A DNA stretch of 64,000 nucleotides from Cypionkella psychrotolerans (lineage in GTDB: Bacteria; Pseudomonadota; Alphaproteobacteria; Rhodobacterales; Rhodobacteraceae): contig NZ_LGIC01000066.1 in the NCBI RefSeq assembly GCF_001294535.1, positions 62,001 through 126,000 on the forward strand, written 5' to 3'. The number at the start of each line of letters is the position of its first letter. The stretch's first letter is position 1. A program made the translations under genes and the position numbers. Shown one piece after another: positions 1 to 64,000 of this stretch. The notes under the pieces were generated by a model. The model searched no databases and was not told the DNA's origin. It was given only the letters and a program-made list of their open reading frames with translations.

Positions 1-152
1 CCACTTTGCGCAGAGCGGTGCCAGCCTGCCGCGAAAGCCCCCAGATCACTGTCGGAAAACGACAAAACCACCAGTTCGGCCGGGGTCTGACCCAGATCGA
101 ACGGGGTTTGCGTATCCTCCAGCCCATGGCTTTCGCGGAAGACGACATGCAT
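1..152 (-). CDS. cobN: Cobaltochelatase subunit CobN, N-terminal fragment
   Basis: The first 50 codons of a gene that runs off the left edge. The ATG is at 152 and reads MHVVFRESHGLEDTQTP, followed by a stretch ending LGQTPAELVVLSFSDSDLGAF, which is typical of the start of CobN, the large subunit of the aerobic cobaltochelatase that inserts Co2+ into hydrogenobyrinic acid a,c-diamide using ATP with CobS and CobT. The start lies 3 bases after the cobW stop, so the two are co-transcribed behind the B12 riboswitch. Only the N-terminus is visible, so the rest of the protein cannot be judged. Confidence 0.85.
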   Translation of the reverse strand, partial: MHVVFRESHGLEDTQTPFDLGQTPAELVVLSFSDSDLGAFAAGWHRSAQS

Positions 153-155
153 GGT

Positions 156-1190
156 TCAGGCCCCCAGAACCGCGCGAATGGCGGCGAGATCAACGTGGTT
201 ATGCTCGGCGATCACCACAAGCTGGCCTTGGCGGGGGGCTGACCCCCACGGGCGGTCAAACTGATGTCGCACCCGCGCGCCCACCGCCTGAACCAGCAGG
301 CGCATCGGTTTGCCGGTGACAGCGACATAGCCTTTGACGCGCAGGATGTGCTGTTCATCCGCAAGGCGATGGATCGCGGCCACCAGCGCATCAACATCAC
401 TGATCTCGGGCAGATCAATCACCACGGTGTCGAAATCGTCATGCTCGTGATCATCATGACCATCGTGATGCGAGGGACGCGCGGCGAGATCATCCTCGGC
501 CTTTGCGTTCAGGCCAAGGATCAAAGCGGGGTCAATGATGCCTTCGGACATCGACAAGATCGGGATCGAGCGCGGAGATTCCGCCATGATTACGGCGCGG
601 GCAGCGGCAAGGCCAGCTTCCCCCGCCAGATCGGCCTTTGACATCAGGATAATGTCGGCGCAGGCGATTTGATCCTCAAACACCTCGGACAGCGGGGTTT
701 CGTGATCAAGGGAGGGATCAGCGGCTCGTTGGGCATCCACCGCTTCTACATTAGGCGCGAAACGGCCAGCGGCGACCGCCTCGGCATCGGCCAAGGCGAT
801 CACGCCATCAACGGTGATTTTCGAGCGGATCGCAGGCCAGTCGAACGCCTTCAACAGCGGCTTCGGCAGCGCCAGACCAGAGGTTTCAATAATGATGTGA
901 TCGGGGCGGACGGGCAGCGCCATCAGCGCCTCAATCGTCGGAATGAAATCATCGGCGACGGTGCAGCAGATGCAGCCATTGGCGAGTTCGACGATATTCT
1001 CCACCGGGCAATTCGCATCGGCGCAGGATTTCAGAATGTCGCCATCGACGCCAACGGTGCCAAATTCATTGACCAGAATCGCAAGGCGCTTGCCCTGCGG
1101 GTTCTGCATCAGATGCCGGATCAGCGTGGTTTTGCCCGCCCCCAGAAAGCCGGTGATCACAGTGACGGGGATTTTTGCAAGATCAGACAT
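156..1190 (-). CDS. cobW: CobW, G3E-family metal GTPase of cobalamin synthesis
   Basis: A 344-residue G3E GTPase thought to help deliver cobalt to the CobN chelatase. It has a P-loop GFLGAGKTT at residues 14-22, the CxCC metal motif (Cys73-Ile-Cys-Cys76) that defines the family, a nucleotide-specificity SKAD near 184, and a His/Asp-rich segment HHDGHDDHEHDD around 241-252 before the C-terminal CobW_C domain. A longer frame starts 30 bases upstream, but ATG 1190 has GGAG 8 bases before it and the protein then begins directly at the beta-strand leading to the P-loop. It overlaps the upstream DUF1636 gene by 8 bases and is followed at once by cobN, which supports a cobalt role over a zinc one. 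Confidence 0.93.
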   Translation of the reverse strand: MSDLAKIPVTVITGFLGAGKTTLIRHLMQNPQGKRLAILVNEFGTVGVDGDILKSCADANCPVENIVELANGCICCTVADDFIPTIEALMALPVRPDHIIIETSGLALPKPLLKAFDWPAIRSKITVDGVIALADAEAVAAGRFAPNVEAVDAQRAADPSLDHETPLSEVFEDQIACADIILMSKADLAGEAGLAAARAVIMAESPRSIPILSMSEGIIDPALILGLNAKAEDDLAARPSHHDGHDDHEHDDFDTVVIDLPEISDVDALVAAIHRLADEQHILRVKGYVAVTGKPMRLLVQAVGARVRHQFDRPWGSAPRQGQLVVIAEHNHVDLAAIRAVLGA

Positions 1191-1548
1191 CGGGAAGCTC
1201 CAAAGGGGGAATACGGGCAAGGCTTTGCTTGCGGAAAATCACCGGGCGCGCACGCCACGGCACGATACCATCGGGGGCGGCGAGATAGGCGGCGGCACCG
1301 AGAAGAATATTAGGTGCATCGGCCTCGGTCAGACGGCCATAGACATAGGACCAGCGTCCGGGGGCTGAAAGCGCCACCGCTGCACCAGAATTGCAGGCGG
1401 ACAGACAGGGGACGCCGACGATGCGCAGACCCTCGGGAATGTCGCCCGCCAACAAGGCCGCATGCAGCCGTGCCCCCGGCAGCGCTTCACCGTCTTCTAC
1501 GACCTCTCCGGCCTTACAGGTGGTGCAGACATGCAGCGTTACAGTCAT
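1183..1548 (-). CDS. DUF1636 Cys-rich small protein of the cobalamin operon
   Basis: 121 residues starting MTVTLHVCTTCKAGE. It has a CTTC motif near the N-terminus and a second Cys pair in VPCLSACNSG. Both, with the size and a thioredoxin-like [2Fe-2S] ferredoxin-type fold predicted for DUF1636, fit a metal-binding or redox protein. It is the first gene behind the B12 riboswitch and overlaps cobW by 8 bases, so a link to cobalt handling or corrin synthesis is likely. Its biochemical role is not established to my knowledge. The start at 1548 is chosen because upstream codons read through the riboswitch. Confidence 0.8.
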   Translation of the reverse strand: MTVTLHVCTTCKAGEVVEDGEALPGARLHAALLAGDIPEGLRIVGVPCLSACNSGAAVALSAPGRWSYVYGRLTEADAPNILLGAAAYLAAPDGIVPWRARPVIFRKQSLARIPPLELPDV

Positions 1549-1642
1549 CGGCCTATCCAAATTGAGCGATGGGATGGCCAGAAAGGCACGGCCAAGGGGC
1601 CTTGCCTGCTGGTTGCGAAACACCCCGTTCGCCCGTTCAGTC

Positions 1643-1830
1643 GCGCGCTGGCAGGTCTCCCGGCTTGCGGATACAGAGGTTGCCCCCCACGGTGGCCCGC
1701 CTTCCCGGATTGCTCCAGTGGCCTCGGGCAACCTCTCCGGTCACGGTCGCGGGGGCGGCAGCTTTCGGGGTCGCCCCCTTTCGCATTCCCTCTTCGCCTG
1801 TCATAAACAGGAACCAGCGCATGCCCACCT
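1643..1830 (-). promoter_or_regulatory. Cobalamin (AdoCbl) riboswitch
   Basis: Read on the minus strand this shows the standard B12 riboswitch landmarks in order: GCTGGTTCCTG near the 5' end, GGGAATGCGAAAGGG, the B12-box core GAGGCCACTGG at about 1712-1722, GGGAAGGCGGGCC, and the closing AGCCGGGAGACCTGCC. It ends about 95 bases before the DUF1636 start and so controls DUF1636-cobW-cobN; cobalamin binding would be expected to lower expression. A TTGACA-like -35 (minus strand, 1855-1850) lies just upstream, although its -10 is poor. The divergent cobO gene has no riboswitch on its own strand. Confidence 0.93.
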
Positions 1831-1872
1831 GTGGCACAACCGCCTCCCTTGTCAAGCAACGGAAAACACCTG

Positions 1873-2532
1873 ATGGCCGACCCAGAGCTGCCCGTGATTG
1901 AAGCGACCCCCGATACCGACACTTCGGGCGACGAAAACGCCCGCCACGCACGCAAGATGGCCAAGAAGAAGGCCGCGCGGGATAAGATCATGGCGGGCAA
2001 GGCCGGGGATAAAGGCCTGCTGATCGTGCATACCGGGGCGGGCAAGGGTAAATCCTCCAGCGGCTTCGGCATGATTCTACGCTGCATCGCGCATGAGATG
2101 CCCTGTGCGGTGGTGCAGTTCATCAAGGGCGCCTGGGATACCGGCGAGCGGCGGATCATCGAGACGCATTTCGCCGATCTGTGCGAGTTCCACGCCATGG
2201 GCGAAGGCTTCACTTGGGAAACTCAGGACCGCGCTCGCGATATCGCGATGGCGGCTAAGGGATGGGAGAAGGCGAAAGAGTTGATCCGCGATCCCAGCAA
2301 CCGTCTTGTGCTGCTGGATGAGATCAACATCGCCTTGCGCTATGATTACCTCGATATCGTCGAGGTGCTGGCATTTCTTGCCGCTGAAAAACCGCCCTTG
2401 ACGCATGTGGTGATGACCGGGCGCAACGCGAAACCCGAATTGATTGAGGCCGCCGATCTGGTGACAGAGATGACGTTGATCAAGCATCCGTTCCGATCCG
2501 GCATCAAGGCGCAGCCGGGGGTGGAGTTTTGA
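1873..2532 (+). CDS. cobO: Cob(I)yrinic acid a,c-diamide adenosyltransferase
   Basis: A 219-residue CobA/CobO-type corrinoid adenosyltransferase, which transfers the 5'-deoxyadenosyl group of ATP to Co(I) corrinoid. After a charged N-terminal tail it has the family P-loop TGAGKGKSS at residues 54-62 and a Walker-B-like LVLLDEINIALRYDY. Length is normal. ATG 1873 is preferred over an in-frame ATG 42 bases earlier because the extra residues look unrelated to the family. It is divergent from the riboswitch operon and alone on its strand until cobQ, about 275 bases on. A composite repeat follows the stop. Confidence 0.93.
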   Translation: MADPELPVIEATPDTDTSGDENARHARKMAKKKAARDKIMAGKAGDKGLLIVHTGAGKGKSSSGFGMILRCIAHEMPCAVVQFIKGAWDTGERRIIETHFADLCEFHAMGEGFTWETQDRARDIAMAAKGWEKAKELIRDPSNRLVLLDEINIALRYDYLDIVEVLAFLAAEKPPLTHVVMTGRNAKPELIEAADLVTEMTLIKHPFRSGIKAQPGVEF

Positions 2533-2558
2533 TGTGTTGCGCCTGCTGAACTGACAGA

Positions 2559-2606
2559 TTGGGGGTCAGCCCCCAAACCCCCGGGATATTTGAGCCAAGA
2601 TGAAAG
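2559..2606 (+). repeat. Composite 3'-end repeat (hairpin plus GGATATTTGAG tail), copy 1
   Basis: A hairpin TTGGGGG-TCAG-CCCCCAA (2559-2576) is followed by the tail ACCCCCGGGATATTTGAGCC and AAGATGAAAG. The tail recurs at 10566, 29232, 46838 and 52720 and, inverted, at 2733. Copies at 2559, 10555 and 29199 stand just after stop codons with a locus-specific hairpin in front. Likely a transcript-end or dispersed element typical of Rhodobacteraceae intergenic DNA. Confidence 0.75.
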
Positions 2607-2674
2607 CAACGAAGTGTTAACTATCGTGTGTCAGACAGGTCATGCGGCACAGGGGGGGACCCCGATGGTCGCCC

Positions 2675-2731
2675 AAGGTGAAAGCGCAACACCTCCCCCG
2701 ATCTATCGGCCCGAGGTGTTGCGCCCACCTT
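2675..2731. repeat. Long imperfect hairpin between cobO and cobQ
   Basis: AAGGTG (2675-2680) pairs with CACCTT (2726-2731), GCGCAACACCTC (2684-2695) with GAGGTGTTGCGC (2713-2724), and within the loop CCGA (2698-2701) with TCGG (2706-2709). That makes a stem of about 18 pairs with one small internal loop. No T-run follows on either strand, so it is not a classical intrinsic terminator. Confidence 0.7.
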
Positions 2732-2732
2732 T

Positions 2733-2775
2733 GGCTTTCATCTTGGCAAAAATATCCCCGCCGGAGGCTTCCGTA
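2733..2775 (-). repeat. GGATATTT repeat, inverted copy 2
   Basis: On the minus strand this reads GCCTCCGGCGGGGATATTT followed by TTGCCAAGATGAAAGCC, matching the tail of the copy at 2581 in inverse orientation. It sits 32 bases before the cobQ start, so the cobO-cobQ gap is bracketed by opposed copies around a long hairpin. Confidence 0.7.
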
Positions 2776-2807
2776 GGTTGTGCAAAAGCGCGGCTGGACG
2801 TCCCAAA

Positions 2808-4253
2808 ATGACCGCCCTCATGATCCAAGGCGCGGGTTCGAACGTCGGCAAGTCGCTGCTGGTCGCAGGCCTGTGCCGTGCGGCAAAGTTGCGCGGGCTT
2901 TCGGTCGCACCCTTCAAGCCGCAGAATATGTCGAACAACGCGGCAGTGACGGCGGACGGCGGTGAGATTGGCCGCGCACAAGCCTTGCAGGCTCTGGCTT
3001 GCGGGCTGGAGCCGCACACCGACATGAACCCGGTGTTGCTGAAGCCCGAGTCCGAGACGGGAAGCCAAGTTGTGGTGCAGGGCAAGCGCATCGCAACAGT
3101 GAAAGCGCGGGATTATGCGGCGCTGAAGCCTTCGTTGATGATGCCGGTGTTGGACAGCTTCAACCGGTTGAAGGCGCAATATGATCTGGTGATCGTGGAA
3201 GGTGCGGGCAGCCCGGCGGAGGTTAATCTGCGCCACGGCGATATCGCCAATATGGGCTTTGCGCGGGCGGCGGATTGCCCAGTAATCCTGACCGGAGATA
3301 TAGATCGCGGCGGGGTGATCGCGCAGATTATCGGCACGCAGGCGGTGCTGGATCCTGCGGACAATGCGATGATCGCAGGCTTCCTGATCAACAAGTTTCG
3401 CGGCGATCCACGGTTGTTTGACGACGGCTACAACCTGATCGAAAGCCGCACCGGCTGGCGCGGCTTTGGCGTGGTGCCGTTCTTCACGGATGCGGCGAAA
3501 CTGCCTGCCGAGGATGCTTTAGACCTGCCTAAGGGCGGCGGGGTGGGTGGCTATAAGATCGCAGCACTGGCACTGTCGCGAATTGCGAACTTTGATGATC
3601 TCGACCCGCTGGCACAGGAACCCGGCGTCAATTTGCAGATGGTGCGGGCAGGCGAAGCGATTGCCGGCGATACGGATCTGGTGATCATTCCGGGCTCTAA
3701 ATCCACACGCGGCGATCTGGCTTATCTGCGCGCGCAGGGTTGGGATGTGGATTTGGCCGCGCATCTGCGGCGGGGCGGTCGCGTCTTGGGGATTTGTGGC
3801 GGCTATCAGATGCTGGGCCAGATCGTGCGCGATCCTGAGGGCATTGAGGGTGTGGCCGGCGAGACCATCGGTCTTGCAGCTTTGGCGGTGGAAACCGTGA
3901 TGACGCCGGACAAGCGGCTGACGCGGACCGAGGCCGTTCACGCGGCCACAGGGCTGCCGATGCAGGGCTATGAGATTCACATTGGTCGTACAGAAGGCCC
4001 GGATCGCGCCCGCCCGTTCGCCTATGTGGATGGACAGCCCGAGGGGGCAGTTTCAGCGGATGGCCGCGTGATGGGCAGTTATCTGCACGGCATGTTCGCC
4101 AATGATGCGTTTCGCGCAGGATTCCTCCGCCAGATCGGTGCGCAGGCCTCAAGGTTAACCTACGCGGCGGGGGTGGATGCGGTGCTGGACGCGCTGGCTG
4201 CGCATCTAGAAACCCATGTCGATGTCGATGCCTTGCTGGCCTTGGCGCGCTAG
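2808..4253 (+). CDS. cobQ: Adenosylcobyric acid synthase (glutamine-hydrolysing)
   Basis: 481 residues with the two-part CobQ architecture: an N-terminal dethiobiotin-synthetase-like ATPase domain beginning [16 protein letters not shown] (P-loop about 8-16), then a class I glutamine amidotransferase domain with nucleophile Cys330 in [10 protein letters not shown] and the partner His427 in SYLHGMF. It amidates the b, d, e and g carboxylates of adenosylcobyrinic acid a,c-diamide. ATG 2808 is chosen because it starts the family at its first strand. Its stop codon TAG shares the palindrome CTAG (4250-4253) with the TAG of the convergent bluB. Confidence 0.95.
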
Positions 4254-4873
4254 CGACGCGGCCATTCGGTCTGGGTGTTTTCTTGCCAGCCCGTGCGGTG
4301 CAGCAGCGGGGTATCATCCATAAATTCGGGGTGACCGAGGCAAAGATAAGCGGCAAACTCCCAATCTTCGGGCACGCCCAGCAACTCCTCGATGTCATGC
4401 GGTTCCAAAATTGAAACCATGCCGAGGCCCAAATTCTCGGCCCGTGCCGCCAGCCACAACGTATGGATCGCCATCGCCGTCGATTGGCGCAGGGTTTCGG
4501 GCAGGGTTTGGCGGCCAAGACCATGCCCGGCCTCGGGGTGCATCACATTGAACACCGCCAGTTGCACCGGGGCCATCTCGAGCCCCGCCAGCTTTAGCGC
4601 CAGATATTCCGCATGCTTTTCGCCAGTGTAAAGCTTGGCGGCCTCAGCGTTGCAGCGGCTGAAATTGGCGCGCACGGCAGCGCGCAGGGCGAGATCATCG
4701 ACGCGTATCACCCGCCACGGCCGCGCATTGCCGACCGAGGGCGCACAATCCATCGTAGCGCGCAGCCGCTCCAGCACCGCCTCATCCACCGGATCGGGGC
4801 GGAAATGCCGCACGTCACGACGCCATTGCAGGATGCGCAACAGGGTGGCGGATTCGTCTGCGGTGAACTGCAT
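4250..4873 (-). CDS. bluB: 5,6-dimethylbenzimidazole synthase BluB
   Basis: 207 residues of the nitroreductase-like BluB family, which uses O2 to fragment reduced FMN into dimethylbenzimidazole, the lower ligand of B12. Family marks are [14 protein letters not shown] near the N-terminus, [11 protein letters not shown] for flavin binding, and [15 protein letters not shown]. The true start is ATG 4873 (MQFTADES), which overlaps the cobC stop by one base (TGATG). The 33 codons upstream belong to the cobC 3' end read in another frame. It is the last gene of a five-gene minus operon. Its product is activated by CobT, encoded divergently at 8782. Confidence 0.93.
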
Positions 4874-5832
4874 CAGGCCTCCAACGCGCGAGTCAGCCGC
4901 GCCCATTCGGCGGATGAGCCGGGAAGGCCGATCCGCAGCCATCGGTTCGAATAGGGAAAGATACGGCTCCAAATTTGCTGTTTTGCCAGCCGGATTTGTG
5001 CGGTTTCTGCATCCGGCGTCTCATAGCTGCGGAACAATTCGCAACCGCCGATCAGTTGCCAGCCTGCCGCCAATGCCAAAGCATCGGCCTGTACAACTTC
5101 AGACCGCAAGCGCTGCACCGTCGCCTCGGCCCAAGCCTTGTCTGCCAAGGCCGTAGCCCCGATCCGCAGCGCCGCACCGTTCACAGGCCACGGCCCGGAC
5201 ATTTCATGCAGCGCCGCAATATCCTCAGCGCAGCCAATCACGAAGCCCAACCGCACCCCAGCGAGCCCGTAGAACTTGCCGAAAGAGCGCAGCACCAGCA
5301 GACCCGACTGCCCGGCTTGCGGCAGCAACGACAGCTCTGGCTGTGCATCGGCGAAGCTTTCATCCACCACCAACCGCCCGACCTGCCCCGCCAAAGCCAG
5401 CAGGTCGGCGGGCGCGTAGGAACGGCCATCGGGGTTGTTGGGGTTCACCACCACCGCGAGGTCAGCCCCCGCCAACTGGCTGAACTGACTGACCTGTTCA
5501 ACCCTCCAGCCAGCGGCGCGCAAAGCGGCGGCATGTTCGTTATAGGTCGGCCCCAGCACGCGGGCCTTTCCCGGTTTCGCCAGCCGCGGGATCATCTGAA
5601 TCGCGGCTTGCGCGCCTGCCACCGCCAGCATCGGGGCGGTGCAGCGGTAGGTTTTGGCGGCCACGTCCAGCAGGGCTTGCTTGGCGGTTTGCGTGGGCAG
5701 CATCGTCCAATCTTCAGGCTGCAAAACCGGGATCGGATAGGCCACGCGGTTGATGCCGGTGGACAGATCAATCCAATCGGTGCCGCCAAAGCAGGCGATG
5801 GCCCCGTCAATATTTCCCCCGTGATCGCGCAT
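4873..5832 (-). CDS. cobC: Threonine-phosphate decarboxylase-like aminotransferase CobC (CobD type)
   Basis: 319-residue fold-type I PLP enzyme. It has ISTG-like DLSTGINRVAYPIP near the start, VVNPNNPDGR around 128-137, DESFAD at 158 and the PLP lysine K186 in LRSFGKFYGLAG. In this operon position it should make (R)-1-amino-2-propanol O-phosphate from threonine phosphate for attachment by CbiB. ATG 5832 has a GAGGGGGC ribosome site 4 bases upstream and lies 8 bases from the cbiB stop. It is somewhat shorter than Salmonella CobD (about 360), as usual for alphaproteobacterial CobC. Confidence 0.9.
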   Translation of the reverse strand: MRDHGGNIDGAIACFGGTDWIDLSTGINRVAYPIPVLQPEDWTMLPTQTAKQALLDVAAKTYRCTAPMLAVAGAQAAIQMIPRLAKPGKARVLGPTYNEHAAALRAAGWRVEQVSQFSQLAGADLAVVVNPNNPDGRSYAPADLLALAGQVGRLVVDESFADAQPELSLLPQAGQSGLLVLRSFGKFYGLAGVRLGFVIGCAEDIAALHEMSGPWPVNGAALRIGATALADKAWAEATVQRLRSEVVQADALALAAGWQLIGGCELFRSYETPDAETAQIRLAKQQIWSRIFPYSNRWLRIGLPGSSAEWARLTRALEA

Positions 5833-5840
5833 CTGCCCCC

Positions 5841-6782
5841 TCAGACCAGCGCTAAACCGAGCAGCGCTGCGCCCAGCACAAACATCGCCCGGACATAAAG
5901 CGCAAGGCCTCGTTGCAGATCGGCAGGGGTTGGGTCGGCGGCACCCGCATTGACCCAAGGCTCGTCAGCGATACGGTCGGCATAAACCCGCGGCCCCGAC
6001 AGCCGCACAGCAAGACCTGCAGCCATCGCGGCTTCAGGCCAGCCCGCGTTGGGCGAGCGGTGCAGGCCAGCATCACGCCACATCACTTTCGCGGCTTGGC
6101 GCGGGGCGGTGGAGACCAACGCAAATACCGCCCCCGTCAGCCGCGCTGGGATCAGATTGACCAGATCGTCGATCCGCGCCGAGGCCCAACCAAACGCCTC
6201 AAACCGGGGCGTGCGGTGGCCGATCATCGAATCGAGCGTATTGATCGCCTTATAGGCAGCAATCCCCGGCAAACCGAATATGGCTCCCCAAAACAGCGGC
6301 GCAACGATGCCGTCCGAGGTGTTTTCCGCCAGACTTTCCATCGCCGCCCGCGCCACGCCCGCCTCGTCCAGCACCGCAGCGTTGCGCCCGACGATCATCG
6401 ACACCGCAACGCGCGCCTGCACAAGATCGTTGTTTTGCAACGGCGAAACCACAGCCGCAACATGGGCATACATCGCGCGCAAAGCCAGCAGAGGCCATGC
6501 CAGAACACCGCCAATCAGAATACCCAGCCAACCCGCGGGCAAAGCGCATTGCAACGCCCACGCCGCACCGCAAGTGCCGCCAATCACCACCAACGCTGCC
6601 ACCACCCCCGCCATCCGGCGCGATAGATCAGGCGCAGCATCGTGGTTCAGCGAAAGGTCCAGCCAGCGGATCAGTCCGCCGATCCACGTCACCGGATGGC
6701 CGATCACCGCGTAAAGCCGTGCAGGCCAGCCGATTGCGCTGTCCAACACCATCGCCACAAGCATCATCGCGGCAAAACTCAT
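5841..6782 (-). CDS. cbiB: Adenosylcobinamide-phosphate synthase CbiB
   Basis: A 313-residue integral membrane protein with the CbiB signature near the start (DSAIGWPARLYAVIGHPVTWIG), several hydrophobic helices, and the conserved core ESLAENTSDGIVAPLFW. It joins adenosylcobyric acid to aminopropanol (phosphate) at the cytoplasmic membrane. It overlaps the upstream kinase-like gene by 4 bases and is followed 8 bases later by cobC, which would supply its phosphorylated aminopropanol substrate. Called cobD in Pseudomonas denitrificans nomenclature. Confidence 0.94.
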   Translation of the reverse strand: MSFAAMMLVAMVLDSAIGWPARLYAVIGHPVTWIGGLIRWLDLSLNHDAAPDLSRRMAGVVAALVVIGGTCGAAWALQCALPAGWLGILIGGVLAWPLLALRAMYAHVAAVVSPLQNNDLVQARVAVSMIVGRNAAVLDEAGVARAAMESLAENTSDGIVAPLFWGAIFGLPGIAAYKAINTLDSMIGHRTPRFEAFGWASARIDDLVNLIPARLTGAVFALVSTAPRQAAKVMWRDAGLHRSPNAGWPEAAMAAGLAVRLSGPRVYADRIADEPWVNAGAADPTPADLQRGLALYVRAMFVLGAALLGLALV

Positions 6783-7600
6783 CTGCCCCCTCCGGCTCGA
6801 AACTGGAGGATACCGCGCAAGCCCGCAGCCTGCAAAGCGACGCTGGCGTGCTGCGGAACCTCACCGGGCGCGAAGATCAGCCCCCGCGCCGCCCCAGTAT
6901 GAGCGATGACATAGCCCAAGGCCCCAAGGTCGGCTGCAAGCGACGCGATAGGATCACTTTGCGCCCCGCGATGTGCCAAGGTGCGGCTTGCCGACAGGCT
7001 GGCCAGAGCTGCGATGCGTGGTAGATCGCGGGCAGCGCAGCCGTCCTGCCATTGCGGGATCAGATCCGCAATATCGGGAAAATCCATGTCCCGGGGGTCG
7101 GTGCGGCGCGGCGGGCCGAAAAACCCGCCGATGACCTCCATTTCGGGCGGCATCGGCAGCGTGGCAAGAATTTCCCCATGACGTGATGCCCAAAGTGTCT
7201 GCGACGGCAGCGGCAGCATCAATGGGTCCGACGCCCCTTCCACCGCAATACAGGCCCGCGCCAGAGCCATCGGCTCCCCCTGCCAACCCGCCAAACCCGC
7301 AAGTGCCACCAAGGCAGCCGTCGAGACACCTGCGCCACCGCCGGGGGGCATCTCCGCCGCGAAACCGAGCCTGCCAGAGATTGAAAGACCTAACAAACTC
7401 AGCAGTTTGACAGCCCGTTCTTCGGGGATGATCGCAGCGCTGGCCTCGGTGATCGCAAACCCCTGCCCAGCTGCAAGGCTTGCCGTCACCCCCAGCACCG
7501 GGCACGGCAAGGTCACCAGCGCCACCGGGCCATCGCGCCCGATCCGCCCTTGCAACAACTCGCCAAAATGCCCCGCGACGCGGAGGGTATCCTGCCTCAT
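6779..7600 (-). CDS. GHMP-family kinase, probable L-threonine kinase (PduX-like)
   Basis: 273 residues. The N-terminal strand RVAGHFGELLQGR and the motif MPPGGGAGVSTAALVALAG, a GHMP ATP-binding loop, place it with PduX-type L-threonine kinases. In the operon phosphatase-kinase-cbiB-cobC-bluB it would make L-threonine O-3-phosphate for CobC. It overlaps both neighbours by 4 bases (ATGA type). The family and context fit well; substrate specificity is inferred from context, since GHMP members also act on homoserine or mevalonate. A Rhodobacter-specific gene name may exist, but I do not assign one. Confidence 0.8.
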   Translation of the reverse strand: MRQDTLRVAGHFGELLQGRIGRDGPVALVTLPCPVLGVTASLAAGQGFAITEASAAIIPEERAVKLLSLLGLSISGRLGFAAEMPPGGGAGVSTAALVALAGLAGWQGEPMALARACIAVEGASDPLMLPLPSQTLWASRHGEILATLPMPPEMEVIGGFFGPPRRTDPRDMDFPDIADLIPQWQDGCAARDLPRIAALASLSASRTLAHRGAQSDPIASLAADLGALGYVIAHTGAARGLIFAPGEVPQHASVALQAAGLRGILQFRAGGGR

Positions 7601-8199
7601 CGCCGCATCCGATTGACGCCCGCCACCGAAAACACCCCGCCCGGAAGCGCCACAAGCGTGGTCAGCGACAGTGGCGCGATTTGAAACGCCAACCCTAATT
7701 CAGGCACTCCTAAAGCCAGCCCCAAAGCCGCGCGGATCACTCCGGCATGGGCGACGATCACCACGCGACCGCCCAGCGACCCGGCCTCAAGCAAGGCAGG
7801 CGTCACCCGCTCATAGAGATCCAGAAAACTCTCGCCCTGAGGTGGGCGATGCGCGGCCAGTACCGCCCCCGACAGCCCCCCCAAATCCGGCAAATCGGTA
7901 AAAGGAACCCCTTCCCAAGCGCCAAAATCCTGCTCCCACAACCGCGCATCCTGTTCCGGCGCAAGGTCAGGCCATAGCGCCGCCGCTGTCTGCGCACAGC
8001 GCAAGGCCGGACTGATCCGCCAATGATCCACCGCCCCCATCGCGCCGCGCAAAGCCGCAAAGGCCAAGGCATCGCTGCAATCGGCCGCCACATCACGCCG
8101 CCCAGCCATCCGCCCTTCGGTCAGCGCGGGTGCGTGGCGGATCAGCATGATCTCGGTCTGGCAATCTGTCGCGGTCTGTGTCGGGGCATCAGCAGGCAC
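7597..8199 (-). CDS. Histidine-phosphatase-family protein, possible alpha-ribazole phosphatase
   Basis: 200 residues with the phosphoglycerate-mutase-like catalytic motif LIRHAPALTEGR, a WEGVPFTDL segment and a second catalytic His in VVIVAHAGVIRAAL. In cobalamin operons such proteins remove phosphate from alpha-ribazole phosphate or adenosylcobalamin phosphate. I chose GTG 8199 (VPADAPTQ) because AAGGAG lies 10 bases upstream; an ATG only 3 bases from that site is out of frame. It overlaps the kinase gene by 4 bases and is first in the minus operon, divergent from cobU with 67 bases between. The substrate could be another phosphoester. Confidence 0.75.
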   Translation of the reverse strand: MPADAPTQTATDCQTEIMLIRHAPALTEGRMAGRRDVAADCSDALAFAALRGAMGAVDHWRISPALRCAQTAAALWPDLAPEQDARLWEQDFGAWEGVPFTDLPDLGGLSGAVLAAHRPPQGESFLDLYERVTPALLEAGSLGGRVVIVAHAGVIRAALGLALGVPELGLAFQIAPLSLTTLVALPGGVFSVAGVNRMRR

Positions 8200-8266
8200 G
8201 GTCGCATTTCTCCTTTCGCGCTGGCCCCGTTTCTGCTTTGACATCAGCCAAGGGGCAAGGGCCGAT

Positions 8267-8785
8267 ATGCACAAAACCATCCTGATCACCGGCGGCGCGC
8301 GCTCTGGCAAAAGCCGGATCGCGGAGATTCGCGTTTTGCAGATGGCCCAAGCCGAACGTCGCCCCGCGCATTACATCGCCACTGCGCAGGCTTGGGATGA
8401 CGAGATGCGCGCGCGTATCGCCGAACATCAGGCACGGCGCGGACCCGAGTGGATCACCCATGCCGAACCTTTGGATTTGCTCGCAGCCCTCACCGCGACC
8501 AATGGCAAAGGCCCGCGCTTGGTCGATTGTCTGACGCTCTGGCTGACCAACCTAATGCTGGGCAACCACGATTGGCGCGCGGCGGGTCAGGTTTTGCTGG
8601 CCGCCCTGCCCGCCCAGTCCAGCCCGGTGGTGTTTGTCACCAATGAAGTCGGCATGGGCATCGTGCCCGAAAACGCCCTTGCCCGCGCGTTCCGCGATGC
8701 AGCAGGCACCCTGAACCAATGGATCGCAGCCGAGGCGGATGAGGTGATCCTCGCCGTCTCGGGCCTGCCAATGAAGGTGAAATGA
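8267..8785 (+). CDS. cobU: Adenosylcobinamide kinase / cobinamide-phosphate guanylyltransferase
   Basis: 172 residues with the P-loop GGARSGKS at 9-16, the guanylylation-histidine context RIAEHQARRGPEW (His54) and VDCLTLWLTNLM, all CobU/CobP hallmarks. It phosphorylates adenosylcobinamide and then transfers GMP to give AdoCbi-GDP. ATG 8267 is the family start; a longer frame upstream runs into the divergent promoter region. The final codons overlap the cobT start (AATGATG). Named cobP in Pseudomonas denitrificans. Confidence 0.94.
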   Translation: MHKTILITGGARSGKSRIAEIRVLQMAQAERRPAHYIATAQAWDDEMRARIAEHQARRGPEWITHAEPLDLLAALTATNGKGPRLVDCLTLWLTNLMLGNHDWRAAGQVLLAALPAQSSPVVFVTNEVGMGIVPENALARAFRDAAGTLNQWIAAEADEVILAVSGLPMKVK

Positions 8786-9789
8786 TGAAACTGACCTCTC
8801 TCGCCGCCGTCGCCGATCTGGCCGCAACCCTGCCGCAAGCCGATACAAAAGCCGCCGACGCCGCGCTTGCGCGGCAAAACTGCCTGACCAAACCGCCGGG
8901 ATCTTTGGGGCGATTGGAGGAATTGGCCGTGTTTATGGCCGGCTGGCGTGGCACCGCCCGTCCGCAGATCGCCCGCGCCCAAGCCCTGGTTTTCGCCGGA
9001 AACCACGGCATCTGCGCCCAAGGCGTCAACCCCTATCCGCAGGCGGTGACCGCACAGATGGTCGGCAACTTTCAGGCAGGCGGTGCCGCGATCAACCAAC
9101 TCTGCCGCGCCAATGGGGCGGAGCTGTCGGTAATCGCACTTGAACTTGACCGCCCCACCGCCGATTTCACCCAAGGCCCCGCGATGACCGAGGCCGAGAC
9201 TTTGACCGCGATGCAGACCGGCGCCGATGCGGTGGATGTGACGGCGGATGTGCTGATCCTGGGCGAAATGGGCATCGGCAATTCAACCGTTGCCGCCGCC
9301 ATGGCCTCAGCGCTGTTTGGCGGTGAGGTCGCCGGATGGGTCGGGACTGGCACCGGATCAGACAGCGACGGCATCAAGCGCAAGATCGCCGCGATTGAAA
9401 CAGGGCTTGCGCGCCACAACGGCCTGTCCGCGATGGGCGTTCTGGCGGCCTTGGGCGGGCGCGAGCAGGCCGCGATTTGCGGTGCCGTTCTGGCCGCCCG
9501 CGCCGCGCGCATCCCGGTCATTCTAGATGGCTTTATCTGCACGGCGGCGGCCTCGGCGCTTTATGCCGCCGATCCTGCCCTGCTGGATCACTGCCTTGTC
9601 GGCCACCAAAGCGCCGAGCCGGGGCATCGCAAGCTGCTGGCCGCACTTAACAAACGCGCGGTTCTGGAGTTCGACATGCGCTTGGGCGAAGGCTCGGGCG
9701 CGGCTTTGGCTTTGGGCATCCTGCGCAGCGCACTCGCCTGCCATAACGGCATGGCCACCTTCGGCGAGGCCGGAGTTTCTGAAGCATGA
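8782..9789 (+). CDS. cobT: Nicotinate-nucleotide:dimethylbenzimidazole phosphoribosyltransferase
   Basis: 335 residues. The N-terminus has KPPGSLGRLEELA, and FAGNHGICAQGVNPYP and GEMGIGNSTVAAA follow. The catalytic base Glu303 sits in DMRLGEGSGAALAL near the C-terminus. The enzyme activates dimethylbenzimidazole from BluB to alpha-ribazole phosphate. Two ATGs (8782 and 8785) are possible at the junction with cobU; both give the same protein apart from one Met. It overlaps cobS by 4 bases. Note that this cobT is the Salmonella-type name, not the cobaltochelatase subunit. Confidence 0.95.
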   Translation: MMKLTSLAAVADLAATLPQADTKAADAALARQNCLTKPPGSLGRLEELAVFMAGWRGTARPQIARAQALVFAGNHGICAQGVNPYPQAVTAQMVGNFQAGGAAINQLCRANGAELSVIALELDRPTADFTQGPAMTEAETLTAMQTGADAVDVTADVLILGEMGIGNSTVAAAMASALFGGEVAGWVGTGTGSDSDGIKRKIAAIETGLARHNGLSAMGVLAALGGREQAAICGAVLAARAARIPVILDGFICTAAASALYAADPALLDHCLVGHQSAEPGHRKLLAALNKRAVLEFDMRLGEGSGAALALGILRSALACHNGMATFGEAGVSEA

Positions 9790-10541
9790 CAGGCTTGCGC
9801 GCCCGCGCGGCAGAGGTGCAGTTGGCCGTGATGCTGCTGACCCGCCTGCCTGCGGGGCAGATGGCCGAAGCCCCCGCCATCGGCGCTGCGGTCTGGGCGT
9901 TTCCGCTGGCGGGGGGGCTGGTGGGGGGGATTGCGGCGGCGGTTTTGGCCGGGGCTTTGGCGCTTGGCATAGCGTCCGCCTTGGCGGCGGGGCTGGCTTT
10001 GGCCGCAAGTGTGATCGCGACGGGTGGGTTGCATGAAGACGGCCTTGCCGACTGCGCCGACGGCTTTGGCGGCGGCCGCGACCGCGACCGCAAGCTGGAA
10101 ATCATGCGCGACAGCCGCATCGGCAGCTATGGCGGTCTGGCGTTGATCCTGTCACTGGGCCTGCGCTGGCAGGCTTTGGCGATTTTGGCCGCGCATCAGC
10201 CTGCGTTCGCGCCCTTCGCTGTGATCGCGCTTGCGATATCCAGCCGTGCCGGGTTGGGGTTTGCCCTGCTGTGGCTGCCCGCCGCGCGCAGCGATGGCAT
10301 GGGGAAATCAGCGGCTGCCACCAGCTTTGCGCGTGCGATGGTCGGGCTGGCGCTGGCAGGCCTTGGCTTGGCGGTTTTGCTGCCATGGCCCTCTGCGCTC
10401 TGTGTCTTGGCCGCAATGGCCGCAGCGCAACTGATCTTCGCCCGTATCGCCCTGCGCCAGATCGGCGGGCAAAGCGGGGATGTTTTGGGGGCGATGCAGC
10501 AGTTGGCCGAGATCGCAGGCTGGTTGGTTCTGGCGCGCTGA
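9786..10541 (+). CDS. cobS: Adenosylcobinamide-GDP ribazoletransferase (cobalamin synthase)
   Basis: A 251-residue polytopic membrane protein beginning MTGLRARAAEVQLAVMLLTRLP. It carries the acidic family motif HEDGLADCADGFGGGRDRDRKLE followed by MRDSRIGSYG, which binds Mg2+ and AdoCbi-GDP. It joins alpha-ribazole (phosphate) and AdoCbi-GDP at the membrane as the final assembly step. It overlaps cobT by ATGA and ends the cobU-cobT-cobS operon. A perfect GC-rich palindrome and the dispersed repeat follow within 15 bases of its stop. Confidence 0.95.
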   Translation: MTGLRARAAEVQLAVMLLTRLPAGQMAEAPAIGAAVWAFPLAGGLVGGIAAAVLAGALALGIASALAAGLALAASVIATGGLHEDGLADCADGFGGGRDRDRKLEIMRDSRIGSYGGLALILSLGLRWQALAILAAHQPAFAPFAVIALAISSRAGLGFALLWLPAARSDGMGKSAAATSFARAMVGLALAGLGLAVLLPWPSALCVLAAMAAAQLIFARIALRQIGGQSGDVLGAMQQLAEIAGWLVLAR

Positions 10542-10554
10542 TTTGGCGGAGTGA

Positions 10555-10603
10555 CCGGGGGCTAGCCCCCGGATCCCCAGGATATTTTCACGCAGAGGAT
10601 GAC
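10555..10603 (+). repeat. Composite 3'-end repeat, copy 3 (after cobS)
   Basis: A perfect 18-base palindrome CCGGGGGCTAGCCCCCGG (10555-10572) leads into ATCCCCAGGATATTTTCACG and CAGAGGATGACC, the same tail as at 29232 and 52720. It sits between the convergent cobS and gltX genes. The stem could stop transcription from cobS, but it lacks an adjacent T-run. Confidence 0.75.
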
Positions 10604-10612
10604 CAAATTTTA

Positions 10613-11947
10613 TTAAAGTTTTGGTCGCTTTTGCAGCAAGGGCATCACGTCAGCCATCTCTGGACCTGCATCCAAGCCCGTGACAGCCCGGCGCAGCGGG
10701 CGGAACAGGGTTTTGCCCTTGCGCCCCGTCGCCTCTTTCACCGCATTGGTCCACTCGCCCCAAGTTGCGGTAGTCCACGGCCCTTCGGGCAGCATATCAA
10801 AGGCTTGCGCCACGAATTCGCGGTCTTCGTCATCAACGAGCGGAGTTGCTCCATCGCGGAACAGCACCCACCAGCCCTCCAGATCAGCCAGCACGATGAT
10901 GTTGGCCTTGGCGACGTTCCAGAACAACTCGGCCTTGTCGGCGGGCACGCCCAGTGCCGCGATCTTCTCAGACACATTCGCCAACGGCAGCGATTGCACA
11001 TGCGCGCGGGTCAGCGGGAACAGGTCTTCGGCGTCAAACTTCGTCGGGGCAGCACCAAAGCTGCCGATATCAAAGCCGTCGATCAGGTCTTGCATCGAGG
11101 ACGCCAATTCCACCGGCTTCGATGACCCCAGCCGCGCCATCAGCGACAGCAGTGCCATCGGCTCCACCCCCCGCGCCCGCAGGTCGCGCAGGCTCAACGT
11201 GCCCAGACGCTTGGACAATTCCTCCCCCTTCGGCCCGGTCAACAGCGAGTGGTGCGAGAAATTCGGCGGCGTGCCGCCCATCGCCTGCATGATCTGAATC
11301 TGCGTCGCGGTGTTGGTGACATGATCCGCCCCGCGCACGATCGAGGTCACGCCCATATCAATGTCATCGACCGACGAGGCAAAGGTATACAAAATCTGCC
11401 CATCCGCCCGGATCAGCACCGGGTCAGACACCGAGGCCGCATCAATCGAGATCGGCCCGAGGATGCCGTCATTCCACTCAATCCGCTGTTGATCCAGCAG
11501 GAAACGCCAATAGCCCGCGCGGCCTTCATCGCGCGCTTTGGCCTTCTCATCTTCCGTCATCCGCAGCGACGCGCGGTCATAGACCGGCGGCTTGTGCATG
11601 TTCAGTTGTTTCTTGCGCTTCAAATCCAGCTCAACCGGCGACTCGAAGCACTCATAGAACCGACCCGCGCCGCGCAACTGGTCCGCCGCCTCGCGGTAGC
11701 GATCAAACCGCAGAGATTGCTGTTCCACCCGGTCCCAATGCAGACCCAGCCATTCCAGATCGAACAGCAGCCCGTCAATGTATTCTTGTTTCGAGCGTTC
11801 CTGATCGGTGTCATCCAACCGCAGAATGAACGTGCCACCAGCCTTGCGGGTGATCAGATAGTTCATCAGCGCCGTGCGCAAATTGCCGACATGGATATAG
11901 CCGGTGGGCGATGGGGCAAAGCGGGTAATCGTGGGACGATCGGTCAT
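10613..11947 (-). CDS. gltX: Glutamate--tRNA ligase
   Basis: 444-residue class I aminoacyl-tRNA synthetase. The HIGH-type signature is FAPSPTGYIHVGNLRTAL at 9-26, TSIVRGADHVTNTATQIQIM follows in the catalytic domain, and the KMSKS-type loop appears as EELSKRLG around 240. It charges tRNA-Glu. The start MTDRPTITRF at 11947 is preferred to a frame 11 codons longer. Alphaproteobacteria often carry two gltX paralogues, one of them sometimes misacylating tRNA-Gln; which this is cannot be told from the window. It is convergent with cobS. Confidence 0.94.
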   Translation of the reverse strand: MTDRPTITRFAPSPTGYIHVGNLRTALMNYLITRKAGGTFILRLDDTDQERSKQEYIDGLLFDLEWLGLHWDRVEQQSLRFDRYREAADQLRGAGRFYECFESPVELDLKRKKQLNMHKPPVYDRASLRMTEDEKAKARDEGRAGYWRFLLDQQRIEWNDGILGPISIDAASVSDPVLIRADGQILYTFASSVDDIDMGVTSIVRGADHVTNTATQIQIMQAMGGTPPNFSHHSLLTGPKGEELSKRLGTLSLRDLRARGVEPMALLSLMARLGSSKPVELASSMQDLIDGFDIGSFGAAPTKFDAEDLFPLTRAHVQSLPLANVSEKIAALGVPADKAELFWNVAKANIIVLADLEGWWVLFRDGATPLVDDEDREFVAQAFDMLPEGPWTTATWGEWTNAVKEATGRKGKTLFRPLRRAVTGLDAGPEMADVMPLLQKRPKL

Positions 11948-12042
11948 GTCGGCTCTCCTGCAACCGCCCTTCCCTGTCATATGGCCCGCCGTTTGTCCAG
12001 TTATCGCCTTGCAGCTTTCCGCGCGGCGGCTAGGCTGCGGCC

Positions 12043-12453
12043 ATGACCACGCCCCATGCCAGCCTGACCGCCCCAGATGCCGATCAAATCGAGGCCCTCG
12101 CCCGCGCGGCCATCGCCGAATTGCCGCTGCCCTATCGCGAGGCTGCCCAGCAAGTCGCGCTGCGGATCGAGGATTTTGCCAGCGATGAGATGCTCGCCGA
12201 ACTCGGCTGCGAAAGCCCGTTCGAGTTGACGGGCCTGTACGATGGCACCCCGCTGACCGAGAAATCCGTGTCCGATCAACCGCTTCAGCCCGATATGATC
12301 TGGCTGTTCCGCTGCCCGATCTTGGATGAATGGGTCGAACGCGGCAATGTCACCCTGCAAAAACTGGTCGCCCATGTCTTGGTGCATGAACTCGCGCATC
12401 ACTTCGGCTGGAGCGACGAAGAAATCGGCGCGATTGATCCGTGGTGGGAATAA
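12043..12453 (+). CDS. Minimal zincin-type metallopeptidase family protein
   Basis: A 136-residue protein ending in LVHELAHHFGWSDEEIGAID. This HExxH with a downstream Asp is the hallmark of the small zincin_1 (DUF1025) family. Most of the protein is an acidic alpha-helical N-terminal part with FELTGLYDGTPLTEKS. The biological substrate of this family is unknown. It is divergent from gltX, 95 bases away, and stands alone. Confidence 0.82.
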   Translation: MTTPHASLTAPDADQIEALARAAIAELPLPYREAAQQVALRIEDFASDEMLAELGCESPFELTGLYDGTPLTEKSVSDQPLQPDMIWLFRCPILDEWVERGNVTLQKLVAHVLVHELAHHFGWSDEEIGAIDPWWE

Positions 12454-12572
12454 GACAATACACACCACGGCACGCTTGCCGCTTGGACAGCGCGCGAAAA
12501 TCTTTCTATCATGTCAGTTCTATCCTGCCCGTGCAGTGTGATGATTTTAATCTGAAATTGGGGAGTTGATCC

Positions 12573-13148
12573 ATGTTTGCCAAAACCGTCGCCGCCGTTG
12601 TTCTCGGCACAGCGCTTGCAATGCCTGCCGGTGCCGGGCCGGTGCTTGATAAAGCCACTGAAATTGAGGCTTTGATGGCCGCCGATAATGCCAGTGGGGC
12701 TATAGATGCAGCGAACGCCCTGCTTGCGACGGTCTGGGACAGCAGCAAGGACATCGGCATTCATCAGACCGTTCTGGTGACGCAACCCGCTGCGGGATAT
12801 GGCATCTACAACCCGCGCCCGGATGAAAAGTTCAAAGGCGGCGAGCCGATTCTGATCTATGCTGAGCCGTTTGGTTTTGGCTATGGCTCGGGCGGTGATG
12901 GGCTTTACACCATTGGTTTTATTGTCGACTTGAAGGTGATGACCGAGGCGGGCGAAGTGCTGGGGGAACTGCCGTCGGTCGCTAATCTCGATCTGACCTC
13001 GCGCTACCAGAACCGTGAGTTTCAGGCCAATCTGACCTATACATTGTCGGGTATCGCCCCCGGTCGCTATGTGCTGGAAACCACCTTGCGCGATAAGAAT
13101 TCTGAAAAGGTAGGCACTTTTCAGAATACCATTGAGATCGTCGAATAA
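12573..13148 (+). CDS. Exported protein of unknown function
   Basis: 191 residues beginning MFAKTVAAVVLGTALAMPAGA, a good Sec signal peptide with cleavage near residue 21. The mature part has no Cys and no motif I recognise; it is rich in beta-type segments (GEPILIYAEPFGFGYGSGG, YTLSGIAPGRYVLETTLRD), compatible with an immunoglobulin-like or beta-sandwich fold in the periplasm. GGGGAG lies about 9 bases before the ATG. It is followed 12 bases later by the pfkB-type kinase, so they may be co-transcribed, but no functional link is evident. Confidence 0.75.
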   Translation: MFAKTVAAVVLGTALAMPAGAGPVLDKATEIEALMAADNASGAIDAANALLATVWDSSKDIGIHQTVLVTQPAAGYGIYNPRPDEKFKGGEPILIYAEPFGFGYGSGGDGLYTIGFIVDLKVMTEAGEVLGELPSVANLDLTSRYQNREFQANLTYTLSGIAPGRYVLETTLRDKNSEKVGTFQNTIEIVE

Positions 13149-13160
13149 GGCCACGGTCCC

Positions 13161-14114
13161 ATGGTCTCCCAGCAAACGCCTATCCTGACCCTCACCCTGA
13201 ACCCCGCGCTGGATATGGCGACGGGAGTGGCGGAATTGGTGCCGGGTCAGAAGTTGCGCTGCTCGGAACCGCTGCTCGATCCCGGCGGCGGTGGCCTGAA
13301 CGTCAGCCGCGCGATTGCGGCTTTGGGCGGCGAAAGTCTGGCACTGGTGGCGTTGGGCGGGCTGACCGGCGATCGTCTGGCCGGGCTGATCCGGCAAGAA
13401 TCCGTGCCGTTTCTGGCGCTGACCGCCCCCGGTGAAACCCGGCAAAGCCTGACCGTGACTGAGGCCAAAACCGGGCGGCAGTACCGCTTCATGCTGCCGG
13501 GGCCGATCTGGTCAGAGATCGATCAGGACCGCGTGTTCATGCTGTTGCGGGCCTCGGCCCGACCCGGTGCGATTGGGGTGATTTCGGGCAGCCAGCCGCC
13601 GGGGGTTCCAGTGGATTTTCCTGAACGATTGGCCAGCTCGATGCCCGGTTTGAACGTGGTGCTGGATACCTCGGGCGCGCCGCTGCGCCAAGCGGTCAGC
13701 CATCCGATCCCCGGATTGTTTGTGCTGCGGATGGATGGCGAGGAAGCCGAAAGCATCGCGGGGCACACGCTGGAAACGCGCGTGCAAAGTGCTGATTTTG
13801 CCTCTGATCTGGTCAAGCGCGGCGTCGCACAGCGGGTGATCGTGGCACGCGGCGCGGATGGCTCGGTGATGGCCGAAGCCGGGCGGCGCGTGTTTGCGAA
13901 AGCCGCGAAAGTGCAGGTGGTCAGCACGGTCGGCGCGGGCGACAGCTTTGTGGCGGGCTTCGTGCTCAGCCTTGCGCGCGGGATGGATTCAGCTCAGGCA
14001 TTGGCCTATGGCGCGGCCGCAGCCAGTGCGGCGGTGACGACGGATGCCACGCAGCTCTGCCACTTGCCCGATGTTGAACGCCTGTTGCCGCAGTGTGAAA
14101 TCAGCGCGGTTTAG
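13161..14114 (+). CDS. PfkB-family sugar-phosphate kinase (6-phosphofructokinase II-like)
   Basis: 317 residues of the ribokinase/PfkB family. [17 protein letters not shown] at the start and [20 protein letters not shown] resemble E. coli Pfk-2 more than FruK or tagatose-6-phosphate kinase. The C-terminal signature [13 protein letters not shown] contains the catalytic Asp261. It phosphorylates a hexose phosphate in central metabolism; fructose 6-phosphate is the likeliest substrate but fructose 1-phosphate cannot be excluded. Its TAG stop overlaps the TAA of convergent ynfA. Confidence 0.82.
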
Positions 14115-14422
14115 CCCCGCGGGGCCCATAAAATCAGCGCCGCTCCGGCCAAAGCCAAGGCCGCACCGCCAAAATCGGCCCAGTCGGGCTTGCTGCCCTC
14201 AACCAACCAAAGCCACAAAAGCGACGCCGCGATATAAACCCCGCCATAGGCCGCATAACTGCGCCCGGCGTGGCTCGGCGGCGTCAAAGCCAGCACATAT
14301 GCAAAGCCCGCCAAAGCAATAGCACCGGGAACCAGCCACAATACCGATGCCCCCCGCCACCAGCTCCAGACCGCAAAGCAGCCCGCGATTTCGAGGAAGG
14401 CAGCGAGGATATAGAGCGGCAT
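14111..14422 (-). CDS. YnfA family (UPF0060) small membrane protein
   Basis: 103 residues forming four hydrophobic helices, with family motifs [18 protein letters not shown] at the N-terminus and [17 protein letters not shown] in the third helix. UPF0060 proteins resemble small multidrug-resistance transporters; a transport role is inferred from fold. The start overlaps the nadE stop by one base (TGATG), so it is translated with nadE. Confidence 0.9.
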
Positions 14423-16080
14423 CAGGCGTTGTCGCGCCAGCGGTTCGCAATCGGATAGCGGCGGTCGCCTGCAAAGGCGCGGCGGGTCAGCCTTGTGCCG
14501 GGGGCGGATTGGTAGCGTTTGTATTCGCTGATATACAGCAAATGTTCGACCTTCTTCACCGTGGCGCGATCAAACCCCTTGGCAACCAGATCAGCGACCG
14601 AAAGCTCTTGCTCCACCAGCCCATCCAAAATCGCATCCAGCACCGGATAGGGCGGCAGGCTGTCCTCATCCTTCTGATCGGGGCGCAACTCGGCACTCGG
14701 CGGCTTATCAATGACGCGCGGCGGGATCACCACGCCTGCGGGAGCCAGCATCCAAGGACGATGGTTGTCATTGCGCCAGCGGCAGGTGTCAAAAACCCGA
14801 GTTTTATACAGGTCTTTCAGCGGGTTATAGCCACCGTTCATATCGCCATAAATCGTGCAATAGCCCACCGCCATCTCGGATTTATTGCCCGTGGTCAGCA
14901 GCATCTCACCAAACTTGTTCGACATCGCCATCAGCAACAATCCGCGCAGGCGGGACTGCACGTTTTCTTCGGTCACGTCTTCAGCGGTGCCCTCGAACAG
15001 ATGTTCCAGCGCGCGCGAAACAGACTCCTGCGCGCCAGAGATCGACACCGTGTCCAACTGACAGCCCAAAGCCCGCGCCACCTGCGCCGCGTCGTCCAGC
15101 GAATGCGCCGAGGTATAGCGCGACGGCAGCATCACACAGCGCACGTTTTCCGGCCCAATCGCATCGGCGGCAACGGCTGCCACAATGGCGCTATCAATCC
15201 CGCCCGACAAACCCAGCAAAACCTTCTTAAACCCGGTCTTGCCAAGATAATCCTTTAGAGACATCACCATGGCCCGGTAGTCAGCCTCGTAGGAGATCGG
15301 CATCTTCTCCATGATCCCCGGCAAAGCCCGCCAGCCATCATCGGTTTCGACAAAATCCACATGCGTCACGCAAGCATCGAACTGCGGCAGTTGCGCCACC
15401 AATGCCCCGCCGGGGTTCAGCACAAACGAGGCCCCGTCAAACACCTGATCATCCTGCCCGCCGATCATGTTCAGATAGACCAGCGGTAACCCGGTCTCGA
15501 TCACTCGCGCCACCATCAGATTGGTCCGCACAGAAGGTTTGCCGCGATGATAAGGTGAGCCATTCGGCACCAGCAAGATCTGTGCCCCCGTCTCGGCCAA
15601 AGTCTCACACACATCCGAATGCCACGCATCTTCACAAATCGGCGAGCCGATACGCAGCGGCCCCACCCGATACGGCCCCTGCGGCGGGGCCGAAGCGAAC
15701 ACCCGCTTTTCATCAAATACATCGCTGTTCGGCAACTCATGCTTCAACACCGTGGCCGCAATCTTGCCGCCCTCAAGGACGTAATAGGCGTTGTAAAGTA
15801 GACCATCCTTCACGCATGGCCCGCCAATCCCCAGCGCCGGGCCAGCGACAATCCGCTCGGCCAAAGCCTCCACCGCTTGTATCGCAGCCAAATGAAACGC
15901 CGGTTTCATCACCAGATCTTGTGTCTGATAGCCGGTGATGAACATCTCGGTCAGCGCCACCATCTGCGCCCCCGCCGCGCGTCCCTGCACCCACGCGTCA
16001 TAGGCTAGTGCCGCATTGGCCTCGATCGCGCCCAAACTGGGGTTCAACTGGGCGAGGGTCAGGCGGAACGTCGCGGCCAT
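14422..16080 (-). CDS. nadE: Glutamine-dependent NAD+ synthetase
   Basis: 552 residues. The N-terminal nitrilase-type glutaminase domain has its triad at Glu45 (LTEMFITGY), Lys113 (VLKHELPN) and Cys149 (SPICEDAW). The C-terminal NAD synthetase domain has the ATP-pyrophosphatase loop SGGIDSA at 292-298. It converts nicotinate adenine dinucleotide to NAD+ using glutamine and ATP. GGAG precedes the start codon. Divergent from the MORN protein, with 126 bases between them. Confidence 0.96.
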
Positions 16081-16206
16081 ATCATGCTCCGGGCTAGGGT
16101 TTTCCCGGTTCTATCAGGTTCAGAGCCGAGGGGAAGGCCAAGCGGGCGACTTGTCAGCAGGGCGCGGGCTCGGCTAGGGTGCGCCGCGACAACAGGGATA
16201 ATGGTG

Positions 16207-17724
16207 ATGCGCAACACAGGCTTGGCGGCGGCGATGGTGGTGGCTCTGGCTGGGGTGGCACTGGCACAGGACGCAGGCGAGATCATCAGCAAGCAATATG
16301 ACGATGGCTCGGTCTACGAGGGCACCTTCGTCAATGGGTTGCAAGATGGCACCGGCACCTACCGCTTGCCGAACGGCTATGAATACTCAGGCGAATGGGT
16401 CGGTGGCGAAATCCGCGGCATGGGCGTGGCGCATTACCCAAACGGCTCAGTCTACGAGGGTCACTTCGCTGCCGGCAAGCCAGAGGGCAAAGGCAAGATC
16501 ACCTTCGCCGATGGCGGCACCTATGACGGCGACTGGCGCGGTGGCAAAATGACCGGGCAAGGCCGCGCATCTTATGCCAATGGCTCGGTCTATGTCGGCG
16601 CGCTCACCGAGGGCAAACATGACGGTCAAGGCAAGCTGACCGATGCCAATGGCTACAGCTATGCGGGCAACTGGCAGATGGGCGAAAAGCAGGGCGAGGG
16701 CGTGATCCGCTATCCTGATGGCACCACCTACACAGGCACCTTGGTCAAAGGCGCGCGCGAAGGCACCGGCACGCTGACCATGCCGAACAAATTAACCTAT
16801 GTCGGTGCGTGGAAAGATGGTCAGATCAACGGTCTGGGCAAGCTGATCCAACCGAATGGCGATGTCTACGAGGGCGATTTCGTCGAGGGCCTGCGGGTCG
16901 GCAAGGGGACTGAGACCTATGCCAATGGCGATATCTACAAGGGCAGCTTCAAGGCTGACAAGCGCGACGGCAAGGGCACATTCACCGCCAAGGATGGCAG
17001 CAGCTATCAGGGCGATTGGGTGGCGGGCCAGATGCAGGGTCAAGGCCGCATGATCTATGCCGACCGTTCCACCTATGAGGGCGGCTTCAAAGCCGATCAG
17101 CCAGAGGGCGCGGGCAAGATCAGCTATGCCGATGGCTCCAGCTACGCGGGCCAATGGGCGAAAGGGGCGATCACCGGCCAAGGCACCGCCGTTTATGCCA
17201 ATGGCGCGACCTACATCGGGGCGCTGGTCGGCGAAAAGCCTGAAGGCATCGGCAGCATGAGCTACCCCGATGGCTTCCGCTATGAAGGCGCGTGGAAAGC
17301 TGGCCTGCGTGAAGGCGTCGGCACCGCGACTTGGGCGGATGGCACGATCTACAAGGGCAATTTCAAAGCGGGCCTGCGCGATGGCAAGGGCGCTTTGACA
17401 CAACCCGACGGCTTCAGCTACAGCGGCGATTGGCTGGCAGGCGCAATGCAGGGCAATGGCATCGCGATTTATCCAACGGGGGATCGCTACGAGGGTGGCT
17501 TCGTTGCAGGCAAGCGCGAGGGCGCGGGCAAACTGACCTATAAGGGCGGTGAAATCTCGGAAGGCATGTGGAAGGCCGGGGTGCTGGTCGGCCCGCTGCC
17601 CAATGCCCCGGCGCAGCCACAGCCACCCGAAGCGCCTGCGGCCCCAGCGGCTCCCGAACCACCCGCCGCCCCTGCAGACGCGTCCCCGCCCGCAGGCGAA
17701 ACGGCCGCCCCGGCCAATCCCTAA
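16207..17724 (+). CDS. Exported protein of 19 MORN repeats
   Basis: 505 residues: signal peptide MRNTGLAAAMVVALAGVALAQ, a short linker, then 19 MORN repeats of 23 residues (pattern YxGxW/FxxGxxxGxGxxxYxxG), and a Pro/Ala-rich tail of about 45 residues. Repeats mostly alternate an F/L type (YEGTF, YEGHF) with a W type (YSGEW, YDGDW), giving a 46-residue super-repeat. The order breaks at repeats 9-10, which are both F type. MORN arrays in eukaryotes bind lipids or act as scaffolds; in bacterial exported proteins the role is unknown. ATG 16207 lies 9 bases after AGGG; an in-frame ATG at 16201 is only 3 bases away and so less likely. Confidence 0.88.
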   Translation: MRNTGLAAAMVVALAGVALAQDAGEIISKQYDDGSVYEGTFVNGLQDGTGTYRLPNGYEYSGEWVGGEIRGMGVAHYPNGSVYEGHFAAGKPEGKGKITFADGGTYDGDWRGGKMTGQGRASYANGSVYVGALTEGKHDGQGKLTDANGYSYAGNWQMGEKQGEGVIRYPDGTTYTGTLVKGAREGTGTLTMPNKLTYVGAWKDGQINGLGKLIQPNGDVYEGDFVEGLRVGKGTETYANGDIYKGSFKADKRDGKGTFTAKDGSSYQGDWVAGQMQGQGRMIYADRSTYEGGFKADQPEGAGKISYADGSSYAGQWAKGAITGQGTAVYANGATYIGALVGEKPEGIGSMSYPDGFRYEGAWKAGLREGVGTATWADGTIYKGNFKAGLRDGKGALTQPDGFSYSGDWLAGAMQGNGIAIYPTGDRYEGGFVAGKREGAGKLTYKGGEISEGMWKAGVLVGPLPNAPAQPQPPEAPAAPAAPEPPAAPADASPPAGETAAPANP

Positions 17725-17752
17725 GCGGCAGGCATCGGGCAAGCGCCCGCCG

Positions 17753-18394
17753 TCACCACGGCACTGCCTTGCCCGCATAATCATAAAACCCACCCGACTG
17801 GGCTGGGATCAGCCCACCCAGCACCGCAATCAACCGCGCGGCGGATAGATCAGCGGCGTCCTTCTGCCCCGGATACCCCGCCGTAAACGGTGTGGCCACA
17901 GTACCCGGATGCAAACACGCCAGCACCGCCAAAGGATGACTGCGCGCCAGTTCAATCGCCGCCGTATGCACCAGTTGGTTCAGCGCCGCCTTCGCCGCCC
18001 GGTAAGAATACCACCCCCCCAAAGCATTGTCGCCAATCGACCCCACGCGGGCCGACAACACCCCCACCCGCGCCACCCGGTCCTTCGGTAACAGGCGAAG
18101 CACATGCTTGATCAGCAGCGCTGGCCCCACCGCATTCACCGCGAACTGCTCCAGCATCGCCTGCGCCGACACAGTTTTCAGCGATTTCTCCGGCACCCCC
18201 AAGGCCCCCGAGGCGATCAACACCCAGTCAAACCTCCCCAACACCCCAGCCAACACCCGCGCAACCGAGGTTTCATCCGTTACGTCCAACCCATCGGCAG
18301 AGCGTGACAAAGCCACCACCTCGCCTTGCGCAGCCAAAGCCACCGCCAAAGCCGCCCCGATTCCGCCCGACGCCCCAATCACCAATGCCCGCAT
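17753..18394 (-). CDS. Short-chain dehydrogenase/reductase
   Basis: 213 residues, starting MRALVIGASGGIGAALA, which is the Rossmann GxxxGxG nucleotide site. The catalytic YSYRAAKAALN (YxxxK) follows, with VGVLSARVGSIGDN providing the Ser region. Length is slightly short for the family. Substrate unknown; it resembles C-factor-like SDRs. GGAGG lies just upstream of ATG 18394; a frame 70 codons longer lacks family similarity. It is convergent with the MORN gene. Confidence 0.85.
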   Translation of the reverse strand: MRALVIGASGGIGAALAVALAAQGEVVALSRSADGLDVTDETSVARVLAGVLGRFDWVLIASGALGVPEKSLKTVSAQAMLEQFAVNAVGPALLIKHVLRLLPKDRVARVGVLSARVGSIGDNALGGWYSYRAAKAALNQLVHTAAIELARSHPLAVLACLHPGTVATPFTAGYPGQKDAADLSAARLIAVLGGLIPAQSGGFYDYAGKAVPW

Positions 18395-18674
18395 CGCGAT
18401 CCTCCAACCCTGTGCTGCACGATCTCTGCTGCGCACCAACGGCGCAAAGATAGCCCGTGGCGGCCACTTCGCCATTGCGCATCGAATATTATCCCGATCC
18501 ACACGATGGCAGATGCCGCAGAACCGGGCGCAACGACACGCCTTTGGTTGCCCCAGCCCGCCGCCGCCTACAAACCACTCAGCCACCTTTGCCGCCAAGT
18601 CCACCCGAGCGCATAGGTTAAGATTCTATGAACTTACCCCGGTTAACCCATTGTAATTATTACATCTATAACCC

Positions 18675-18690
18675 TGTCCACGCGCGGACA
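18675..18690. repeat. Palindrome TGTCCACGCGCGGACA, first copy
   Basis: A 16-base near-perfect palindrome with one mismatched central pair. A perfect version, TGTCCACGCGTGGACA, stands at 47724-47739 in another intergenic region. The size suits a dimeric regulator site; the binding protein is unknown. Confidence 0.6.
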
Positions 18691-18734
18691 AACCCCGACA
18701 CCTCCTCCGCCCCTCAATCCCGTCTCGCAGAGTT

Positions 18735-18766
18735 GCTCTTTTCAAAATACTCCCGCCGGAGGCTCC
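18735..18766 (-). repeat. GGATATTT repeat, degraded inverted copy
   Basis: On the minus strand it reads GAGCCTCCGGCGGGAGTATTT followed by TGAAAAG, matching the CCTCCGGCGGGGATATTT form at 2733 with substitutions. Confidence 0.5.
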
Positions 18767-18905
18767 CCCCCTCTCAGCCGCGCACCGCCGCAAAACCCTC
18801 CCCCGGCAGCGCCACCGAGCGGGCCCTCGATAGGCCCCGAGGCGGCACCACTTTTTCCTCACACCCCCCCTTCCCTTCCAACAAATCCGCCGTATAGTTG
18901 CCGCC

Positions 18906-18992
18906 ATGACACGGGAAACCCTCATCACCTCGACCCCCACCGCGCCCAGCGCGATCCTTTCCTGTGGTCTGCTGCTTCTTACCCGCTTCTGA
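18906..18992 (+). CDS. leuL: Leucine leader (attenuator) peptide of leuA
   Basis: A 28-codon reading frame ending ILSCGLLLLTRF, with four consecutive Leu codons (CTG CTG CTT CTT, 18970-18981) eight codons or fewer from the stop. It lies 74 bases upstream of leuA, the first committed enzyme of leucine synthesis, so ribosome stalling when charged tRNA-Leu is scarce is the obvious role. A possible -10 TATAGT (18894-18899) would put transcription start at about the A of the ATG. There is no ribosome-binding sequence, so the message may be leaderless, as known for rhizobial trpL. Confidence 0.85.
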   Translation: MTRETLITSTPTAPSAILSCGLLLLTRF

Positions 18993-19049
18993 GCGTGCCC
19001 TTGGGTGCGACCGCTCGGAAGTGATCAGCGCCCGAACAGCAGCAACACC
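18966..19049 (+). promoter_or_regulatory. leuA attenuation region with alternative pairing
   Basis: The Leu codons TGCTGCT (18970-18976) are complementary to AGCAGCA (19038-19044), which lies just before the leuA ribosome site; GGT (18966-18968) can extend this with ACC (19047-19049). A second hairpin pairs GAGCG (18991-18995) with CGCTC (19012-19016). No T-run follows either stem, so control may be by Rho or by masking translation rather than by a standard intrinsic terminator. Confidence 0.55.
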
Positions 19050-19066
19050 CTTCAAGGAATAAACCC

Positions 19067-21924
<2,858 letters not shown>

Positions 21925-21964
21925 ACCGGTGGTCCTCCGGTCTTTCAAGTGAAACGGGCCAGTC

Positions 21965-22894
21965 ATGGCAAGAAACCGCATTGATCCAGAAGAATTCCAC
22001 CGCCCGCTGCGCCGGGTTCTGGTGGGATTGCTGATTCTGTTGATGCTGGGGCTGTTCTTTTTGTGGCGCATCGACAGCCCAAGGGTGGAACGCTTCCGCG
22101 CGGCTTTGGTCGACCGCTTCGTGCCCAGCTTTCAATGGGCGGCGGCGCCGGTCACATGGACGGCGGGGGTGTTGGACAATTACCAATCTTACGCGCGGCT
22201 TTATGAGCAGAACCAGCAGTTGCGCGAGGAATTGCGCCAAATGAAGGCGTGGAAAGAGGCGGCGTTGCAGCTGGAGCAGAAGAATGCCCGGCTGCTCGAT
22301 CTGAACCATGTCCGGCTGGATCCGATGCTGACCCATGTGACGGGGGTGGTTTTGGCCGATAGCGGATCACCCTTCCGCCAGTCGGTGTTGCTGAATGTCG
22401 GCGCGCGCGATGGCATTAAGGATGGCTGGGCGACGATGGATGGTATCGGGCTGGTGGGCCGGATTTCCGGGGTGGGTCAGCAGATCAGCCGGGTGATCTT
22501 GCTGACCGACAGCAACAGCCGGGTGCCGGTGACGGTGCAGCCCTCCGGGCAGAAGGCGCTGCTGTCGGGCGACAACTCTGACCTGCCGCCATTGGATTTT
22601 CTGGAAGACCCCGATGAGGTGCGGCCCGGCGACAGGGTGGTGACCTCGGGCGATGGCGGGATGTTTCCGGCGGGGTTGCTGGTGGGCTCGGTCGTGCTGG
22701 GCACCGACAAGCGGCTGCGGGTGGCTTTGTCGGCGGACTACCAGCGCCTCGAATTCCTGCGCGTGCTGCGCAGCCATGAGTTGACGCCGATCACCGATCC
22801 GGGTGCTTTGGTGACATCCCCCCCGGTGCAGGGGCCGCCAAAGCCGCCAACCACGCCAGAGCCCGCCTCCGAGACGGGAGCCAGCAATGGTTGA
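21965..22894 (+). CDS. mreC: Rod-shape protein MreC
   Basis: 309 residues. One N-terminal transmembrane helix (about 18-35, LVGLLILLMLGLFFLW) leads into a periplasmic coiled coil (YEQNQQLREELRQMKAWKEA) and the MreC beta-barrel domains (LLTDSNSRVPVTVQ, GDRVVTSGDGGMFPAGLLVG). A Pro-rich C-terminal tail (GPPKPPTTPEP) extends past the fold. It scaffolds MreB, MreD and PBP2. A short ACCGG/CCGGT hairpin sits between mreB and mreC. It overlaps mreD by 8 bases. Confidence 0.95.
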   Translation: MARNRIDPEEFHRPLRRVLVGLLILLMLGLFFLWRIDSPRVERFRAALVDRFVPSFQWAAAPVTWTAGVLDNYQSYARLYEQNQQLREELRQMKAWKEAALQLEQKNARLLDLNHVRLDPMLTHVTGVVLADSGSPFRQSVLLNVGARDGIKDGWATMDGIGLVGRISGVGQQISRVILLTDSNSRVPVTVQPSGQKALLSGDNSDLPPLDFLEDPDEVRPGDRVVTSGDGGMFPAGLLVGSVVLGTDKRLRVALSADYQRLEFLRVLRSHELTPITDPGALVTSPPVQGPPKPPTTPEPASETGASNG

Positions 22895-23477
22895 CCCCGC
22901 CGCGCGTGAGGTTTGGCTGCACCGCGCTTTGTTCGTGGCCATCGCCCTGCTGCTGCTGTTCTGGCGGCTGCTGCCTTTGCCGATGGCGATGATGTCAGAT
23001 TGCGCCGAGACTGCCGGGTGGTGCCGTTTCACCGTCTGGCTGAACCGCACGCCGGGCCCAGATTTGCTGCTCTGCATCATCTTTGCCTGGACGATGCGCC
23101 GCCCGGATTACCTGCCTGCCCTGCTGATCGCCGCCGTGGTGCTGTTGGAGGATATGCTGCTGGATCGCCCCCCCGGCCTCTGGACAGCACTGGTGCTTTT
23201 GGCTTCAGAGTTCGTGCGGGGTCGCGTTGCACTGACTCGTGAATTGAACTTTGGGGTTGAATGGCTATTGGTCTCGGGTCTGATGGTGGCAATGCTGCTG
23301 GTATATCGGACGTTCTTCGCGATGGTGCTGGTGCCGCAAACCGGCTTTGGATTTGCAATGATCCAGGTGGTTTGGTCGGTTCTGTGTTATCCTGTCGTGG
23401 TGTTCTTGTCGCGCTATGTGCTGGACCTGCACAAGCCTGCGATGGGCGAAATTGATGCTTATGGGAGACGGATGTGA
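22887..23477 (+). CDS. mreD: Rod-shape protein MreD
   Basis: 196 residues with five or six hydrophobic helices and little sequence conservation, as usual for MreD. The assignment rests mainly on its place between mreC (8-base overlap) and mrdA (GTGA overlap), its size, and PDYLPALLIAAVVLLEDMLLDRPPG, which matches the usual L.G...D.....PLG region. It is an inner-membrane part of the elongasome. Confidence 0.88.
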   Translation: MVDPAAREVWLHRALFVAIALLLLFWRLLPLPMAMMSDCAETAGWCRFTVWLNRTPGPDLLLCIIFAWTMRRPDYLPALLIAAVVLLEDMLLDRPPGLWTALVLLASEFVRGRVALTRELNFGVEWLLVSGLMVAMLLVYRTFFAMVLVPQTGFGFAMIQVVWSVLCYPVVVFLSRYVLDLHKPAMGEIDAYGRRM

Positions 23478-25459
23478 GACGGGCGCCGCGCGATACTGAA
23501 GCCACCTCACGCTCGGTGACGCGGCGGGCGTTGTTCATGGGCGGTTGCATGGCGGCGATGGTCGCGGCATTGGGCGCGCGGATGCGGTTTATCGGGGTCG
23601 AGCAGGCCGATGAGTTTCGCCTGCTGGCCGAAGAAAACCGTGTCAGCATCCGGCTGATCCCCCCGGCGCGAGGCTTGATTCAAGACCGAAACGGCAAGCT
23701 GATCGCTGGGAATGAGCAGAATTACCGCGTGGTGATCACCCGCGAAAACGCCGGCAAAACCGATGCCGAAGTGGAAGAGGTGCTCAACCGCCTCAGCCAC
23801 ATTATCCCGATGACCGCCGCGGATCTTGCCGACGCGATGAAAGAGCTGAACCCAAGGGTGAACTCTGCCTTCGTGCCGATCACCGTGGCCGAGCGTTTGG
23901 ACTGGGACGATTTCAGCAAAGTCGCCATCAACGCCCCCGCCCTGCCCGGCGTAACACCCGAGTCTGGACTGAGCCGACTTTATCCACGCGATTTTGATTT
24001 CGCGCATATCGTGGGGTATGTCGGCCCCGTTTCGGAAAAAGACTTGGAAGAACTGCGCACAAAGCAGCAAGAAACCGGCGAGTCCATCGACCCACTGCTG
24101 ATGATCCCAAAGTTTCAGATCGGCAAGATCGGGGTCGAGAAATGGATGGAAGACACGCTGCGCGGGACGGCAGGCACCAAGCGCATTGAGGTCAACCATG
24201 TTGGCAGGGTGATGCGCGAATTGGACCGCGCCGAAGGTCTGAAAGGCAAAGACCTGCGGCTGACGATTGACGCCGATGTGCAGAATTTCGTCCAAGCCCG
24301 CTTAGGCGAGGAAAGTGCCGCCTGCGTGGTGATGGATGTCAACAACGGCGACATCATCGCGGCGGTATCCTCACCCTCGTTTGATCCGAACCTGTTCGTG
24401 CGCGGGATTTCCAGCGCCGATTACGCCGCTTTGACCGAGCATGACCACCGCCCGCTGGCGAATAAGGTGGTGCAGGGGGCCTATCCACCGGGGTCAACCT
24501 TCAAGATGGTGACGGCACTGTCCGCTCTGGAAGCGGGCGTGATTGATGAGAATACCGCGGTCCATTGCCCCGGCTATATCGAAATGGGCGGCATCCGATT
24601 CAACTGCTGGAAGCGCGGCGGGCATGGCTCGGTCAATCTGAAACGCGGCTTGTCAGAAAGCTGCGATGTGTTTTTTTATGATGTTGGTCAAAGAGTTGGC
24701 ATCGACAAGATGGCCGAAACCGGGCGCAGTCTCGGACTTGGTATCCGCCACGACCTGCCAATGTCGGCAATCTCGGAAGGCAAGATGCCGAACAAGGCGT
24801 GGAAGCAGGAACGCTACGGTCAGGCTTGGGTGATCGGCGACACCATCAACGCCTCGATCGGTCAGGGCTATGTGCTGGCCACGCCACTCCAATTGGCGGT
24901 GATGGCGTCGCGGATCGCTAGCGGCAAACAAGTAGCCCCCCGCATCATCCATTCGGTGAACGACATTGAAGTGCCCATCGCCGAGGGTGAGGGGCTGGGT
25001 GTCGATGGCTCGAAACTGCGCGCGGTGCAGATGGGGATGTATGAGGTGGTGAACGGCCCGCATGGCACTGGGCGTGGCTCGCGGATTGCCGATGACACCA
25101 TGCAGATGTGCGGCAAATCTGGCACAGCACAGGTGCGTAACTTTTCCGATGCCGAAAAGCGCAGCGGGGCTACGAAGAACGAAGCCTTGCCGTGGCGCTT
25201 GCGCGACCATGCGCTGTTTGTCGGCTTTGCCCCCGCCAATGCGCCGCGCTATGCGGTGTCGGTGGTGGTGGAACACGGCGGCGGCGGCTCCGCCGTGGCC
25301 GGGCCGATCGCGCGCGATGCGTTGTTGCGGGCGCTGACCGGGGGCATCCCGCCGCTCACCGCCTACCCCGCTGATCAGCGCGGCACGATTGAGAGCCGGA
25401 TGAACGACTTGCGCCTGCGTCTGCCCGATGGCAGCCAGCCTGCGGCCTCAAAGGTGTGA
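23474..25459 (+). CDS. mrdA: Penicillin-binding protein 2 (elongasome transpeptidase)
   Basis: 661 residues with an N-terminal membrane anchor (LFMGGCMAAMVAALGA), a PBP dimerisation domain (IPPARGLIQDRNGKLIAGNEQNYRV) and a transpeptidase domain. The transpeptidase has active-site S341-T-F-K344, the second motif S396-C-D, and K548-S-G-T. It cross-links peptidoglycan during elongation with RodA as glycosyltransferase. The start is GTG 23474, overlapping the mreD stop by 4 bases. Also called pbpA. Confidence 0.96.
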   Translation: MRRAPRDTEATSRSVTRRALFMGGCMAAMVAALGARMRFIGVEQADEFRLLAEENRVSIRLIPPARGLIQDRNGKLIAGNEQNYRVVITRENAGKTDAEVEEVLNRLSHIIPMTAADLADAMKELNPRVNSAFVPITVAERLDWDDFSKVAINAPALPGVTPESGLSRLYPRDFDFAHIVGYVGPVSEKDLEELRTKQQETGESIDPLLMIPKFQIGKIGVEKWMEDTLRGTAGTKRIEVNHVGRVMRELDRAEGLKGKDLRLTIDADVQNFVQARLGEESAACVVMDVNNGDIIAAVSSPSFDPNLFVRGISSADYAALTEHDHRPLANKVVQGAYPPGSTFKMVTALSALEAGVIDENTAVHCPGYIEMGGIRFNCWKRGGHGSVNLKRGLSESCDVFFYDVGQRVGIDKMAETGRSLGLGIRHDLPMSAISEGKMPNKAWKQERYGQAWVIGDTINASIGQGYVLATPLQLAVMASRIASGKQVAPRIIHSVNDIEVPIAEGEGLGVDGSKLRAVQMGMYEVVNGPHGTGRGSRIADDTMQMCGKSGTAQVRNFSDAEKRSGATKNEALPWRLRDHALFVGFAPANAPRYAVSVVVEHGGGGSAVAGPIARDALLRALTGGIPPLTAYPADQRGTIESRMNDLRLRLPDGSQPAASKV

Positions 25460-25466
25460 ATGGGCG

Positions 25467-26606
25467 ATGAGTTTTCTGGAATATCGCCTCAAACTAGCGC
25501 CCAGTGGCATCGCCAAGGTGTTTTACATCAACTGGGCGCTGATTTTGGTGTTGACCGCCATCGCCGCTATCGGCTGGCTGATGCTGTATTCTATCGCGGG
25601 CGGCGATATGGACACTTGGGCTTTGCCGCAAATCAAGCGTTTTGGCATGGGTCTGGGGCTGCTGTTCTTCGTGGCCTTCATCCCGATCTGGTTCTGGCGC
25701 AGCATGTCGGGAGTATCTTACCTTGTGGCGATGCTGCTTTTGCTGGTTGTGCATTTCTTCGGCACCGTCGGCATGGGCGCGCAGCGCTGGATTGATCTGG
25801 GCTTCATGCGCTTGCAACCTTCGGAATTGATGAAGGTGACGCTGGTGATGATCTTAGCGGCCTATTACGATTGGCTGGATGACAAGAAAGTCTCGCGCCC
25901 GCTGTGGGTGGTGATCCCGGTGGCGCTTATTCTGCTGCCAACCTATTTCGTGTTGAAGCAACCCAACCTTGGCACCTCGATGATGCTGGTCTTGGGCGGG
26001 GCCGGGGTGATGTTCGCGGCAGGTGTATCGCTGTGGTATTTCGGCGCGGTGGCGGCTTTGGGCGGCGGAGGCCTTGCGGCAGTGATCATGTCGGAAGGCA
26101 CGCCGTGGCAGGTGCTGCATGATTACCAATACAAACGCATCCATACGTTTCTGGACCCTTCGGCAGACCCTTTGGGCACCGGCTACAACATCATCCAAGC
26201 CAAGATTGCTTTGGGATCGGGCGGTTGGGCGGGCAAAGGATTCATGCAAGGCACGCAGAGCCGATTGAATTTCCTGCCGGAAAAGCACACCGACTTCATA
26301 TTCACCACCTTGGGCGAGGAATTCGGCTTCATCGGCGCGATTTCTTTGCTGGCGCTCTACACGCTGGTCTTGGTGTTTTGTATCATCGCGGCGATCCAGA
26401 ACAAGGATCGTTTCAGCCAGTTGTTGATCATCGGCGTGGCGATGAACTTCTTTCTCTACCTCGCGGTCAATCTTGCAATGGTGATGGGGATGGCTCCGGT
26501 GGTGGGCGTGCCACTGCCGCTGCTGTCGTATGGCGGCTCGGCGACTTTGGTGATTTTACTGGCCTTTGGGCTGGTGCAAAGTGCCATCGTGCATCGACCG
26601 AGGTAA
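25467..26606 (+). CDS. rodA: SEDS-family peptidoglycan glycosyltransferase RodA
   Basis: 379 residues, about ten membrane helices. SEDS marks include GAQRWIDLGFMRLQPSEL, TGYNIIQAKIALGSGG with KGF, and LPEKHTDFIFTTLGEEFGFIG. The C-terminal end VPLPLLSYGGSATL is also typical. It polymerises lipid II for lateral wall growth together with PBP2. ATG 25467 is 7 bases past the mrdA stop; the in-frame extension upstream overlaps mrdA and lacks SEDS character. Confidence 0.96.
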   Translation: MSFLEYRLKLAPSGIAKVFYINWALILVLTAIAAIGWLMLYSIAGGDMDTWALPQIKRFGMGLGLLFFVAFIPIWFWRSMSGVSYLVAMLLLLVVHFFGTVGMGAQRWIDLGFMRLQPSELMKVTLVMILAAYYDWLDDKKVSRPLWVVIPVALILLPTYFVLKQPNLGTSMMLVLGGAGVMFAAGVSLWYFGAVAALGGGGLAAVIMSEGTPWQVLHDYQYKRIHTFLDPSADPLGTGYNIIQAKIALGSGGWAGKGFMQGTQSRLNFLPEKHTDFIFTTLGEEFGFIGAISLLALYTLVLVFCIIAAIQNKDRFSQLLIIGVAMNFFLYLAVNLAMVMGMAPVVGVPLPLLSYGGSATLVILLAFGLVQSAIVHRPR

Positions 26607-26610
26607 TCCT

Positions 26611-27234
26611 ATGAAACGTCACATCCGCTTTGTGCTCGCCTTTGTGATCGGCGCAGTCGTTGCCCTGCTGGTGCAACTGACGCCACTGCCGTTTGAGCTG
26701 CGCGTGCTGGCGGCGGCCAATGCGTTTTTCGTCAGCTATCTGGGGCTGATGCTGCAATTCGCGGCCACCACATCCTCGGACGAATTGCGCATCCATGCCG
26801 AGCAGAATGATGCCGGCGTGGTCGCAATCCTGGTGTTGGCGCTGGCCGCAGGGGCGATCAGTCTCACCTCAATTATTCTGGTGCTCAGCGCGCCGAGTGA
26901 CAGCACACCCGCGCGGCTGATGGCTTTGGGCTCGGTCCCGCTGGGCTGGGCTGCCGTGCATGTGCTGGCGGGGTTTCACTATGCCTATCTGTTCTATCAG
27001 CCCTGCAAGGCCAAAACGCCCGCCGGGCTTGAGTTTCCCGGCACCGATAAGCCAGACCCTTGGGATTTCCTGTATTTCTCTTTCGTTATCGGCATGACCG
27101 CGCAGGTCAGTGATGTCACCACCTCCTCAGCGCAGATGCGCAAAGTCGTGCTGCTGCATTCGGTCGGCTCTTTCTTTTACAACACCATCATTCTGGCGCT
27201 CGCGGTGAATGCCGCTGTGAGCAGTGCCGGTTGA
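26611..27234 (+). CDS. DUF1345 membrane protein
   Basis: 207 residues with five predicted membrane helices. The family region KPDPWDFLYFSFVIGMTAQVSDV, followed by SSAQMRKVVLLHSVGSFFYN, is well conserved in DUF1345 proteins, whose function is unknown. GAGGT precedes ATG 26611, 4 bases after the rodA stop, so it likely rides on the elongasome transcript. It is not a known part of the cell-wall machinery. Confidence 0.85.
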   Translation: MKRHIRFVLAFVIGAVVALLVQLTPLPFELRVLAAANAFFVSYLGLMLQFAATTSSDELRIHAEQNDAGVVAILVLALAAGAISLTSIILVLSAPSDSTPARLMALGSVPLGWAAVHVLAGFHYAYLFYQPCKAKTPAGLEFPGTDKPDPWDFLYFSFVIGMTAQVSDVTTSSAQMRKVVLLHSVGSFFYNTIILALAVNAAVSSAG

Positions 27235-27251
27235 AGTTACAGGAGCCTGGA

Positions 27252-28184
27252 ATGAGCCTCACCGTGTTTTTCTCTGCCCCCGCCGTGTGGGAGGAATATC
27301 GCGACCTGCTGCCGCAGTTGCTGGCGGCTGCCGGGATCGACGCCCAAGTGGTGACCGAAGCCCCTGACCCTGCCACTGTAGATTACATCATCTATGCGCC
27401 TTCCGCGCCATTGCAGGATTTCACGCCTTATGTCGGCTGCAAGGCGGTGCTAAGCCTCTGGGCCGGGGTTGAACGCATCGTTGGCAACACAACGCTGACC
27501 CAACCGTTGTGCCGGATGGTCGATAACGGGCTGACCGAGGGCATGGTGGAATGGGTGGTCGGTCACACGCTGCGCCATCATCTCGGCATGGACCGCCATA
27601 TCATCAATCCGGGCCATATCTGGGACGCGACCTGCCCACCCTTGGCACGCGAGAGGAAGGTGGCGATGCTCGGCATGGGCGCGCTCGGCACCGCCTGCGC
27701 GGAGGCTTTGGCGGCGTTAAATTTCAACGTGGTGGGCTGGAGCCGGACCGAGAAAGTGACCGCAGGCATTCAGGGCCTTCATAGTGAGGCCGGACTGGAA
27801 GCAGCCTTACGCGGCGCGGATATCGTGGTCACATTGCTGCCGAAAACCCCCGAAACCGAGAATATCCTGAACGCGGAACGCCTGTCGTGGCTCAAGCCCG
27901 GCGCGTTTATCCTGAACCCCGGACGCGGGCCGCTGATCGACGATGCAGCCCTACTGGCGGCACTGGACTCGGGTCAGATCGGCCATGCCACGCTGGATGT
28001 GTTTCGCATCGAGCCTTTGCCTGCAGATCATCCGTTCTGGAGCCATCCCCGCGTCACCGTCACCCCGCATATCGCCGCCGACACCCGCGCCACCGGAGCG
28101 GCGAAAGTGCTGGTGGAAAACATCTGTCGCTGTGAGGCAGGCCAACCGTTGCTGCATCTGGTGGACCGCATCCGCGGCTACTGA
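27252..28184 (+). CDS. Glyoxylate/hydroxypyruvate reductase A (GhrA-type)
   Basis: 310-residue D-2-hydroxyacid dehydrogenase of the GhrA subgroup. It has the NAD(P) loop LGMGALGTACAEALAAL followed by a Trp-Ser-Arg (GWSRT) that favours NADPH, the catalytic Arg in LNPGRGPLIDD, Glu in FRIEPLP and His in TPHIAADT. It likely reduces glyoxylate or hydroxypyruvate in the cytoplasm. AGGAG lies 7 bases before ATG 27252. The double-palindrome element follows 5 bases after its stop. Confidence 0.88.
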   Translation: MSLTVFFSAPAVWEEYRDLLPQLLAAAGIDAQVVTEAPDPATVDYIIYAPSAPLQDFTPYVGCKAVLSLWAGVERIVGNTTLTQPLCRMVDNGLTEGMVEWVVGHTLRHHLGMDRHIINPGHIWDATCPPLARERKVAMLGMGALGTACAEALAALNFNVVGWSRTEKVTAGIQGLHSEAGLEAALRGADIVVTLLPKTPETENILNAERLSWLKPGAFILNPGRGPLIDDAALLAALDSGQIGHATLDVFRIEPLPADHPFWSHPRVTVTPHIAADTRATGAAKVLVENICRCEAGQPLLHLVDRIRGY

Positions 28185-28189
28185 GGTAC

Positions 28190-28233
28190 CGGAATTCGCG
28201 CGAATTCCGTGCACGATTTCCGCGCGGAAATCG
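28190..28233. repeat. Double-palindrome element, copy A
   Basis: Two adjacent perfect palindromes, GGAATTCGCGCGAATTCC (28191-28208) and GATTTCCGCGCGGAAATC (28215-28232), joined by GTGCAC. The same pair in the opposite orientation lies at 43916-43959; there the second arm reads ATTTTCGCGCGAAAAT, so the T-to-C and A-to-G changes are compensatory. It sits immediately after the ghrA stop. Confidence 0.85.
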
Positions 28234-28332
28234 GTTCCGCCTGCGGTTTCGGCAGGATCAGTGCGGTAAAGGTCGCGATTGAGCCAGACCTGCGCCCTCA
28301 CCGCGCCCAACTTGCCGCAAACGGGGGCAGCC

Positions 28333-29340
28333 ATGTCATATCTGAGCGGCGCAATTCTGATCATCCTGGCCGGGGTGCTGTGGTCAACGCAGGGGCTGAT
28401 CATCCGGCTGATCCCAGATACCGGGTCTTGGGCAATATTGTTCTGGCGCTCGGCGGGGATGTTGCCGGTGCTGGCGCTCTGGATCGGGCTTGCCTCACGC
28501 GGCAGCATCATGACTGAAATCCGCTCGGTCGGCTGGGCCGGGGTGCTGGGTGGCCTTGGGCTGGTGATGGCTTTCTCGGGCGCGATCTATGCGTTCCAAG
28601 CCACCAGCGTCGCCAATGCCGTGCTGCTGTTTGCGGCCTCACCGTTGTGTGCCGCGATTTTGGGCCGGGTGTTGCTGGGCGAAGACGTGAGCTGGCTTAC
28701 ATGGTTTGCCATTGCTCTCGCCGCCTTGGGCATTCTGGTGATGGTGGGCGGCGGCCTTGCAGGGGGGGCGATGGACGGCAATATTGCCGCTTTGGTCTCG
28801 GCGCTTGGGTTTGCAATTTTCACCGTGACATTGCGCTGGGGCAGGCTCGCCAACATGCTGCCTGCGGTGGCCTTGGGCGGGTTTTTCTCGATGATCGCCG
28901 GGACGGTGGCTTTGGCAATCCTTGGCAAAGCCGTGCTGATCCCGCTGCCCGAGATTGCCATTTCGGCGCTGATGGGGGCAGTGACGCTGACGGGCGGCAT
29001 GTTGCTTTATACCATTGGCAGCAAAGTAGTGCCCGCCGCGCAGGCGACATTGCTGTCGCTGGTTGAGGTGCTGCTGGCCCCGCTTTGGGTTTGGCTGTTG
29101 TTGGACGAGACGGTGTCGCGCGGCACGCTGATTGGCGGCGCGGTGTTGCTGGCGGCGGTGCTTTTAAATGCTTACGGCGGGCGGTTTCAGCGCGTGCAGG
29201 GGCTCGCCCCCTCGGCGTATCACGCCTCACCCCGAGGATATTTGAGCGCAGAGGATGACCTAAGCGGTTCTAACGGTGACGGCGGAAGAAACGAGTTCGG
29301 GCATAGAGTTCCTCCAGCCGCTTCATCCGGCCTTCGGTGA
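28333..29340 (+). CDS. EamA/DMT-family transporter with read-through C-terminus
   Basis: 335 residues. Ten hydrophobic helices make two EamA repeats, with typical ILAGVLWSTQGLIIRLIP at the start and VPAAQATLLSLVEVLLAPLWVWLLLDE in the second half. It probably exports metabolites; the substrate is unknown. The membrane part ends near LLNAYGGRF. The last 45 or so residues are translated from the intergenic hairpin-plus-tail repeat and then overlap the convergent RpiR gene by 71 bases, so the natural stop appears to have been lost. Confidence 0.85.
   Translation: MSYLSGAILIILAGVLWSTQGLIIRLIPDTGSWAILFWRSAGMLPVLALWIGLASRGSIMTEIRSVGWAGVLGGLGLVMAFSGAIYAFQATSVANAVLLFAASPLCAAILGRVLLGEDVSWLTWFAIALAALGILVMVGGGLAGGAMDGNIAALVSALGFAIFTVTLRWGRLANMLPAVALGGFFSMIAGTVALAILGKAVLIPLPEIAISALMGAVTLTGGMLLYTIGSKVVPAAQATLLSLVEVLLAPLWVWLLLDETVSRGTLIGGAVLLAAVLLNAYGGRFQRVQGLAPSAYHASPRGYLSAEDDLSGSNGDGGRNEFGHRVPPAASSGLR
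29199..29262 (+). repeat. Composite 3'-end repeat, copy 4 (inside the EamA tail)
   Basis: A GGGG-CTCG-CCCC hairpin (29199-29210) is followed by a spacer and CCCCGAGGATATTTGAGCGC with AGAGGATGACC. In the EamA reading frame the tail is translated as PRGYLSAEDD because its TGA falls out of frame. Confidence 0.75.
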
Positions 29341-30139
29341 CATCCCAAGTTAAGTCCTGCACCGCTGCCAGCAGGGTTTCCACCAGCACCATCAACGACA
29401 CGTTGCTGTCCCAAGCCGAGGGCGCTTCGATATGGCAGGCCAAGGTGTGGCGGGCATGCGCCGAGGCCGGGGAAATCCAGCGGTCGGTGATCAGCACGAT
29501 CTCGGCCCCGCGTTCTTTCGCCATTTCTGCCACTTGCAGCACGGCGTTTTCATAGCGGCGGATGTCGAACACCAGCAGCACATCACTTGGCCGCATATCC
29601 AGCAGAGCGGGCTGCCATGTGGAGGAGCTGTCCGACAGCAGCGTCACTTGCGGCCGCACGATGGTCATCAGCGAGGTAAAATAATCCGCCATCGAATGAG
29701 TGATCCGCCCGCCCATCGCGAAGACATGCCGTGCCGGGTCAGCCAACAACCGGGCGGCGGCATCGAATTCGGCATGATCGATCTGGCCCAAGGTGGCTTG
29801 CAGATTGGCCATCACCGCATCGGCGAAACGGTTCAGAATATGCGTGTCCGGCACGCCGCCCGCCCAACGGTCGTGCTTGGCAATGGGAGAGACCAGCATC
29901 GCCTCGACCTCGCTGCGCAAGGCCGCCTGAAAGTCGGGATACCCCTTATAGCCCAACTTTTGTGCCAGCCGCACCACCGTCGGCGTCGACACGGATGCGG
30001 CTTTTGCCAGAATGGTGATCGAGCCCAAAGCCGCCACCGGGTAATGCGACAGCACATGCGTGGCGAGTTGCCGCTCGGCCCGCGTCAGATCGGGCAAAGC
30101 TGCGCGCAGTTGCTCGTCTAAACTTAGTCTGGCATCCAT
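29270..30139 (-). CDS. MurR/RpiR-family transcriptional regulator
   Basis: 289 residues: an N-terminal RpiR helix-turn-helix (ITILAKAASVSTPTVVRLAQKLGYKGYPDFQ) and a C-terminal SIS sugar-isomerase-like sensor domain (VFAMGGRITHSMADYFTSLM). Ligands are usually phosphosugars or, in some roseobacters, amino-acid-derived compounds. The start at ATG 30139 has GAGGAGG upstream. It is divergent from the N-formylglutamate amidohydrolase gene (142 bases apart), so it probably regulates the following catabolic set. Its 3' end overlaps the EamA tail. Confidence 0.88.
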   Translation of the reverse strand: MDARLSLDEQLRAALPDLTRAERQLATHVLSHYPVAALGSITILAKAASVSTPTVVRLAQKLGYKGYPDFQAALRSEVEAMLVSPIAKHDRWAGGVPDTHILNRFADAVMANLQATLGQIDHAEFDAAARLLADPARHVFAMGGRITHSMADYFTSLMTIVRPQVTLLSDSSSTWQPALLDMRPSDVLLVFDIRRYENAVLQVAEMAKERGAEIVLITDRWISPASAHARHTLACHIEAPSAWDSNVSLMVLVETLLAAVQDLTWDVTEGRMKRLEELYARTRFFRRHR

Positions 30140-30281
30140 CGCGGCCTCCTCTTTCGCCAAGCCTAGCGCAAATTGTAGGGTTTGGAAAAGATTGTATCAG
30201 CGCCGCCCCGAAAGAAACATTCTTGACAGAACTGCGGCAAAAGGTGAGCCTTGGAGCAACTCTAGGGGATGACTCGACGCC

Positions 30282-31100
30282 ATGCGAGGTGCAACGAAAC
30301 TCAAAACGCCCGCGCCCCCCAAAGCGCCCGTGCCGCTGGTCGACGCATTTTTGCCTGTGATCGAGAATGTCGAGGCCGCTGGCCGGATCATTCTGGTCTG
30401 CGAACATGCCTGCAACCATATCCCGCCTGCGTGGGGCGATCTGGGGCTGACGCCTGCGCAGCGCATGGCACATATCGCCTGGGACCCCGGCGCTTTGGCG
30501 GTCTCTCGCGGCCTCGCGCAGCGCTTGGATGCAGTGTTGATCCACGCCCCGGTGAGCCGCCTTGTCTATGACTGCAACCGTGCGCCGGATATGCCGGGGG
30601 CGATGCCTGTACGCTCGGAAATCCACGACATTCCCGGCAATGCCACGATCTCGGCCAGTGAGCGGCTGGCGCGGACCGAAGCCGTGTATCTGCCATGGGC
30701 CAACGGCCTGCACAGCCTGATCGCCAAGCGCATCGCTTTGGGGCTGCAGCCTGTGATGATCACCATCCACTCCTTCACCCCGATCTATCACGACAAGCTC
30801 CGCCGGGTGGAGTTCGGCGTGATCCATGATGCCGACCCGCATCTGTCGGTGGCGATCTTGAACGCCGCGCATAAGCTGACCGGACTGCAAGCCGAATTGA
30901 ACGCGCCCTATTCAGCGGCTGATGATGTGACGCATACTTTGCGCGTGCAGGCGACGCCTTATGGCTTGCCCAATGCGATGCTGGAAATCCGCAACGATCT
31001 GATTGCAACGCCAGAGGCCGCCGAGGTGATGGCGGATCAGTTGGCGGCTGTATTGAACATGGGTCTGGTGGAAATCCAGCGGCAGGCGAAGGCCAGTTGA
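30282..31100 (+). CDS. N-formylglutamate amidohydrolase family protein
   Basis: 272 residues with LVCEHACNHIPPAWGDLGL and HIAWDPGALAVSRGLA, the metal-site regions of the HutG-type N-formylglutamate amidohydrolase family. VMITIHSFTPIYHDKLRRVEFGVIHD is also diagnostic. No hut genes are near. Instead it heads a set with a GS-like ligase, aldehyde and alcohol dehydrogenases and an FAD oxidoreductase, so it may hydrolyse a gamma-glutamyl or N-acyl-glutamate amide. A TTGACA at 30223-30228 may be its -35. Confidence 0.85.
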   Translation: MRGATKLKTPAPPKAPVPLVDAFLPVIENVEAAGRIILVCEHACNHIPPAWGDLGLTPAQRMAHIAWDPGALAVSRGLAQRLDAVLIHAPVSRLVYDCNRAPDMPGAMPVRSEIHDIPGNATISASERLARTEAVYLPWANGLHSLIAKRIALGLQPVMITIHSFTPIYHDKLRRVEFGVIHDADPHLSVAILNAAHKLTGLQAELNAPYSAADDVTHTLRVQATPYGLPNAMLEIRNDLIATPEAAEVMADQLAAVLNMGLVEIQRQAKAS

Positions 31101-31190
31101 CGCGCGGCTAAAGGCTTCTCGGCGGGGCTTTGGCCCCAAATGCACATGACCCCGCACCAGACGGGGAACTCAACAGCGGAGATCCCGGAC

Positions 31191-32555
31191 ATGCCCGGCA
31201 ATATGACCCTTTCTGACCTGAAAGCCGCCGTGAAGGCTGGAGAAATTGACACCGTTCTGGTGGCTGGCATCGACATGCAAGGCCGCCTGATGGGCAAGCG
31301 CTTTCACGCGCAATTCTTCGTCGATGGCGGATGGGAGGAGACGCATTGCTGCAACTATCTCCTTGCCGTTGATATGGAGATGACCACGGTTCAGGGCTAT
31401 AAAGCCTCGAACTGGCAGACGGGCTATGGCGACTACATCCTGAAAACCGACATGAGCACCCTGCGCCGGGTGCCATGGCTGGAAGGCACCGCGATGGTGC
31501 TGGGCGACACGCTGGATCACCACCACAACCCAGTGCCCCACGCGCCGCGCAACATCCTGAAGCGTCAGGTCGAACGCGCCCGCGCCATGGGCTTTGATGC
31601 GATGATGGCGACCGAGCTGGAGTTCTATCTATTTGAAAACAGCTACGAATCCCTGCGCGATAGCAACTTTACCGGGCTGAAACCCGTCAGCGCCTATAAT
31701 GAAGATTACCACATCTTCCAGACCACCAAGGAAGAAGACGTGATGCGCGCCGTGCGCAACGGGCTTTATGGTGCAGGCATCACCATTGAAAACTCCAAGG
31801 GTGAGGCGGATGCGGGGCAAGAGGAGGTGAACTACAAATACTCCGACGCTCTGGACACCGCCGACAACCACAGCATCGTCAAACACGGCATCAAGGAAAT
31901 CGCTTGGTCGAAGGGCAAGTCGGTGACCTTTATGGCGAAATACGATCACCGCAAGGCGGGGTCGTCGTCGCATTGCCACCAATCTTTGTGGACGCTCGAC
32001 GGCAAGCCTGCGTTCTATGACAAAAAAGACAAGCACGGCATGAGCCAGCTTATGAAGCATTATATCGCGGGCCAACTGGCCTATGCGCGGGAAATGACGG
32101 TGTTCCTCGCACCTTACGTCAACAGCTACAAACGCTTCACCGTGGGCATGTTCGCGCCCACCAAAGCCGTCTGGTCCGCCGACAACCGCACCGCAGGGTT
32201 CCGGGTATGCGGCGAGCATACCAAAGCGATCCGGGTGGAGTGCCGTATCCCCGGCAGCGATGTGAACCCCTATCTCACCTGCGCCGCCCTGTTGGCCGCT
32301 GGCCTTGACGGCATCGAGCAGAAGCTGGAGTTGGAGCCCGAAATGCAGGGCGATATGTATGCTGCGGGCGATGTGCGGGAAATCCCGCACAACCTGCGCG
32401 AAGCGGCCGATTTGCTCAACGCCTCGGCCATGTACCGCAAAGCCTTTGGCGATGACGTGGTGGACCACTACCACCACGCCGCCCAGTGGGAGATTTCGGA
32501 GACCGACCGCGTCGTCACTGATTTTGAAATCCAGCGTCTGTTAGAGCGCGCGTAA
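31191..32555 (+). CDS. Glutamine synthetase-family amide ligase (gamma-glutamyl ligase-like)
   Basis: 454 residues. The GS beta-grasp domain includes AGIDMQGRLMGKRF. The catalytic domain has MMATELEFYLFE, GEADAGQEEVNYKYSD, a metal-binding His in HKAGSSSHCHQSLW-type sequence (HCHQSLW) and AIRVECRIPGSDVNPYL. It is not the ammonia-assimilating GlnA, which has different signatures; it likely gamma-glutamylates an amine, as PuuA or GlnT-like ligases do. ATG 31191 has GGAG 9 bases upstream and is preferred to an ATG 51 bases earlier. Second gene of the RpiR-adjacent set. Confidence 0.85.
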   Translation: MPGNMTLSDLKAAVKAGEIDTVLVAGIDMQGRLMGKRFHAQFFVDGGWEETHCCNYLLAVDMEMTTVQGYKASNWQTGYGDYILKTDMSTLRRVPWLEGTAMVLGDTLDHHHNPVPHAPRNILKRQVERARAMGFDAMMATELEFYLFENSYESLRDSNFTGLKPVSAYNEDYHIFQTTKEEDVMRAVRNGLYGAGITIENSKGEADAGQEEVNYKYSDALDTADNHSIVKHGIKEIAWSKGKSVTFMAKYDHRKAGSSSHCHQSLWTLDGKPAFYDKKDKHGMSQLMKHYIAGQLAYAREMTVFLAPYVNSYKRFTVGMFAPTKAVWSADNRTAGFRVCGEHTKAIRVECRIPGSDVNPYLTCAALLAAGLDGIEQKLELEPEMQGDMYAAGDVREIPHNLREAADLLNASAMYRKAFGDDVVDHYHHAAQWEISETDRVVTDFEIQRLLERA

Positions 32556-32556
32556 T

Positions 32557-32614
32557 GTAGGGCGGGGTTCACCCCGCCTTCACTCAAGATTGGCGGGGGA
32601 AACCTCCGCCCTAC
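32557..32614. repeat. REP pair (BIME-like) between GS and ALDH genes
   Basis: GTAGGGCGGGGTTCACCCCG with CC (32557-32578) and, inverted, GGCGGGGGAAACCTCCGCCC with TAC (32592-32614). The outer ends GTAGGGCGG and CCGCCCTAC are complementary, making a two-hairpin element. Related units lie at 50221-50293. It begins 2 bases after the GS stop codon. Confidence 0.75.
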
Positions 32615-32628
32615 CAAGGACCAACACG

Positions 32629-34008
32629 ATGAAACCCATTCAACTCATCTCGCCAGTGGACGGCTCGGTCTATGCCGAGCGCACACCGCTGACACTCGAC
32701 GCCGCGAAAGCCGCCGCTGCCCGCGCCAAAGCCGCGCAAAAGCCTTGGGCCGCGCGCCCCTTGGCCGAACGCATCGCTTTGGTCAAAACCGCCGTCGCCA
32801 ATCTGAACGGCAACGCCCCGAAGATCGTCGAGGAACTGGCTTGGCAAATGGGCCGCCCCACCCGCTTTGGCGATGAATTCGGCGGTGTGAACGCCCGCAC
32901 AGACTATATGTCCGATATTGCCGCAGCCACTCTCGCGCCGCAAACCATTGAAGACAGCGATAAATTCCGACGCTATATCGCCCGCGAAGCCTTGGGCGTG
33001 GTGTTTATCGTCGCCCCATGGAACTATCCGTATCTTACCACGATCAACACTCTGGTTCCCGCCCTGATCGCCGGAAACACGGTCGTTCTGAAGCACGCCT
33101 CTCAGACCATGCTGGTCGGCGAGCGCCTAGCCGATGCCTTCCACGCCGCTGGCATCCCCGCCGATGTGTTCCAGAATGTCGTGCTGGATCACGCCACCAC
33201 CGAACATCTGATCGCCAACCGCGCCTTCAATTTCGTCAACTTCACCGGATCGGTCGGCGGCGGTCAGGCGATTGAGCGCGCCGCTGCGGGCACCTTCACG
33301 CCCTTGGGCCTCGAACTCGGCGGCAAAGACCCCGGCTATGTCCGCGCAGACGCGAACTTGGATGCCGCCGTCGATACCCTGATGGATGGCGCGATGTTCA
33401 ACGCGGGCCAGTGCTGCTGCGGCATCGAGCGGATTTATGTGCATGAATCGCTCTACGATGCCTTCGTAGAAAAGGCCGTGGCTTGGGTGAAGACCCTGAA
33501 ACTCGGCAATCCGTTTGACGCCGATTCAACCCTCGGCCCGATGGCGAACAAACGTTTCGCCGCCGTTGTGCGCGGCCAGATAGCCGAAGCCGTGGCCGCA
33601 GGTGCCAAGGCCCTGATCGACCCTGCCCTGTTCCCGGCCGATGACGGCGGCGCCTACCTTGCGCCGCAAGTGCTGGTGAACGTGGATCATTCGATGCGGG
33701 TTATGATGGAGGAAAGCTTCGGCCCGGTCGTCGGCATCATGAAGGTCAAGGACGACGCCGAGGCCCTTAAGCTGATGAACGATAGCCCCTACGGCCTGAC
33801 CGCCAGCATATGGACCGAAGACTACGACACCGCAGCCGCTCTCGGTGCGCAGATTGAGACCGGCACCATTTTCATGAACCGCGCCGATTACCTCGACCCC
33901 GCGCTGTGCTGGACCGGCTGCAAAGACACCGGACGCGGCGGCAGCCTGTCCTATTTGGGTTTCCTCTCGGTCACCCGCCCGAAATCCTACCATCTGAAGA
34001 AAGTCTAA
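32629..34008 (+). CDS. NAD(P)+-dependent aldehyde dehydrogenase
   Basis: 459 residues with FIVAPWNYPYLTTINTLVPAL (cofactor site) and the catalytic Glu229 in LELGGKDPGY. Cys262-Cys263-Cys264 in AGQCCCGIERIYV contains the nucleophile, and a triple Cys is unusual. The C-terminal TGCKDTGRGGSLSYLGF resembles succinate-semialdehyde or aminoaldehyde dehydrogenases. With a GS-like ligase upstream it may oxidise a gamma-glutamyl-aminoaldehyde, as PuuC does, but the substrate is inferred. AAGGA precedes the ATG. Confidence 0.88.
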   Translation: MKPIQLISPVDGSVYAERTPLTLDAAKAAAARAKAAQKPWAARPLAERIALVKTAVANLNGNAPKIVEELAWQMGRPTRFGDEFGGVNARTDYMSDIAAATLAPQTIEDSDKFRRYIAREALGVVFIVAPWNYPYLTTINTLVPALIAGNTVVLKHASQTMLVGERLADAFHAAGIPADVFQNVVLDHATTEHLIANRAFNFVNFTGSVGGGQAIERAAAGTFTPLGLELGGKDPGYVRADANLDAAVDTLMDGAMFNAGQCCCGIERIYVHESLYDAFVEKAVAWVKTLKLGNPFDADSTLGPMANKRFAAVVRGQIAEAVAAGAKALIDPALFPADDGGAYLAPQVLVNVDHSMRVMMEESFGPVVGIMKVKDDAEALKLMNDSPYGLTASIWTEDYDTAAALGAQIETGTIFMNRADYLDPALCWTGCKDTGRGGSLSYLGFLSVTRPKSYHLKKV

Positions 34009-34011
34009 ACC

Positions 34012-35172
34012 ATGACCCACTCTGTCCCCAACCGGAACTGGTCCTACCCCACCGCGATCAAATTTGGTGTTGGCCGCATCAGCGAACTGGCCGAACATTG
34101 CGCCGCCGCCGGGGTGAAAAAACCACTGTTCGTCACCGACAAGGCCCTGGCCAGCCTGCCGATCACCGCCGAGGCCGTAGCCATCCTGAAAGCCCACGGT
34201 CTTGGCACTGCGGTGTTTTCCGAAGTCGATCCGAACCCGAATGAAACCAATATGGCAGACGGAATCGCGGTCTATCTGGCTGGCGGCCATGATGGCGTGA
34301 TCTGCTTTGGCGGCGGCTCGGCCCTCGACCTTGGCAAAATGATCGCCCTGATGGCGCATCAGCGCAAAGACCTTTCGGTGTGGGATCTGGAGGATATCGA
34401 CGACTGGTACACCCGCGCCGATGCCAGTAAAATCGCCCCGATCATCGCGGTGCCGACAACCGCTGGCACGGGTTCGGAAGTTGGTCGCGCAGGCGTTCTG
34501 ACCAACTCGGTGACGCATAAGAAAAAGATCATCTTCCATCCCAAACTGCTGCCCGTGGTGGTGATCTGCGATCCGGCCCTGTCGGTGGGGATGCCGAAAT
34601 TCATCACTGCTGGCACCGGCATGGATGCGCTGGCGCATTGTCTTGAGGCCTATTCCTCGCCGTTCTATCACCCGATGAGCCAAGGCATCGCCTTGGAAGG
34701 CATGCGGCTGGTGTTTGAGAACCTGCCGAAAGTCTACGCCAACCCGAACGATCTCGATGCCCGCGCGCATATGATGTCGGCAGCGGCGATGGGGGCGGTG
34801 GCCTTCCAGAAGGGTCTGGGCGCGATCCATTCGCTCAGCCATCCTGTCGGCGCAGTCTATGGCACCCATCACGGCACCACCAACGCTGTGGTGATGCCAA
34901 TGGTGCTGGACATGAACCGTGCGGCCATTGAGGACCGCATCGAGAAAGCCGCCGCCTATCTTGGCATCAAGGGTGGTTTCGATGGCTTCCGCGCCGCTGT
35001 GATGGCTTTGCGGGCCGAGTTGAACATCCCCGCCAACCTGACCGCGATGGGCGTGAAGCGCGAAGATCTCGACATGCTGACCGACATGGCGCTGGAAGAC
35101 CCCTCCTGCGGCGGCAACCCGGTGACGATGACGCGTGGAAACACCCGCGCGTTGTTCGAGGCCTGCATGTAA
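34012..35172 (+). CDS. Iron-containing alcohol dehydrogenase
   Basis: 386 residues of the group III (Fe-ADH) family: GGGSALDLGKMIAL, VPTTAGTGSEVGRAGVLTN, and the metal-binding stretch GTGMDALAHCLEAY with HSLSHPVGAVYGTHHG. It reduces an aldehyde or oxidises an alcohol with NAD(P). It starts 3 bases after the ALDH stop, so the two enzymes probably handle the same aldehyde. A good hairpin terminator follows. Confidence 0.92.
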   Translation: MTHSVPNRNWSYPTAIKFGVGRISELAEHCAAAGVKKPLFVTDKALASLPITAEAVAILKAHGLGTAVFSEVDPNPNETNMADGIAVYLAGGHDGVICFGGGSALDLGKMIALMAHQRKDLSVWDLEDIDDWYTRADASKIAPIIAVPTTAGTGSEVGRAGVLTNSVTHKKKIIFHPKLLPVVVICDPALSVGMPKFITAGTGMDALAHCLEAYSSPFYHPMSQGIALEGMRLVFENLPKVYANPNDLDARAHMMSAAAMGAVAFQKGLGAIHSLSHPVGAVYGTHHGTTNAVVMPMVLDMNRAAIEDRIEKAAAYLGIKGGFDGFRAAVMALRAELNIPANLTAMGVKREDLDMLTDMALEDPSCGGNPVTMTRGNTRALFEACM

Positions 35173-35176
35173 CTTG

Positions 35177-35222
35177 AAAAGCGGCGGTTTCAGCCTGTAA
35201 ACCGCAAAAACCGCCGCCTTTA
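35177..35222 (+). terminator. Terminator-like hairpin after the Fe-ADH gene
   Basis: GCGGCGGTTT (35181-35190) pairs perfectly with AAACCGCCGC (35208-35217), with A's on the left and CTTTACTT on the right. It begins 5 bases after the stop codon and may reduce read-through into the FAD oxidoreductase gene 15 bases further on. Confidence 0.65.
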
Positions 35223-35237
35223 CTTACGGACCCCAAA

Positions 35238-36479
35238 ATGACCCAGCACGTCACCACCGATATCGCGATCCTTGGCGCGGGGGTCGTAGGCCTTGCCATT
35301 GCCGAGGCGTTGACGGCCGAGGGGCGCGAGGTGGTGCTGGTCGATCCCGGCCAGCCCGGCATGGGGGCCAGCTATGGCAACGCCGGCACCATCGCCGATT
35401 ATGCGGTGATGCCGGTCGGCAGCCCGGATGTTTTGCGAAACCTGCCGTCCCTGCTGCTGAACAAAAACTCCCCCCTCGCCATCCGCCGCGCCGCCCTGCC
35501 CTCGCTGATGCCATGGCTCGCGCGGTTTTCTGTGCAATCGCTGCCCGGCCCAACCCGGCGCAATGCGGCGGCGATTGCGGCATTGGTGGCGGATGCTTGC
35601 CCGAGTTGGCTTGCCTTGGCGGATCGGATCGGGGGCTCGGCGATCTTGCAGCACAAGGGGTGCTTGTATCTCTATGAGAGCCAAGCCGCCTTCAAAGCCG
35701 CCGAGACAGATATGGCGTTCAGGCGGACACAGGGGATCACTGTTGAGTTGATCTCGCCAGATGTGTTGGCGCGGATGGAGCCGGGGTTGCCTGCTGTGGA
35801 GGGCGGCGCTGCGTTCTTTCCGAAAGCGGTGTTTCTGTCCGATCCGGGGCTGATGGTGCAGACCCTTGCGGCCTATGTTTTCAAGCGGGCCGGTTTCGTG
35901 CAGGCCGAAGCGCGGACGATCACGCGGCAGTTTGATGGCATCGTGGTTGAAGGTCCAGACCTGCGCCTGCGGGCGCGGCGGGTGATCATTGCCGCGGGGG
36001 CGCATTCAAAAGGGTTGGCACTGCAGGCGGGGGATAAGGTGCCGCTGGAGACCGAGCGGGGGTATCATGTGGAGTGGGATATGGCCTCACCGCGCCTGAC
36101 CCGGCCTGCCTGTCCGACGGCACGCGGGTTTTATTTGTGTCCGATGAGTGGCCGCCTACGGGTGGCGGGGACGGTGGAGTTGGGGGGGCTGACGGCTGGG
36201 CCCTCGCCACATCGGATCAGGAAGCTGGTGGAGGGGGCGCGGGCGATTTTCCCAGACCTCGGCGCGCCGGATCGGGAGTGGATGGGGTTCCGGCCTTCGA
36301 TGCCGGATTCGGTGCCGGTGATTGGGCCGAGCCGGGCTGGAGCGGAGGTTATCCATGCTTTCGGGCATGGGCATATCGGGCTGACCTTGGCCCCGATCAC
36401 GGCGCGATTGGTGGCGGATTTGGTAGCGGGGCGGCAGCCGGAATTGGATTTGACGCCGTATTTGCCCGGCAGGTTTTAA
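35238..36479 (+). CDS. FAD-dependent amino acid/amine oxidoreductase (DadA-like)
   Basis: 413 residues of the DAO family. The dinucleotide-binding site is IAILGAGVVGLAIAEALTAEG at 9-29, and GMGASYGNAGTIADYAVMPVG matches the D-amino acid dehydrogenase DadA subgroup. The C-terminal WMGFRPSMPDSVPVIGPS and GHGHIGLTLAP complete the FAD site. It oxidises a D-amino acid or an N-substituted amine. In this cluster it could play the part of PuuB, the gamma-glutamylamine oxidase, but this is a guess from context. Confidence 0.87.
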   Translation: MTQHVTTDIAILGAGVVGLAIAEALTAEGREVVLVDPGQPGMGASYGNAGTIADYAVMPVGSPDVLRNLPSLLLNKNSPLAIRRAALPSLMPWLARFSVQSLPGPTRRNAAAIAALVADACPSWLALADRIGGSAILQHKGCLYLYESQAAFKAAETDMAFRRTQGITVELISPDVLARMEPGLPAVEGGAAFFPKAVFLSDPGLMVQTLAAYVFKRAGFVQAEARTITRQFDGIVVEGPDLRLRARRVIIAAGAHSKGLALQAGDKVPLETERGYHVEWDMASPRLTRPACPTARGFYLCPMSGRLRVAGTVELGGLTAGPSPHRIRKLVEGARAIFPDLGAPDREWMGFRPSMPDSVPVIGPSRAGAEVIHAFGHGHIGLTLAPITARLVADLVAGRQPELDLTPYLPGRF

Positions 36480-36482
36480 GGT

Positions 36483-36507
36483 GGTCCCAACTCGGGACCT
36501 TTTTTTA
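36483..36507 (+). terminator. Intrinsic terminator of the FAD oxidoreductase gene
   Basis: GGTCCC (36483-36488), loop AACTC, GGGACC (36494-36499), then a run of eight T. It lies 4 bases after the stop codon and marks the end of the 30282-36479 transcript. Confidence 0.9.
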
Positions 36508-36573
36508 TACCTATATATCAGACAGTTGACCTAGCGCCGTTAACAGATTTTTAACACTTCAACCCGTGACAGC

Positions 36574-36603
36574 AAAAAGCCGCCCCAAACGAAGGGCGGC
36601 TTT
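36574..36603 (-). terminator. Intrinsic terminator of the TerC-family gene
   Basis: Read on the minus strand: GCCGCCC, loop TTCGTTTG, GGGCGGC, then TTTTTGC. It is 20 bases past the stop of the minus-strand TerC gene and back-to-back with the plus-strand terminator at 36483. Confidence 0.88.
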
Positions 36604-36623
36604 CGCGGCAGATGCCAGTGGTC

Positions 36624-37283
36624 TTAGCCCAGATGGGCCAGCACGAAAGGCTGCACTTCGTGCCAACCTTCCCACATCATTTTCAGCGCGACATAGACGA
36701 TGATCGCAAGGCCGACATAGGCGATCCAGCGGTGCTTGTTCAAAAGGCGCGCGATAAACGTCGCGGCAAGGCCCATCAGCGCGATCGACAGCACAAGGCC
36801 GATCACCAGCACGGTCGGATGTTCACGCGCGGCGCCCGCCACAGCCAGCACGTTATCAAGGCTCATCGAAATGTCGGCAATCACGATCTGCCACGCGGCT
36901 TGCGCAAAGGTCTTGCGCGGCGCGCCGCCTGCGACGGTTCCATCGGCGTTCAGATCGCGGTCGGTCAGCGATTCCTCGGCCATATTGTCACTGCCGTGGC
37001 CCTGTTGCAGCTCGCGCCACATCTTCCAGCAAACCCAAAGCAGCAGGATGCCGCCCGCCAACAATAACCCAACGATGACCAACAAATGCGTGGTGATCAG
37101 CACAAAACCGATCCGCATGATGGTGGCCGCGATGATGCCAACCAGAATGGCTTTGTTGCGCTGCTCTTTTGGCAGACCAGCCGCGGCAAGGCCAATCACG
37201 ATGGCATTGTCGCCCGCGAGGACAAGGTCAATCCCCATGACCTGAAGCAGGGCAATAAAGCCCGGATAAGTGAAGATTTCCAT
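36624..37283 (-). CDS. TerC/YjbE-family integral membrane protein
   Basis: 219 residues with seven or so membrane helices. Two internally repeated motifs, IDLVLAGDNAIVIGLAA and ISMSLDNVLAVAGAA, carry the Asp-Asn pairs characteristic of TerC proteins, often linked to Mn2+ export or metalation of exported proteins. A cytoplasmic acidic loop (GSDNMAEESLTDRDLNADG) separates the halves. I looked for a yybP-ykoY manganese riboswitch upstream and saw no landmarks. Its own terminator follows. Confidence 0.9.
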   Translation of the reverse strand: MEIFTYPGFIALLQVMGIDLVLAGDNAIVIGLAAAGLPKEQRNKAILVGIIAATIMRIGFVLITTHLLVIVGLLLAGGILLLWVCWKMWRELQQGHGSDNMAEESLTDRDLNADGTVAGGAPRKTFAQAAWQIVIADISMSLDNVLAVAGAAREHPTVLVIGLVLSIALMGLAATFIARLLNKHRWIAYVGLAIIVYVALKMMWEGWHEVQPFVLAHLG

Positions 37284-37404
37284 GTCCGTCCCGTTTGGTA
37301 TGTTGTTGTTGCGGGCTAGGTAAGGGCTGATGGGGTGTATTTCAACCCAGCTTTCAAAGCCAATTCCATCTGTTCAGCCCGAAAGCAGCTTTGCAACCAC
37401 CACC

Positions 37405-37701
37405 TCAGGGGCAAGGTGTGGTGATTTCGACGCTATAGGTGGTTTTGCCGGGCATACCAGGCGGCTTGGCGATCAACTTGAGCACAAGATCGCACTCTTG
37501 CGTGCGCACCGTCCATTCATCGGCCCCATCGGGGAAACTGCCCGTGTTGCTGATCGCACCGATTGGGGCCTGACGCAGCGCATCTGCAACCGCCCCGTCT
37601 TGCAGGATCGTGGTGATCTTTTCGGCGCTGTCATAAAACGGCGACAGCATGGCGAGCGCGGGGGGCGCGGCAAGCGTCAGCAACACTGCAAAGCGCAGCA
37701 T
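37405..37701 (-). CDS. Small exported protein of unknown function
   Basis: 98 residues with a signal peptide MLRFAVLLTLAAPPALA and a short mature domain containing two Cys (QECDLVLKLI and the last-but-one residue of ITTPCP) that may form a disulfide. It starts 2 bases after the stop of the D-glycerate dehydrogenase gene, so it is translated from the same transcript. I recognise no family. Confidence 0.7.
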   Translation of the reverse strand: MLRFAVLLTLAAPPALAMLSPFYDSAEKITTILQDGAVADALRQAPIGAISNTGSFPDGADEWTVRTQECDLVLKLIAKPPGMPGKTTYSVEITTPCP

Positions 37702-37703
37702 GA

Positions 37704-38690
37704 TTACAGCATCCCCGGCACGACCTGATCTGGCGGGCGGTGGCCGTCGGCGAAGGTTTTGATGTTAATGATGACCTTTTCGCCCATCTCGATGCGGCCC
37801 TCGACCGTGGCGGAACCCATGTGCGGCAGCAGCACAACATTTGGGAGCTCTCGCAGGGTTGGGTTGATCTCGGTGCCGTGTTCGTAGACATCGAGGCCCG
37901 CGCCGCCGATTTCACCGGCTTTCAGGCCTCGGGCCAGAGCGTTTTCGTCGATCACTTCGCCGCGCGAGGTGTTGATGATCACCGCCGTTGGTTTCAGCAA
38001 TTTCAGCCGACGCGCGTTTAACAGGTGGAAGGTGGAGGGGGTGTGCGGGCAGTTCACAGAAATGATGTCCATGCGGGCGATCATCTGATCCAGGCTTTCC
38101 CAATAGGTCGCCTCTAGCTCGGCTTCCACCTCGGGGCGCACGCGTTTGCGGTTGTGGTAATGCACCTGCATCCCGAAAGCGCGGGCGCGCCGCGCCACGG
38201 CTTGGCCGATGCGACCCATGCCAAGGATGCCCAAACGACGACCGCCGATTCGACCGCCCAGATGCGCCATCGGCGACCAGCCTTGCCACTTGCCCGCCTG
38301 CATTTCGGCCAGACCTTCGGGGATGCGGCGGGTGACAGACAGCATCAGCGCAAGCGTCATATCGGCGGTATCATCTGTCACCGTGCCGGGGGTGTTGCTG
38401 ACCAAAACCCCACGTTGGCGGGCGGTTGCGACATCAATATGATCGACGCCCGAGCCATAATTGGCGATCAGTTTCAGCTTATCCCCCGCCTGCGCGATCA
38501 GGCCCGCGTCAATCTGATCGGTGATCGTTGGCACCAGCACATCGCAGCGCCGCATGGCGGCGCTTAGGTCTTCGCGGCTCATCGGCGTGTCGGGGTCGCG
38601 CAGCTCGACATCGAACAATTCCTTCATCCGAGTCTCGACGGCTTCTGGCAATCGTCGCGTCACGACAACGTTTAAGCGTGTTGCGGGCAT
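37704..38690 (-). CDS. D-glycerate / D-2-hydroxyacid dehydrogenase (hydroxypyruvate reductase)
   Basis: 328 residues. NAD-binding loop LGILGMGRIGQAVARRARAFG, substrate region ANYGSGVDHIDV, catalytic Arg in INTSRGEVIDENAL, Glu in EHGTEINPTL and His in VLLPHMGSATVEGR. It is close to GyaR/glycerate dehydrogenases of Rhodobacterales that interconvert hydroxypyruvate and D-glycerate in one-carbon/serine metabolism. ATG 38690 has GGAGG 5 bases upstream; an in-frame extension of 81 codons is not plausible. Confidence 0.9.
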   Translation of the reverse strand: MPATRLNVVVTRRLPEAVETRMKELFDVELRDPDTPMSREDLSAAMRRCDVLVPTITDQIDAGLIAQAGDKLKLIANYGSGVDHIDVATARQRGVLVSNTPGTVTDDTADMTLALMLSVTRRIPEGLAEMQAGKWQGWSPMAHLGGRIGGRRLGILGMGRIGQAVARRARAFGMQVHYHNRKRVRPEVEAELEATYWESLDQMIARMDIISVNCPHTPSTFHLLNARRLKLLKPTAVIINTSRGEVIDENALARGLKAGEIGGAGLDVYEHGTEINPTLRELPNVVLLPHMGSATVEGRIEMGEKVIINIKTFADGHRPPDQVVPGML

Positions 38691-38788
38691 GAAGGCCTCC
38701 CTGCACTTCCAAATCAGCGTATTGTTTGGCAAAGTGGCGGGAAGCGGGGCAAGGTACAAGCCCCCGTCTGAAATTGGGGCGCGGCGGG

Positions 38789-39334
38789 ATGAACAGGAAG
38801 CAGTTTTTGGTGGGAATGACGGCGGCTTTGCTGGCCGGCGGCGCGCAGGCGCAGGAAGAACTGCCGATGGCCCCGGCCCCGGATGACAAAACCCCGCGCG
38901 ATCCGAACAAAGGCCCGGTGACCAACCTGCCACTGCCGCGCTATGTCAGCCTGAAGGGGCGCGAGGGCAATGTGCGGCGCGGGCCGGGGATGACGCACCG
39001 GATTGACTGGGTGTTCACCACGGCGGGAATGCCGCTCAGGATCACCGCCGAATATGACCGCTGGCGGCGGGTCGAGGATTATCAGGGCATGGGGGGCTGG
39101 ATGCAGTTCAACCTGCTGTCGGGGTCGCGCTCGGTACTGGTGACGCAAGATATGGCGGAGTTTCGCGACAGCCCGGATGCGCAGGCGCGGGTGTCGTTTC
39201 AGGCCGAACTGGGCGTGATTGCTAAGCTGCTGGAATGTAACGCTGATTGGTGTCGGGTGAATGCGGGCGGTGAAAAGGGCTGGATATTGAAATCATCGCT
39301 TTGGGGTGTCGATCCGGGTGAGATTATAGACTAG
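38789..39334 (+). CDS. Exported SH3-domain protein
   Basis: 181 residues: signal peptide MNRKQFLVGMTAALLAGGAQAQ, a Pro/Asp-rich linker, then two bacterial SH3-like units, SLKGREGNVRRGPGMTHRIDW and QDMAEFRDSPDAQARVSFQAE with EKGWILKSSLWGV. Such proteins bind cell-wall or other periplasmic ligands. It is divergent from the D-glycerate dehydrogenase gene, with 98 bases between. Confidence 0.85.
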   Translation: MNRKQFLVGMTAALLAGGAQAQEELPMAPAPDDKTPRDPNKGPVTNLPLPRYVSLKGREGNVRRGPGMTHRIDWVFTTAGMPLRITAEYDRWRRVEDYQGMGGWMQFNLLSGSRSVLVTQDMAEFRDSPDAQARVSFQAELGVIAKLLECNADWCRVNAGGEKGWILKSSLWGVDPGEIID

Positions 39335-39422
39335 CGCCCTGCGGTTCGGCCTGCGACCGCAGAGTGCTTGCACTGCAGCGGCGGCTTGGGTATGGCGCGG
39401 GTCCGGGTTTTAGGAGCGTAAG

Positions 39423-40331
39423 ATGAGCACATCCGCCAGCATGAAGTTGAATCTGTCGGCGGGGCTTGCGTCGGTGGCGATTGCCGGGGTGATGGTGGGG
39501 CTGAAGCTTTGGGCCTATGGCACGACCGGGTCGTTGTCGGTGGCGGCCTCGCTGGCCGATAGCGCGATGGATCTGATGGTGTCTTTGGGCGCTATGGCGG
39601 CGCTAATCTATGCTGCCAAGCCTGCGGACGAGGATCATGCCTTTGGCCATAGTTCTGCCGAGGATCTGGCGGCTTTGGGGCAGGCATTTTTCGTGCTGAT
39701 CTCGGCGGGGGTGATCACTTGGGCGGCGGTGACGCGGCTACTGGGCCCGACCGAAGCGCATCTGGTCGGCGAAGGTGAAGGGATGCTGGTGATGGGCGTC
39801 TCGGTGGCGCTGACGGTGGTGTTGGTGTGGTGGCAGGGTCGCGTCGCAAAGCGGACCGGCAGCCGCGTGGTGGCGGCCGACCGTCTGCATTACATGGGCG
39901 ATCTGCTGCCGAATATGGGGGCTATCATCTCGCTGTGGGCGTCGAAAAGCTTTGGGCTGGGCAGCATCGATTCGGTGGTGGCCTTGACGGCGGCGGCGAT
40001 TATGGCGGTGGGCGCGCTGCGGATCGGCAAGGGGGCGTTTGATGCGCTGATGGACCGCACCGCTGATCCCGCGATTGTCACCGGGATTGCGGATATGGCC
40101 GCCGCTTGGCCGGGGGTGCGCGGCTTTCATGATCTGAAAACCCGGATGGCGGGCAGCAAGGTCTTCGTCAACCTGCATATCGAGTTGGATGGCGAGCAGT
40201 CTTTGCGCGACGCCCATGCGATTGGGGCGGCGCTGCGGCGGGCGATTTTGCAGGCCTATCCGCAGACCGATGTGATCATCCACAAGGATGTGGCGGATGT
40301 CACCGCCGCCTCCAAGCGGCAGAGCCATTAG
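39423..40331 (+). CDS. Cation diffusion facilitator (FieF/CzcD-type metal exporter)
   Basis: 302 residues with six membrane helices and a C-terminal cytoplasmic ferredoxin-like domain. The intramembrane metal site is seen as ASLADSAMDLMVS in helix 2 and ADRLHYMGDLLPN in helix 5, and EDHAFGHSSAEDLAALGQ follows helix 2. The C-terminal domain ends in VIIHKDVADV, as in FieF. It exports Fe2+, Zn2+ or Mn2+ in exchange for protons. AGGAG lies 8 bases before the ATG. Confidence 0.93.
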   Translation: MSTSASMKLNLSAGLASVAIAGVMVGLKLWAYGTTGSLSVAASLADSAMDLMVSLGAMAALIYAAKPADEDHAFGHSSAEDLAALGQAFFVLISAGVITWAAVTRLLGPTEAHLVGEGEGMLVMGVSVALTVVLVWWQGRVAKRTGSRVVAADRLHYMGDLLPNMGAIISLWASKSFGLGSIDSVVALTAAAIMAVGALRIGKGAFDALMDRTADPAIVTGIADMAAAWPGVRGFHDLKTRMAGSKVFVNLHIELDGEQSLRDAHAIGAALRRAILQAYPQTDVIIHKDVADVTAASKRQSH

Positions 40332-40520
40332 GGCAAAGCCCTAGCCCGCCTTAGATTTCACCGCTTTGTGGTCAGGCCAATTTGCGCTAAACTAGCGCCT
40401 GTGCGCAGCATTGGCGTTTTGCGCACAACCCAGCAAAATTTTCCGTAAGACTTGCAACACCTGCAACTCCGTCTCATATTAAGGTTGAATTACACAATCG
40501 TATAACAAGAATGGCCCGCT

Positions 40521-41165
40521 ATGGCAGACCGCCGCCCCTATCGTCGGGAAAGTGAAGAACGTCGCCGCGAGGATTTGATCGCGGCAGCGCTCGATCTGGT
40601 TGCGGAAGGCGGGCTTCATGCGGCAACGGTGCGCGCGATTGCTGAGCGTGCGGGCGTCACACCGGGGCTGATCCGGCATTACTTCACCTCGAAAGAAGAC
40701 CTCACCCGCGTCGCCTATCAACGGCTGATGGAACGGATGACCACGGATTCTGCGGCGGTGCTGCTGGGCGGGCCGGATGATGCGATGGCGCGGCTGGCGA
40801 ATTTCGTGGTGGCATCGGTCAGCCCTCCGGTGGCGGACCCGGTGGCAGTGGGGCTATGGGCGGCTTTTGTGCATGATGTGCGCCGCGATGCCGCGATGCG
40901 CGAGATTCACACCGCGAACTATTTGGCGTTTCGCAACATGTTGCAGGGGCTAATTGCCGCCCTGCCCCGCCCTGTCAGCGACGCCAAGCTGCGCAGTGAC
41001 GCCATCGCCTGCAATGGGGTGATTGACGGGTTGTGGCTGGAAGGCTCGATCCTGCCCGAAGCCTTCGCCCTTGGCGAAATCCCCGCCATCGCGCTGACTT
41101 CGGTCGGCGCCATTCTGAACATTGACCTTGTTGCTGCTTATCAGCCAGATCGGACTTTGCCATGA
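40521..41165 (+). CDS. TetR-family regulator (BetI-like)
   Basis: 214 residues. A basic N-terminus and helix-turn-helix AATVRAIAERAGVTPGLIRHYFTSKEDL (residues about 34-61) are typical of TetR proteins such as BetI. The C-terminal ligand domain is BetI-like (ICNGVIDGLWLEGS-type IACNGVIDGLWLEG). It overlaps the aminotransferase gene by 4 bases and so most likely regulates this operon, responding to an intermediate of arginine or polyamine breakdown. The 189-base upstream gap has an AT-rich ACAATCGTATAACAAG (40493-40508), a possible operator. Confidence 0.88.
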   Translation: MADRRPYRRESEERRREDLIAAALDLVAEGGLHAATVRAIAERAGVTPGLIRHYFTSKEDLTRVAYQRLMERMTTDSAAVLLGGPDDAMARLANFVVASVSPPVADPVAVGLWAAFVHDVRRDAAMREIHTANYLAFRNMLQGLIAALPRPVSDAKLRSDAIACNGVIDGLWLEGSILPEAFALGEIPAIALTSVGAILNIDLVAAYQPDRTLP

Positions 41166-42349
41166 AATATGCCGCCATCACCGACCGTCTTGCCCATCTG
41201 GGTGGAGCGAAATGGGAGGTTCACGCCCGCGCCAAGGCTCTGCAAGCTGCGGGTAAGCCTGTCATTCAACTGACGATTGGCGAGCCGGATGTCGCCACCC
41301 CGCCCGCTTTGATCGCGGAAGCGCAACGGGCGATGGATGCCGGGCGTCTGGGTTATTCCAATGGCCGGGGCGAGCCTGCTTTGCTTGAGGCTTTGGCTGC
41401 GCGCTATTCCAAGCGGACGGGCCGCGCGATTTCGACGGAGCAAATTGCCTGCCTGCCCGGCACGCAAACCTCGCTTTATGCGGTGCTACTGACGCTGACC
41501 GGGCCGGGCGATGAGGTGCTGGTGGGCGATCCTTTGTATGCAACTTACGAGGGCTTGATTGCTTCCACGGGCGCGGTTGCAGTGCCGGTGCCGCTGCGGG
41601 CCGAGCATGGCTTTCGGATGCAGGCGACGGATGTGGCCGCCCGGATCACCCCGCGCAGCCGGATGATTTTTCTGAACACGCCGCACAATCCCACCGGGGC
41701 TATTCTGACGGGGGATGATATTGCGGCCTTGGGGGCTTTGGCGAAGCAGCATGATCTGTGGATGCTGAGTGATGAGGTTTATGAGGAATTGGTGTTTGCG
41801 GGTGGCACCTTTGCCTCACCGTTGGACAATGCCGATCTGGCCGATCGGGTGGTGGTGACGGCCTCGATTTCGAAATCGCACGCGGCACCGGGGTTCCGCT
41901 CTGGCTGGTGCGTCGGGCCCGAGGAATTCTCGGCGCGGCTGCTGCCGGTGGCGGAAACCATGCTGTTCGGCAACCAACCCTTCATCGCCGATATGACGGC
42001 TTTGGCGGTGTCGGCCCCTTCGGAAGTGGCGCAGGGAATGGCAGAACGCTTCGCGCGCCGCGCTGCGTTGATTTATGAACAACTGAACGGGGTGAATGGG
42101 TTGCGGGTGCATAAGCCCGATGCCGGGATGTTCACCGTGGTGGATGTGAACGCCACGGGCCTGAGTGGAGAGTGTTTTGCTTTGGGGCTGCTGGCCGATG
42201 AAGGTGTCGCGGTGATGCCGGGCGAAAGCTTTGGCGCGGCACTGGCGGGCTGGATCAGGATCAGCCTGACACAAGACGATGCTTTGGTGATTGAGGCGTG
42301 CAAGCGGATCGCACGCTATGCCGCGTTGAAGCAAGGAATGGCGGCATGA
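41162..42349 (+). CDS. aruH: Arginine:pyruvate transaminase-like aminotransferase
   Basis: 395-residue fold-type I aminotransferase. It has IQLTIGEPDVATPPALI, the PLP region NTPHNPTGAIL and DEVYEELVF, the Schiff-base Lys238 in TASISKSHAAPGFRSGW and the substrate Arg in WIRISLTQ. It is very like AruH, which turns L-arginine and pyruvate into 2-ketoarginine and alanine, and the next gene encodes an AruI-like decarboxylase for that product. Substrate assignment rests on this pairing. It overlaps both neighbours by 4 bases. Confidence 0.8.
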   Translation: MKYAAITDRLAHLGGAKWEVHARAKALQAAGKPVIQLTIGEPDVATPPALIAEAQRAMDAGRLGYSNGRGEPALLEALAARYSKRTGRAISTEQIACLPGTQTSLYAVLLTLTGPGDEVLVGDPLYATYEGLIASTGAVAVPVPLRAEHGFRMQATDVAARITPRSRMIFLNTPHNPTGAILTGDDIAALGALAKQHDLWMLSDEVYEELVFAGGTFASPLDNADLADRVVVTASISKSHAAPGFRSGWCVGPEEFSARLLPVAETMLFGNQPFIADMTALAVSAPSEVAQGMAERFARRAALIYEQLNGVNGLRVHKPDAGMFTVVDVNATGLSGECFALGLLADEGVAVMPGESFGAALAGWIRISLTQDDALVIEACKRIARYAALKQGMAA

Positions 42350-43914
42350 AAACGGTTGGTGAGCGTTTGGTTGAAGGTCTGGCTGCGCGCGGGGTTGAGG
42401 TGATTTTCGGTATTCCCGGTGTGCATACGGTGGAAATGTATCGCGGGCTGTCCGGCTCATCTGTGCGGCATGTGACGGCGCGGCACGAGCAGGGCTGTGC
42501 CTTTATGGCGGATGGCTATGCGCGGGTTTCCGGTAAGCCGGGGGTGGCTTTGGTGATCACCGGGCCGGGGATTTTGAACGCGCTGACCGCGATGGGGCAA
42601 GCGGCGGCAGATTCGGTGCCGATGCTGGTGATCTCGGGGGTGAACCGTCGCGATTCTTTGGGGCTGGGGCTGGGCTTGCTGCATGAGTTGCCGGATCAGG
42701 CGGCGATGGTGCGGCCTTTGTGTCCAACCCGGCAGATCAGGGATGCGTCTGAGGTCGGTGAGGTTTTGGACTGGGCCTTCGCCGCGATGGCGACGGGGCG
42801 GCCGGGGCCTGTGCATATCGAAGTGCCGACCGATGTGATGCCATTGGACTGTGCAGAATTGCCTGCGCCTGCCGCGTTGCCCGTGGCGGCGGTGCCGGAT
42901 GTTTCGGCGGCGGTGGCGAAGTTGAACGCGGCGCAGTCGGTGGTGATCTTGGCTGGCGGTGGCGCGCGCGGGCAAGAGGCGGCGTTGCAGGCCTTGGCCG
43001 AGAAGTTGGACGCTCCGGTTGTGCAGACGGTGAATGCGCGGGGCATGATGTATGGTCATCCGCTGGTGGTGCCTGCCTCGCCCAGCTTGGATGCGCCGCG
43101 TGCGCTGATCGCAGCGGCAGATCAGGTGCTGGCGATTGGCACCGAATTTGGCCCGACAGACTACGACATGTATGTGCGCGGTGGTTTCCCGGATCTGTCG
43201 GAGATGATCCGGGTGGATATCTGCGCCAAGCAGTTGCGGCGGCACAAGGCTGGCGTTGCGCTGCACGGTGATGCGGGCGCGGTGATGGTGGCGCTTTTGC
43301 AGCTCGTCGCGCCGAAGCAGGCCGATGGGGCTGCCCGGGCTGCGGCCGCGCGCAAGGCAGCAAGGGCGGAATTAGCAGAATTGGACGTGCTGATGCCGGG
43401 GCGGCTGGAAATGGTCGAGACTATCCGCACTGCCGTGCCGGGGGCTTTGATCGTTGGCGATAGCACCCAAGCGATTTATGCCGCGAACCTCTACTACGAT
43501 CATGACCGCGCGGGAGGGTTCTTCAATGCCGCGACGGGTTTCGGCGCTTTGGGCTTTGGGCCTGGGGCGGCTGTTGGCGCGGCACTGGCGGCACCGGGCG
43601 AACAGGTGATCTGCCTGATCGGCGATGGCGGCTTGCAGTTCAGCCCCGGCGAGTTGCGCACGGCGGTGGATGAGCGTTTGCCGATCACCTATGTCGTGTG
43701 GAACAACGCGGCCTTCGGCGAGATCGCCGATGCGATGCGTGGGGCGAATACCGAGGTGATCGGGTGTTCGCCCTCGCCCCTGAACATGGAGCCGTTTGCC
43801 GCCGCCTGCGACTTGCCGTTTGCGAGCGTGGCGTTGGACCCAGAAGCGCTGCACGCGGCGCTGATCCAGCCACACAGCGGGCCACGCATGATCGAGGTGC
43901 GGGTGGCAAGGTAG
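42346..43914 (+). CDS. aruI: ThDP-dependent 5-guanidino-2-oxopentanoate decarboxylase-like enzyme
   Basis: 522 residues of the acetolactate-synthase-like ThDP family. FGIPGVHTVEMYRGLSGS and Glu48 in TARHEQGCAFMADGYARV form the N-terminal ThDP contact, LGLLHELPDQAAMVRP matches AruI, and the C-terminal ThDP-Mg site is IGDGGLQFSPGELRTAV. It would decarboxylate 2-ketoarginine to 4-guanidinobutyraldehyde. ATG 42346 overlaps the aruH stop (ATGA). Without AruH next to it, the protein could be taken for an acetolactate synthase. Confidence 0.8.
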   Translation: MKTVGERLVEGLAARGVEVIFGIPGVHTVEMYRGLSGSSVRHVTARHEQGCAFMADGYARVSGKPGVALVITGPGILNALTAMGQAAADSVPMLVISGVNRRDSLGLGLGLLHELPDQAAMVRPLCPTRQIRDASEVGEVLDWAFAAMATGRPGPVHIEVPTDVMPLDCAELPAPAALPVAAVPDVSAAVAKLNAAQSVVILAGGGARGQEAALQALAEKLDAPVVQTVNARGMMYGHPLVVPASPSLDAPRALIAAADQVLAIGTEFGPTDYDMYVRGGFPDLSEMIRVDICAKQLRRHKAGVALHGDAGAVMVALLQLVAPKQADGAARAAAARKAARAELAELDVLMPGRLEMVETIRTAVPGALIVGDSTQAIYAANLYYDHDRAGGFFNAATGFGALGFGPGAAVGAALAAPGEQVICLIGDGGLQFSPGELRTAVDERLPITYVVWNNAAFGEIADAMRGANTEVIGCSPSPLNMEPFAAACDLPFASVALDPEALHAALIQPHSGPRMIEVRVAR

Positions 43915-43915
43915 C

Positions 43916-43959
43916 CGATTTTCGCGCGAAAATCGTAGACGGAATTCGCGCGAATTCCG
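43916..43959. repeat. Double-palindrome element, copy B
   Basis: GATTTTCGCGCGAAAATC (43917-43934) and GGAATTCGCGCGAATTCC (43941-43958) joined by GTAGAC. It is the reverse complement of copy A at 28190-28233 apart from two spacer changes and one compensated base pair. It starts 1 base after the aruI stop codon. Confidence 0.85.
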
Positions 43960-44040
43960 ATTTCGGGGCGCGTCTGTCGCGCCCCTTTCTTTTGATCAAA
44001 TTATTTGGCATAAGGCGATAAGTCCTGAAAGGTGCCCCTG

Positions 44041-45405
44041 ATGTCCGAGTCTCTGATCGCCGGAATTCACCCAGACCGTCTGCAAAAGCTGCGCCTGCGC
44101 GAAGCCAAACGTTTTGCGCAGGGCCGCCCAAAGGCCCGCGCGGCACTCGACAAAGGTGCAGATATATTCCTCGATGGTGTGCCTTTGCACTGGATGAAAG
44201 ACTGGCCGATGCCGCATTTGCCTTTGATCACAAAGGCCAAGGGCGCGCGAATCACCGATATCGACGGCTATGAGATCGACGATTTCTGTCTGGGCGACAC
44301 TGGCAGCATGTTCGGCCACTCGCCTGCCCTTGTCGCCAAGGCGATCCGCCGCCAAGCCTCACGCGGGCTGACCTATATGCTGCCCTCAGAGGAGGCTTTA
44401 GAGGCGGGGCGTCTGTTGACGACGCGTTTTGGCGATTTCCGCTGGCAGATCGCCACCACCGCCACCGATGCCAACCGTTTTGCCATTCGCGTCGCGCGCG
44501 CCATCACCGGGCGGGCGAAGATACTGGTGTTCAACGGCTGCTATCACGGCACCGTCGATGACGCGATGGTCGAGCTTTCCAATGGCGTGACGCAGAACCG
44601 CGAAGGCTTGATGGGGCAAGTGGCTGACCTTACGCTCGGCGCTGTGGCTTGCGAATTCAACGACCTGAGCGCAGTGGAAGCGGCCCTTGCCAAAGGCGAT
44701 GTTGCTGCCATCCTGACCGAGCCGGTGATGACCAATTCCTGCATGGTCCTCCCCGATCCCGGTTTCCACGCTGGCCTGCGCGCGCTGTCGCTGAAATACG
44801 GCGCGCTGTTGATGATCGACGAGACCCATACGATTTCCAGCGGGCTCGGCGGCTATACAGGCGTGTATGGCCTGACGCCCGATATCTTTGTGGTTGGCAA
44901 ATGCGTGGCGGGCGGCATGCCCACCGCCGTCTGGGGCCTCACCCCGGAAACCGCTGCCCGCTATGAAGCCGCCAATACCGCCCGCGCGCCGGGACATTCC
45001 GGTATGGGCACCACCCTTTCGGCCAACCCGATGCAGTTCGCCTGTCTGAAAGCCACACTTTCGGGCGTGATGACGGCGAAAAACTATGCCCATATGGAAA
45101 GCCTCGCACACCGTCTGGCGCAGGGTCTTGGCAAATCCATCGCCCGGCACAAAGCGCCGTGGCATGTGGTGCGGGTTGGTGCGCGGGTGGAGTTCATCTG
45201 CGCTCCCGGCCCGTTGCACAATGGCACCGAAGCCGCCTTAGCGCATCAACCATCCGTGGAATCCGCGCTGCATGTCGCGCTGCTGAACCGGGGCTGCCTG
45301 ATTGCCCCCTTCCACAACATGATGCTGATCAGCCCCGCCACCAAGAAACGCCAGGTCGATCGCCTGATCGCCGCCTTTGACGAAACCCTGTCCGAATTGT
45401 TTTGA
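44041..45405 (+). CDS. Class III aminotransferase (glutamate-1-semialdehyde mutase-like)
   Basis: 454 residues. FCLGDTGSMFGHSPALVAKAI and NGCYHGTVDDAMVEL resemble the GSA aminomutase branch; LLMIDETHTISSGLGGYTGVYG gives the PLP-ring Asp, and Lys287 in VVGKCVAGGMP forms the Schiff base. It is not HemL by context. In this operon it may transaminate 4-guanidinobutyraldehyde or another aminoaldehyde. ATG 44041 has AAAGG upstream; an in-frame GTG three codons earlier is also possible. It overlaps nothing, with the next gene 7 bases on. Confidence 0.83.
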   Translation: MSESLIAGIHPDRLQKLRLREAKRFAQGRPKARAALDKGADIFLDGVPLHWMKDWPMPHLPLITKAKGARITDIDGYEIDDFCLGDTGSMFGHSPALVAKAIRRQASRGLTYMLPSEEALEAGRLLTTRFGDFRWQIATTATDANRFAIRVARAITGRAKILVFNGCYHGTVDDAMVELSNGVTQNREGLMGQVADLTLGAVACEFNDLSAVEAALAKGDVAAILTEPVMTNSCMVLPDPGFHAGLRALSLKYGALLMIDETHTISSGLGGYTGVYGLTPDIFVVGKCVAGGMPTAVWGLTPETAARYEAANTARAPGHSGMGTTLSANPMQFACLKATLSGVMTAKNYAHMESLAHRLAQGLGKSIARHKAPWHVVRVGARVEFICAPGPLHNGTEAALAHQPSVESALHVALLNRGCLIAPFHNMMLISPATKKRQVDRLIAAFDETLSELF

Positions 45406-45412
45406 GATAACC

Positions 45413-46807
45413 ATGACCGATACTCACAGCCCCTCTGGTTCCACCGTCGCCGAGGCTGAAGCCTTTCTGGACGCGCATCCCGAGATCGAAGCTTTTGATA
45501 TCGTGCTGCATGATGCCAATGGCATCGGGCGCGGCAAGATCATCCGCCGTCACGAATTGCTGGGCATGTTCAAATCCGGGCGGCATTTGCCGATCTCGAT
45601 TCTGGGGTTGGATATCTGTGGCGAGGATGTGCATGAAACTGGGTTGATCTGGGATCAGGGCGACGGCGACCGTCGCGCTTGGCCGCTGCCGGGAACCCTG
45701 CGCCCGATCCACGCCAGCAAGCCGCCGCGCGGCGAGGTGCTGATGTGCGTCTATAACCTTGACGGCACCCCAATGAGTTCCGACCCCCGCCATGCCCTGC
45801 AACGCCAAGTCGATGCCTTGGCCGCAGCGGGCCTGCACCCGGCAGGCGCGTTCGAGTTGGAATTCTTCCTGCTGGCGAACGAGCGGTCCCCCGAGGGCAA
45901 AATGGTGCCCGCGCGCGATGTGTTGGACGGACGGCGGAACTCGAAAACCGATGTCTATTCGGTGGATCAGCTGCACGGGATGTTGCCGCTGTTTAACGAT
46001 ATCTACGCCGACGCCGCCAAGGCGGGTATCAAGGCGGAAACCTTGATTTCCGAATTTGCCCCCGGCCAGTATGAGCTGACCCTGCATTACCGCGAAGATG
46101 TGATGCAGGCGGCGGATGATCTATTGCGGCTGAAGCGGATGGTGCGCTATCACGCCCGCCAGCATGGCGTGACCGCCTGTTTCATGGCGAAACCGAATGA
46201 GGATTACGCCGGATCGGGCATGCATTTTCACGTCTCGATGCTGAATGACGCTGGCAAGAACGTCTTCATCGAGGCAGTCGAGGGCCAGTATAACGACACC
46301 ATCCTGCACGCCATCGGCGGCCTGCGCGCCACCATGGCCGAGTCGATGTTGATTTTCGCGCCTCATGCCAATTCATGGCGGCGGTTTGCCTCAAACTCCT
46401 ACGCCCCGGTCAGCCCGACGTGGGGGGGGAACAACCGCTCGGTCGCCCTCCGCATCCCTGCGGGCGACATCCGTGCGCGCCGTATTGAACATCGCCCGGC
46501 GGGGGTGGATGCCAATGCCTATCTGGTGGCGGCCACCGTGCTGGCCGGGGTGCGGTATGGCATGGCGAACAAGATGGATCCGGGGCCGGAAACCACCGGG
46601 AATGGCTACACCGATGCCTCGGATGCGCCACCGATTCCGGTGGATTGGCGCTCGGCGATTGAGGCGGCGAAGGCCTCGACGTTCCTGAAGGACGCCTTGG
46701 GCGAGGATATGCACCGCACCTTCACCGCGATCAAAGCAGCCGAATATGCGCGGGTGATGCGGACGGTGTCAGAGGTCGATTTCGATCTGTACCTGCATAC
46801 CGTCTGA
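45413..46807 (+). CDS. Glutamine synthetase-family gamma-glutamylpolyamine ligase (PuuA-like)
   Basis: 464 residues. FDIVLHDANGIGRGKIIRR opens the beta-grasp domain, and AFELEFFLLANE, ISEFAPGQYELTLHYRED, and GSGMHFHVSMLND give catalytic Glu and His residues. WGGNNRSVALRIPAGD and RIEHRPAGVDANAYLVAATVLAG complete the site. This form is nearest PuuA, which ligates glutamate to putrescine. Here it may use an amine made by the class III aminotransferase. It is a distinct paralogue from the GS-like gene at 31191. Confidence 0.86.
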   Translation: MTDTHSPSGSTVAEAEAFLDAHPEIEAFDIVLHDANGIGRGKIIRRHELLGMFKSGRHLPISILGLDICGEDVHETGLIWDQGDGDRRAWPLPGTLRPIHASKPPRGEVLMCVYNLDGTPMSSDPRHALQRQVDALAAAGLHPAGAFELEFFLLANERSPEGKMVPARDVLDGRRNSKTDVYSVDQLHGMLPLFNDIYADAAKAGIKAETLISEFAPGQYELTLHYREDVMQAADDLLRLKRMVRYHARQHGVTACFMAKPNEDYAGSGMHFHVSMLNDAGKNVFIEAVEGQYNDTILHAIGGLRATMAESMLIFAPHANSWRRFASNSYAPVSPTWGGNNRSVALRIPAGDIRARRIEHRPAGVDANAYLVAATVLAGVRYGMANKMDPGPETTGNGYTDASDAPPIPVDWRSAIEAAKASTFLKDALGEDMHRTFTAIKAAEYARVMRTVSEVDFDLYLHTV

Positions 46808-46828
46808 GGCCGCGCGGGCTGACGGTTC

Positions 46829-46913
46829 AGCAGCCTCCGGTGGAGATATTTGAGCGCAGAGGACGACCCTTTCTCTGCTCTTTCACATTGGCCTAAATTC
46901 CCCGCTGGAGGCA
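46829..46913. repeat. GGATATTT repeat pair between the GS and CbiX genes
   Basis: CAGCCTCCGGTGGAGATATT with TGAGCGCAGAGGACGACCC (46829-46868, plus) and a shorter inverted unit ending CCCCGCTGGAGGCAC (46889-46913). They fill the gap between convergent genes. Confidence 0.65.
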
Positions 46914-46936
46914 CGCAACGCTGAGCTAAATGCGCG

Positions 46937-47650
46937 TTATCCATGCTTAAACCGACAGTCTTGCAGGCAAACCGGGCTTGCCGCGCGGATAGCTTCGGCG
47001 ATCAGGGCGGGGATTTCCGGGCGCAGGCCGAGGGCGGGGAGTTGGGTTCCGGTGAAACCTGCGCGGAGCAAGGCTTCGGGGATGTCGGTGGTGACGTGGC
47101 CGCCGGAGGCTGCGAAGAACGGCAGGCAGAGGGCTTCGGGGCCGAGGCCGGGCAGGTCTTTCAGTTGCGGGGATTGGTCGATGAAGCCCACCTGGACCGC
47201 GCAGCCCAGTTCGGCGCGGATTTTGTTGGCGACATGATGGGCGATGTCGGAGGGGACCGAGGTTTTGGAGGAGCCGTGGGCGGCGAGGATGATCGGGCCC
47301 GCGCGGGTTTGCAGCGCTTCGGCGGCGGTTTTCACGGCGAGGTCGTGTAGGGTGGTGAGGCAGCCGAGCGGTTCCAGCACTTGCCAGCCTTGCGCCCCTG
47401 CGGTTGTCAGGCGGGCGGGAAGGTGGGTGCGGGTGAACCAGCCACCAGCCATGAAGACGGGGAACAGCAGGCCTCCGGGGCCGAGTTTGGCGATGGCTGC
47501 GCTGAGGGCCTCGGGTTCGGCGAGAGTGGCGGAGGCGACAGTTTGGCCGGGCAGATGTGCCGCCACTTTGGCCGCGAGATCGGCCAGCTCCGCCGCGGCG
47601 GGTCCGGGGCTGGAGGGTTGGCCGTGGGCGACAATCAGGGCGGGGGGCAT
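46937..47650 (-). CDS. CbiX-like sirohydrochlorin chelatase family protein
   Basis: 237 residues beginning MPPALIVAHGQPSSPGP. HG motifs at the start of each CbiX half (LIVAHGQPS and IILAAHGSSKTSV) supply the metal-binding His residues. VQVGFIDQSPQLKDL and CLPFFAASGGHVTTDIPEAL are typical of the family. It inserts Co2+ or Fe2+ into sirohydrochlorin. Because the adjacent cob genes use the late-insertion CobN route, this one more likely serves siroheme, but that is inference. AAAGGA precedes the ATG. Confidence 0.8.
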   Translation of the reverse strand: MPPALIVAHGQPSSPGPAAAELADLAAKVAAHLPGQTVASATLAEPEALSAAIAKLGPGGLLFPVFMAGGWFTRTHLPARLTTAGAQGWQVLEPLGCLTTLHDLAVKTAAEALQTRAGPIILAAHGSSKTSVPSDIAHHVANKIRAELGCAVQVGFIDQSPQLKDLPGLGPEALCLPFFAASGGHVTTDIPEALLRAGFTGTQLPALGLRPEIPALIAEAIRAASPVCLQDCRFKHG

Positions 47651-47723
47651 CGGGGTTCCTTTGTTATCTCGCAACCTAGAGCAAGGCGGGCGCGGGGCAA
47701 GGGGGTTGGCTGCGGCGGGGTCA

Positions 47724-47739
47724 GTGTCCACGCGTGGAC
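47724..47739. repeat. Perfect palindrome TGTCCACGCGTGGACA
   Basis: A 16-base perfect palindrome 74 bases before the CbiX start on the minus strand and 156 bases before the kinase gene at 47895 on plus. A near-identical site lies at 18675. It has the size of a dimeric repressor site. Confidence 0.65.
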
Positions 47740-47894
47740 AAGACGATGGGTTATATGATTTCAAAGGGTTAGATCCATGGCATTAAGGGCTTGTTAAGCT
47801 CTGCGCCCTGCCCTGCCCGATCAAAACTGCGCCGCAGCGCTTGACACTTCGCCACCTTGAAGGCCTGATGCGCCCGACCAGAACCGGGATTGCC

Positions 47895-48899
47895 ATGACC
47901 GATACGCGCTTGGGCGAGCTGTTGTCCTCTGCCCCTCCAACGCTCGGCGATGCCGAGGCTGCAAATCTTGCGCGCGCGCATTTTGGCGTGACGGGTGCGC
48001 TGAAACGGCTGACATCGGAACGCGATCTGAACATCCGCCTCACCACACCGGGGCAGGCCTATGTGCTGAAACTCGCCAACCCCGCCGAGCCGTTTGAGGT
48101 CACCGATTTGCAGACCAAGGCGTTGCTGCATCTGGAGGGGTCGGGGCTGCGGGTGCCACAGGTGATCCGCACCACCAGCGGGGCGACCGAGGTGAGCACG
48201 CCACATGGCACGTTGCGGCTGCTGACCTATCTGGAGGGGGTGCCGCAGCATTTGACCCCGCGCAGCCCGGTGCAGGCCCGCGCGATGGCCGGGATGGCGG
48301 CGCGGTTGACGCTGGGACTGGCCGGGTTTGCGCATCCGGCGGCGGGCTATGTGTTGCAGTGGGATATCAAGCAAGCCAGTGCATTGCGCCCGATGCTGCC
48401 TGCGGTGCCAGATGATTTGCAAGGGCTGGCGGGAGCGGCGTTGAATCGGTTTGACGCAATAGCGCCCGCGTTGGCAGGGCTGCGCTGGCAGGTGGTGCAT
48501 AACGATCTGAACCCGCATAACGTGCTGGTATCGCCGGACAATCCAGATGAAATCGCCGGGGTCTTGGATTTCGGCGATATGGTACATACGCCGTTGATCT
48601 GCGATGCGGCGGTTGCGGCGTCTTATTGCGTTGATGCGGGTAAGCCGCTGGAAAGCCTGCTGAACTTCGCCCGCGCCTATCATGCGGTGTTGCCGCTGAC
48701 CCTGCCCGAACGGCAGGTGTTCCCCGATCTGGTGGCGACACGGATGTTGACGACGATCACCGTCGCCTCGGCGCGGGCGCAGCGCTACCCTGATAACGCG
48801 CCCTATATTCTGCGCAATATGGCGACGGCGCGGGAGGGGTTAACGTCTCTTGCCGCCGTGCCCCGCGCCAATCTGCTTAACGCCTTGGAGGCCCTATGA
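47895..48899 (+). CDS. Aminoglycoside phosphotransferase-fold kinase (hydroxylysine/homoserine kinase-like)
   Basis: 334 residues of the APH/choline kinase fold. The catalytic loop is VVHNDLNPHNVLVS (HxDxxxxN) and the metal motif is IAGVLDFGDMVH. It overlaps a class III aminotransferase-family gene by 4 bases. That pairing matches hydroxylysine kinase with 5-phosphohydroxylysine phospho-lyase, or ethanolamine-type kinase/phospho-lyase systems. The start is uncertain: ATG 47895 gives the usual N-terminus, but ATG 47868 has AAGG 4 bases upstream. Confidence 0.78.
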   Translation: MTDTRLGELLSSAPPTLGDAEAANLARAHFGVTGALKRLTSERDLNIRLTTPGQAYVLKLANPAEPFEVTDLQTKALLHLEGSGLRVPQVIRTTSGATEVSTPHGTLRLLTYLEGVPQHLTPRSPVQARAMAGMAARLTLGLAGFAHPAAGYVLQWDIKQASALRPMLPAVPDDLQGLAGAALNRFDAIAPALAGLRWQVVHNDLNPHNVLVSPDNPDEIAGVLDFGDMVHTPLICDAAVAASYCVDAGKPLESLLNFARAYHAVLPLTLPERQVFPDLVATRMLTTITVASARAQRYPDNAPYILRNMATAREGLTSLAAVPRANLLNALEAL

Positions 48900-50215
48900 A
48901 AAACGACGGAACCATGGTGAATGCCTATGTGCCCGGCAAAGGCGATTTGTCTGCAGAGGATCAAGCGCTGGTGGCGCGCAGGGCAAAGGCTTTGGGGCCT
49001 GCCTATCGGTTGTTCTATGAAACCCCGGTGCATCTGGTGCGGGGGGAAGGCGTTTGGCTGTATGATGGCGCGGGCAACGCCTATTTGGATACCTATAATA
49101 ATGTCGCGAGCGTCGGGCATTGTCATCCTGCCGTGGTGGCCGCAACCGCCAAGCAGGCGGCGATTCTTTCCAGCCATACCCGCTATTTGCACGACACCGT
49201 GCTGGATTATGCCGAGCGGTTGCTGGCGACGTTTCCCACCGAGCTTTCCCATGTGATGTTCACCTGCACCGGGTCTGAGGCCAATGATCTGGCGTTTCGG
49301 ATTGCCCGCGCCCATACCGGCGGCACCGGGTTTATCGTCACGGAAAACGCTTATCATGGCGTGACTTACGCGATTGCGGGAATGTCTCCGTCTTTGGGTG
49401 AAGGCGTCGCTTTGGGTGAGCATGTGCGCACCGTCCGCGCGCCTGATCCGTTGCGGATGACGGGCGACTTAGGGGCGGCTTTTGCGGCAGAAGTGCAGGC
49501 GGCGATTGACGATATGCTGCGGCATGGCATCAAGCCTGCGGGGTTGATTGTCGATACGATTTTCTCGTCGGATGGGGTGTTTGAGGGGCCTGCGGGGTTT
49601 TTGGCCCCTGCCGTGGCGGCGATCCGTGCGGCGGGTGGGGTGTTTATTGCCGACGAAGTGCAGCCGGGCTTTGGCCGCTGTGGTGACACCATGTGGGGCT
49701 TTCAGCGCCATGGGCTGGTGCCGGATCTGGTCAGTTTGGGCAAGCCGATGGGCAATGGCTATCCGGTGGCGGGGCTGGTGATGCGGCCAGAAGTGATCGC
49801 GGCGTTTGGCGCAAAAGCGCGGTATTTCAACACCTTCGGCGGCAATGCGGTGGCGGCGGCGACGGCAATGGCGGTGCTGGAGGTGATCGAGTCCGAAGGT
49901 TTGCAGGAAAATGCGCGGGTGGTGGGCGGCTATTTTGCCGATGGTCTGCGCGGGTTGGCGGCGCGGTTTGACTGCCTTGGGCCGTTGCGAGCGGCAGGGT
50001 TGTTTTTGGGGCAAGAGATTGTCTCGGGCGGGCCGCTTGCTGCGGATGCTGCGAAAACCGGGCGGATCGTCAATGGCTTGCGCGAGGCGCGGGTGTTGAT
50101 CTCGGCCACCGGGCCAAGGTCGAATGTTTTGAAGATCAGGCCGCCGCTGGTGTTCTCAACGGCGAATGTGGATACGTTCTTGGCAGCGTTTGAGGCGGTT
50201 TTGCGGAGAGTGTAA
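48896..50215 (+). CDS. Class III aminotransferase / phospho-lyase-like PLP enzyme
   Basis: 439 residues. YLDTYNNVASVGHCHPAVV, FTCTGSEANDLAFRIARAHTG, FIADEVQPGFGRCG and the Schiff-base Lys283 in VSLGKPMGNGYPVAG are all clear. The sequence is of the AGXT2L (phosphoethanolamine / 5-phosphohydroxylysine phospho-lyase) type. Gene coupling with a kinase (ATGA overlap) supports a two-step amino-alcohol degradation: phosphorylation, then elimination of phosphate and ammonia. An ordinary omega-transaminase is the alternative. Confidence 0.82.
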   Translation: MKNDGTMVNAYVPGKGDLSAEDQALVARRAKALGPAYRLFYETPVHLVRGEGVWLYDGAGNAYLDTYNNVASVGHCHPAVVAATAKQAAILSSHTRYLHDTVLDYAERLLATFPTELSHVMFTCTGSEANDLAFRIARAHTGGTGFIVTENAYHGVTYAIAGMSPSLGEGVALGEHVRTVRAPDPLRMTGDLGAAFAAEVQAAIDDMLRHGIKPAGLIVDTIFSSDGVFEGPAGFLAPAVAAIRAAGGVFIADEVQPGFGRCGDTMWGFQRHGLVPDLVSLGKPMGNGYPVAGLVMRPEVIAAFGAKARYFNTFGGNAVAAATAMAVLEVIESEGLQENARVVGGYFADGLRGLAARFDCLGPLRAAGLFLGQEIVSGGPLAADAAKTGRIVNGLREARVLISATGPRSNVLKIRPPLVFSTANVDTFLAAFEAVLRRV

Positions 50216-50220
50216 CGCGC

Positions 50221-50293
50221 GGCGGGGTGGACCCCGCCCTACCGGATACCCGACGCTGTTTTGAACAAGGAGTAAGGCGGGGTTCACCCCGCC
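50221..50293. repeat. REP pair (BIME-like) after the phospho-lyase-like gene
   Basis: GGCGGGGTGGACCCCGCCCT with AC (50221-50242) and GTAAGGCGGGGTTCACCCCG with CC (50272-50293), inverted relative to each other and sharing the GTAGGGCGGGGTTCACCCCG unit found at 32557. The right unit overlaps the last codons of the endonuclease-like gene. Confidence 0.75.
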
Positions 50294-51162
50294 GCGCCAA
50301 GGTCCACCCAAAGCGGGTGATGGTCTGAGGCGATTTCGCTGTTGTCGGTCCAAGCCCGGCGCAGATATGGGGCAAGGTCGCCCGTGACAAAGCAATGGTC
50401 CAACTGGCGCTGCCGGGTTACTCCGGCGATGATTTTCTCATGTGTATGCAGGGTTTGGCCCAGATGCGCGACCGCGTTGGTCAGGCCATCGGCATAGAGC
50501 GCGCCGGGGTGGTAAGGGGTTTGGCCGCTGATCCGGGCGTGTTCGGCGCTGCCGGGTTCGCAGTTGAAATCACCCATCCAGATCGCGGTTTGTGGGCAGG
50601 GCGGCTCGGGTTGGGATTCGGTCCAGTTGCGGGAAGGCTCGTCGTCGGTGCCGCTCCATGGGCCGCCCGTGCGGGGGATTTGGGCGTGCAGATGCAGCAG
50701 GTGCTCGATTTGGGCGAGGCGTTCTTCGGTGCCGACATGGGCGAGGTGCAATGAGATCACGCGGATCGGGCCGAGCGGAGTTTGGATCAGCGCCTCAAGC
50801 GCGGGGTTTTGGGTATTGAGCGGGCTGATCATCCGACGCATTGGCAACAGATGCAGGCGGCTCCACAGGATCGGCCAGCGCGACAGGATCATGGTGCCGA
50901 ACTGACGGCGGCGGTTGATCACACGGCTGCCATCGGTGGTGGAGGCGTCCATGTCAAAGCCGGGGCCGTAGGCGGTGTAATAGTTTGGCAAGAGGCGTTC
51001 GAGGATCGCGGGTTGGTCGTCGTGGCGCGTGCGCGACCAGTGGCGCTCGACCTCTTGCAGGGCGACGATATCGGCGGCGCCTATGACTTTCGCGGCGCGG
51101 GTAAGGTCGTAGTGGCCGTCCGCGCCATAGCCGTATTGGATGTTGTAGCTGAGCAATTTCAT
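50284..51162 (-). CDS. Endonuclease/exonuclease/phosphatase family protein
   Basis: 292 residues with the EEP fold motifs LQEVERHW (metal Glu), WMGDFNCEPGS (Asp-Asn) and SDHHPLWVDL (catalytic His at the end). It hydrolyses a phosphodiester or phosphoester; the substrate (DNA, lipid or nucleotide) is not apparent. Its C-terminus, DLGAAG, is encoded within a REP unit. Convergent with the phospho-lyase-like gene and divergent from the GNAT gene. Confidence 0.88.
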   Translation of the reverse strand: MKLLSYNIQYGYGADGHYDLTRAAKVIGAADIVALQEVERHWSRTRHDDQPAILERLLPNYYTAYGPGFDMDASTTDGSRVINRRRQFGTMILSRWPILWSRLHLLPMRRMISPLNTQNPALEALIQTPLGPIRVISLHLAHVGTEERLAQIEHLLHLHAQIPRTGGPWSGTDDEPSRNWTESQPEPPCPQTAIWMGDFNCEPGSAEHARISGQTPYHPGALYADGLTNAVAHLGQTLHTHEKIIAGVTRQRQLDHCFVTGDLAPYLRRAWTDNSEIASDHHPLWVDLGAAG

Positions 51163-51231
51163 GAGCCGCAGACTAGCGGGGACGCCCCGGCTTGGCTAGG
51201 CTGGGGGCGACATGGGATGGGGGGAAACGCG

Positions 51232-51669
51232 ATGATTGTTCGGGCAGTGGCGGCAGGGGATCTGGCGGCTTGGGAGCGGCTTTATGCGGGGTATGCGGCG
51301 TTTTATGGCGTGGCGCAGACCGAGGAGATGCGGGCGCGGGTCTGGAGCTGGCTGATGGACCCCGCGCATGGCACCGAAGGTTTGGTGGCAGAGGTCGATG
51401 GTGTGGTGGTGGGGATCGTGCATTACCGCAGCTTTGCGCGGCCATTGTCGGCGACTATCGGGGGATTTCTCGACGATCTGTTTGTCGGGCCTGAGGCGCG
51501 AGGATCGGGGGCGGCGGAGGCTTTGGTGGAAGGCGTGGCGGATGTCGGCCGCAAGCGCGGTTGGTCGCTGATCCGCTGGATCACCGCAGAGGACAATTAC
51601 CGCGCGCGGGGCTTATATGACCGGGTGGCCGAGAAGGCGAAATGGGTGACCTATGATATCAAGTTGTAA
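51232..51669 (+). CDS. GNAT-family N-acetyltransferase
   Basis: 145 residues. GFLDDLFVGPEARGSGAAEALVEG is the acetyl-CoA pyrophosphate loop (GxGxA form), and ITAEDNYRARGLYDRVAEKAKWVTYD the C-terminal strand region. The acceptor is unknown. ATG 51232 follows GGGG at a suitable distance; the longer frame upstream is the antisense of the EEP gene. The following gene starts 3 bases after its stop. Confidence 0.88.
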   Translation: MIVRAVAAGDLAAWERLYAGYAAFYGVAQTEEMRARVWSWLMDPAHGTEGLVAEVDGVVVGIVHYRSFARPLSATIGGFLDDLFVGPEARGSGAAEALVEGVADVGRKRGWSLIRWITAEDNYRARGLYDRVAEKAKWVTYDIKL

Positions 51670-51672
51670 GTG

Positions 51673-52188
51673 ATGCGGGGCGGGCAGAAAGAGCCGCTGT
51701 ATCGCCGCGTGAATACGCGGACGCATCATGTGGAGCATGGCGATCGCGGTGGCGAGGCGCGGTGGGAGCGCCATACCAAAGCCAGTATGAAAGATGAAAG
51801 GATGCGTGGCTCGATGCATCCGGGACATCGGCATGGGCTGGACTACACGCCGCTCTATCGGTTTTTGCTGTCACGGCTGGGGCGGGATTGGGATGAGGTG
51901 GTGTCCGAGGCCCTGCCCCGGATTGCAGACAGGGATGCACTTTATCATATGGTGGCGCGGCGCGTGGATGAGGAGCGCGACTTTGTGCGCTTAGGTGAAA
52001 ACAGCTATTGGAGCGGATTGCGGGTGAATGCGGCGAACCAGTTGGAAAGGGTCGCGCCGGATTTAACAGCCGAAGCGATTGAACCGTGGTGTACTTGCTG
52101 TACCCATACGCTCAATGGGGTGGCGATTGCCTTCAGCAAGGAACGGCTTGAGAAGGCTTGGAAATATGTGCCGGAGTCAGAGTGCTGA
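51673..52188 (+). CDS. Conserved-looking hypothetical protein with CTCC-H motif
   Basis: 171 residues, not recognised. The N-terminus is very rich in Arg, His and Met (TRTHHVEHGDRGGEARWERH, MHPGHRHG). The middle is helical (LYRFLLSRLGRDWDEVVSEAL), and near the end EPWCTCCTHTLNG holds three Cys and a His in close spacing, suggestive of zinc binding. It starts next to the GNAT stop (GTG 51670 or ATG 51673), so it is probably co-transcribed. It overlaps the convergent allA end by 12 bases. Codon usage looks like that of its neighbours, so it is likely real. Confidence 0.65.
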   Translation: MRGGQKEPLYRRVNTRTHHVEHGDRGGEARWERHTKASMKDERMRGSMHPGHRHGLDYTPLYRFLLSRLGRDWDEVVSEALPRIADRDALYHMVARRVDEERDFVRLGENSYWSGLRVNAANQLERVAPDLTAEAIEPWCTCCTHTLNGVAIAFSKERLEKAWKYVPESEC

Positions 52189-52665
52189 CACCACCCACGG
52201 CTGCGGGTAGCGGTATTCCTCAAGATTGGCGCTGGGGCCGATGCGGTCGATGACGGCGAACAGGCCAGGAGCGTGCAGTGGGGTGAGCACACCGTGCCAT
52301 GTGCTGCGGTGCAGGTTGATGGCTTGCGCGCCATTGGTGAGAAAGGCGCGGGGTTTGTCGGCTGGGCTGGTGGTGACGATGACGAGGAACGGGTTTTGCG
52401 TCATCGGGATGAAGGCTTGGCAGCCTTCGGGGTGACGCTCGATCAGATCGAAGCGGTAGGGAAGTTGGCGCGGGGTGGCGTTGAAAATCGAGAGGCCGGG
52501 GCGGTTTTGCGGGCTGACCTCGGGGGCGAAATCGAGGCGGGCGCGGTCGTGGTGGCGCTGGCACATGCCGTCGTTGATCAGGCGGAAATCGCCCGTCGCC
52601 TCCAGCACATCGCCGAATGGGGCGAAGGCTGCTGCGGTGAGGGGTTCGGGGCGGATATCGGACAT
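52177..52665 (-). CDS. allA: Ureidoglycolate lyase
   Basis: 162 residues of the AllA family: PEPLTAAAFAPFGDVLEA at the start, the family His in RHPEGCQAFIPM, and LHRSTWHGVLTPL. It splits ureidoglycolate to glyoxylate and urea, the last step of allantoin breakdown. It lies 106 bases downstream of the aminohydrolase gene on the same strand with a repeat element between. ATG 52665 is chosen over an ATG 8 codons earlier as the usual family start. Confidence 0.92.
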   Translation of the reverse strand: MSDIRPEPLTAAAFAPFGDVLEATGDFRLINDGMCQRHHDRARLDFAPEVSPQNRPGLSIFNATPRQLPYRFDLIERHPEGCQAFIPMTQNPFLVIVTTSPADKPRAFLTNGAQAINLHRSTWHGVLTPLHAPGLFAVIDRIGPSANLEEYRYPQPWVVSAL

Positions 52666-52689
52666 GGTGCGCCTTGGACTTCTGGACAA

Positions 52690-52754
52690 GCGAGGGGTTT
52701 CACACCCCTCGCGCTCCCCGTGGGATATTTGAGCACAGAGGATGACAATTTTAG
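52690..52754 (+). repeat. Composite repeat, copy between allA and ureidoglycine aminohydrolase
   Basis: A hairpin GCGAGGGGT-TTCAC-ACCCCTCGC (52690-52712) is followed by CTCCCCGTGGGATATTTGAG and CACAGAGGATGAC. Here the element is in the opposite orientation to the flanking genes, unlike the copies at 2559, 10555 and 29199. Confidence 0.75.
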
Positions 52755-52771
52755 CTAAGTTTTAGGCAGAT

Positions 52772-53614
52772 TTAGCGGTTTGGCCGATAGCCACCCGGCC
52801 CGCGCAGGTTGGCGTGGCGGTTGACGTCTTTGTAGAGCAGATAGCGGAAGCGGCCGGGGCCTGCGGCGTAGCAGGCTTGCGGGCAATAGGCGCGCAGCCA
52901 CATGAAATCGCCTGCCTCAACCTCGACCCAGTCTTGGTTGAGTTTGTAAACCGCTTTGCCTTCCAGCACATAGAGGCCATGTTCCATGACATGGGTTTCT
53001 TCAAACGGGATCACGCCTCCGGGTTGGAAGGTGACGATATTGACATGGGCATCGTAGCGCACATCATTGGGATCGACGAAGCGGGTGGTGCCCCAGACGC
53101 CATTGGTGTCGGGCATCAGGCTGAGGTTCACGTCTTTTTCGTTGATCACGAAGGCGGGGGGGATATCGACGCCGGGGGCGGGCTCGTAAAGTTTGCGAAT
53201 CCAGTGAAAGCGGGCGGGTTGCTTGCCTTCGGCGAGCAGGCGCCATGTCGCACCCGGCGGGATGAAGGCATAGCCGCCTGCGTCCAACTCGTAGCCCATG
53301 CCGTCGATGGTCAGGGTGATCAGGCCGCCGGTGACGAACAGGAAATGTTCCGCGCCAGTTTCCGCATCGGGCGCGTCAGAGCCGCCGCCCGGTTGCACCT
53401 CCATCACATATTGGCTGAAGGTTTCGGAAAAGCCTGACATCGGCCGCGCGATCAGCCAGAGTTTGGTCTGCCGCCAACCGGGGAGGCAACTGGTCAGAAT
53501 GTCGGAAAAGCAACCTTTCGGGATAAAGGCATAGGCGTTGGTGAAGACCGCGCGGCCCGTCATTAGGGTGGTTTGGGCGGGCAGACCACCGGGGGGGGTG
53601 TAATATTGGCTCAT
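52772..53614 (-). CDS. allE: (S)-ureidoglycine aminohydrolase (bicupin)
   Basis: 280 residues forming two cupin domains. The second has the Mn-binding set FEETHVMEHGLYVLEGKAVYKLNQDW, and QYVMEVQPGGGSD and EHFLFVTGGLITLTIDG belong to the first. It releases ammonia from ureidoglycine to give ureidoglycolate for AllA, in the cytoplasm. Its start overlaps the stop of the PuuE-UraD fusion gene by 4 bases (ATGA), which fixes its place in the ureide operon. Confidence 0.9.
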   Translation of the reverse strand: MSQYYTPPGGLPAQTTLMTGRAVFTNAYAFIPKGCFSDILTSCLPGWRQTKLWLIARPMSGFSETFSQYVMEVQPGGGSDAPDAETGAEHFLFVTGGLITLTIDGMGYELDAGGYAFIPPGATWRLLAEGKQPARFHWIRKLYEPAPGVDIPPAFVINEKDVNLSLMPDTNGVWGTTRFVDPNDVRYDAHVNIVTFQPGGVIPFEETHVMEHGLYVLEGKAVYKLNQDWVEVEAGDFMWLRAYCPQACYAAGPGRFRYLLYKDVNRHANLRGPGGYRPNR

Positions 53615-55026
53615 GGCAGTTGATCCTTCAGGCGCAGTGCGGCGATGCGTTCGACTTGTTTGCAGGCAGTTTGCAGTTCGATCTCGGTCGGGTTGGCGAT
53701 GCGGGACTCGAAGGCTTGCAGGATTTGCGCCTTGGTGTTGTCGCGCACGGCGATGATGAAGGGGAAGCCATGTTTGGCTGTGTATTGGGTGTTCAGGGCT
53801 TGAAATTGGGCGCGTTCAGCGGCGGTGAGGGCATCCAGCGCGGCGGAGGCTTGCTCAGAGGTCGAGTCGGCGGTGAGTTGTTTGGCGGCGGCGAGTTTTC
53901 CGGCAAGGTCGGGGTGGGCTTGCAGCACGCCGAGGCGTTCGGCGGGACTGGCCGTGCGGAAGATGCGCGCGAGGACGCTGTGCAGGCCTGTGGCGCTATC
54001 ATGGGCGGGGCCGAGTTCCAGATCGAAGGCGCGGTCGGCAATCCAGGGTGAATGTTCGAAAATGCTCCCATAGGCGGCGATGAAGCGCTCACGTGTCATC
54101 TGAGAAGGCCGCTCGAAGCGCTTGTGCGGATGGGCCTTTGCCCAATGTTCGGCGATTTCGATGCGGCGGGGGAACCACACGTGATTGTGGGATTTTGCAT
54201 AGTCGAGGAAGCGCTTGAGCCCTGCGATTTTGCCCGGACGCCCGATCAGGCGGCAGTGCAGGCCAATGGAGAACATCTTCGCTTTGCCCTCTTGGCCCTC
54301 GGCATAGAGGGTATCAAAACTGTCTTTCAAGTATTGGAAGAACTGCTGGCCTTCGATGTAGCCCGGTGCTGTCGCAAAGCGCATGTCGTTGGCTTCCAGC
54401 GTGTAGGGGATCACCAACTGGTCGCGCTCGCCCACCTCGCGCCAATACGGCAGATCGTCGTCATAGGTGTCCGAGATCCAGTCGAATTGACCGGTCTCGG
54501 CGGTCAGATCCACGGTGTTCAGCGAACAGCGGCCCGTGTACCAGCCGCGCGGGGGATCCCCGACGACTTCAGTGTGCAGGCGGATCGACTCGGCGATTTG
54601 GCGGCGTTCTTCCTCGATAGGCATATCGCGGTGATCGACCCATTTCAGGCCGTGGCTGGCAATCTCCCAGCCTGCGGATTTCATCGCGGCGACTTGTTCG
54701 GGGTTGCGGGCAAGCGCGGTCGAGACGCCGTAGATCGTCACCGGAATATCCATGCCGGTGAACAGCCGGTGCAGCCGCCAGAAGCCCGCGCGTGCGCCGT
54801 AATCGTAGATCGATTCCATGTTCCAGTGGCGCTGACCGGGCCAGGGGGCTGCCCCTGCGATGTCAGACAAAAACGCCTCGCACTGGCCATCGCCGTGCAG
54901 GATGTTGTTCTCGCCGCCTTCTTCGTAGTTCAGCACCAGAGATATCGCGATTTTGGCACCACCCGGCCAAGCGGCATCGGGGGCATCGGGGCCATGGCCT
55001 CGGAAATCGCGGGGGTAGCGGGGCAT
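53611..55026 (-). CDS. Fusion of PuuE-type allantoinase and OHCU decarboxylase (UraD)
   Basis: 471 residues. Positions about 1-300 form a polysaccharide-deacetylase-fold allantoinase of the PuuE type (MPRYPRDFRGHGPDAPDAAW, WNMESIYDYGARAGFWRL, FSIGLHCRLIGRPGK). About 310-471 form OHCU decarboxylase (MTRERFIAAYGSIFEHSPWIA, LGVLQAHPDLAGKLAA, FPFIIAVRDNTKAQIL). The order of domains reverses the pathway order: UraD makes S-allantoin, PuuE opens it to allantoate. Fusions of this kind occur in alphaproteobacteria. It heads a three-gene minus operon, divergent from uraH. Confidence 0.93.
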   Translation of the reverse strand: MPRYPRDFRGHGPDAPDAAWPGGAKIAISLVLNYEEGGENNILHGDGQCEAFLSDIAGAAPWPGQRHWNMESIYDYGARAGFWRLHRLFTGMDIPVTIYGVSTALARNPEQVAAMKSAGWEIASHGLKWVDHRDMPIEEERRQIAESIRLHTEVVGDPPRGWYTGRCSLNTVDLTAETGQFDWISDTYDDDLPYWREVGERDQLVIPYTLEANDMRFATAPGYIEGQQFFQYLKDSFDTLYAEGQEGKAKMFSIGLHCRLIGRPGKIAGLKRFLDYAKSHNHVWFPRRIEIAEHWAKAHPHKRFERPSQMTRERFIAAYGSIFEHSPWIADRAFDLELGPAHDSATGLHSVLARIFRTASPAERLGVLQAHPDLAGKLAAAKQLTADSTSEQASAALDALTAAERAQFQALNTQYTAKHGFPFIIAVRDNTKAQILQAFESRIANPTEIELQTACKQVERIAALRLKDQLP

Positions 55027-55162
55027 GGGGGACTCCTTTTGTTTCAGACTATATCGAATATCGACGCGGGTTTATCAAATAATCCCGAAAGGAGTTTTGC
55101 GGCTTGGCAGGGGGTGCGGGGGCGAGCAAGCTGGGGTAGGCTGGCGCAAAATGGGGGCGAAG

Positions 55163-55516
55163 ATGGGCAAGTTGACCACGCATGTGCTGGATACGGCGAA
55201 GGGCAAGCCTGCGCATGGGGTGAAGATCATGCTGTATCGGATCAGCGGGATGAGCCACAAGAAAATCGCTGAAACCGTGACCAATGCCGATGGCCGCACC
55301 GATGCGCCGATGTTGGAGGGTAAGGCGCTGACGGCGGGGGTTTATGAGCTGGTGTTTTGCGCCGGAGAATATCTGATGGCCTCGGGACAAGCCTCGGGTG
55401 AGGTGCTGTTTTTGGACGAAATCCCGATCCGGTTTGGCGTGGCGGATGCAGAGGGGCATTACCATGTGCCGTTGTTGATCTCGCCCTTCGCCTATTCGAC
55501 CTATCGCGGCAGTTAA
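55163..55516 (+). CDS. uraH: 5-hydroxyisourate hydrolase (transthyretin-like)
   Basis: 117 residues, MGKLTTHVLDTAKGKPAHGV, with the family's active-site His7, Arg/His residues in EGHYHVPLLISPFAYSTY and the invariant C-terminal YRGS. It hydrolyses 5-hydroxyisourate to OHCU, the substrate of the UraD domain encoded divergently 136 bases away. ATG 55163 matches the conserved N-terminus; an ATG four codons earlier is possible. Confidence 0.94.
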   Translation: MGKLTTHVLDTAKGKPAHGVKIMLYRISGMSHKKIAETVTNADGRTDAPMLEGKALTAGVYELVFCAGEYLMASGQASGEVLFLDEIPIRFGVADAEGHYHVPLLISPFAYSTYRGS

Positions 55517-55621
55517 GCGCAGGCTGTGGTCCCGGCTTGCAAAACCGCCGCTGCGGCGCATCTGTTGCAGACGGAATGTGCTGGAGGTGACGTATAACCC
55601 CCAAAGCCTCGAAGGACGCAG

Positions 55622-56863
55622 ATGCAAAGCAGCGATGACATTGCCAGAATGTTGGCCGGGGGTGGGGCCAAGCGGCGGCGCTGGCCTTGGGTCGTGTTGG
55701 TGCTGGCGGTTTTGGCTGCGGCGGCGGCGTGGTATTATATCGGCCGCAGCGCCGGGACGGCGGAGGTGCGCTATACGACCGAAGCCGTCGCCAAGGGCGA
55801 TCTGGTGGTGGTGGTGACAGCCACCGGGACAGTGCAGCCGACCACGGAAGTTGAGGTGTCCTCGGAACTGTCGGGGACTTTGACCAGCGTTTTGGTGGAT
55901 TACAACGATACGGTGAAAGTCGGCCAAGTGCTGGCGCAGTTGGATACCACCAAGCTGACCGCACAAGTCGATAATGCGCGCGCACAACTGGCCTCGGCGA
56001 AGGCCAAGGTGACGCAAGCCGAAGCCTCGGCACGGGAAGCGGCGGCGGTGCTGAAAACCCAGCAGGAGTTGGCGGCGCGCGGGGTGGCGACACGCAAGGA
56101 TATGGTGGGCTACGAGGCCTCGGATCAACGCGCGCAGGCGGCGGTCGAGATTGCGCGGGCGGATTTGACTTTGGCCGAGGCCAATCTCGATCTGGTCAGC
56201 GCCGATCTGGGCAAGGCGCAGATACGCAGCCCGATCAATGGCGTGGTGTTGGATCGCACCGCCGAAGCGGGGCAGATCGTGGCGGCAAGCTTTGAGGCGC
56301 CGGTTTTGTTCAAGCTGGCGGAGGATCTGCAGCGGATGCAGTTGTTGGTCGATATTGACGAGGCCGATATTGGCAAGGTCAAGGTCGGCGATGTGGCGGA
56401 TTTCACCGTAGAGGCCTATCCGGCCCGCAGTTTTCCGGCGGTGATCACCCAAGTGCGGTTTGCCCCGGAAACCACCAATGAGGTGGTGACCTATAAGGCG
56501 GTGTTGTCAGTGGATAATCCCGATGGGCTGCTGCGCCCCGGCATGACGGCGACAGCGGTGATCACGGTGGACAAGGTCGCGAATGCGCTGCTGGTGCCGA
56601 ATGCGGCGTTGCGCTATGCGCCGCCCGTGCAAGAGGCTGGGCGTGGATCGTCTGGTGGTCTGGTCGGGCTGATCCTGCCCACGCGCGGCAGTCGTGGTTC
56701 TGCGGGCCTTGGCAGTGGCAAGTCGATCTGGCTGTTGCAGGCGGGGGTGCCTGCTGAGGTCGCGGTGGTGTTGGGGGCGACGGACGGGCGCTCTACTGTC
56801 GTGACGGGTGAACTGACCGAGGGCGATGCGGTGATCACCGACCAGACTTCCGGGGCGCGCTGA
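55622..56863 (+). CDS. MacA-like periplasmic adaptor (membrane fusion protein)
   Basis: 413 residues. One N-terminal transmembrane helix (about 22-39, WPWVVLVLAVLAAAAAWYY), a biotinyl-lipoyl half (VVTATGTVQPTTEVEVSSEL), an Ala/Lys/Glu-rich hairpin of coiled coil (about 110-190), then beta-barrel and membrane-proximal domains. A Gly/Ser-rich insert (GRGSSGGLVGLILPTRGSRG) sits near 340-365. It links an inner-membrane ABC transporter to an outer-membrane factor, absent here. It overlaps the ATPase gene by one base. Confidence 0.92.
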   Translation: MQSSDDIARMLAGGGAKRRRWPWVVLVLAVLAAAAAWYYIGRSAGTAEVRYTTEAVAKGDLVVVVTATGTVQPTTEVEVSSELSGTLTSVLVDYNDTVKVGQVLAQLDTTKLTAQVDNARAQLASAKAKVTQAEASAREAAAVLKTQQELAARGVATRKDMVGYEASDQRAQAAVEIARADLTLAEANLDLVSADLGKAQIRSPINGVVLDRTAEAGQIVAASFEAPVLFKLAEDLQRMQLLVDIDEADIGKVKVGDVADFTVEAYPARSFPAVITQVRFAPETTNEVVTYKAVLSVDNPDGLLRPGMTATAVITVDKVANALLVPNAALRYAPPVQEAGRGSSGGLVGLILPTRGSRGSAGLGSGKSIWLLQAGVPAEVAVVLGATDGRSTVVTGELTEGDAVITDQTSGAR

Positions 56864-57570
56864 TGCCGCCGTTGATCCAGTTTGCTGGCGTATCCCGCAC
56901 CTATGGCCGGGGTGAGGCAGAAGTGCGGGCGCTGGATGGGGTGGACCTTAGCATCGAACGCGGAGAATTCGTCGCCATCATGGGGCCGTCGGGGTCTGGA
57001 AAATCCACCGCGATGAATATCATCGGCTGTCTGGATCGGCCCTCGGCGGGGAAATATCTGTTTCAGGGCGTCGAGGTGCAGGATCTGGACCAAGACCGCC
57101 GGGCGCTCTTGCGCAGGCATTGTCTGGGCTTTGTGTTTCAGGGCTTTAACCTGCTTGCCCGGCAATCGGCATTAGAAAATGTCGAATTGCCCTTGATCTA
57201 TAGGGGCTTGCCGAAGGCCGAGCGTGTTGCCCGCGCGCGGTTGGCCTTGCACAAGGTTGGGCTGGAGGGCCGCGAGGGCCATGATCCGTCGCAGCTCTCG
57301 GGCGGCCAACAGCAGCGGGTGGCGATTGCGCGGGCGCTTGCCAGTGATCCAATGGTGATCTTGGCGGATGAACCTACGGGCAACCTCGACAGCCAACGCA
57401 GCCATGAGATCATGCAGCTGTTGCAAGCCTTGAACCGCGACGGCATCACCATTGTGATGGTGACGCATGAGAACGACATCGCCGCTTACGCCCAACGTTT
57501 GCTCGTGTTCACCGATGGCAAGCTGACCCGCGATGAGGCCACCCCTGCCCTGATCTCGCGGAGCGCTTAG
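56863..57570 (+). CDS. MacB-type ABC transporter ATPase
   Basis: 235 residues with Walker A GPSGSGKST at 41-49, Q-loop FVFQGFNLLARQSALENVELP, signature LSGGQQQRV and Walker B VILADEPTGNLD, the pattern of the LolD/MacB group. It powers the permease encoded 1 base downstream by mechanotransmission across the membrane. The ATPase and permease are separate proteins here, unlike E. coli MacB. Confidence 0.95.
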   Translation: MPPLIQFAGVSRTYGRGEAEVRALDGVDLSIERGEFVAIMGPSGSGKSTAMNIIGCLDRPSAGKYLFQGVEVQDLDQDRRALLRRHCLGFVFQGFNLLARQSALENVELPLIYRGLPKAERVARARLALHKVGLEGREGHDPSQLSGGQQQRVAIARALASDPMVILADEPTGNLDSQRSHEIMQLLQALNRDGITIVMVTHENDIAAYAQRLLVFTDGKLTRDEATPALISRSA

Positions 57571-57571
57571 G

Positions 57572-58780
57572 ATGTTGTGGGAAACGGTCAGCCTCGCCTT
57601 CACCACCATCATCCGCAACAAGCTGCGGACGTTTCTGACCGTGTTGGGCGTGGTGATTGGCGTCGCTGCGGTGATCGCGATGGTGACGATCGGGCAAGGC
57701 AGTTCGGCGCAGGTCAGCGCCAGCGTGGCTGCCCTCGGCACCAACGTGCTGACCGTGCGCCCCGGCACCCGCGGCTTTGGTCCGCCGACCGGAGGTGCCA
57801 CGGCCCCCAGGTTTAGCCTGAAAGATGCCGAGGCTTTGGCGGATTTGTCGCTGGTGGGCTATGCCGCCCCGGTGGTCAGTTCCGGGCAAACCGTGGTGTT
57901 CGGCAATGCCAATGCGGCGACGCAGGTCTATGGCACCAGTGGCGATTACACCCGCGTGCAGAATTGGGCGCTGCGGACGGGGCGCAGTTTTGAGCCGCAT
58001 GAGGAAAGTGCCGGATCGGCGGTTTGCGTTCTGGGCCAAACGGTTGCGACAAAGTTGTTCGGCAATTCTGACCCGGTCGGCCAAAGTATAAGGGTGAAAA
58101 ACGTCGCCTGTCAGGTACTGGGGGTGCTGAGCGCGCGCGGCTCGGGCAGTTTTGGGCAGGATCAGGATGATCTGGTGTTGATGCCCGCGAAAGCAGTGCA
58201 GCGGCGGCTGGAGGGCAATGCCAATGTCGACAGCATCGCGGTGGCCTTGCGCAAATCAGTCAGCGCGGAAGATGGTATCGCGGCGGTGCAAGCCGTGCTG
58301 CGCGAGCGTCGGCGGATTGGGCTGACGCAGCCGGATAATTTCAGCGTCTCCGACAGCAAAGAGCTGTCGAATATGCTCGGCGGCATCAATACCGTGCTGA
58401 CCGGGCTGCTCTCGTCAGTGGCGGCGGTCAGCCTGTTGGTCGGCGGTATCGGCATCATGAATATCATGCTGGTCTCGGTCACCGAACGCACGCGCGAGAT
58501 TGGCATAAGGCTGGCGGTGGGGGCGAGTGCCAGGCAGGTTTTGCTGCAGTTTCTGGTCGAAGCGGTGGTGCTGTCGTTGCTCGGCGGTGCGATTGGCATC
58601 GGCTTGGGGTTGGCGATTGCCTATGGCGGCTCGGTGTTCATGGCGATCCCGTTTGTGCCCTCGGGTGCGGTGGTGGCACTGGCCTTCGGGTTTTCGGCAC
58701 TGATCGGGGTGGTGTTTGGCTATTTCCCGGCCCGCCGCGCCGCAAGGCTCGATCCGATTGAGGCGTTGCGCTATCAATAG
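57572..58780 (+). CDS. MacB-type ABC transporter permease
   Basis: 402 residues: TM1 with the family motif NKLRTFLTVLGVVIGVAAVIAM at about 16-37, a large periplasmic MacB_PCD domain (about 45-275), then three C-terminal helices with GGIGIMNIMLVSVTERTREIGIRLAVGA and the end ARLDPIEALRYQ. With the adaptor and ATPase it forms a tripartite exporter of a peptide, lipid or siderophore; the cargo is unknown. Confidence 0.94.
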   Translation: MLWETVSLAFTTIIRNKLRTFLTVLGVVIGVAAVIAMVTIGQGSSAQVSASVAALGTNVLTVRPGTRGFGPPTGGATAPRFSLKDAEALADLSLVGYAAPVVSSGQTVVFGNANAATQVYGTSGDYTRVQNWALRTGRSFEPHEESAGSAVCVLGQTVATKLFGNSDPVGQSIRVKNVACQVLGVLSARGSGSFGQDQDDLVLMPAKAVQRRLEGNANVDSIAVALRKSVSAEDGIAAVQAVLRERRRIGLTQPDNFSVSDSKELSNMLGGINTVLTGLLSSVAAVSLLVGGIGIMNIMLVSVTERTREIGIRLAVGASARQVLLQFLVEAVVLSLLGGAIGIGLGLAIAYGGSVFMAIPFVPSGAVVALAFGFSALIGVVFGYFPARRAARLDPIEALRYQ

Positions 58781-58834
58781 CGCTTGCTGTGCGCAGGCAA
58801 ACTGGATGAACTTGTGGCAACAAGGGAGGCCCGA

Positions 58835-60313
58835 ATGCGGGTGTTGGTCTGGGCGGTACTGGCGGGGCTATGGGCGTTTCCAGTGCTGGCGCTGACGGCG
58901 GATGATCTGTGGCAAAATGCGCAATCGCAAGCTGAGACGCGGGGCATGCGGCTGAGCGCAGAAGTCACCCCGCTCAAAGACGGCTTGCGGCTGACCGACC
59001 TGCGGCTGGTGCTGCGTGGTGCGACCGAGCCTTTGCTATTGGCCGAGGTGCTGGAGGCCACCGATGCCGCCGATGGCAGTGTCACGATTGGGTTGCTTGG
59101 CCCGTTGCAACTGCGGACGCGCAATGGGCAGGATTCGCTTGATTTGCGTATTGGTGGCGTGGCGGCGCGCTTGCGGATCAGCCATAGCGCGCAGGGCAAT
59201 GACTTCAGCTTGCTGGCCGAACAGCTGACGGTGGCGCTTGCGACGGATGACCCCGCGCAGACCAGCGGCACCGCCCGCAGCATGACGGTGGCCAATCTTG
59301 ATTTCGGCAAACTGGACGCGGGATTTTCCTTCTCGCAGCAGCCCCCCGCGCAGGCGCAGGTCCATCTGGCTTCGGCGCTGTTTCGTGTCGATACCTCGAC
59401 CGAAAACGACCAGACTGGTGCAAAAGAATTTAGTCGCGGCGAGATGCGGGATGGGGAAATCACCCTGATGGCGACGCTGCCCGCGGGCGTTGACTGGCTG
59501 AATTTGCCGGAACGCGACGGTGAGGTGGATGCGACAAAGCTGATGCTGCCCGGCTTCGTCGTTCGGCTGACAAGCAAGGACTCGGGCAGCAGCGGGGTGA
59601 CAAGCCATGCGGGTTCTGATCTGGACTATGCGGCGAGCTATGAAACCAAGCCCAGCTTTTTCCGCTTCGATTTCGCTGCAGATGGCTTAAGCTTTGATAT
59701 GGGCATGGATGGGATAACCGCCACGCTGGATCTGCCAAAGCTGGCGCAGAAGGATGTGGGGCTAAGCCTTGGCCCGCTGCGCATGACGACGCAGCTTCCG
59801 GTGGGGGAGGTGCCCGCCCCTTGGCAGTTTGCTTTCAAGCTGGACGATATCGCGACCAATGCGGCGGGATGGGCGGTGCTCGACCCAAGCGGCGGGTTTG
59901 GGCATGACCCGGCGCAGTTTGATCTGGATCTGTCGGGCGTGATGAAGATGTCGGTGGCGCAAATCCTCGCGAAGCAGGATGCCGTGATCTATGCGATGGA
60001 TCTGAACCGTTTTGTGCTGCAGGCGCTGGGGGCGAAGATCACCGCCAGCGGTGGGCTGACGATGGACACCAGCGACCCAAAGGCTGTGCCCACCGGCAAA
60101 GGCTCGGCCCGGATAAGTGGCGGGATGGCGGTGCTGGAGGAGTTCATTCGGCGCGGCGTGATCCCGTCGGATGCGGTGATGGGGCTGCGCTATGGCTTGG
60201 CGATGTTGACCGATAAGCCGAAAGACGCCGGACCAGATCAGGATGTACTGCAATCGGATGTGGAAATCCGCCCGGACGGCCATGTCTTCGTCAACAATCA
60301 GCAGATCAAATAG
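58835..60313 (+). CDS. DUF2125-family exported protein
   Basis: 492 residues, signal peptide MRVLVWAVLAGLWAFPVLA, then a long beta-rich region with many short amphipathic strands (GLRLTDLRLVLRGATEPLLLAEVLEAT) and no Cys. It resembles the alphaproteobacterial DUF2125 family, which has an AsmA-like look. GGGAGG precedes ATG 58835. It follows the MacB-like permease by 54 bases on the same strand and may be on that transcript, but a role in the export system is only a possibility. Confidence 0.75.
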   Translation: MRVLVWAVLAGLWAFPVLALTADDLWQNAQSQAETRGMRLSAEVTPLKDGLRLTDLRLVLRGATEPLLLAEVLEATDAADGSVTIGLLGPLQLRTRNGQDSLDLRIGGVAARLRISHSAQGNDFSLLAEQLTVALATDDPAQTSGTARSMTVANLDFGKLDAGFSFSQQPPAQAQVHLASALFRVDTSTENDQTGAKEFSRGEMRDGEITLMATLPAGVDWLNLPERDGEVDATKLMLPGFVVRLTSKDSGSSGVTSHAGSDLDYAASYETKPSFFRFDFAADGLSFDMGMDGITATLDLPKLAQKDVGLSLGPLRMTTQLPVGEVPAPWQFAFKLDDIATNAAGWAVLDPSGGFGHDPAQFDLDLSGVMKMSVAQILAKQDAVIYAMDLNRFVLQALGAKITASGGLTMDTSDPKAVPTGKGSARISGGMAVLEEFIRRGVIPSDAVMGLRYGLAMLTDKPKDAGPDQDVLQSDVEIRPDGHVFVNNQQIK

Positions 60314-60418
60314 CACCAGATCGGTTCAGGCTTACAGGGAATCGGAAATCGCTGCCTCTGGCCTGCGCTGGAACGCGTTTACCGATATGTTTGGTGCCGT
60401 GAAAGCCTGAAGCCTTTA

Positions 60419-60432
60419 GCAAAGTACTTTGC
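60419..60432. promoter_or_regulatory. Operator O1: perfect palindrome GCAAAGTACTTTGC
   Basis: A 14-base perfect palindrome ending 29 bases before the ATG of the first gene of the 60462-63790 module. Thirteen of its 14 bases recur at 61451-61464 before the dehydratase-like gene. A winged-helix regulator gene lies between them, so this is most simply its operator. Confidence 0.7.
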
Positions 60433-60461
60433 AACGAAAAGTGTACGTGCTAGGAAGCGGT

Positions 60462-61058
60462 ATGACCGAGATCAACCGCGCCCTTGCTGACTTAGCCCTG
60501 ATCCGCAACCAGATTGCGGGCGCGCGGCTGTTTCGCGGCTTTGGGCCAACGGTGGTGGCTGGAACTGGGGTTTTAGCGCTGATCGCGGCGATGTGGCAAA
60601 ATCAACAGGGTGTGCAGGCGGCGGCGGAGTATTTCACGCTGTGGCTTGGAGTTGCAGTGCTGTCACTGGCGCTGATCGGGACGGAAATGTGGGCTTTGTC
60701 CAAGCGTCACCATGGCGGGCTGGCGGGTCCGTTCGTCTGGGGCATGGCGGAAGCCTTCCTGCCAGCCGGTCTTGCCGGGGCCAGCATCGCCGCTGTGCTC
60801 TATCGGTTCGTGCCCGAGGCGATGGGACTGCTACCCGGATTGTGGCAGATTCTGATCGCGCTTGGCCTGTTCAGCGCGGGTGCGCGACTGCCCGCCAGCC
60901 TGCGGATTGCAGGGGCGTGGTATTTTCTGGCCGGGCTTGCGTCGCTGATTTTGGCCAGCACTGGCGGGCTATCGCCGTGGTTGATGGGGCTGCCGTTTGG
61001 TCTGGGGCAACTGCTGGTGGCGCTGTGCCTGTATCTCGCGGGGCGCAATCATGGTTAA
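60462..61058 (+). CDS. Polytopic membrane protein of unknown function, module gene 1
   Basis: 198 residues with about six hydrophobic helices (around 40-58, 70-90, 102-125, 132-150, 155-175, 178-195). A short cytoplasmic-type N-terminus, MTEINRALADLALIRNQIAGARLFRGFGP, precedes them. I do not recognise a family. AGGA precedes ATG 60462. It overlaps the winged-helix gene by 8 bases, the arrangement seen for membrane sensors or transporters with a dedicated regulator. It lies directly behind operator O1. Confidence 0.75.
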   Translation: MTEINRALADLALIRNQIAGARLFRGFGPTVVAGTGVLALIAAMWQNQQGVQAAAEYFTLWLGVAVLSLALIGTEMWALSKRHHGGLAGPFVWGMAEAFLPAGLAGASIAAVLYRFVPEAMGLLPGLWQILIALGLFSAGARLPASLRIAGAWYFLAGLASLILASTGGLSPWLMGLPFGLGQLLVALCLYLAGRNHG

Positions 61059-61422
61059 ACCCACCGCCCGATATGCCTATGACGGGCTGGACCGGGTGAT
61101 GCACGAAAAAGCGCGGTTAAGTTTGCTGACCGCGCTGATCACCCATCCGAAAGGGCTGTCGTTCACCGAGTTGAAGCAACATTGCGGCCTCACCGATGGA
61201 AATTTAAGCCGCCATATGAAGGTGTTGCAGGAAAGCGGGCTGGTGGCGGTGGTCAAGGGCTATGAAGACAACCGGCCCCATACGGCGGTGACGATCACCT
61301 CCAGCGGACAGCAGCAGTTTCTCGATTACCTCAGCGTGCTGGAGCAGGTGCTGCGCGATGCGGCCCCCTTGGCCGCCAGTTTGCCCGCCACATTTCCCGA
61401 TGCCGAACCGGATTTGGCCTGA
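61051..61422 (+). CDS. Winged-helix transcriptional regulator, module gene 2
   Basis: 123 residues. The fold is ARLSLLTALITHPKGLSFTELKQHCGLTDGNLSRHMKVLQESGLVAVVKGYE, a MarR/ArsR-like winged helix (residues about 17-68), followed by a wing (RPHTAVTITSSGQQQFLDYL) and a C-terminal dimer helix. No Cys or His metal site is visible, so it probably senses an organic ligand or a protein partner. It is likely autoregulatory: palindromes O1 and O2 flank the gene pair. Confidence 0.88.
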   Translation: MVKPTARYAYDGLDRVMHEKARLSLLTALITHPKGLSFTELKQHCGLTDGNLSRHMKVLQESGLVAVVKGYEDNRPHTAVTITSSGQQQFLDYLSVLEQVLRDAAPLAASLPATFPDAEPDLA

Positions 61423-61440
61423 GCTTTTATTTGTGGAGCA

Positions 61441-61464
61441 ACTTTGCAATGCAAAGTAGTTTGC
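61441..61464. promoter_or_regulatory. Operator O2: overlapping palindromes at the dehydratase-like start codon
   Basis: ACTTTGCAATGCAAAGT (61441-61457) is a perfect palindrome centred on A61449, the first base of the ATG. It overlaps GCAAAGTAGTTTGC (61451-61464), which matches O1 in 13 of 14 bases. So three half-sites of GCAAAGT type cover the ribosome site and start codon. A bound regulator here would act as a roadblock or mask an internal promoter. Confidence 0.65.
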
Positions 61465-63293
61465 TAAACGCGGAGCCCTTGCTGTTCCCCAAATTGAGCC
61501 ATCTACGTGGCCCGCAAACCCGCAGGCTGTTGCGGCGCTTTGCGGGGGTCTATGCCACATTGTTCGGCGCGGCTGTGGCGTTGCTGCTGTTGGCACCTGC
61601 GACTTGGGCAGGCTTTGCGCTGGGGCTGATGGCACCGGGGGCAGGGTTTATCGCAGGTTGGGCGATGCTGGCGAGTGCTGCGCTGTTCGGTATGGCCCTG
61701 CTGATCTGGTTTGCGACGGGCAATCTGCTGCTACCGCCGATAGTTTGGCTGGGCGCGGCGTGGCTTGCGGCGGAAAACACTCCCTCTCCGACGCAAAAAT
61801 TGACCGCCCCCACCCTGATTATACTGGGTTTTGCAGCGATCTGGCTCTGGCAGCGCCGCGCCCTGCGCCGCGCACAGAACCATCGCGCCCGGCTTAACCT
61901 TCATCTCGCCAACTGTCCCGCCCTGCCTATACCTGCCCCGTCTGCCGACGAGTTGTCTCCCGCCGATCTTGCCCGCCTGCGTCTGCTCTTGGACCGCGCC
62001 TTGCAGCCCGCCGATCAATTCAACGGCTTTGAGCATCGCGACCCGTTTCAGACCGCAGCCTTGCGCTATCAGGTGAATTTTGTCGCCTTCGCACTGGCGC
62101 TGGTGCAGGCGCACTATGCTCCGGCCTGTAAGGGCTATCTGCATCAGGCGCAGGATAACCTACTGATCAAGATACAGAATCCGAAAGTCTGGTGCTATTG
62201 GGCATGGGAAAACCTCTGGGGTAATCTGCGCCATGACCCCGATCCGATTGCCAGCGGCAACATCATGTATGCGGGCTTTGTCGCCGCCCAAATCGCCCTG
62301 CGCGCCAATGCCTGCGGCTATCCGTTTGATGCGACACAGGTGCAGATCAGCGGCGGGCAAAGCTTCACCTACAGCCAGCCGCAGATCATCGAGACCCTGA
62401 CGCGGCAGTACGAAACCTCTCGCCTTGGCCTGCTGCCGTGTGAGCCGCATTGGGTCTACCCCCTGTGCAATCTGATCACTGCCGCGGCTATCCGCGCCCA
62501 TTCCAACCGCCACAGGACTGACCATTGGCTGCGGATTTCTGGGCCGCTGCGGGCCGGGCTGGAGGCTGAGTTTATCGGGGCCAAAGGCGATCTGGTGGCG
62601 TTCCGCTCCAGCCTGACCGGGATTGCGGCTCCGGCGGTGGGCGGGGCGCTGATGCAGGGCTATCCGTGCGTTTACCTGCACGCCATCGCCCCCGATATGG
62701 CGCAGCGGCAGTGGCAGAGCCTGCGGTATGCGCTGCGTGGACGCGGGTGGCGGCACGCGATTTGGCGGCTGGATGTCGGCAATTATGGCCTGTCGCGGGC
62801 GGCGGGTTATACCGGGTTGGCGCTGGCAGCGCGCGAGATCGGCGATGAGGCGGCGGCGGGCGATCTGCTGGCGCTGCTGGAGGCGGATTGCCCCGAAGTG
62901 ATCGCCTCCGGGGTGGCGCATCGCGAAAGCGCCTCACTTTGGGCCTTAGCGCATGAGGTGATGGCGCGGGCGCATCGGACGGGCGGCTTGGCTGCGCTGA
63001 TGCAGCCGCAGGTGGTCGCGGGGCCGTATATCGAAGCGGTGGATTATGCCGAGACCTTGGTAGCGAAAGCGCGCAATACCGCAGGCGGGCTAGAGATGGT
63101 GCTGTATCCGCGCCAGCCGGGTCAGGTACAAAGCCTTGCTTTTGCAGGGTTACAGCCGCATCAAGCCTATCTGCTGCGCGGTGATATCGGCGGTAAACTG
63201 ATCGCGGATGCGCAAGGCAAAGCCTCCCTGCACCTGACCCTCACCCCGCACAGCGCCTTTACTCTGCTGACAGAGAAAGCGTCAAACCGATGA
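61449..63293 (+). CDS. Membrane-anchored linalool dehydratase/isomerase-like protein, module gene 3
   Basis: 614 residues. Residues about 30-140 form four or five transmembrane helices; a cytoplasmic or periplasmic (alpha/alpha) domain follows. That domain matches what I recall of linalool dehydratase-isomerase: Asp198 in FEHRDPFQTAALRYQVNF, WCYWAWENLWGN, GNIMYAGFVAAQIAL, and LPCEPHWVYPLCN with Cys331 and Cys340. The nine-residue Cys spacing and Asp-to-Cys distance (133) fit Asp39, Cys171 and Cys180 of the Castellaniella enzyme. The equivalent of its His129 is unclear and may be Phe. ATG 61449 has GGAG 10 bases upstream; a TTG 18 bases earlier is possible. It overlaps the DgkA-like gene by ATGA. 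Confidence 0.75.
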   Translation: MQSSLLNAEPLLFPKLSHLRGPQTRRLLRRFAGVYATLFGAAVALLLLAPATWAGFALGLMAPGAGFIAGWAMLASAALFGMALLIWFATGNLLLPPIVWLGAAWLAAENTPSPTQKLTAPTLIILGFAAIWLWQRRALRRAQNHRARLNLHLANCPALPIPAPSADELSPADLARLRLLLDRALQPADQFNGFEHRDPFQTAALRYQVNFVAFALALVQAHYAPACKGYLHQAQDNLLIKIQNPKVWCYWAWENLWGNLRHDPDPIASGNIMYAGFVAAQIALRANACGYPFDATQVQISGGQSFTYSQPQIIETLTRQYETSRLGLLPCEPHWVYPLCNLITAAAIRAHSNRHRTDHWLRISGPLRAGLEAEFIGAKGDLVAFRSSLTGIAAPAVGGALMQGYPCVYLHAIAPDMAQRQWQSLRYALRGRGWRHAIWRLDVGNYGLSRAAGYTGLALAAREIGDEAAAGDLLALLEADCPEVIASGVAHRESASLWALAHEVMARAHRTGGLAALMQPQVVAGPYIEAVDYAETLVAKARNTAGGLEMVLYPRQPGQVQSLAFAGLQPHQAYLLRGDIGGKLIADAQGKASLHLTLTPHSAFTLLTEKASNR

Positions 63294-63790
63294 TCTGCTG
63301 TACCCTGTTCATCGCCCTGCTCGGCCTCATCGGCACCGCTTTGCATAAACTCGGCTTGCGCCCCGCCTCACCCTTGGCATGGCGCCCCGAAGCCGCCGCC
63401 CCCGTACGCTTCTCATGGACCGCCCGCGCCCGCAGCTTCCGCTACGCTGGCCGTGGCCTCGCCACCGCCCTGCGCGAGGAACATAACGCCCGCCTGCATC
63501 TGGCGGCCGCCGTGTTGATGACAGCGCTGGGTCTGGGCTTGCACTTCACTGCCGCCGAATGGGCGCGGACCCTGTTTGCCGTGGCCTTGGTGTTCATCGC
63601 CGAACTCTTGAACACCGCGCTTGAGCATCTCTGCGATGTGATCTCGCCCGCAGAAAACCCCACAATCGGCAAGGCCAAAGACGTGGCCGCCGCGGCCGTG
63701 CTGATCGCCGCCCTGACTGCCTGTGCGGTGCTGGCGACGATCCTGCTGCCACGGCTGTTGCCTGCCGCAAATGCGATCTGCGGCGGCTGA
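63290..63790 (+). CDS. DgkA-family diacylglycerol/undecaprenol kinase-like membrane protein, module gene 4
   Basis: 166 residues. The core (about 44-155) has ARSFRYAGRGLATALREEHNARLH and AELLNTALEHLCDVISP. The spacing of Glu105, Asn108, Glu112 and Asp116 equals that of E69, N72, E76 and D80 in E. coli DgkA, and KAKDVAAAAVLI gives Lys130-Asp131. The enzyme should phosphorylate a lipid alcohol at the membrane. A 40-residue hydrophobic N-terminal extension, MICCTLFIALLGLIGTALHK, is unusual. Start overlap with the dehydratase-like gene implies coupled translation and a shared or sequential substrate. Confidence 0.85.
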   Translation: MICCTLFIALLGLIGTALHKLGLRPASPLAWRPEAAAPVRFSWTARARSFRYAGRGLATALREEHNARLHLAAAVLMTALGLGLHFTAAEWARTLFAVALVFIAELLNTALEHLCDVISPAENPTIGKAKDVAAAAVLIAALTACAVLATILLPRLLPAANAICGG

Positions 63791-63903
63791 GGTCTAACAG
63801 CGCCGTTCAAGGCTTGCCCTTCTATCGCCAGGTGCGTCAAACTGCAGCCCAGACCAGATTTCGGAATATTGGGGCGTGTTGTGATCCATTCAAAGACCGC
63901 GCG

Positions 63904-64000
63904 ATGATCCCCGGCCATCTGACCCCGCCCTATCGCTTCATCGCCTTTGATGTCGAAACCGCCAACCGCAATGCGCATAGCATTTGTCAGGTTGGCCTCG
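63904..64000 (+). CDS. DnaQ-like 3'-5' exonuclease domain protein, N-terminal fragment
   Basis: The first 32 codons of a gene cut by the window edge. MIPGHLTPPYRFIAFDVETANRN contains the DxE exonuclease I motif (AFDVETAN), and HSICQVGL follows as in DEDD-family exonucleases of the DNA polymerase III epsilon type. The rest is outside the window. It is 113 bases after the DgkA-like gene on the same strand. Confidence 0.85.
   Translation, partial: MIPGHLTPPYRFIAFDVETANRNAHSICQVGL

Follow-up and report, generated by a model that had tools for sequence, protein, structure and literature searches.

A conserved pairing of a linalool isomerase-like membrane protein with a DgkA-family kinase in a four-gene cassette with predicted operators

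Introduction

The linalool dehydratase/isomerase (Ldi) family is known for enzymes of monoterpene breakdown, and prenol kinases are known from the cell-wall metabolism of Gram-positive bacteria; SdpR and SdpI form a pair of autorepressor and membrane protein. The enzyme Lis is described as working at the inner membrane, where it interconverts geraniol and linalool, with a reductant required and linalool formation from geraniol as the favoured direction (PMC4791888). Ldi chemistry is reported to be reversible (PMC6013536); its active site is placed at the subunit interface of a pentamer, and LinD yields climb up to C13 and drop at C16 (PMC12455561). Among the DgkA-family kinases, Bacillus subtilis DgkA is presented as an undecaprenol kinase in a source that also reports free undecaprenol to be absent from Gram-negative bacteria (PMC5723303), and UdpK of S. 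mutans reportedly takes prenols from geraniol up to dolichol (PMC12560707). The catalytic residues of Escherichia coli DgkA are given as Glu69, Asn72, Glu76, Lys94 and Asp95 (PMC4703834).

Organisation of the cassette

In the window, the whole stretch of 64,000 nucleotides that was analysed, the following features were located:

60426..60442, + strand: predicted operator O1, ACTTTGCAACGAAAAGT, 15/17 to the consensus ACTTTGCAATGCAAAGT
60462..61058, + strand: polytopic membrane protein of 198 aa without a Pfam or NCBIfam match
61051..61422, + strand: winged-helix (wHTH) regulator, 123 aa, HTH_34 (PF13601; Pfam)
61441..61457, + strand: predicted operator O2, ACTTTGCAATGCAAAGT, 17/17 to the consensus
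61449..63293, + strand: membrane-anchored Ldi-family protein, 614 aa (Pfam, PDB profile, structure model)
62439..62468, + strand: catalytic cysteines in a CEPxxxxxxCN motif; Cys331 and Cys340 align with Cys171 and Cys180 of Ldi
63290..63790, + strand: DgkA-family kinase, 166 aa, undecaprenol-kinase-like type (Pfam DAGK_prokar at residues 51-152, alignment, kinase tree)
63290..63388, + strand: N-terminal part of the kinase (residues 1-33, MICC to PLAWRP), a fused MxCC microprotein segment

A preliminary description of this DNA had listed the membrane-protein gene and the wHTH gene with an overlap of eight bases, the two palindromes, a 614-residue protein with N-terminal membrane helices and an Ldi-like C-terminal domain, and a DgkA-family gene overlapping the latter by ATGA, all of which are recovered here. 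The MxCC segment fused to the kinase and the location of the Ldi-like start codon within O2 were absent from it.

Conservation of the enzyme-kinase pair

Relatives were collected with patterns from four sequences, two with a kinase and two without, and the best 80 of 143 were kept; because they were ranked by similarity to the window enzyme, the locus sample is tilted to that enzyme's own clade. The kinase clade was defined on an enzyme tree built by a quick method, and locus counts use stop-to-stop frames, since gene calling failed to pick up the Ldi gene at several loci. In this locus sample, a kinase gene is found at 44 of 45 clade loci, on the same strand in 44/44, beside enzymes that are 35-44% identical to that of the window. 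From the enzyme stop to the start of the matched kinase stretch, the distance is -33 to +189 bases in 41 of the 44. Outside the clade, a kinase occurs at 0/37 informative loci, the count standing at 37 because at L071 and L090 the sequence stops at or just past the enzyme gene, so that a kinase further downstream would not be seen. The preliminary description had proposed a neighbourhood survey to see whether kinase and regulator genes co-occur. The membrane-protein/wHTH pair is present at 14 or more of the 45 clade loci, a lower bound because several clade contigs stop just upstream of the enzyme gene. The partnership of Ldi-like enzyme and kinase is old and near-invariant across Alpha-, Beta- and Gammaproteobacteria.

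The kinase and the MxCC segment

The kinase scores 106 bits against DAGK_prokar (Pfam cut-off 22.3). Its catalytic residues are Glu105, Asn108, Glu112, Lys130 and Asp131, and this set of E, N, E, K and D does not vary among the 33 of 44 operon kinases that were aligned. In a kinase tree whose small size (42 rows) and long-branch warnings leave the exact placement unsure, the operon kinases split from E. coli-type DAGKs at 97/95 and group with Paenibacillus and Collinsella kinases encoded between ybeY and era; one Parabacteroides kinase falls within the operon-kinase group. Both DgkA paralogues of the host lie in the E. coli DgkA branch, apart from the window kinase, and the host therefore already has two DAGK-type kinases. 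The MxCC microprotein, fused to the kinase in the window, is a separate protein in most relatives and also occurs at 8 of 39 kinase-less loci; it represents a microprotein family without description in the literature searched.

The Ldi-like enzyme

The Ldi-like protein reaches 208.5 bits against Pfam Ldi (cut-off 26.1; E 2.2e-61; residues 206-496), and its profile matches Ldi in the PDB at 1e-23. In the structure model (pLDDT 94.5), helices within residues 22-155 are followed by an (alpha,alpha)6 barrel (162-523) and an extra beta domain (527-608). A comparison of the C-terminal region with the solved Ldi, suggested earlier, places the barrel in the same (alpha,alpha)6-barrel fold. Helices followed by a barrel fit the Lis-type architecture as outlined in PMC4791888, and we infer that the Ldi domain lies on the cytosolic side.

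Both catalytic cysteines are present in 84/84 loci aligned. In the alignment to Ldi, His129 (numbered H128 in PMC12455561) is missing and Phe277 takes its place; this position is Phe in 45/45 clade rows and Trp in a Thauera protein, which is why the histidine apparently is not needed for isomerase activity. Ldi Asp39 and Tyr45 (D38 and Y44 in PMC12455561) fall outside the stretch aligned to the window enzyme. Since Lis and Ldi are reported to differ in dehydratase activity (PMC4791888), isomerisation is the likelier common reaction, and the clade is likelier to consist of isomerases than of dehydratases. At two near-invariant positions the window enzyme deviates from the rest of its clade, carrying His334 where 44/45 have Asn and Leu500 where 44/45 have His.

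Regulator, membrane partner and predicted operators

The wHTH protein scores 67 bits against HTH_34 (cut-off 27) and is 59% identical over 100 aa to its Aureimonas copy. The membrane protein, of which 12 copies were aligned, is 41% identical to the Aureimonas copy and is predicted to be all-helical; Pfam and NCBIfam gave no family match and structure comparison of its model no clear match. We propose that it serves as sensor or partner of the regulator.

O1 overlaps the perfect palindrome GCAAAGTACTTTGC at 60419-60432, and the Ldi-like gene starts at the central ATG of O2 (reading MQS). With up to three mismatches, the 16-base O2 pattern has four matches in the window, namely O1 and O2 on both strands, against 0.57 expected, and 1 of 100 shuffles reached four. 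As evidence for these predicted operators, conservation across loci is far stronger than this match count: O1 and O2 are kept at the same two positions in the 14 loci where the membrane-protein/wHTH pair is present, and likewise in 3 loci that have the regulator pair but lack a nearby Ldi gene. The weak matches are O1 of L009, which at 12/17 does not exceed the best chance match of its locus, O1 of L060 (13) and both sites of L038 (13). The operator sequence can be used as a search pattern to map the regulon.

Neighbouring genes

In the locus sample drawn from the best 80 of 143 relatives, a UppS gene is present at 7 of 45 clade loci. The window carries none, and its genome holds one UppS only. 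Among 14 selected genomes, the seven with an operon-type UppS all have two UppS genes and the seven without it all have one; 3 genomes have the regulator pair, the operators and UppS but no Ldi gene in the vicinity. Related B12/radical-SAM genes lie beside the module at L035, L042, L054 and L058 and beside the UppS of L121, DUF4153 genes occur at L026, L027, L072 and L123, and a UbiA prenyltransferase gene lies upstream at L043; radical-SAM genes are found at 4 and DUF4153 genes at 3 of the 44 kinase-bearing loci. A Pfam scan of 20 neighbour proteins chosen from clade loci recognised neither a terpene-degradation family nor a glycosyltransferase. The kinase-less relative L010 is surrounded by alcohol and aldehyde dehydrogenases and a P450.

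Proposed function and alternatives

Sequence comparisons and the structure model lend support to the earlier reading that the pair may act on an isoprenoid or other lipid alcohol in the membrane. We put at about 50% the probability that the four genes form an inducible cassette acting at the inner membrane on isoprenoid alcohols, most likely polyprenyl ones, with salvage or repair of a prenol lipid carrier as the net result. The wHTH protein would bind O1 and O2 and block the cassette until its membrane partner reports on the state of membrane prenol lipid. The Ldi-like protein would interconvert tertiary (linalool-type) and primary (geraniol/nerol-type) allylic prenols by shifting the hydroxyl, as in Lis and with no need for dehydration, and the kinase would use ATP to trap the primary prenol as polyprenyl phosphate, thereby pulling the unfavourable isomerisation. 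With a UppS paralogue present, the same response would also yield freshly made polyprenyl diphosphate.

Several observations weigh against a salvage cassette. The substrates known for the Ldi family are small, and the window enzyme lacks the Ldi histidine and deviates at His334 and Leu500. UppS is limited to 7/45 loci and not encoded in the window, the small kinase tree has the Parabacteroides kinase inside the operon group, MxCC occurs at kinase-less loci, and free undecaprenol is reported absent from Gram-negatives (PMC5723303).

It is conceivable, though rather improbable, that the cassette serves terpene-alcohol catabolism or detoxification, the enzyme taking up monoterpenols from outside, for example linalool, and the kinase phosphorylating geraniol or nerol so that they can be assimilated into the cell's own isoprenoids. 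The characterised relative Lis (Thauera, L102, 31% identical) is described as performing such chemistry on C10 alcohols, and geraniol is reported as accepted by S. mutans UdpK (PMC12560707); however, the Thauera protein lies outside the kinase clade, the 20 scanned neighbours include no recognised terpene-degradation family, in contrast to the dehydrogenases and P450 around L010, and a second UppS better fits a long-chain lipid. Similarly doubtful is the production of an altered polyprenyl or isoprenoid lipid (isomerised, hydrated, perhaps methylated by a B12/radical-SAM neighbour) that is activated by phosphorylation and destined for a specialised membrane lipid or a glycan carrier. The B12/radical-SAM genes at the four clade loci and beside the L121 UppS may point to modification instead of salvage, and the DUF4153 and UbiA neighbours and the reported reversibility of Ldi chemistry (PMC6013536) agree with it, but such partners are rare (4/44 and 3/44) and the scan of 20 neighbours recognised no glycosyltransferase.

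Lipid substrates vary in the DgkA family and sequence gives no certain specificity, which would leave room for an ordinary diacylglycerol kinase that shares an operon with an unrelated Ldi-like enzyme only through co-regulation in envelope stress. The adjacency at 44/45 loci, maintained among enzymes 35-44% identical to the window's, and the grouping of the window kinase apart from E. coli DgkA and the two host paralogues make this very unlikely.

A more specific form of the salvage cassette, which we offer as speculation, is lipid-carrier repair. Loss of the head group from polyprenyl (di)phosphates through allylic rearrangement would leave dead-end tertiary prenols, which the Ldi-like enzyme would restore to primary prenols and the kinase re-phosphorylate to usable carrier. 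The membrane sensor would control this process and, in some genomes, a spare UppS, and MxCC might keep the catalytic cysteines reduced or tie enzyme to kinase. If true, many Proteobacteria would hold and salvage the free polyprenols that are reported absent from Gram-negatives.

The enzyme-kinase partnership suggests that isoprenoid-lipid metabolism has a so far unrecognised branch, with a new clade of Ldi-like enzymes. The cassette may be an undescribed route for rescuing or remodelling isoprenoid lipids, for example the carrier of cell-wall building blocks, and makes testable whether free polyprenols are formed, lost and recycled in Gram-negative bacteria.

Comparison with known systems

The regulator pair resembles SdpR-SdpI in that a small wHTH protein is encoded together with a polytopic membrane protein, but the sole link is a weak NCBIfam SdpR match (17.9 bits, cut-off 100), and no link to SdpI in sequence or structure was seen. 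Ldi/LinD of Castellaniella defragrans is 20% identical to the window enzyme over the structural alignment; it differs in its reported periplasmic export (PMC6013536, PMC4791888) and its His129, and neither the N-terminal helices nor the C-terminal beta domain of the window protein has a counterpart in the solved chains. Closer is Lis of Thauera linaloolentis 47Lol, which is of similar length (644 aa) and has N-terminal membrane helices, an Ldi domain, both catalytic cysteines and an aromatic residue in place of His129. The Thauera gene at L102 is presumably the Lis gene; its product is 31% identical to the window enzyme and falls outside the kinase clade. That locus yielded neither a kinase nor an MxCC protein nor the regulator pair, and Lis works in monoterpene degradation. 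E. coli DgkA has family and catalytic residues in common with the window kinase but belongs to another tree branch (97/95). The undecaprenol kinases S. mutans UdpK and B. subtilis DgkA share with it the DgkA family, the motif type [EQ]xNxx[IL]H and the catalytic E/N/E/K/D; whereas no Ldi partner is annotated at the two ybeY-era loci inspected (Paenibacillus and Collinsella), the cassette kinase stands beside an Ldi-like enzyme and, unlike them, is preceded by or fused to an MxCC segment.

The module and its proteins

Two operator-like palindromes and four genes, all on the plus strand, are present as the preliminary description had stated:

60419-63790, plus strand: whole module, two operator-like palindromes and four genes

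Neither Pfam nor NCBIfam gives a family for the membrane protein (198 aa), and the winged-helix (wHTH) regulator belongs to the Pfam family HTH_34. The third protein matches the Pfam linalool dehydratase/isomerase (Ldi) family with 208.5 bits (cut-off 26.1), showing its fold in a predicted model and the catalytic cysteines, while the fourth matches DAGK_prokar with 106 bits. The 5.08-Mb host genome holds one Ldi match and three DgkA-family matches. Just upstream, at 55622-58780, lie three genes whose products by eye resemble the adaptor, ATPase and permease of a MacAB-type export system. Further upstream, the reading frames at 52177-55516 may serve purine/ureide breakdown, judged by eye as ureidoglycolate lyase, a cupin, a polysaccharide deacetylase-like protein with a decarboxylase part, and hydroxyisourate hydrolase.

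Of 394 genomes from the host's own family, 2 gave an Ldi match, as did 3 of 398 in a phylum sample, and a 61-row profile matched 3 of 385 genomes in a sample of the class. All three counts take in the window genome, and some of the matches are weak and partial. No match to the window enzyme was found in 14 other genomes of the genus. This patchy distribution suggests that the Ldi-like cassette has spread by horizontal transfer.

Enzyme and kinase as a conserved gene unit

From the 143 relatives found by a profile scan of genome contigs, the 80 best were combined with L009-L011 and the window into a set of 84 loci; these and one outgroup were placed in a tree by a quick method. The window enzyme falls in a clade of 45 loci (SH-aLRT 100), whose members share 35-44% identity with it over the best segment of each. 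Record titles assign them to Alpha-, Beta- and Gammaproteobacteria; one bin each carries the label Chloroflexota or Bdellovibrionota, possibly in error. At window residues 334 (His, 62448) and 500 (Leu, 62946), 44 of the 45 have Asn and His instead.

The preliminary description had asked whether kinase and regulator genes accompany homologues of the enzyme. Among these loci, drawn from the best 80 of 143, a DgkA-family gene is found in 44 of 45 clade members versus none of the 39 others, two of which lack the downstream sequence on their contig; the membrane protein and wHTH regulator lie upstream in 14 of the 45. All 44 kinases share the enzyme's strand, and in 41 the matched kinase stretch starts -33 to +189 bases from the enzyme stop, the outliers being L054 (402 bases), L041 (637) and L034 (794). 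The sole kinase-less clade locus, L055, suggests a recent loss or a break in the assembly, because it retains the MxCC gene (see below) and the first kinase codons and then diverges from its near-copy L049. Flanking genes vary between genomes, the 20 neighbours scanned with Pfam including ribonucleotide reductase, UbiA, ribosomal L1, radical SAM, LysR, two-component genes, DUF4153, ApbE, PadR, TsaD and others, and the module therefore moves as one unit.

Residues corresponding to E. coli Glu69, Asn72, Glu76, Lys94 and Asp95, as listed in PMC4703834, are invariant in the operon kinases (33 of 44 aligned). In a 42-row tree, which drew a long-branch warning from the tool, the host's two other kinases share one side (97/95) with the rows from E. 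coli, Methylophaga and Methylobacterium; the operon kinases group on the other with those of Acetoanaerobium, Paenibacillus and Collinsella, the latter two encoded between ybeY and era, and a Parabacteroides kinase is nested among the operon kinases.

The regulatory pair and its operators

In the 14 loci with the membrane protein and regulator, the consensus ACTTTGCAATGCAAAGT occurs at both O1, upstream of the membrane-protein gene, and O2, usually scoring 14-17 of 17. Weaker are O1 of L009 (12, equal to a chance match elsewhere in that locus), O1 of L060 (13) and both sites of L038 (13). An ATG inside O2 opens the next gene, encoding undecaprenyl diphosphate synthase (UppS) or the Ldi-like enzyme, in 11 of 14 (exceptions L047, L048, L051), which is why its product begins MQS. 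Among 70 control loci, which total 1.0 Mb and include 31 of the kinase clade, only L035, L042, L052 and L063 score at least 14; all belong to the kinase clade, with the match at or just before the enzyme gene start, and L035 and L052 also show the MQS start.

The membrane protein occurs in 5 of 289 genomes of the host's class. Two of these, the window's and G914, have the cassette; the other three, G457, G1019 and G989, carry the pair and both operators with a UppS gene starting inside O2, and no Ldi-like or kinase gene within the 14-kb stretch. The pair and operator thus accompany prenol-lipid genes more widely. Loci L121, L122 and L123 combine the pair, two operators and a second UppS with no nearby Ldi-like or kinase gene, as in a wider UppS regulon.

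UppS and lipid-gene neighbours

UppS lies inside the cassette in 7 of 45 clade loci (from the best 80 of 143). A protein search of plasmids yielded 12 records, and Aureimonas sp. AU20 has the order membrane protein, wHTH regulator, UppS, Ldi-like enzyme, DgkA; its UppS aligns with solved undecaprenyl diphosphate synthases at 1.9e-47. Among 14 hand-picked genomes, all seven that have an operon-type UppS, of which four contain the cassette and three lack it, have two UppS genes, and all seven that have no operon-type UppS have one. The window genome has a single UppS, located elsewhere.

Related B12-binding radical-SAM genes, possibly, as a guess, encoding lipid methylases, adjoin the module or the operon-type UppS in five loci:

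L035, 8770-10314: B12/radical-SAM gene
L042, 2299-2804: B12/radical-SAM partial frame
L054, 203-532: B12/radical-SAM partial frame
L058, 6445-7983: B12/radical-SAM gene
L121, 6081-7622: B12/radical-SAM gene

After the pair and UppS, L121 goes on with this gene and L123 with DUF4153. In L043 the second gene upstream of the Ldi-like one (4766-5740) encodes a UbiA-family prenyltransferase, and L091 has a gene of equal length at the matching position.

A conserved microprotein

A segment beginning MxCC is encoded directly 3' of the enzyme gene in 43 of the 45 clade loci (from the best 80 of 143), for example L009, L028, L029, L036, L037, L039 and L040; L034 and L041 have none there, and a tighter scan found 42, missing L054. 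A hydrophobic stretch usually follows, then a PLxWRP- or AQxWRL-like end. In some loci the segment has a reading frame of its own, about 40 codons long; in others, including the window, it makes up the N-terminal part of the kinase:

63290-63388, plus strand: MxCC segment fused to the kinase (its residues 1-33)

It also occurs in 8 of the 39 outside loci, including six kinase-less ones labelled Nevskiaceae (five in short form). Longer MxCC-initial proteins stand behind the Ldi-like gene outside the kinase clade in L011 (9852-10244; no Pfam match) and L050 (after 9935). In close pairs the third codon position varies most, with changes by position of 8/4/16 and 6/3/16 in two Massilia pairs and 11/12/17 in L045/L049, the least clear, though silent and replacing codon changes are about equal in number. 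This pattern suits a translated gene under moderate constraint. That the microprotein is a redox partner of the enzyme's catalytic cysteines is a guess.

Proposed function and comparison with linalool isomerase

The enzyme's substrate is probably a prenol. B. subtilis DgkA is described as an undecaprenol kinase (PMC5723303), and the substrates given for S. mutans UdpK are geraniol, farnesol, geranylgeraniol, phytol and dolichol (PMC12560707; phytol also in PMC12796225). Against a prenol, the known Ldi-family substrates are small, and Gram-negatives are reported to lack free undecaprenol (PMC5723303). The reaction is more likely isomerization than dehydration, since the protein of Thauera linaloolentis, like the kinase clade, lacks the Ldi histidine, and the linalool isomerase (Lis) of that species and Ldi differ in dehydratase activity. 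The kinase would use ATP to remove the primary alcohol. Geraniol to linalool, toward the tertiary alcohol, is given as the favoured direction (PMC4791888), so such ATP-driven removal would give enzyme and kinase a reason to stay paired. The wHTH regulator probably binds O1 and O2 and would repress the cassette, and the membrane protein may act as its sensor.

Among the closest known systems is Lis, an inner-membrane protein of 644 aa with four predicted N-terminal helices followed by a cytosolic Ldi domain, which interconverts geraniol and linalool and requires a reductant (PMC4791888). Locus L102 of T. linaloolentis 47Lol, presumably the Lis gene, shows 31% identity to the window enzyme in the profile scan; an MxCC segment was looked for there and not found. 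No open-licence PubMed Central paper treating linalool dehydratase and diacylglycerol kinase together was found, nor a description of the module in the literature searched (titles and abstract openings, open-licence PubMed Central). The partnership of an Ldi-like enzyme with a DgkA-family kinase is new; the enzyme's architecture of helices and Ldi domain was already known from Lis.
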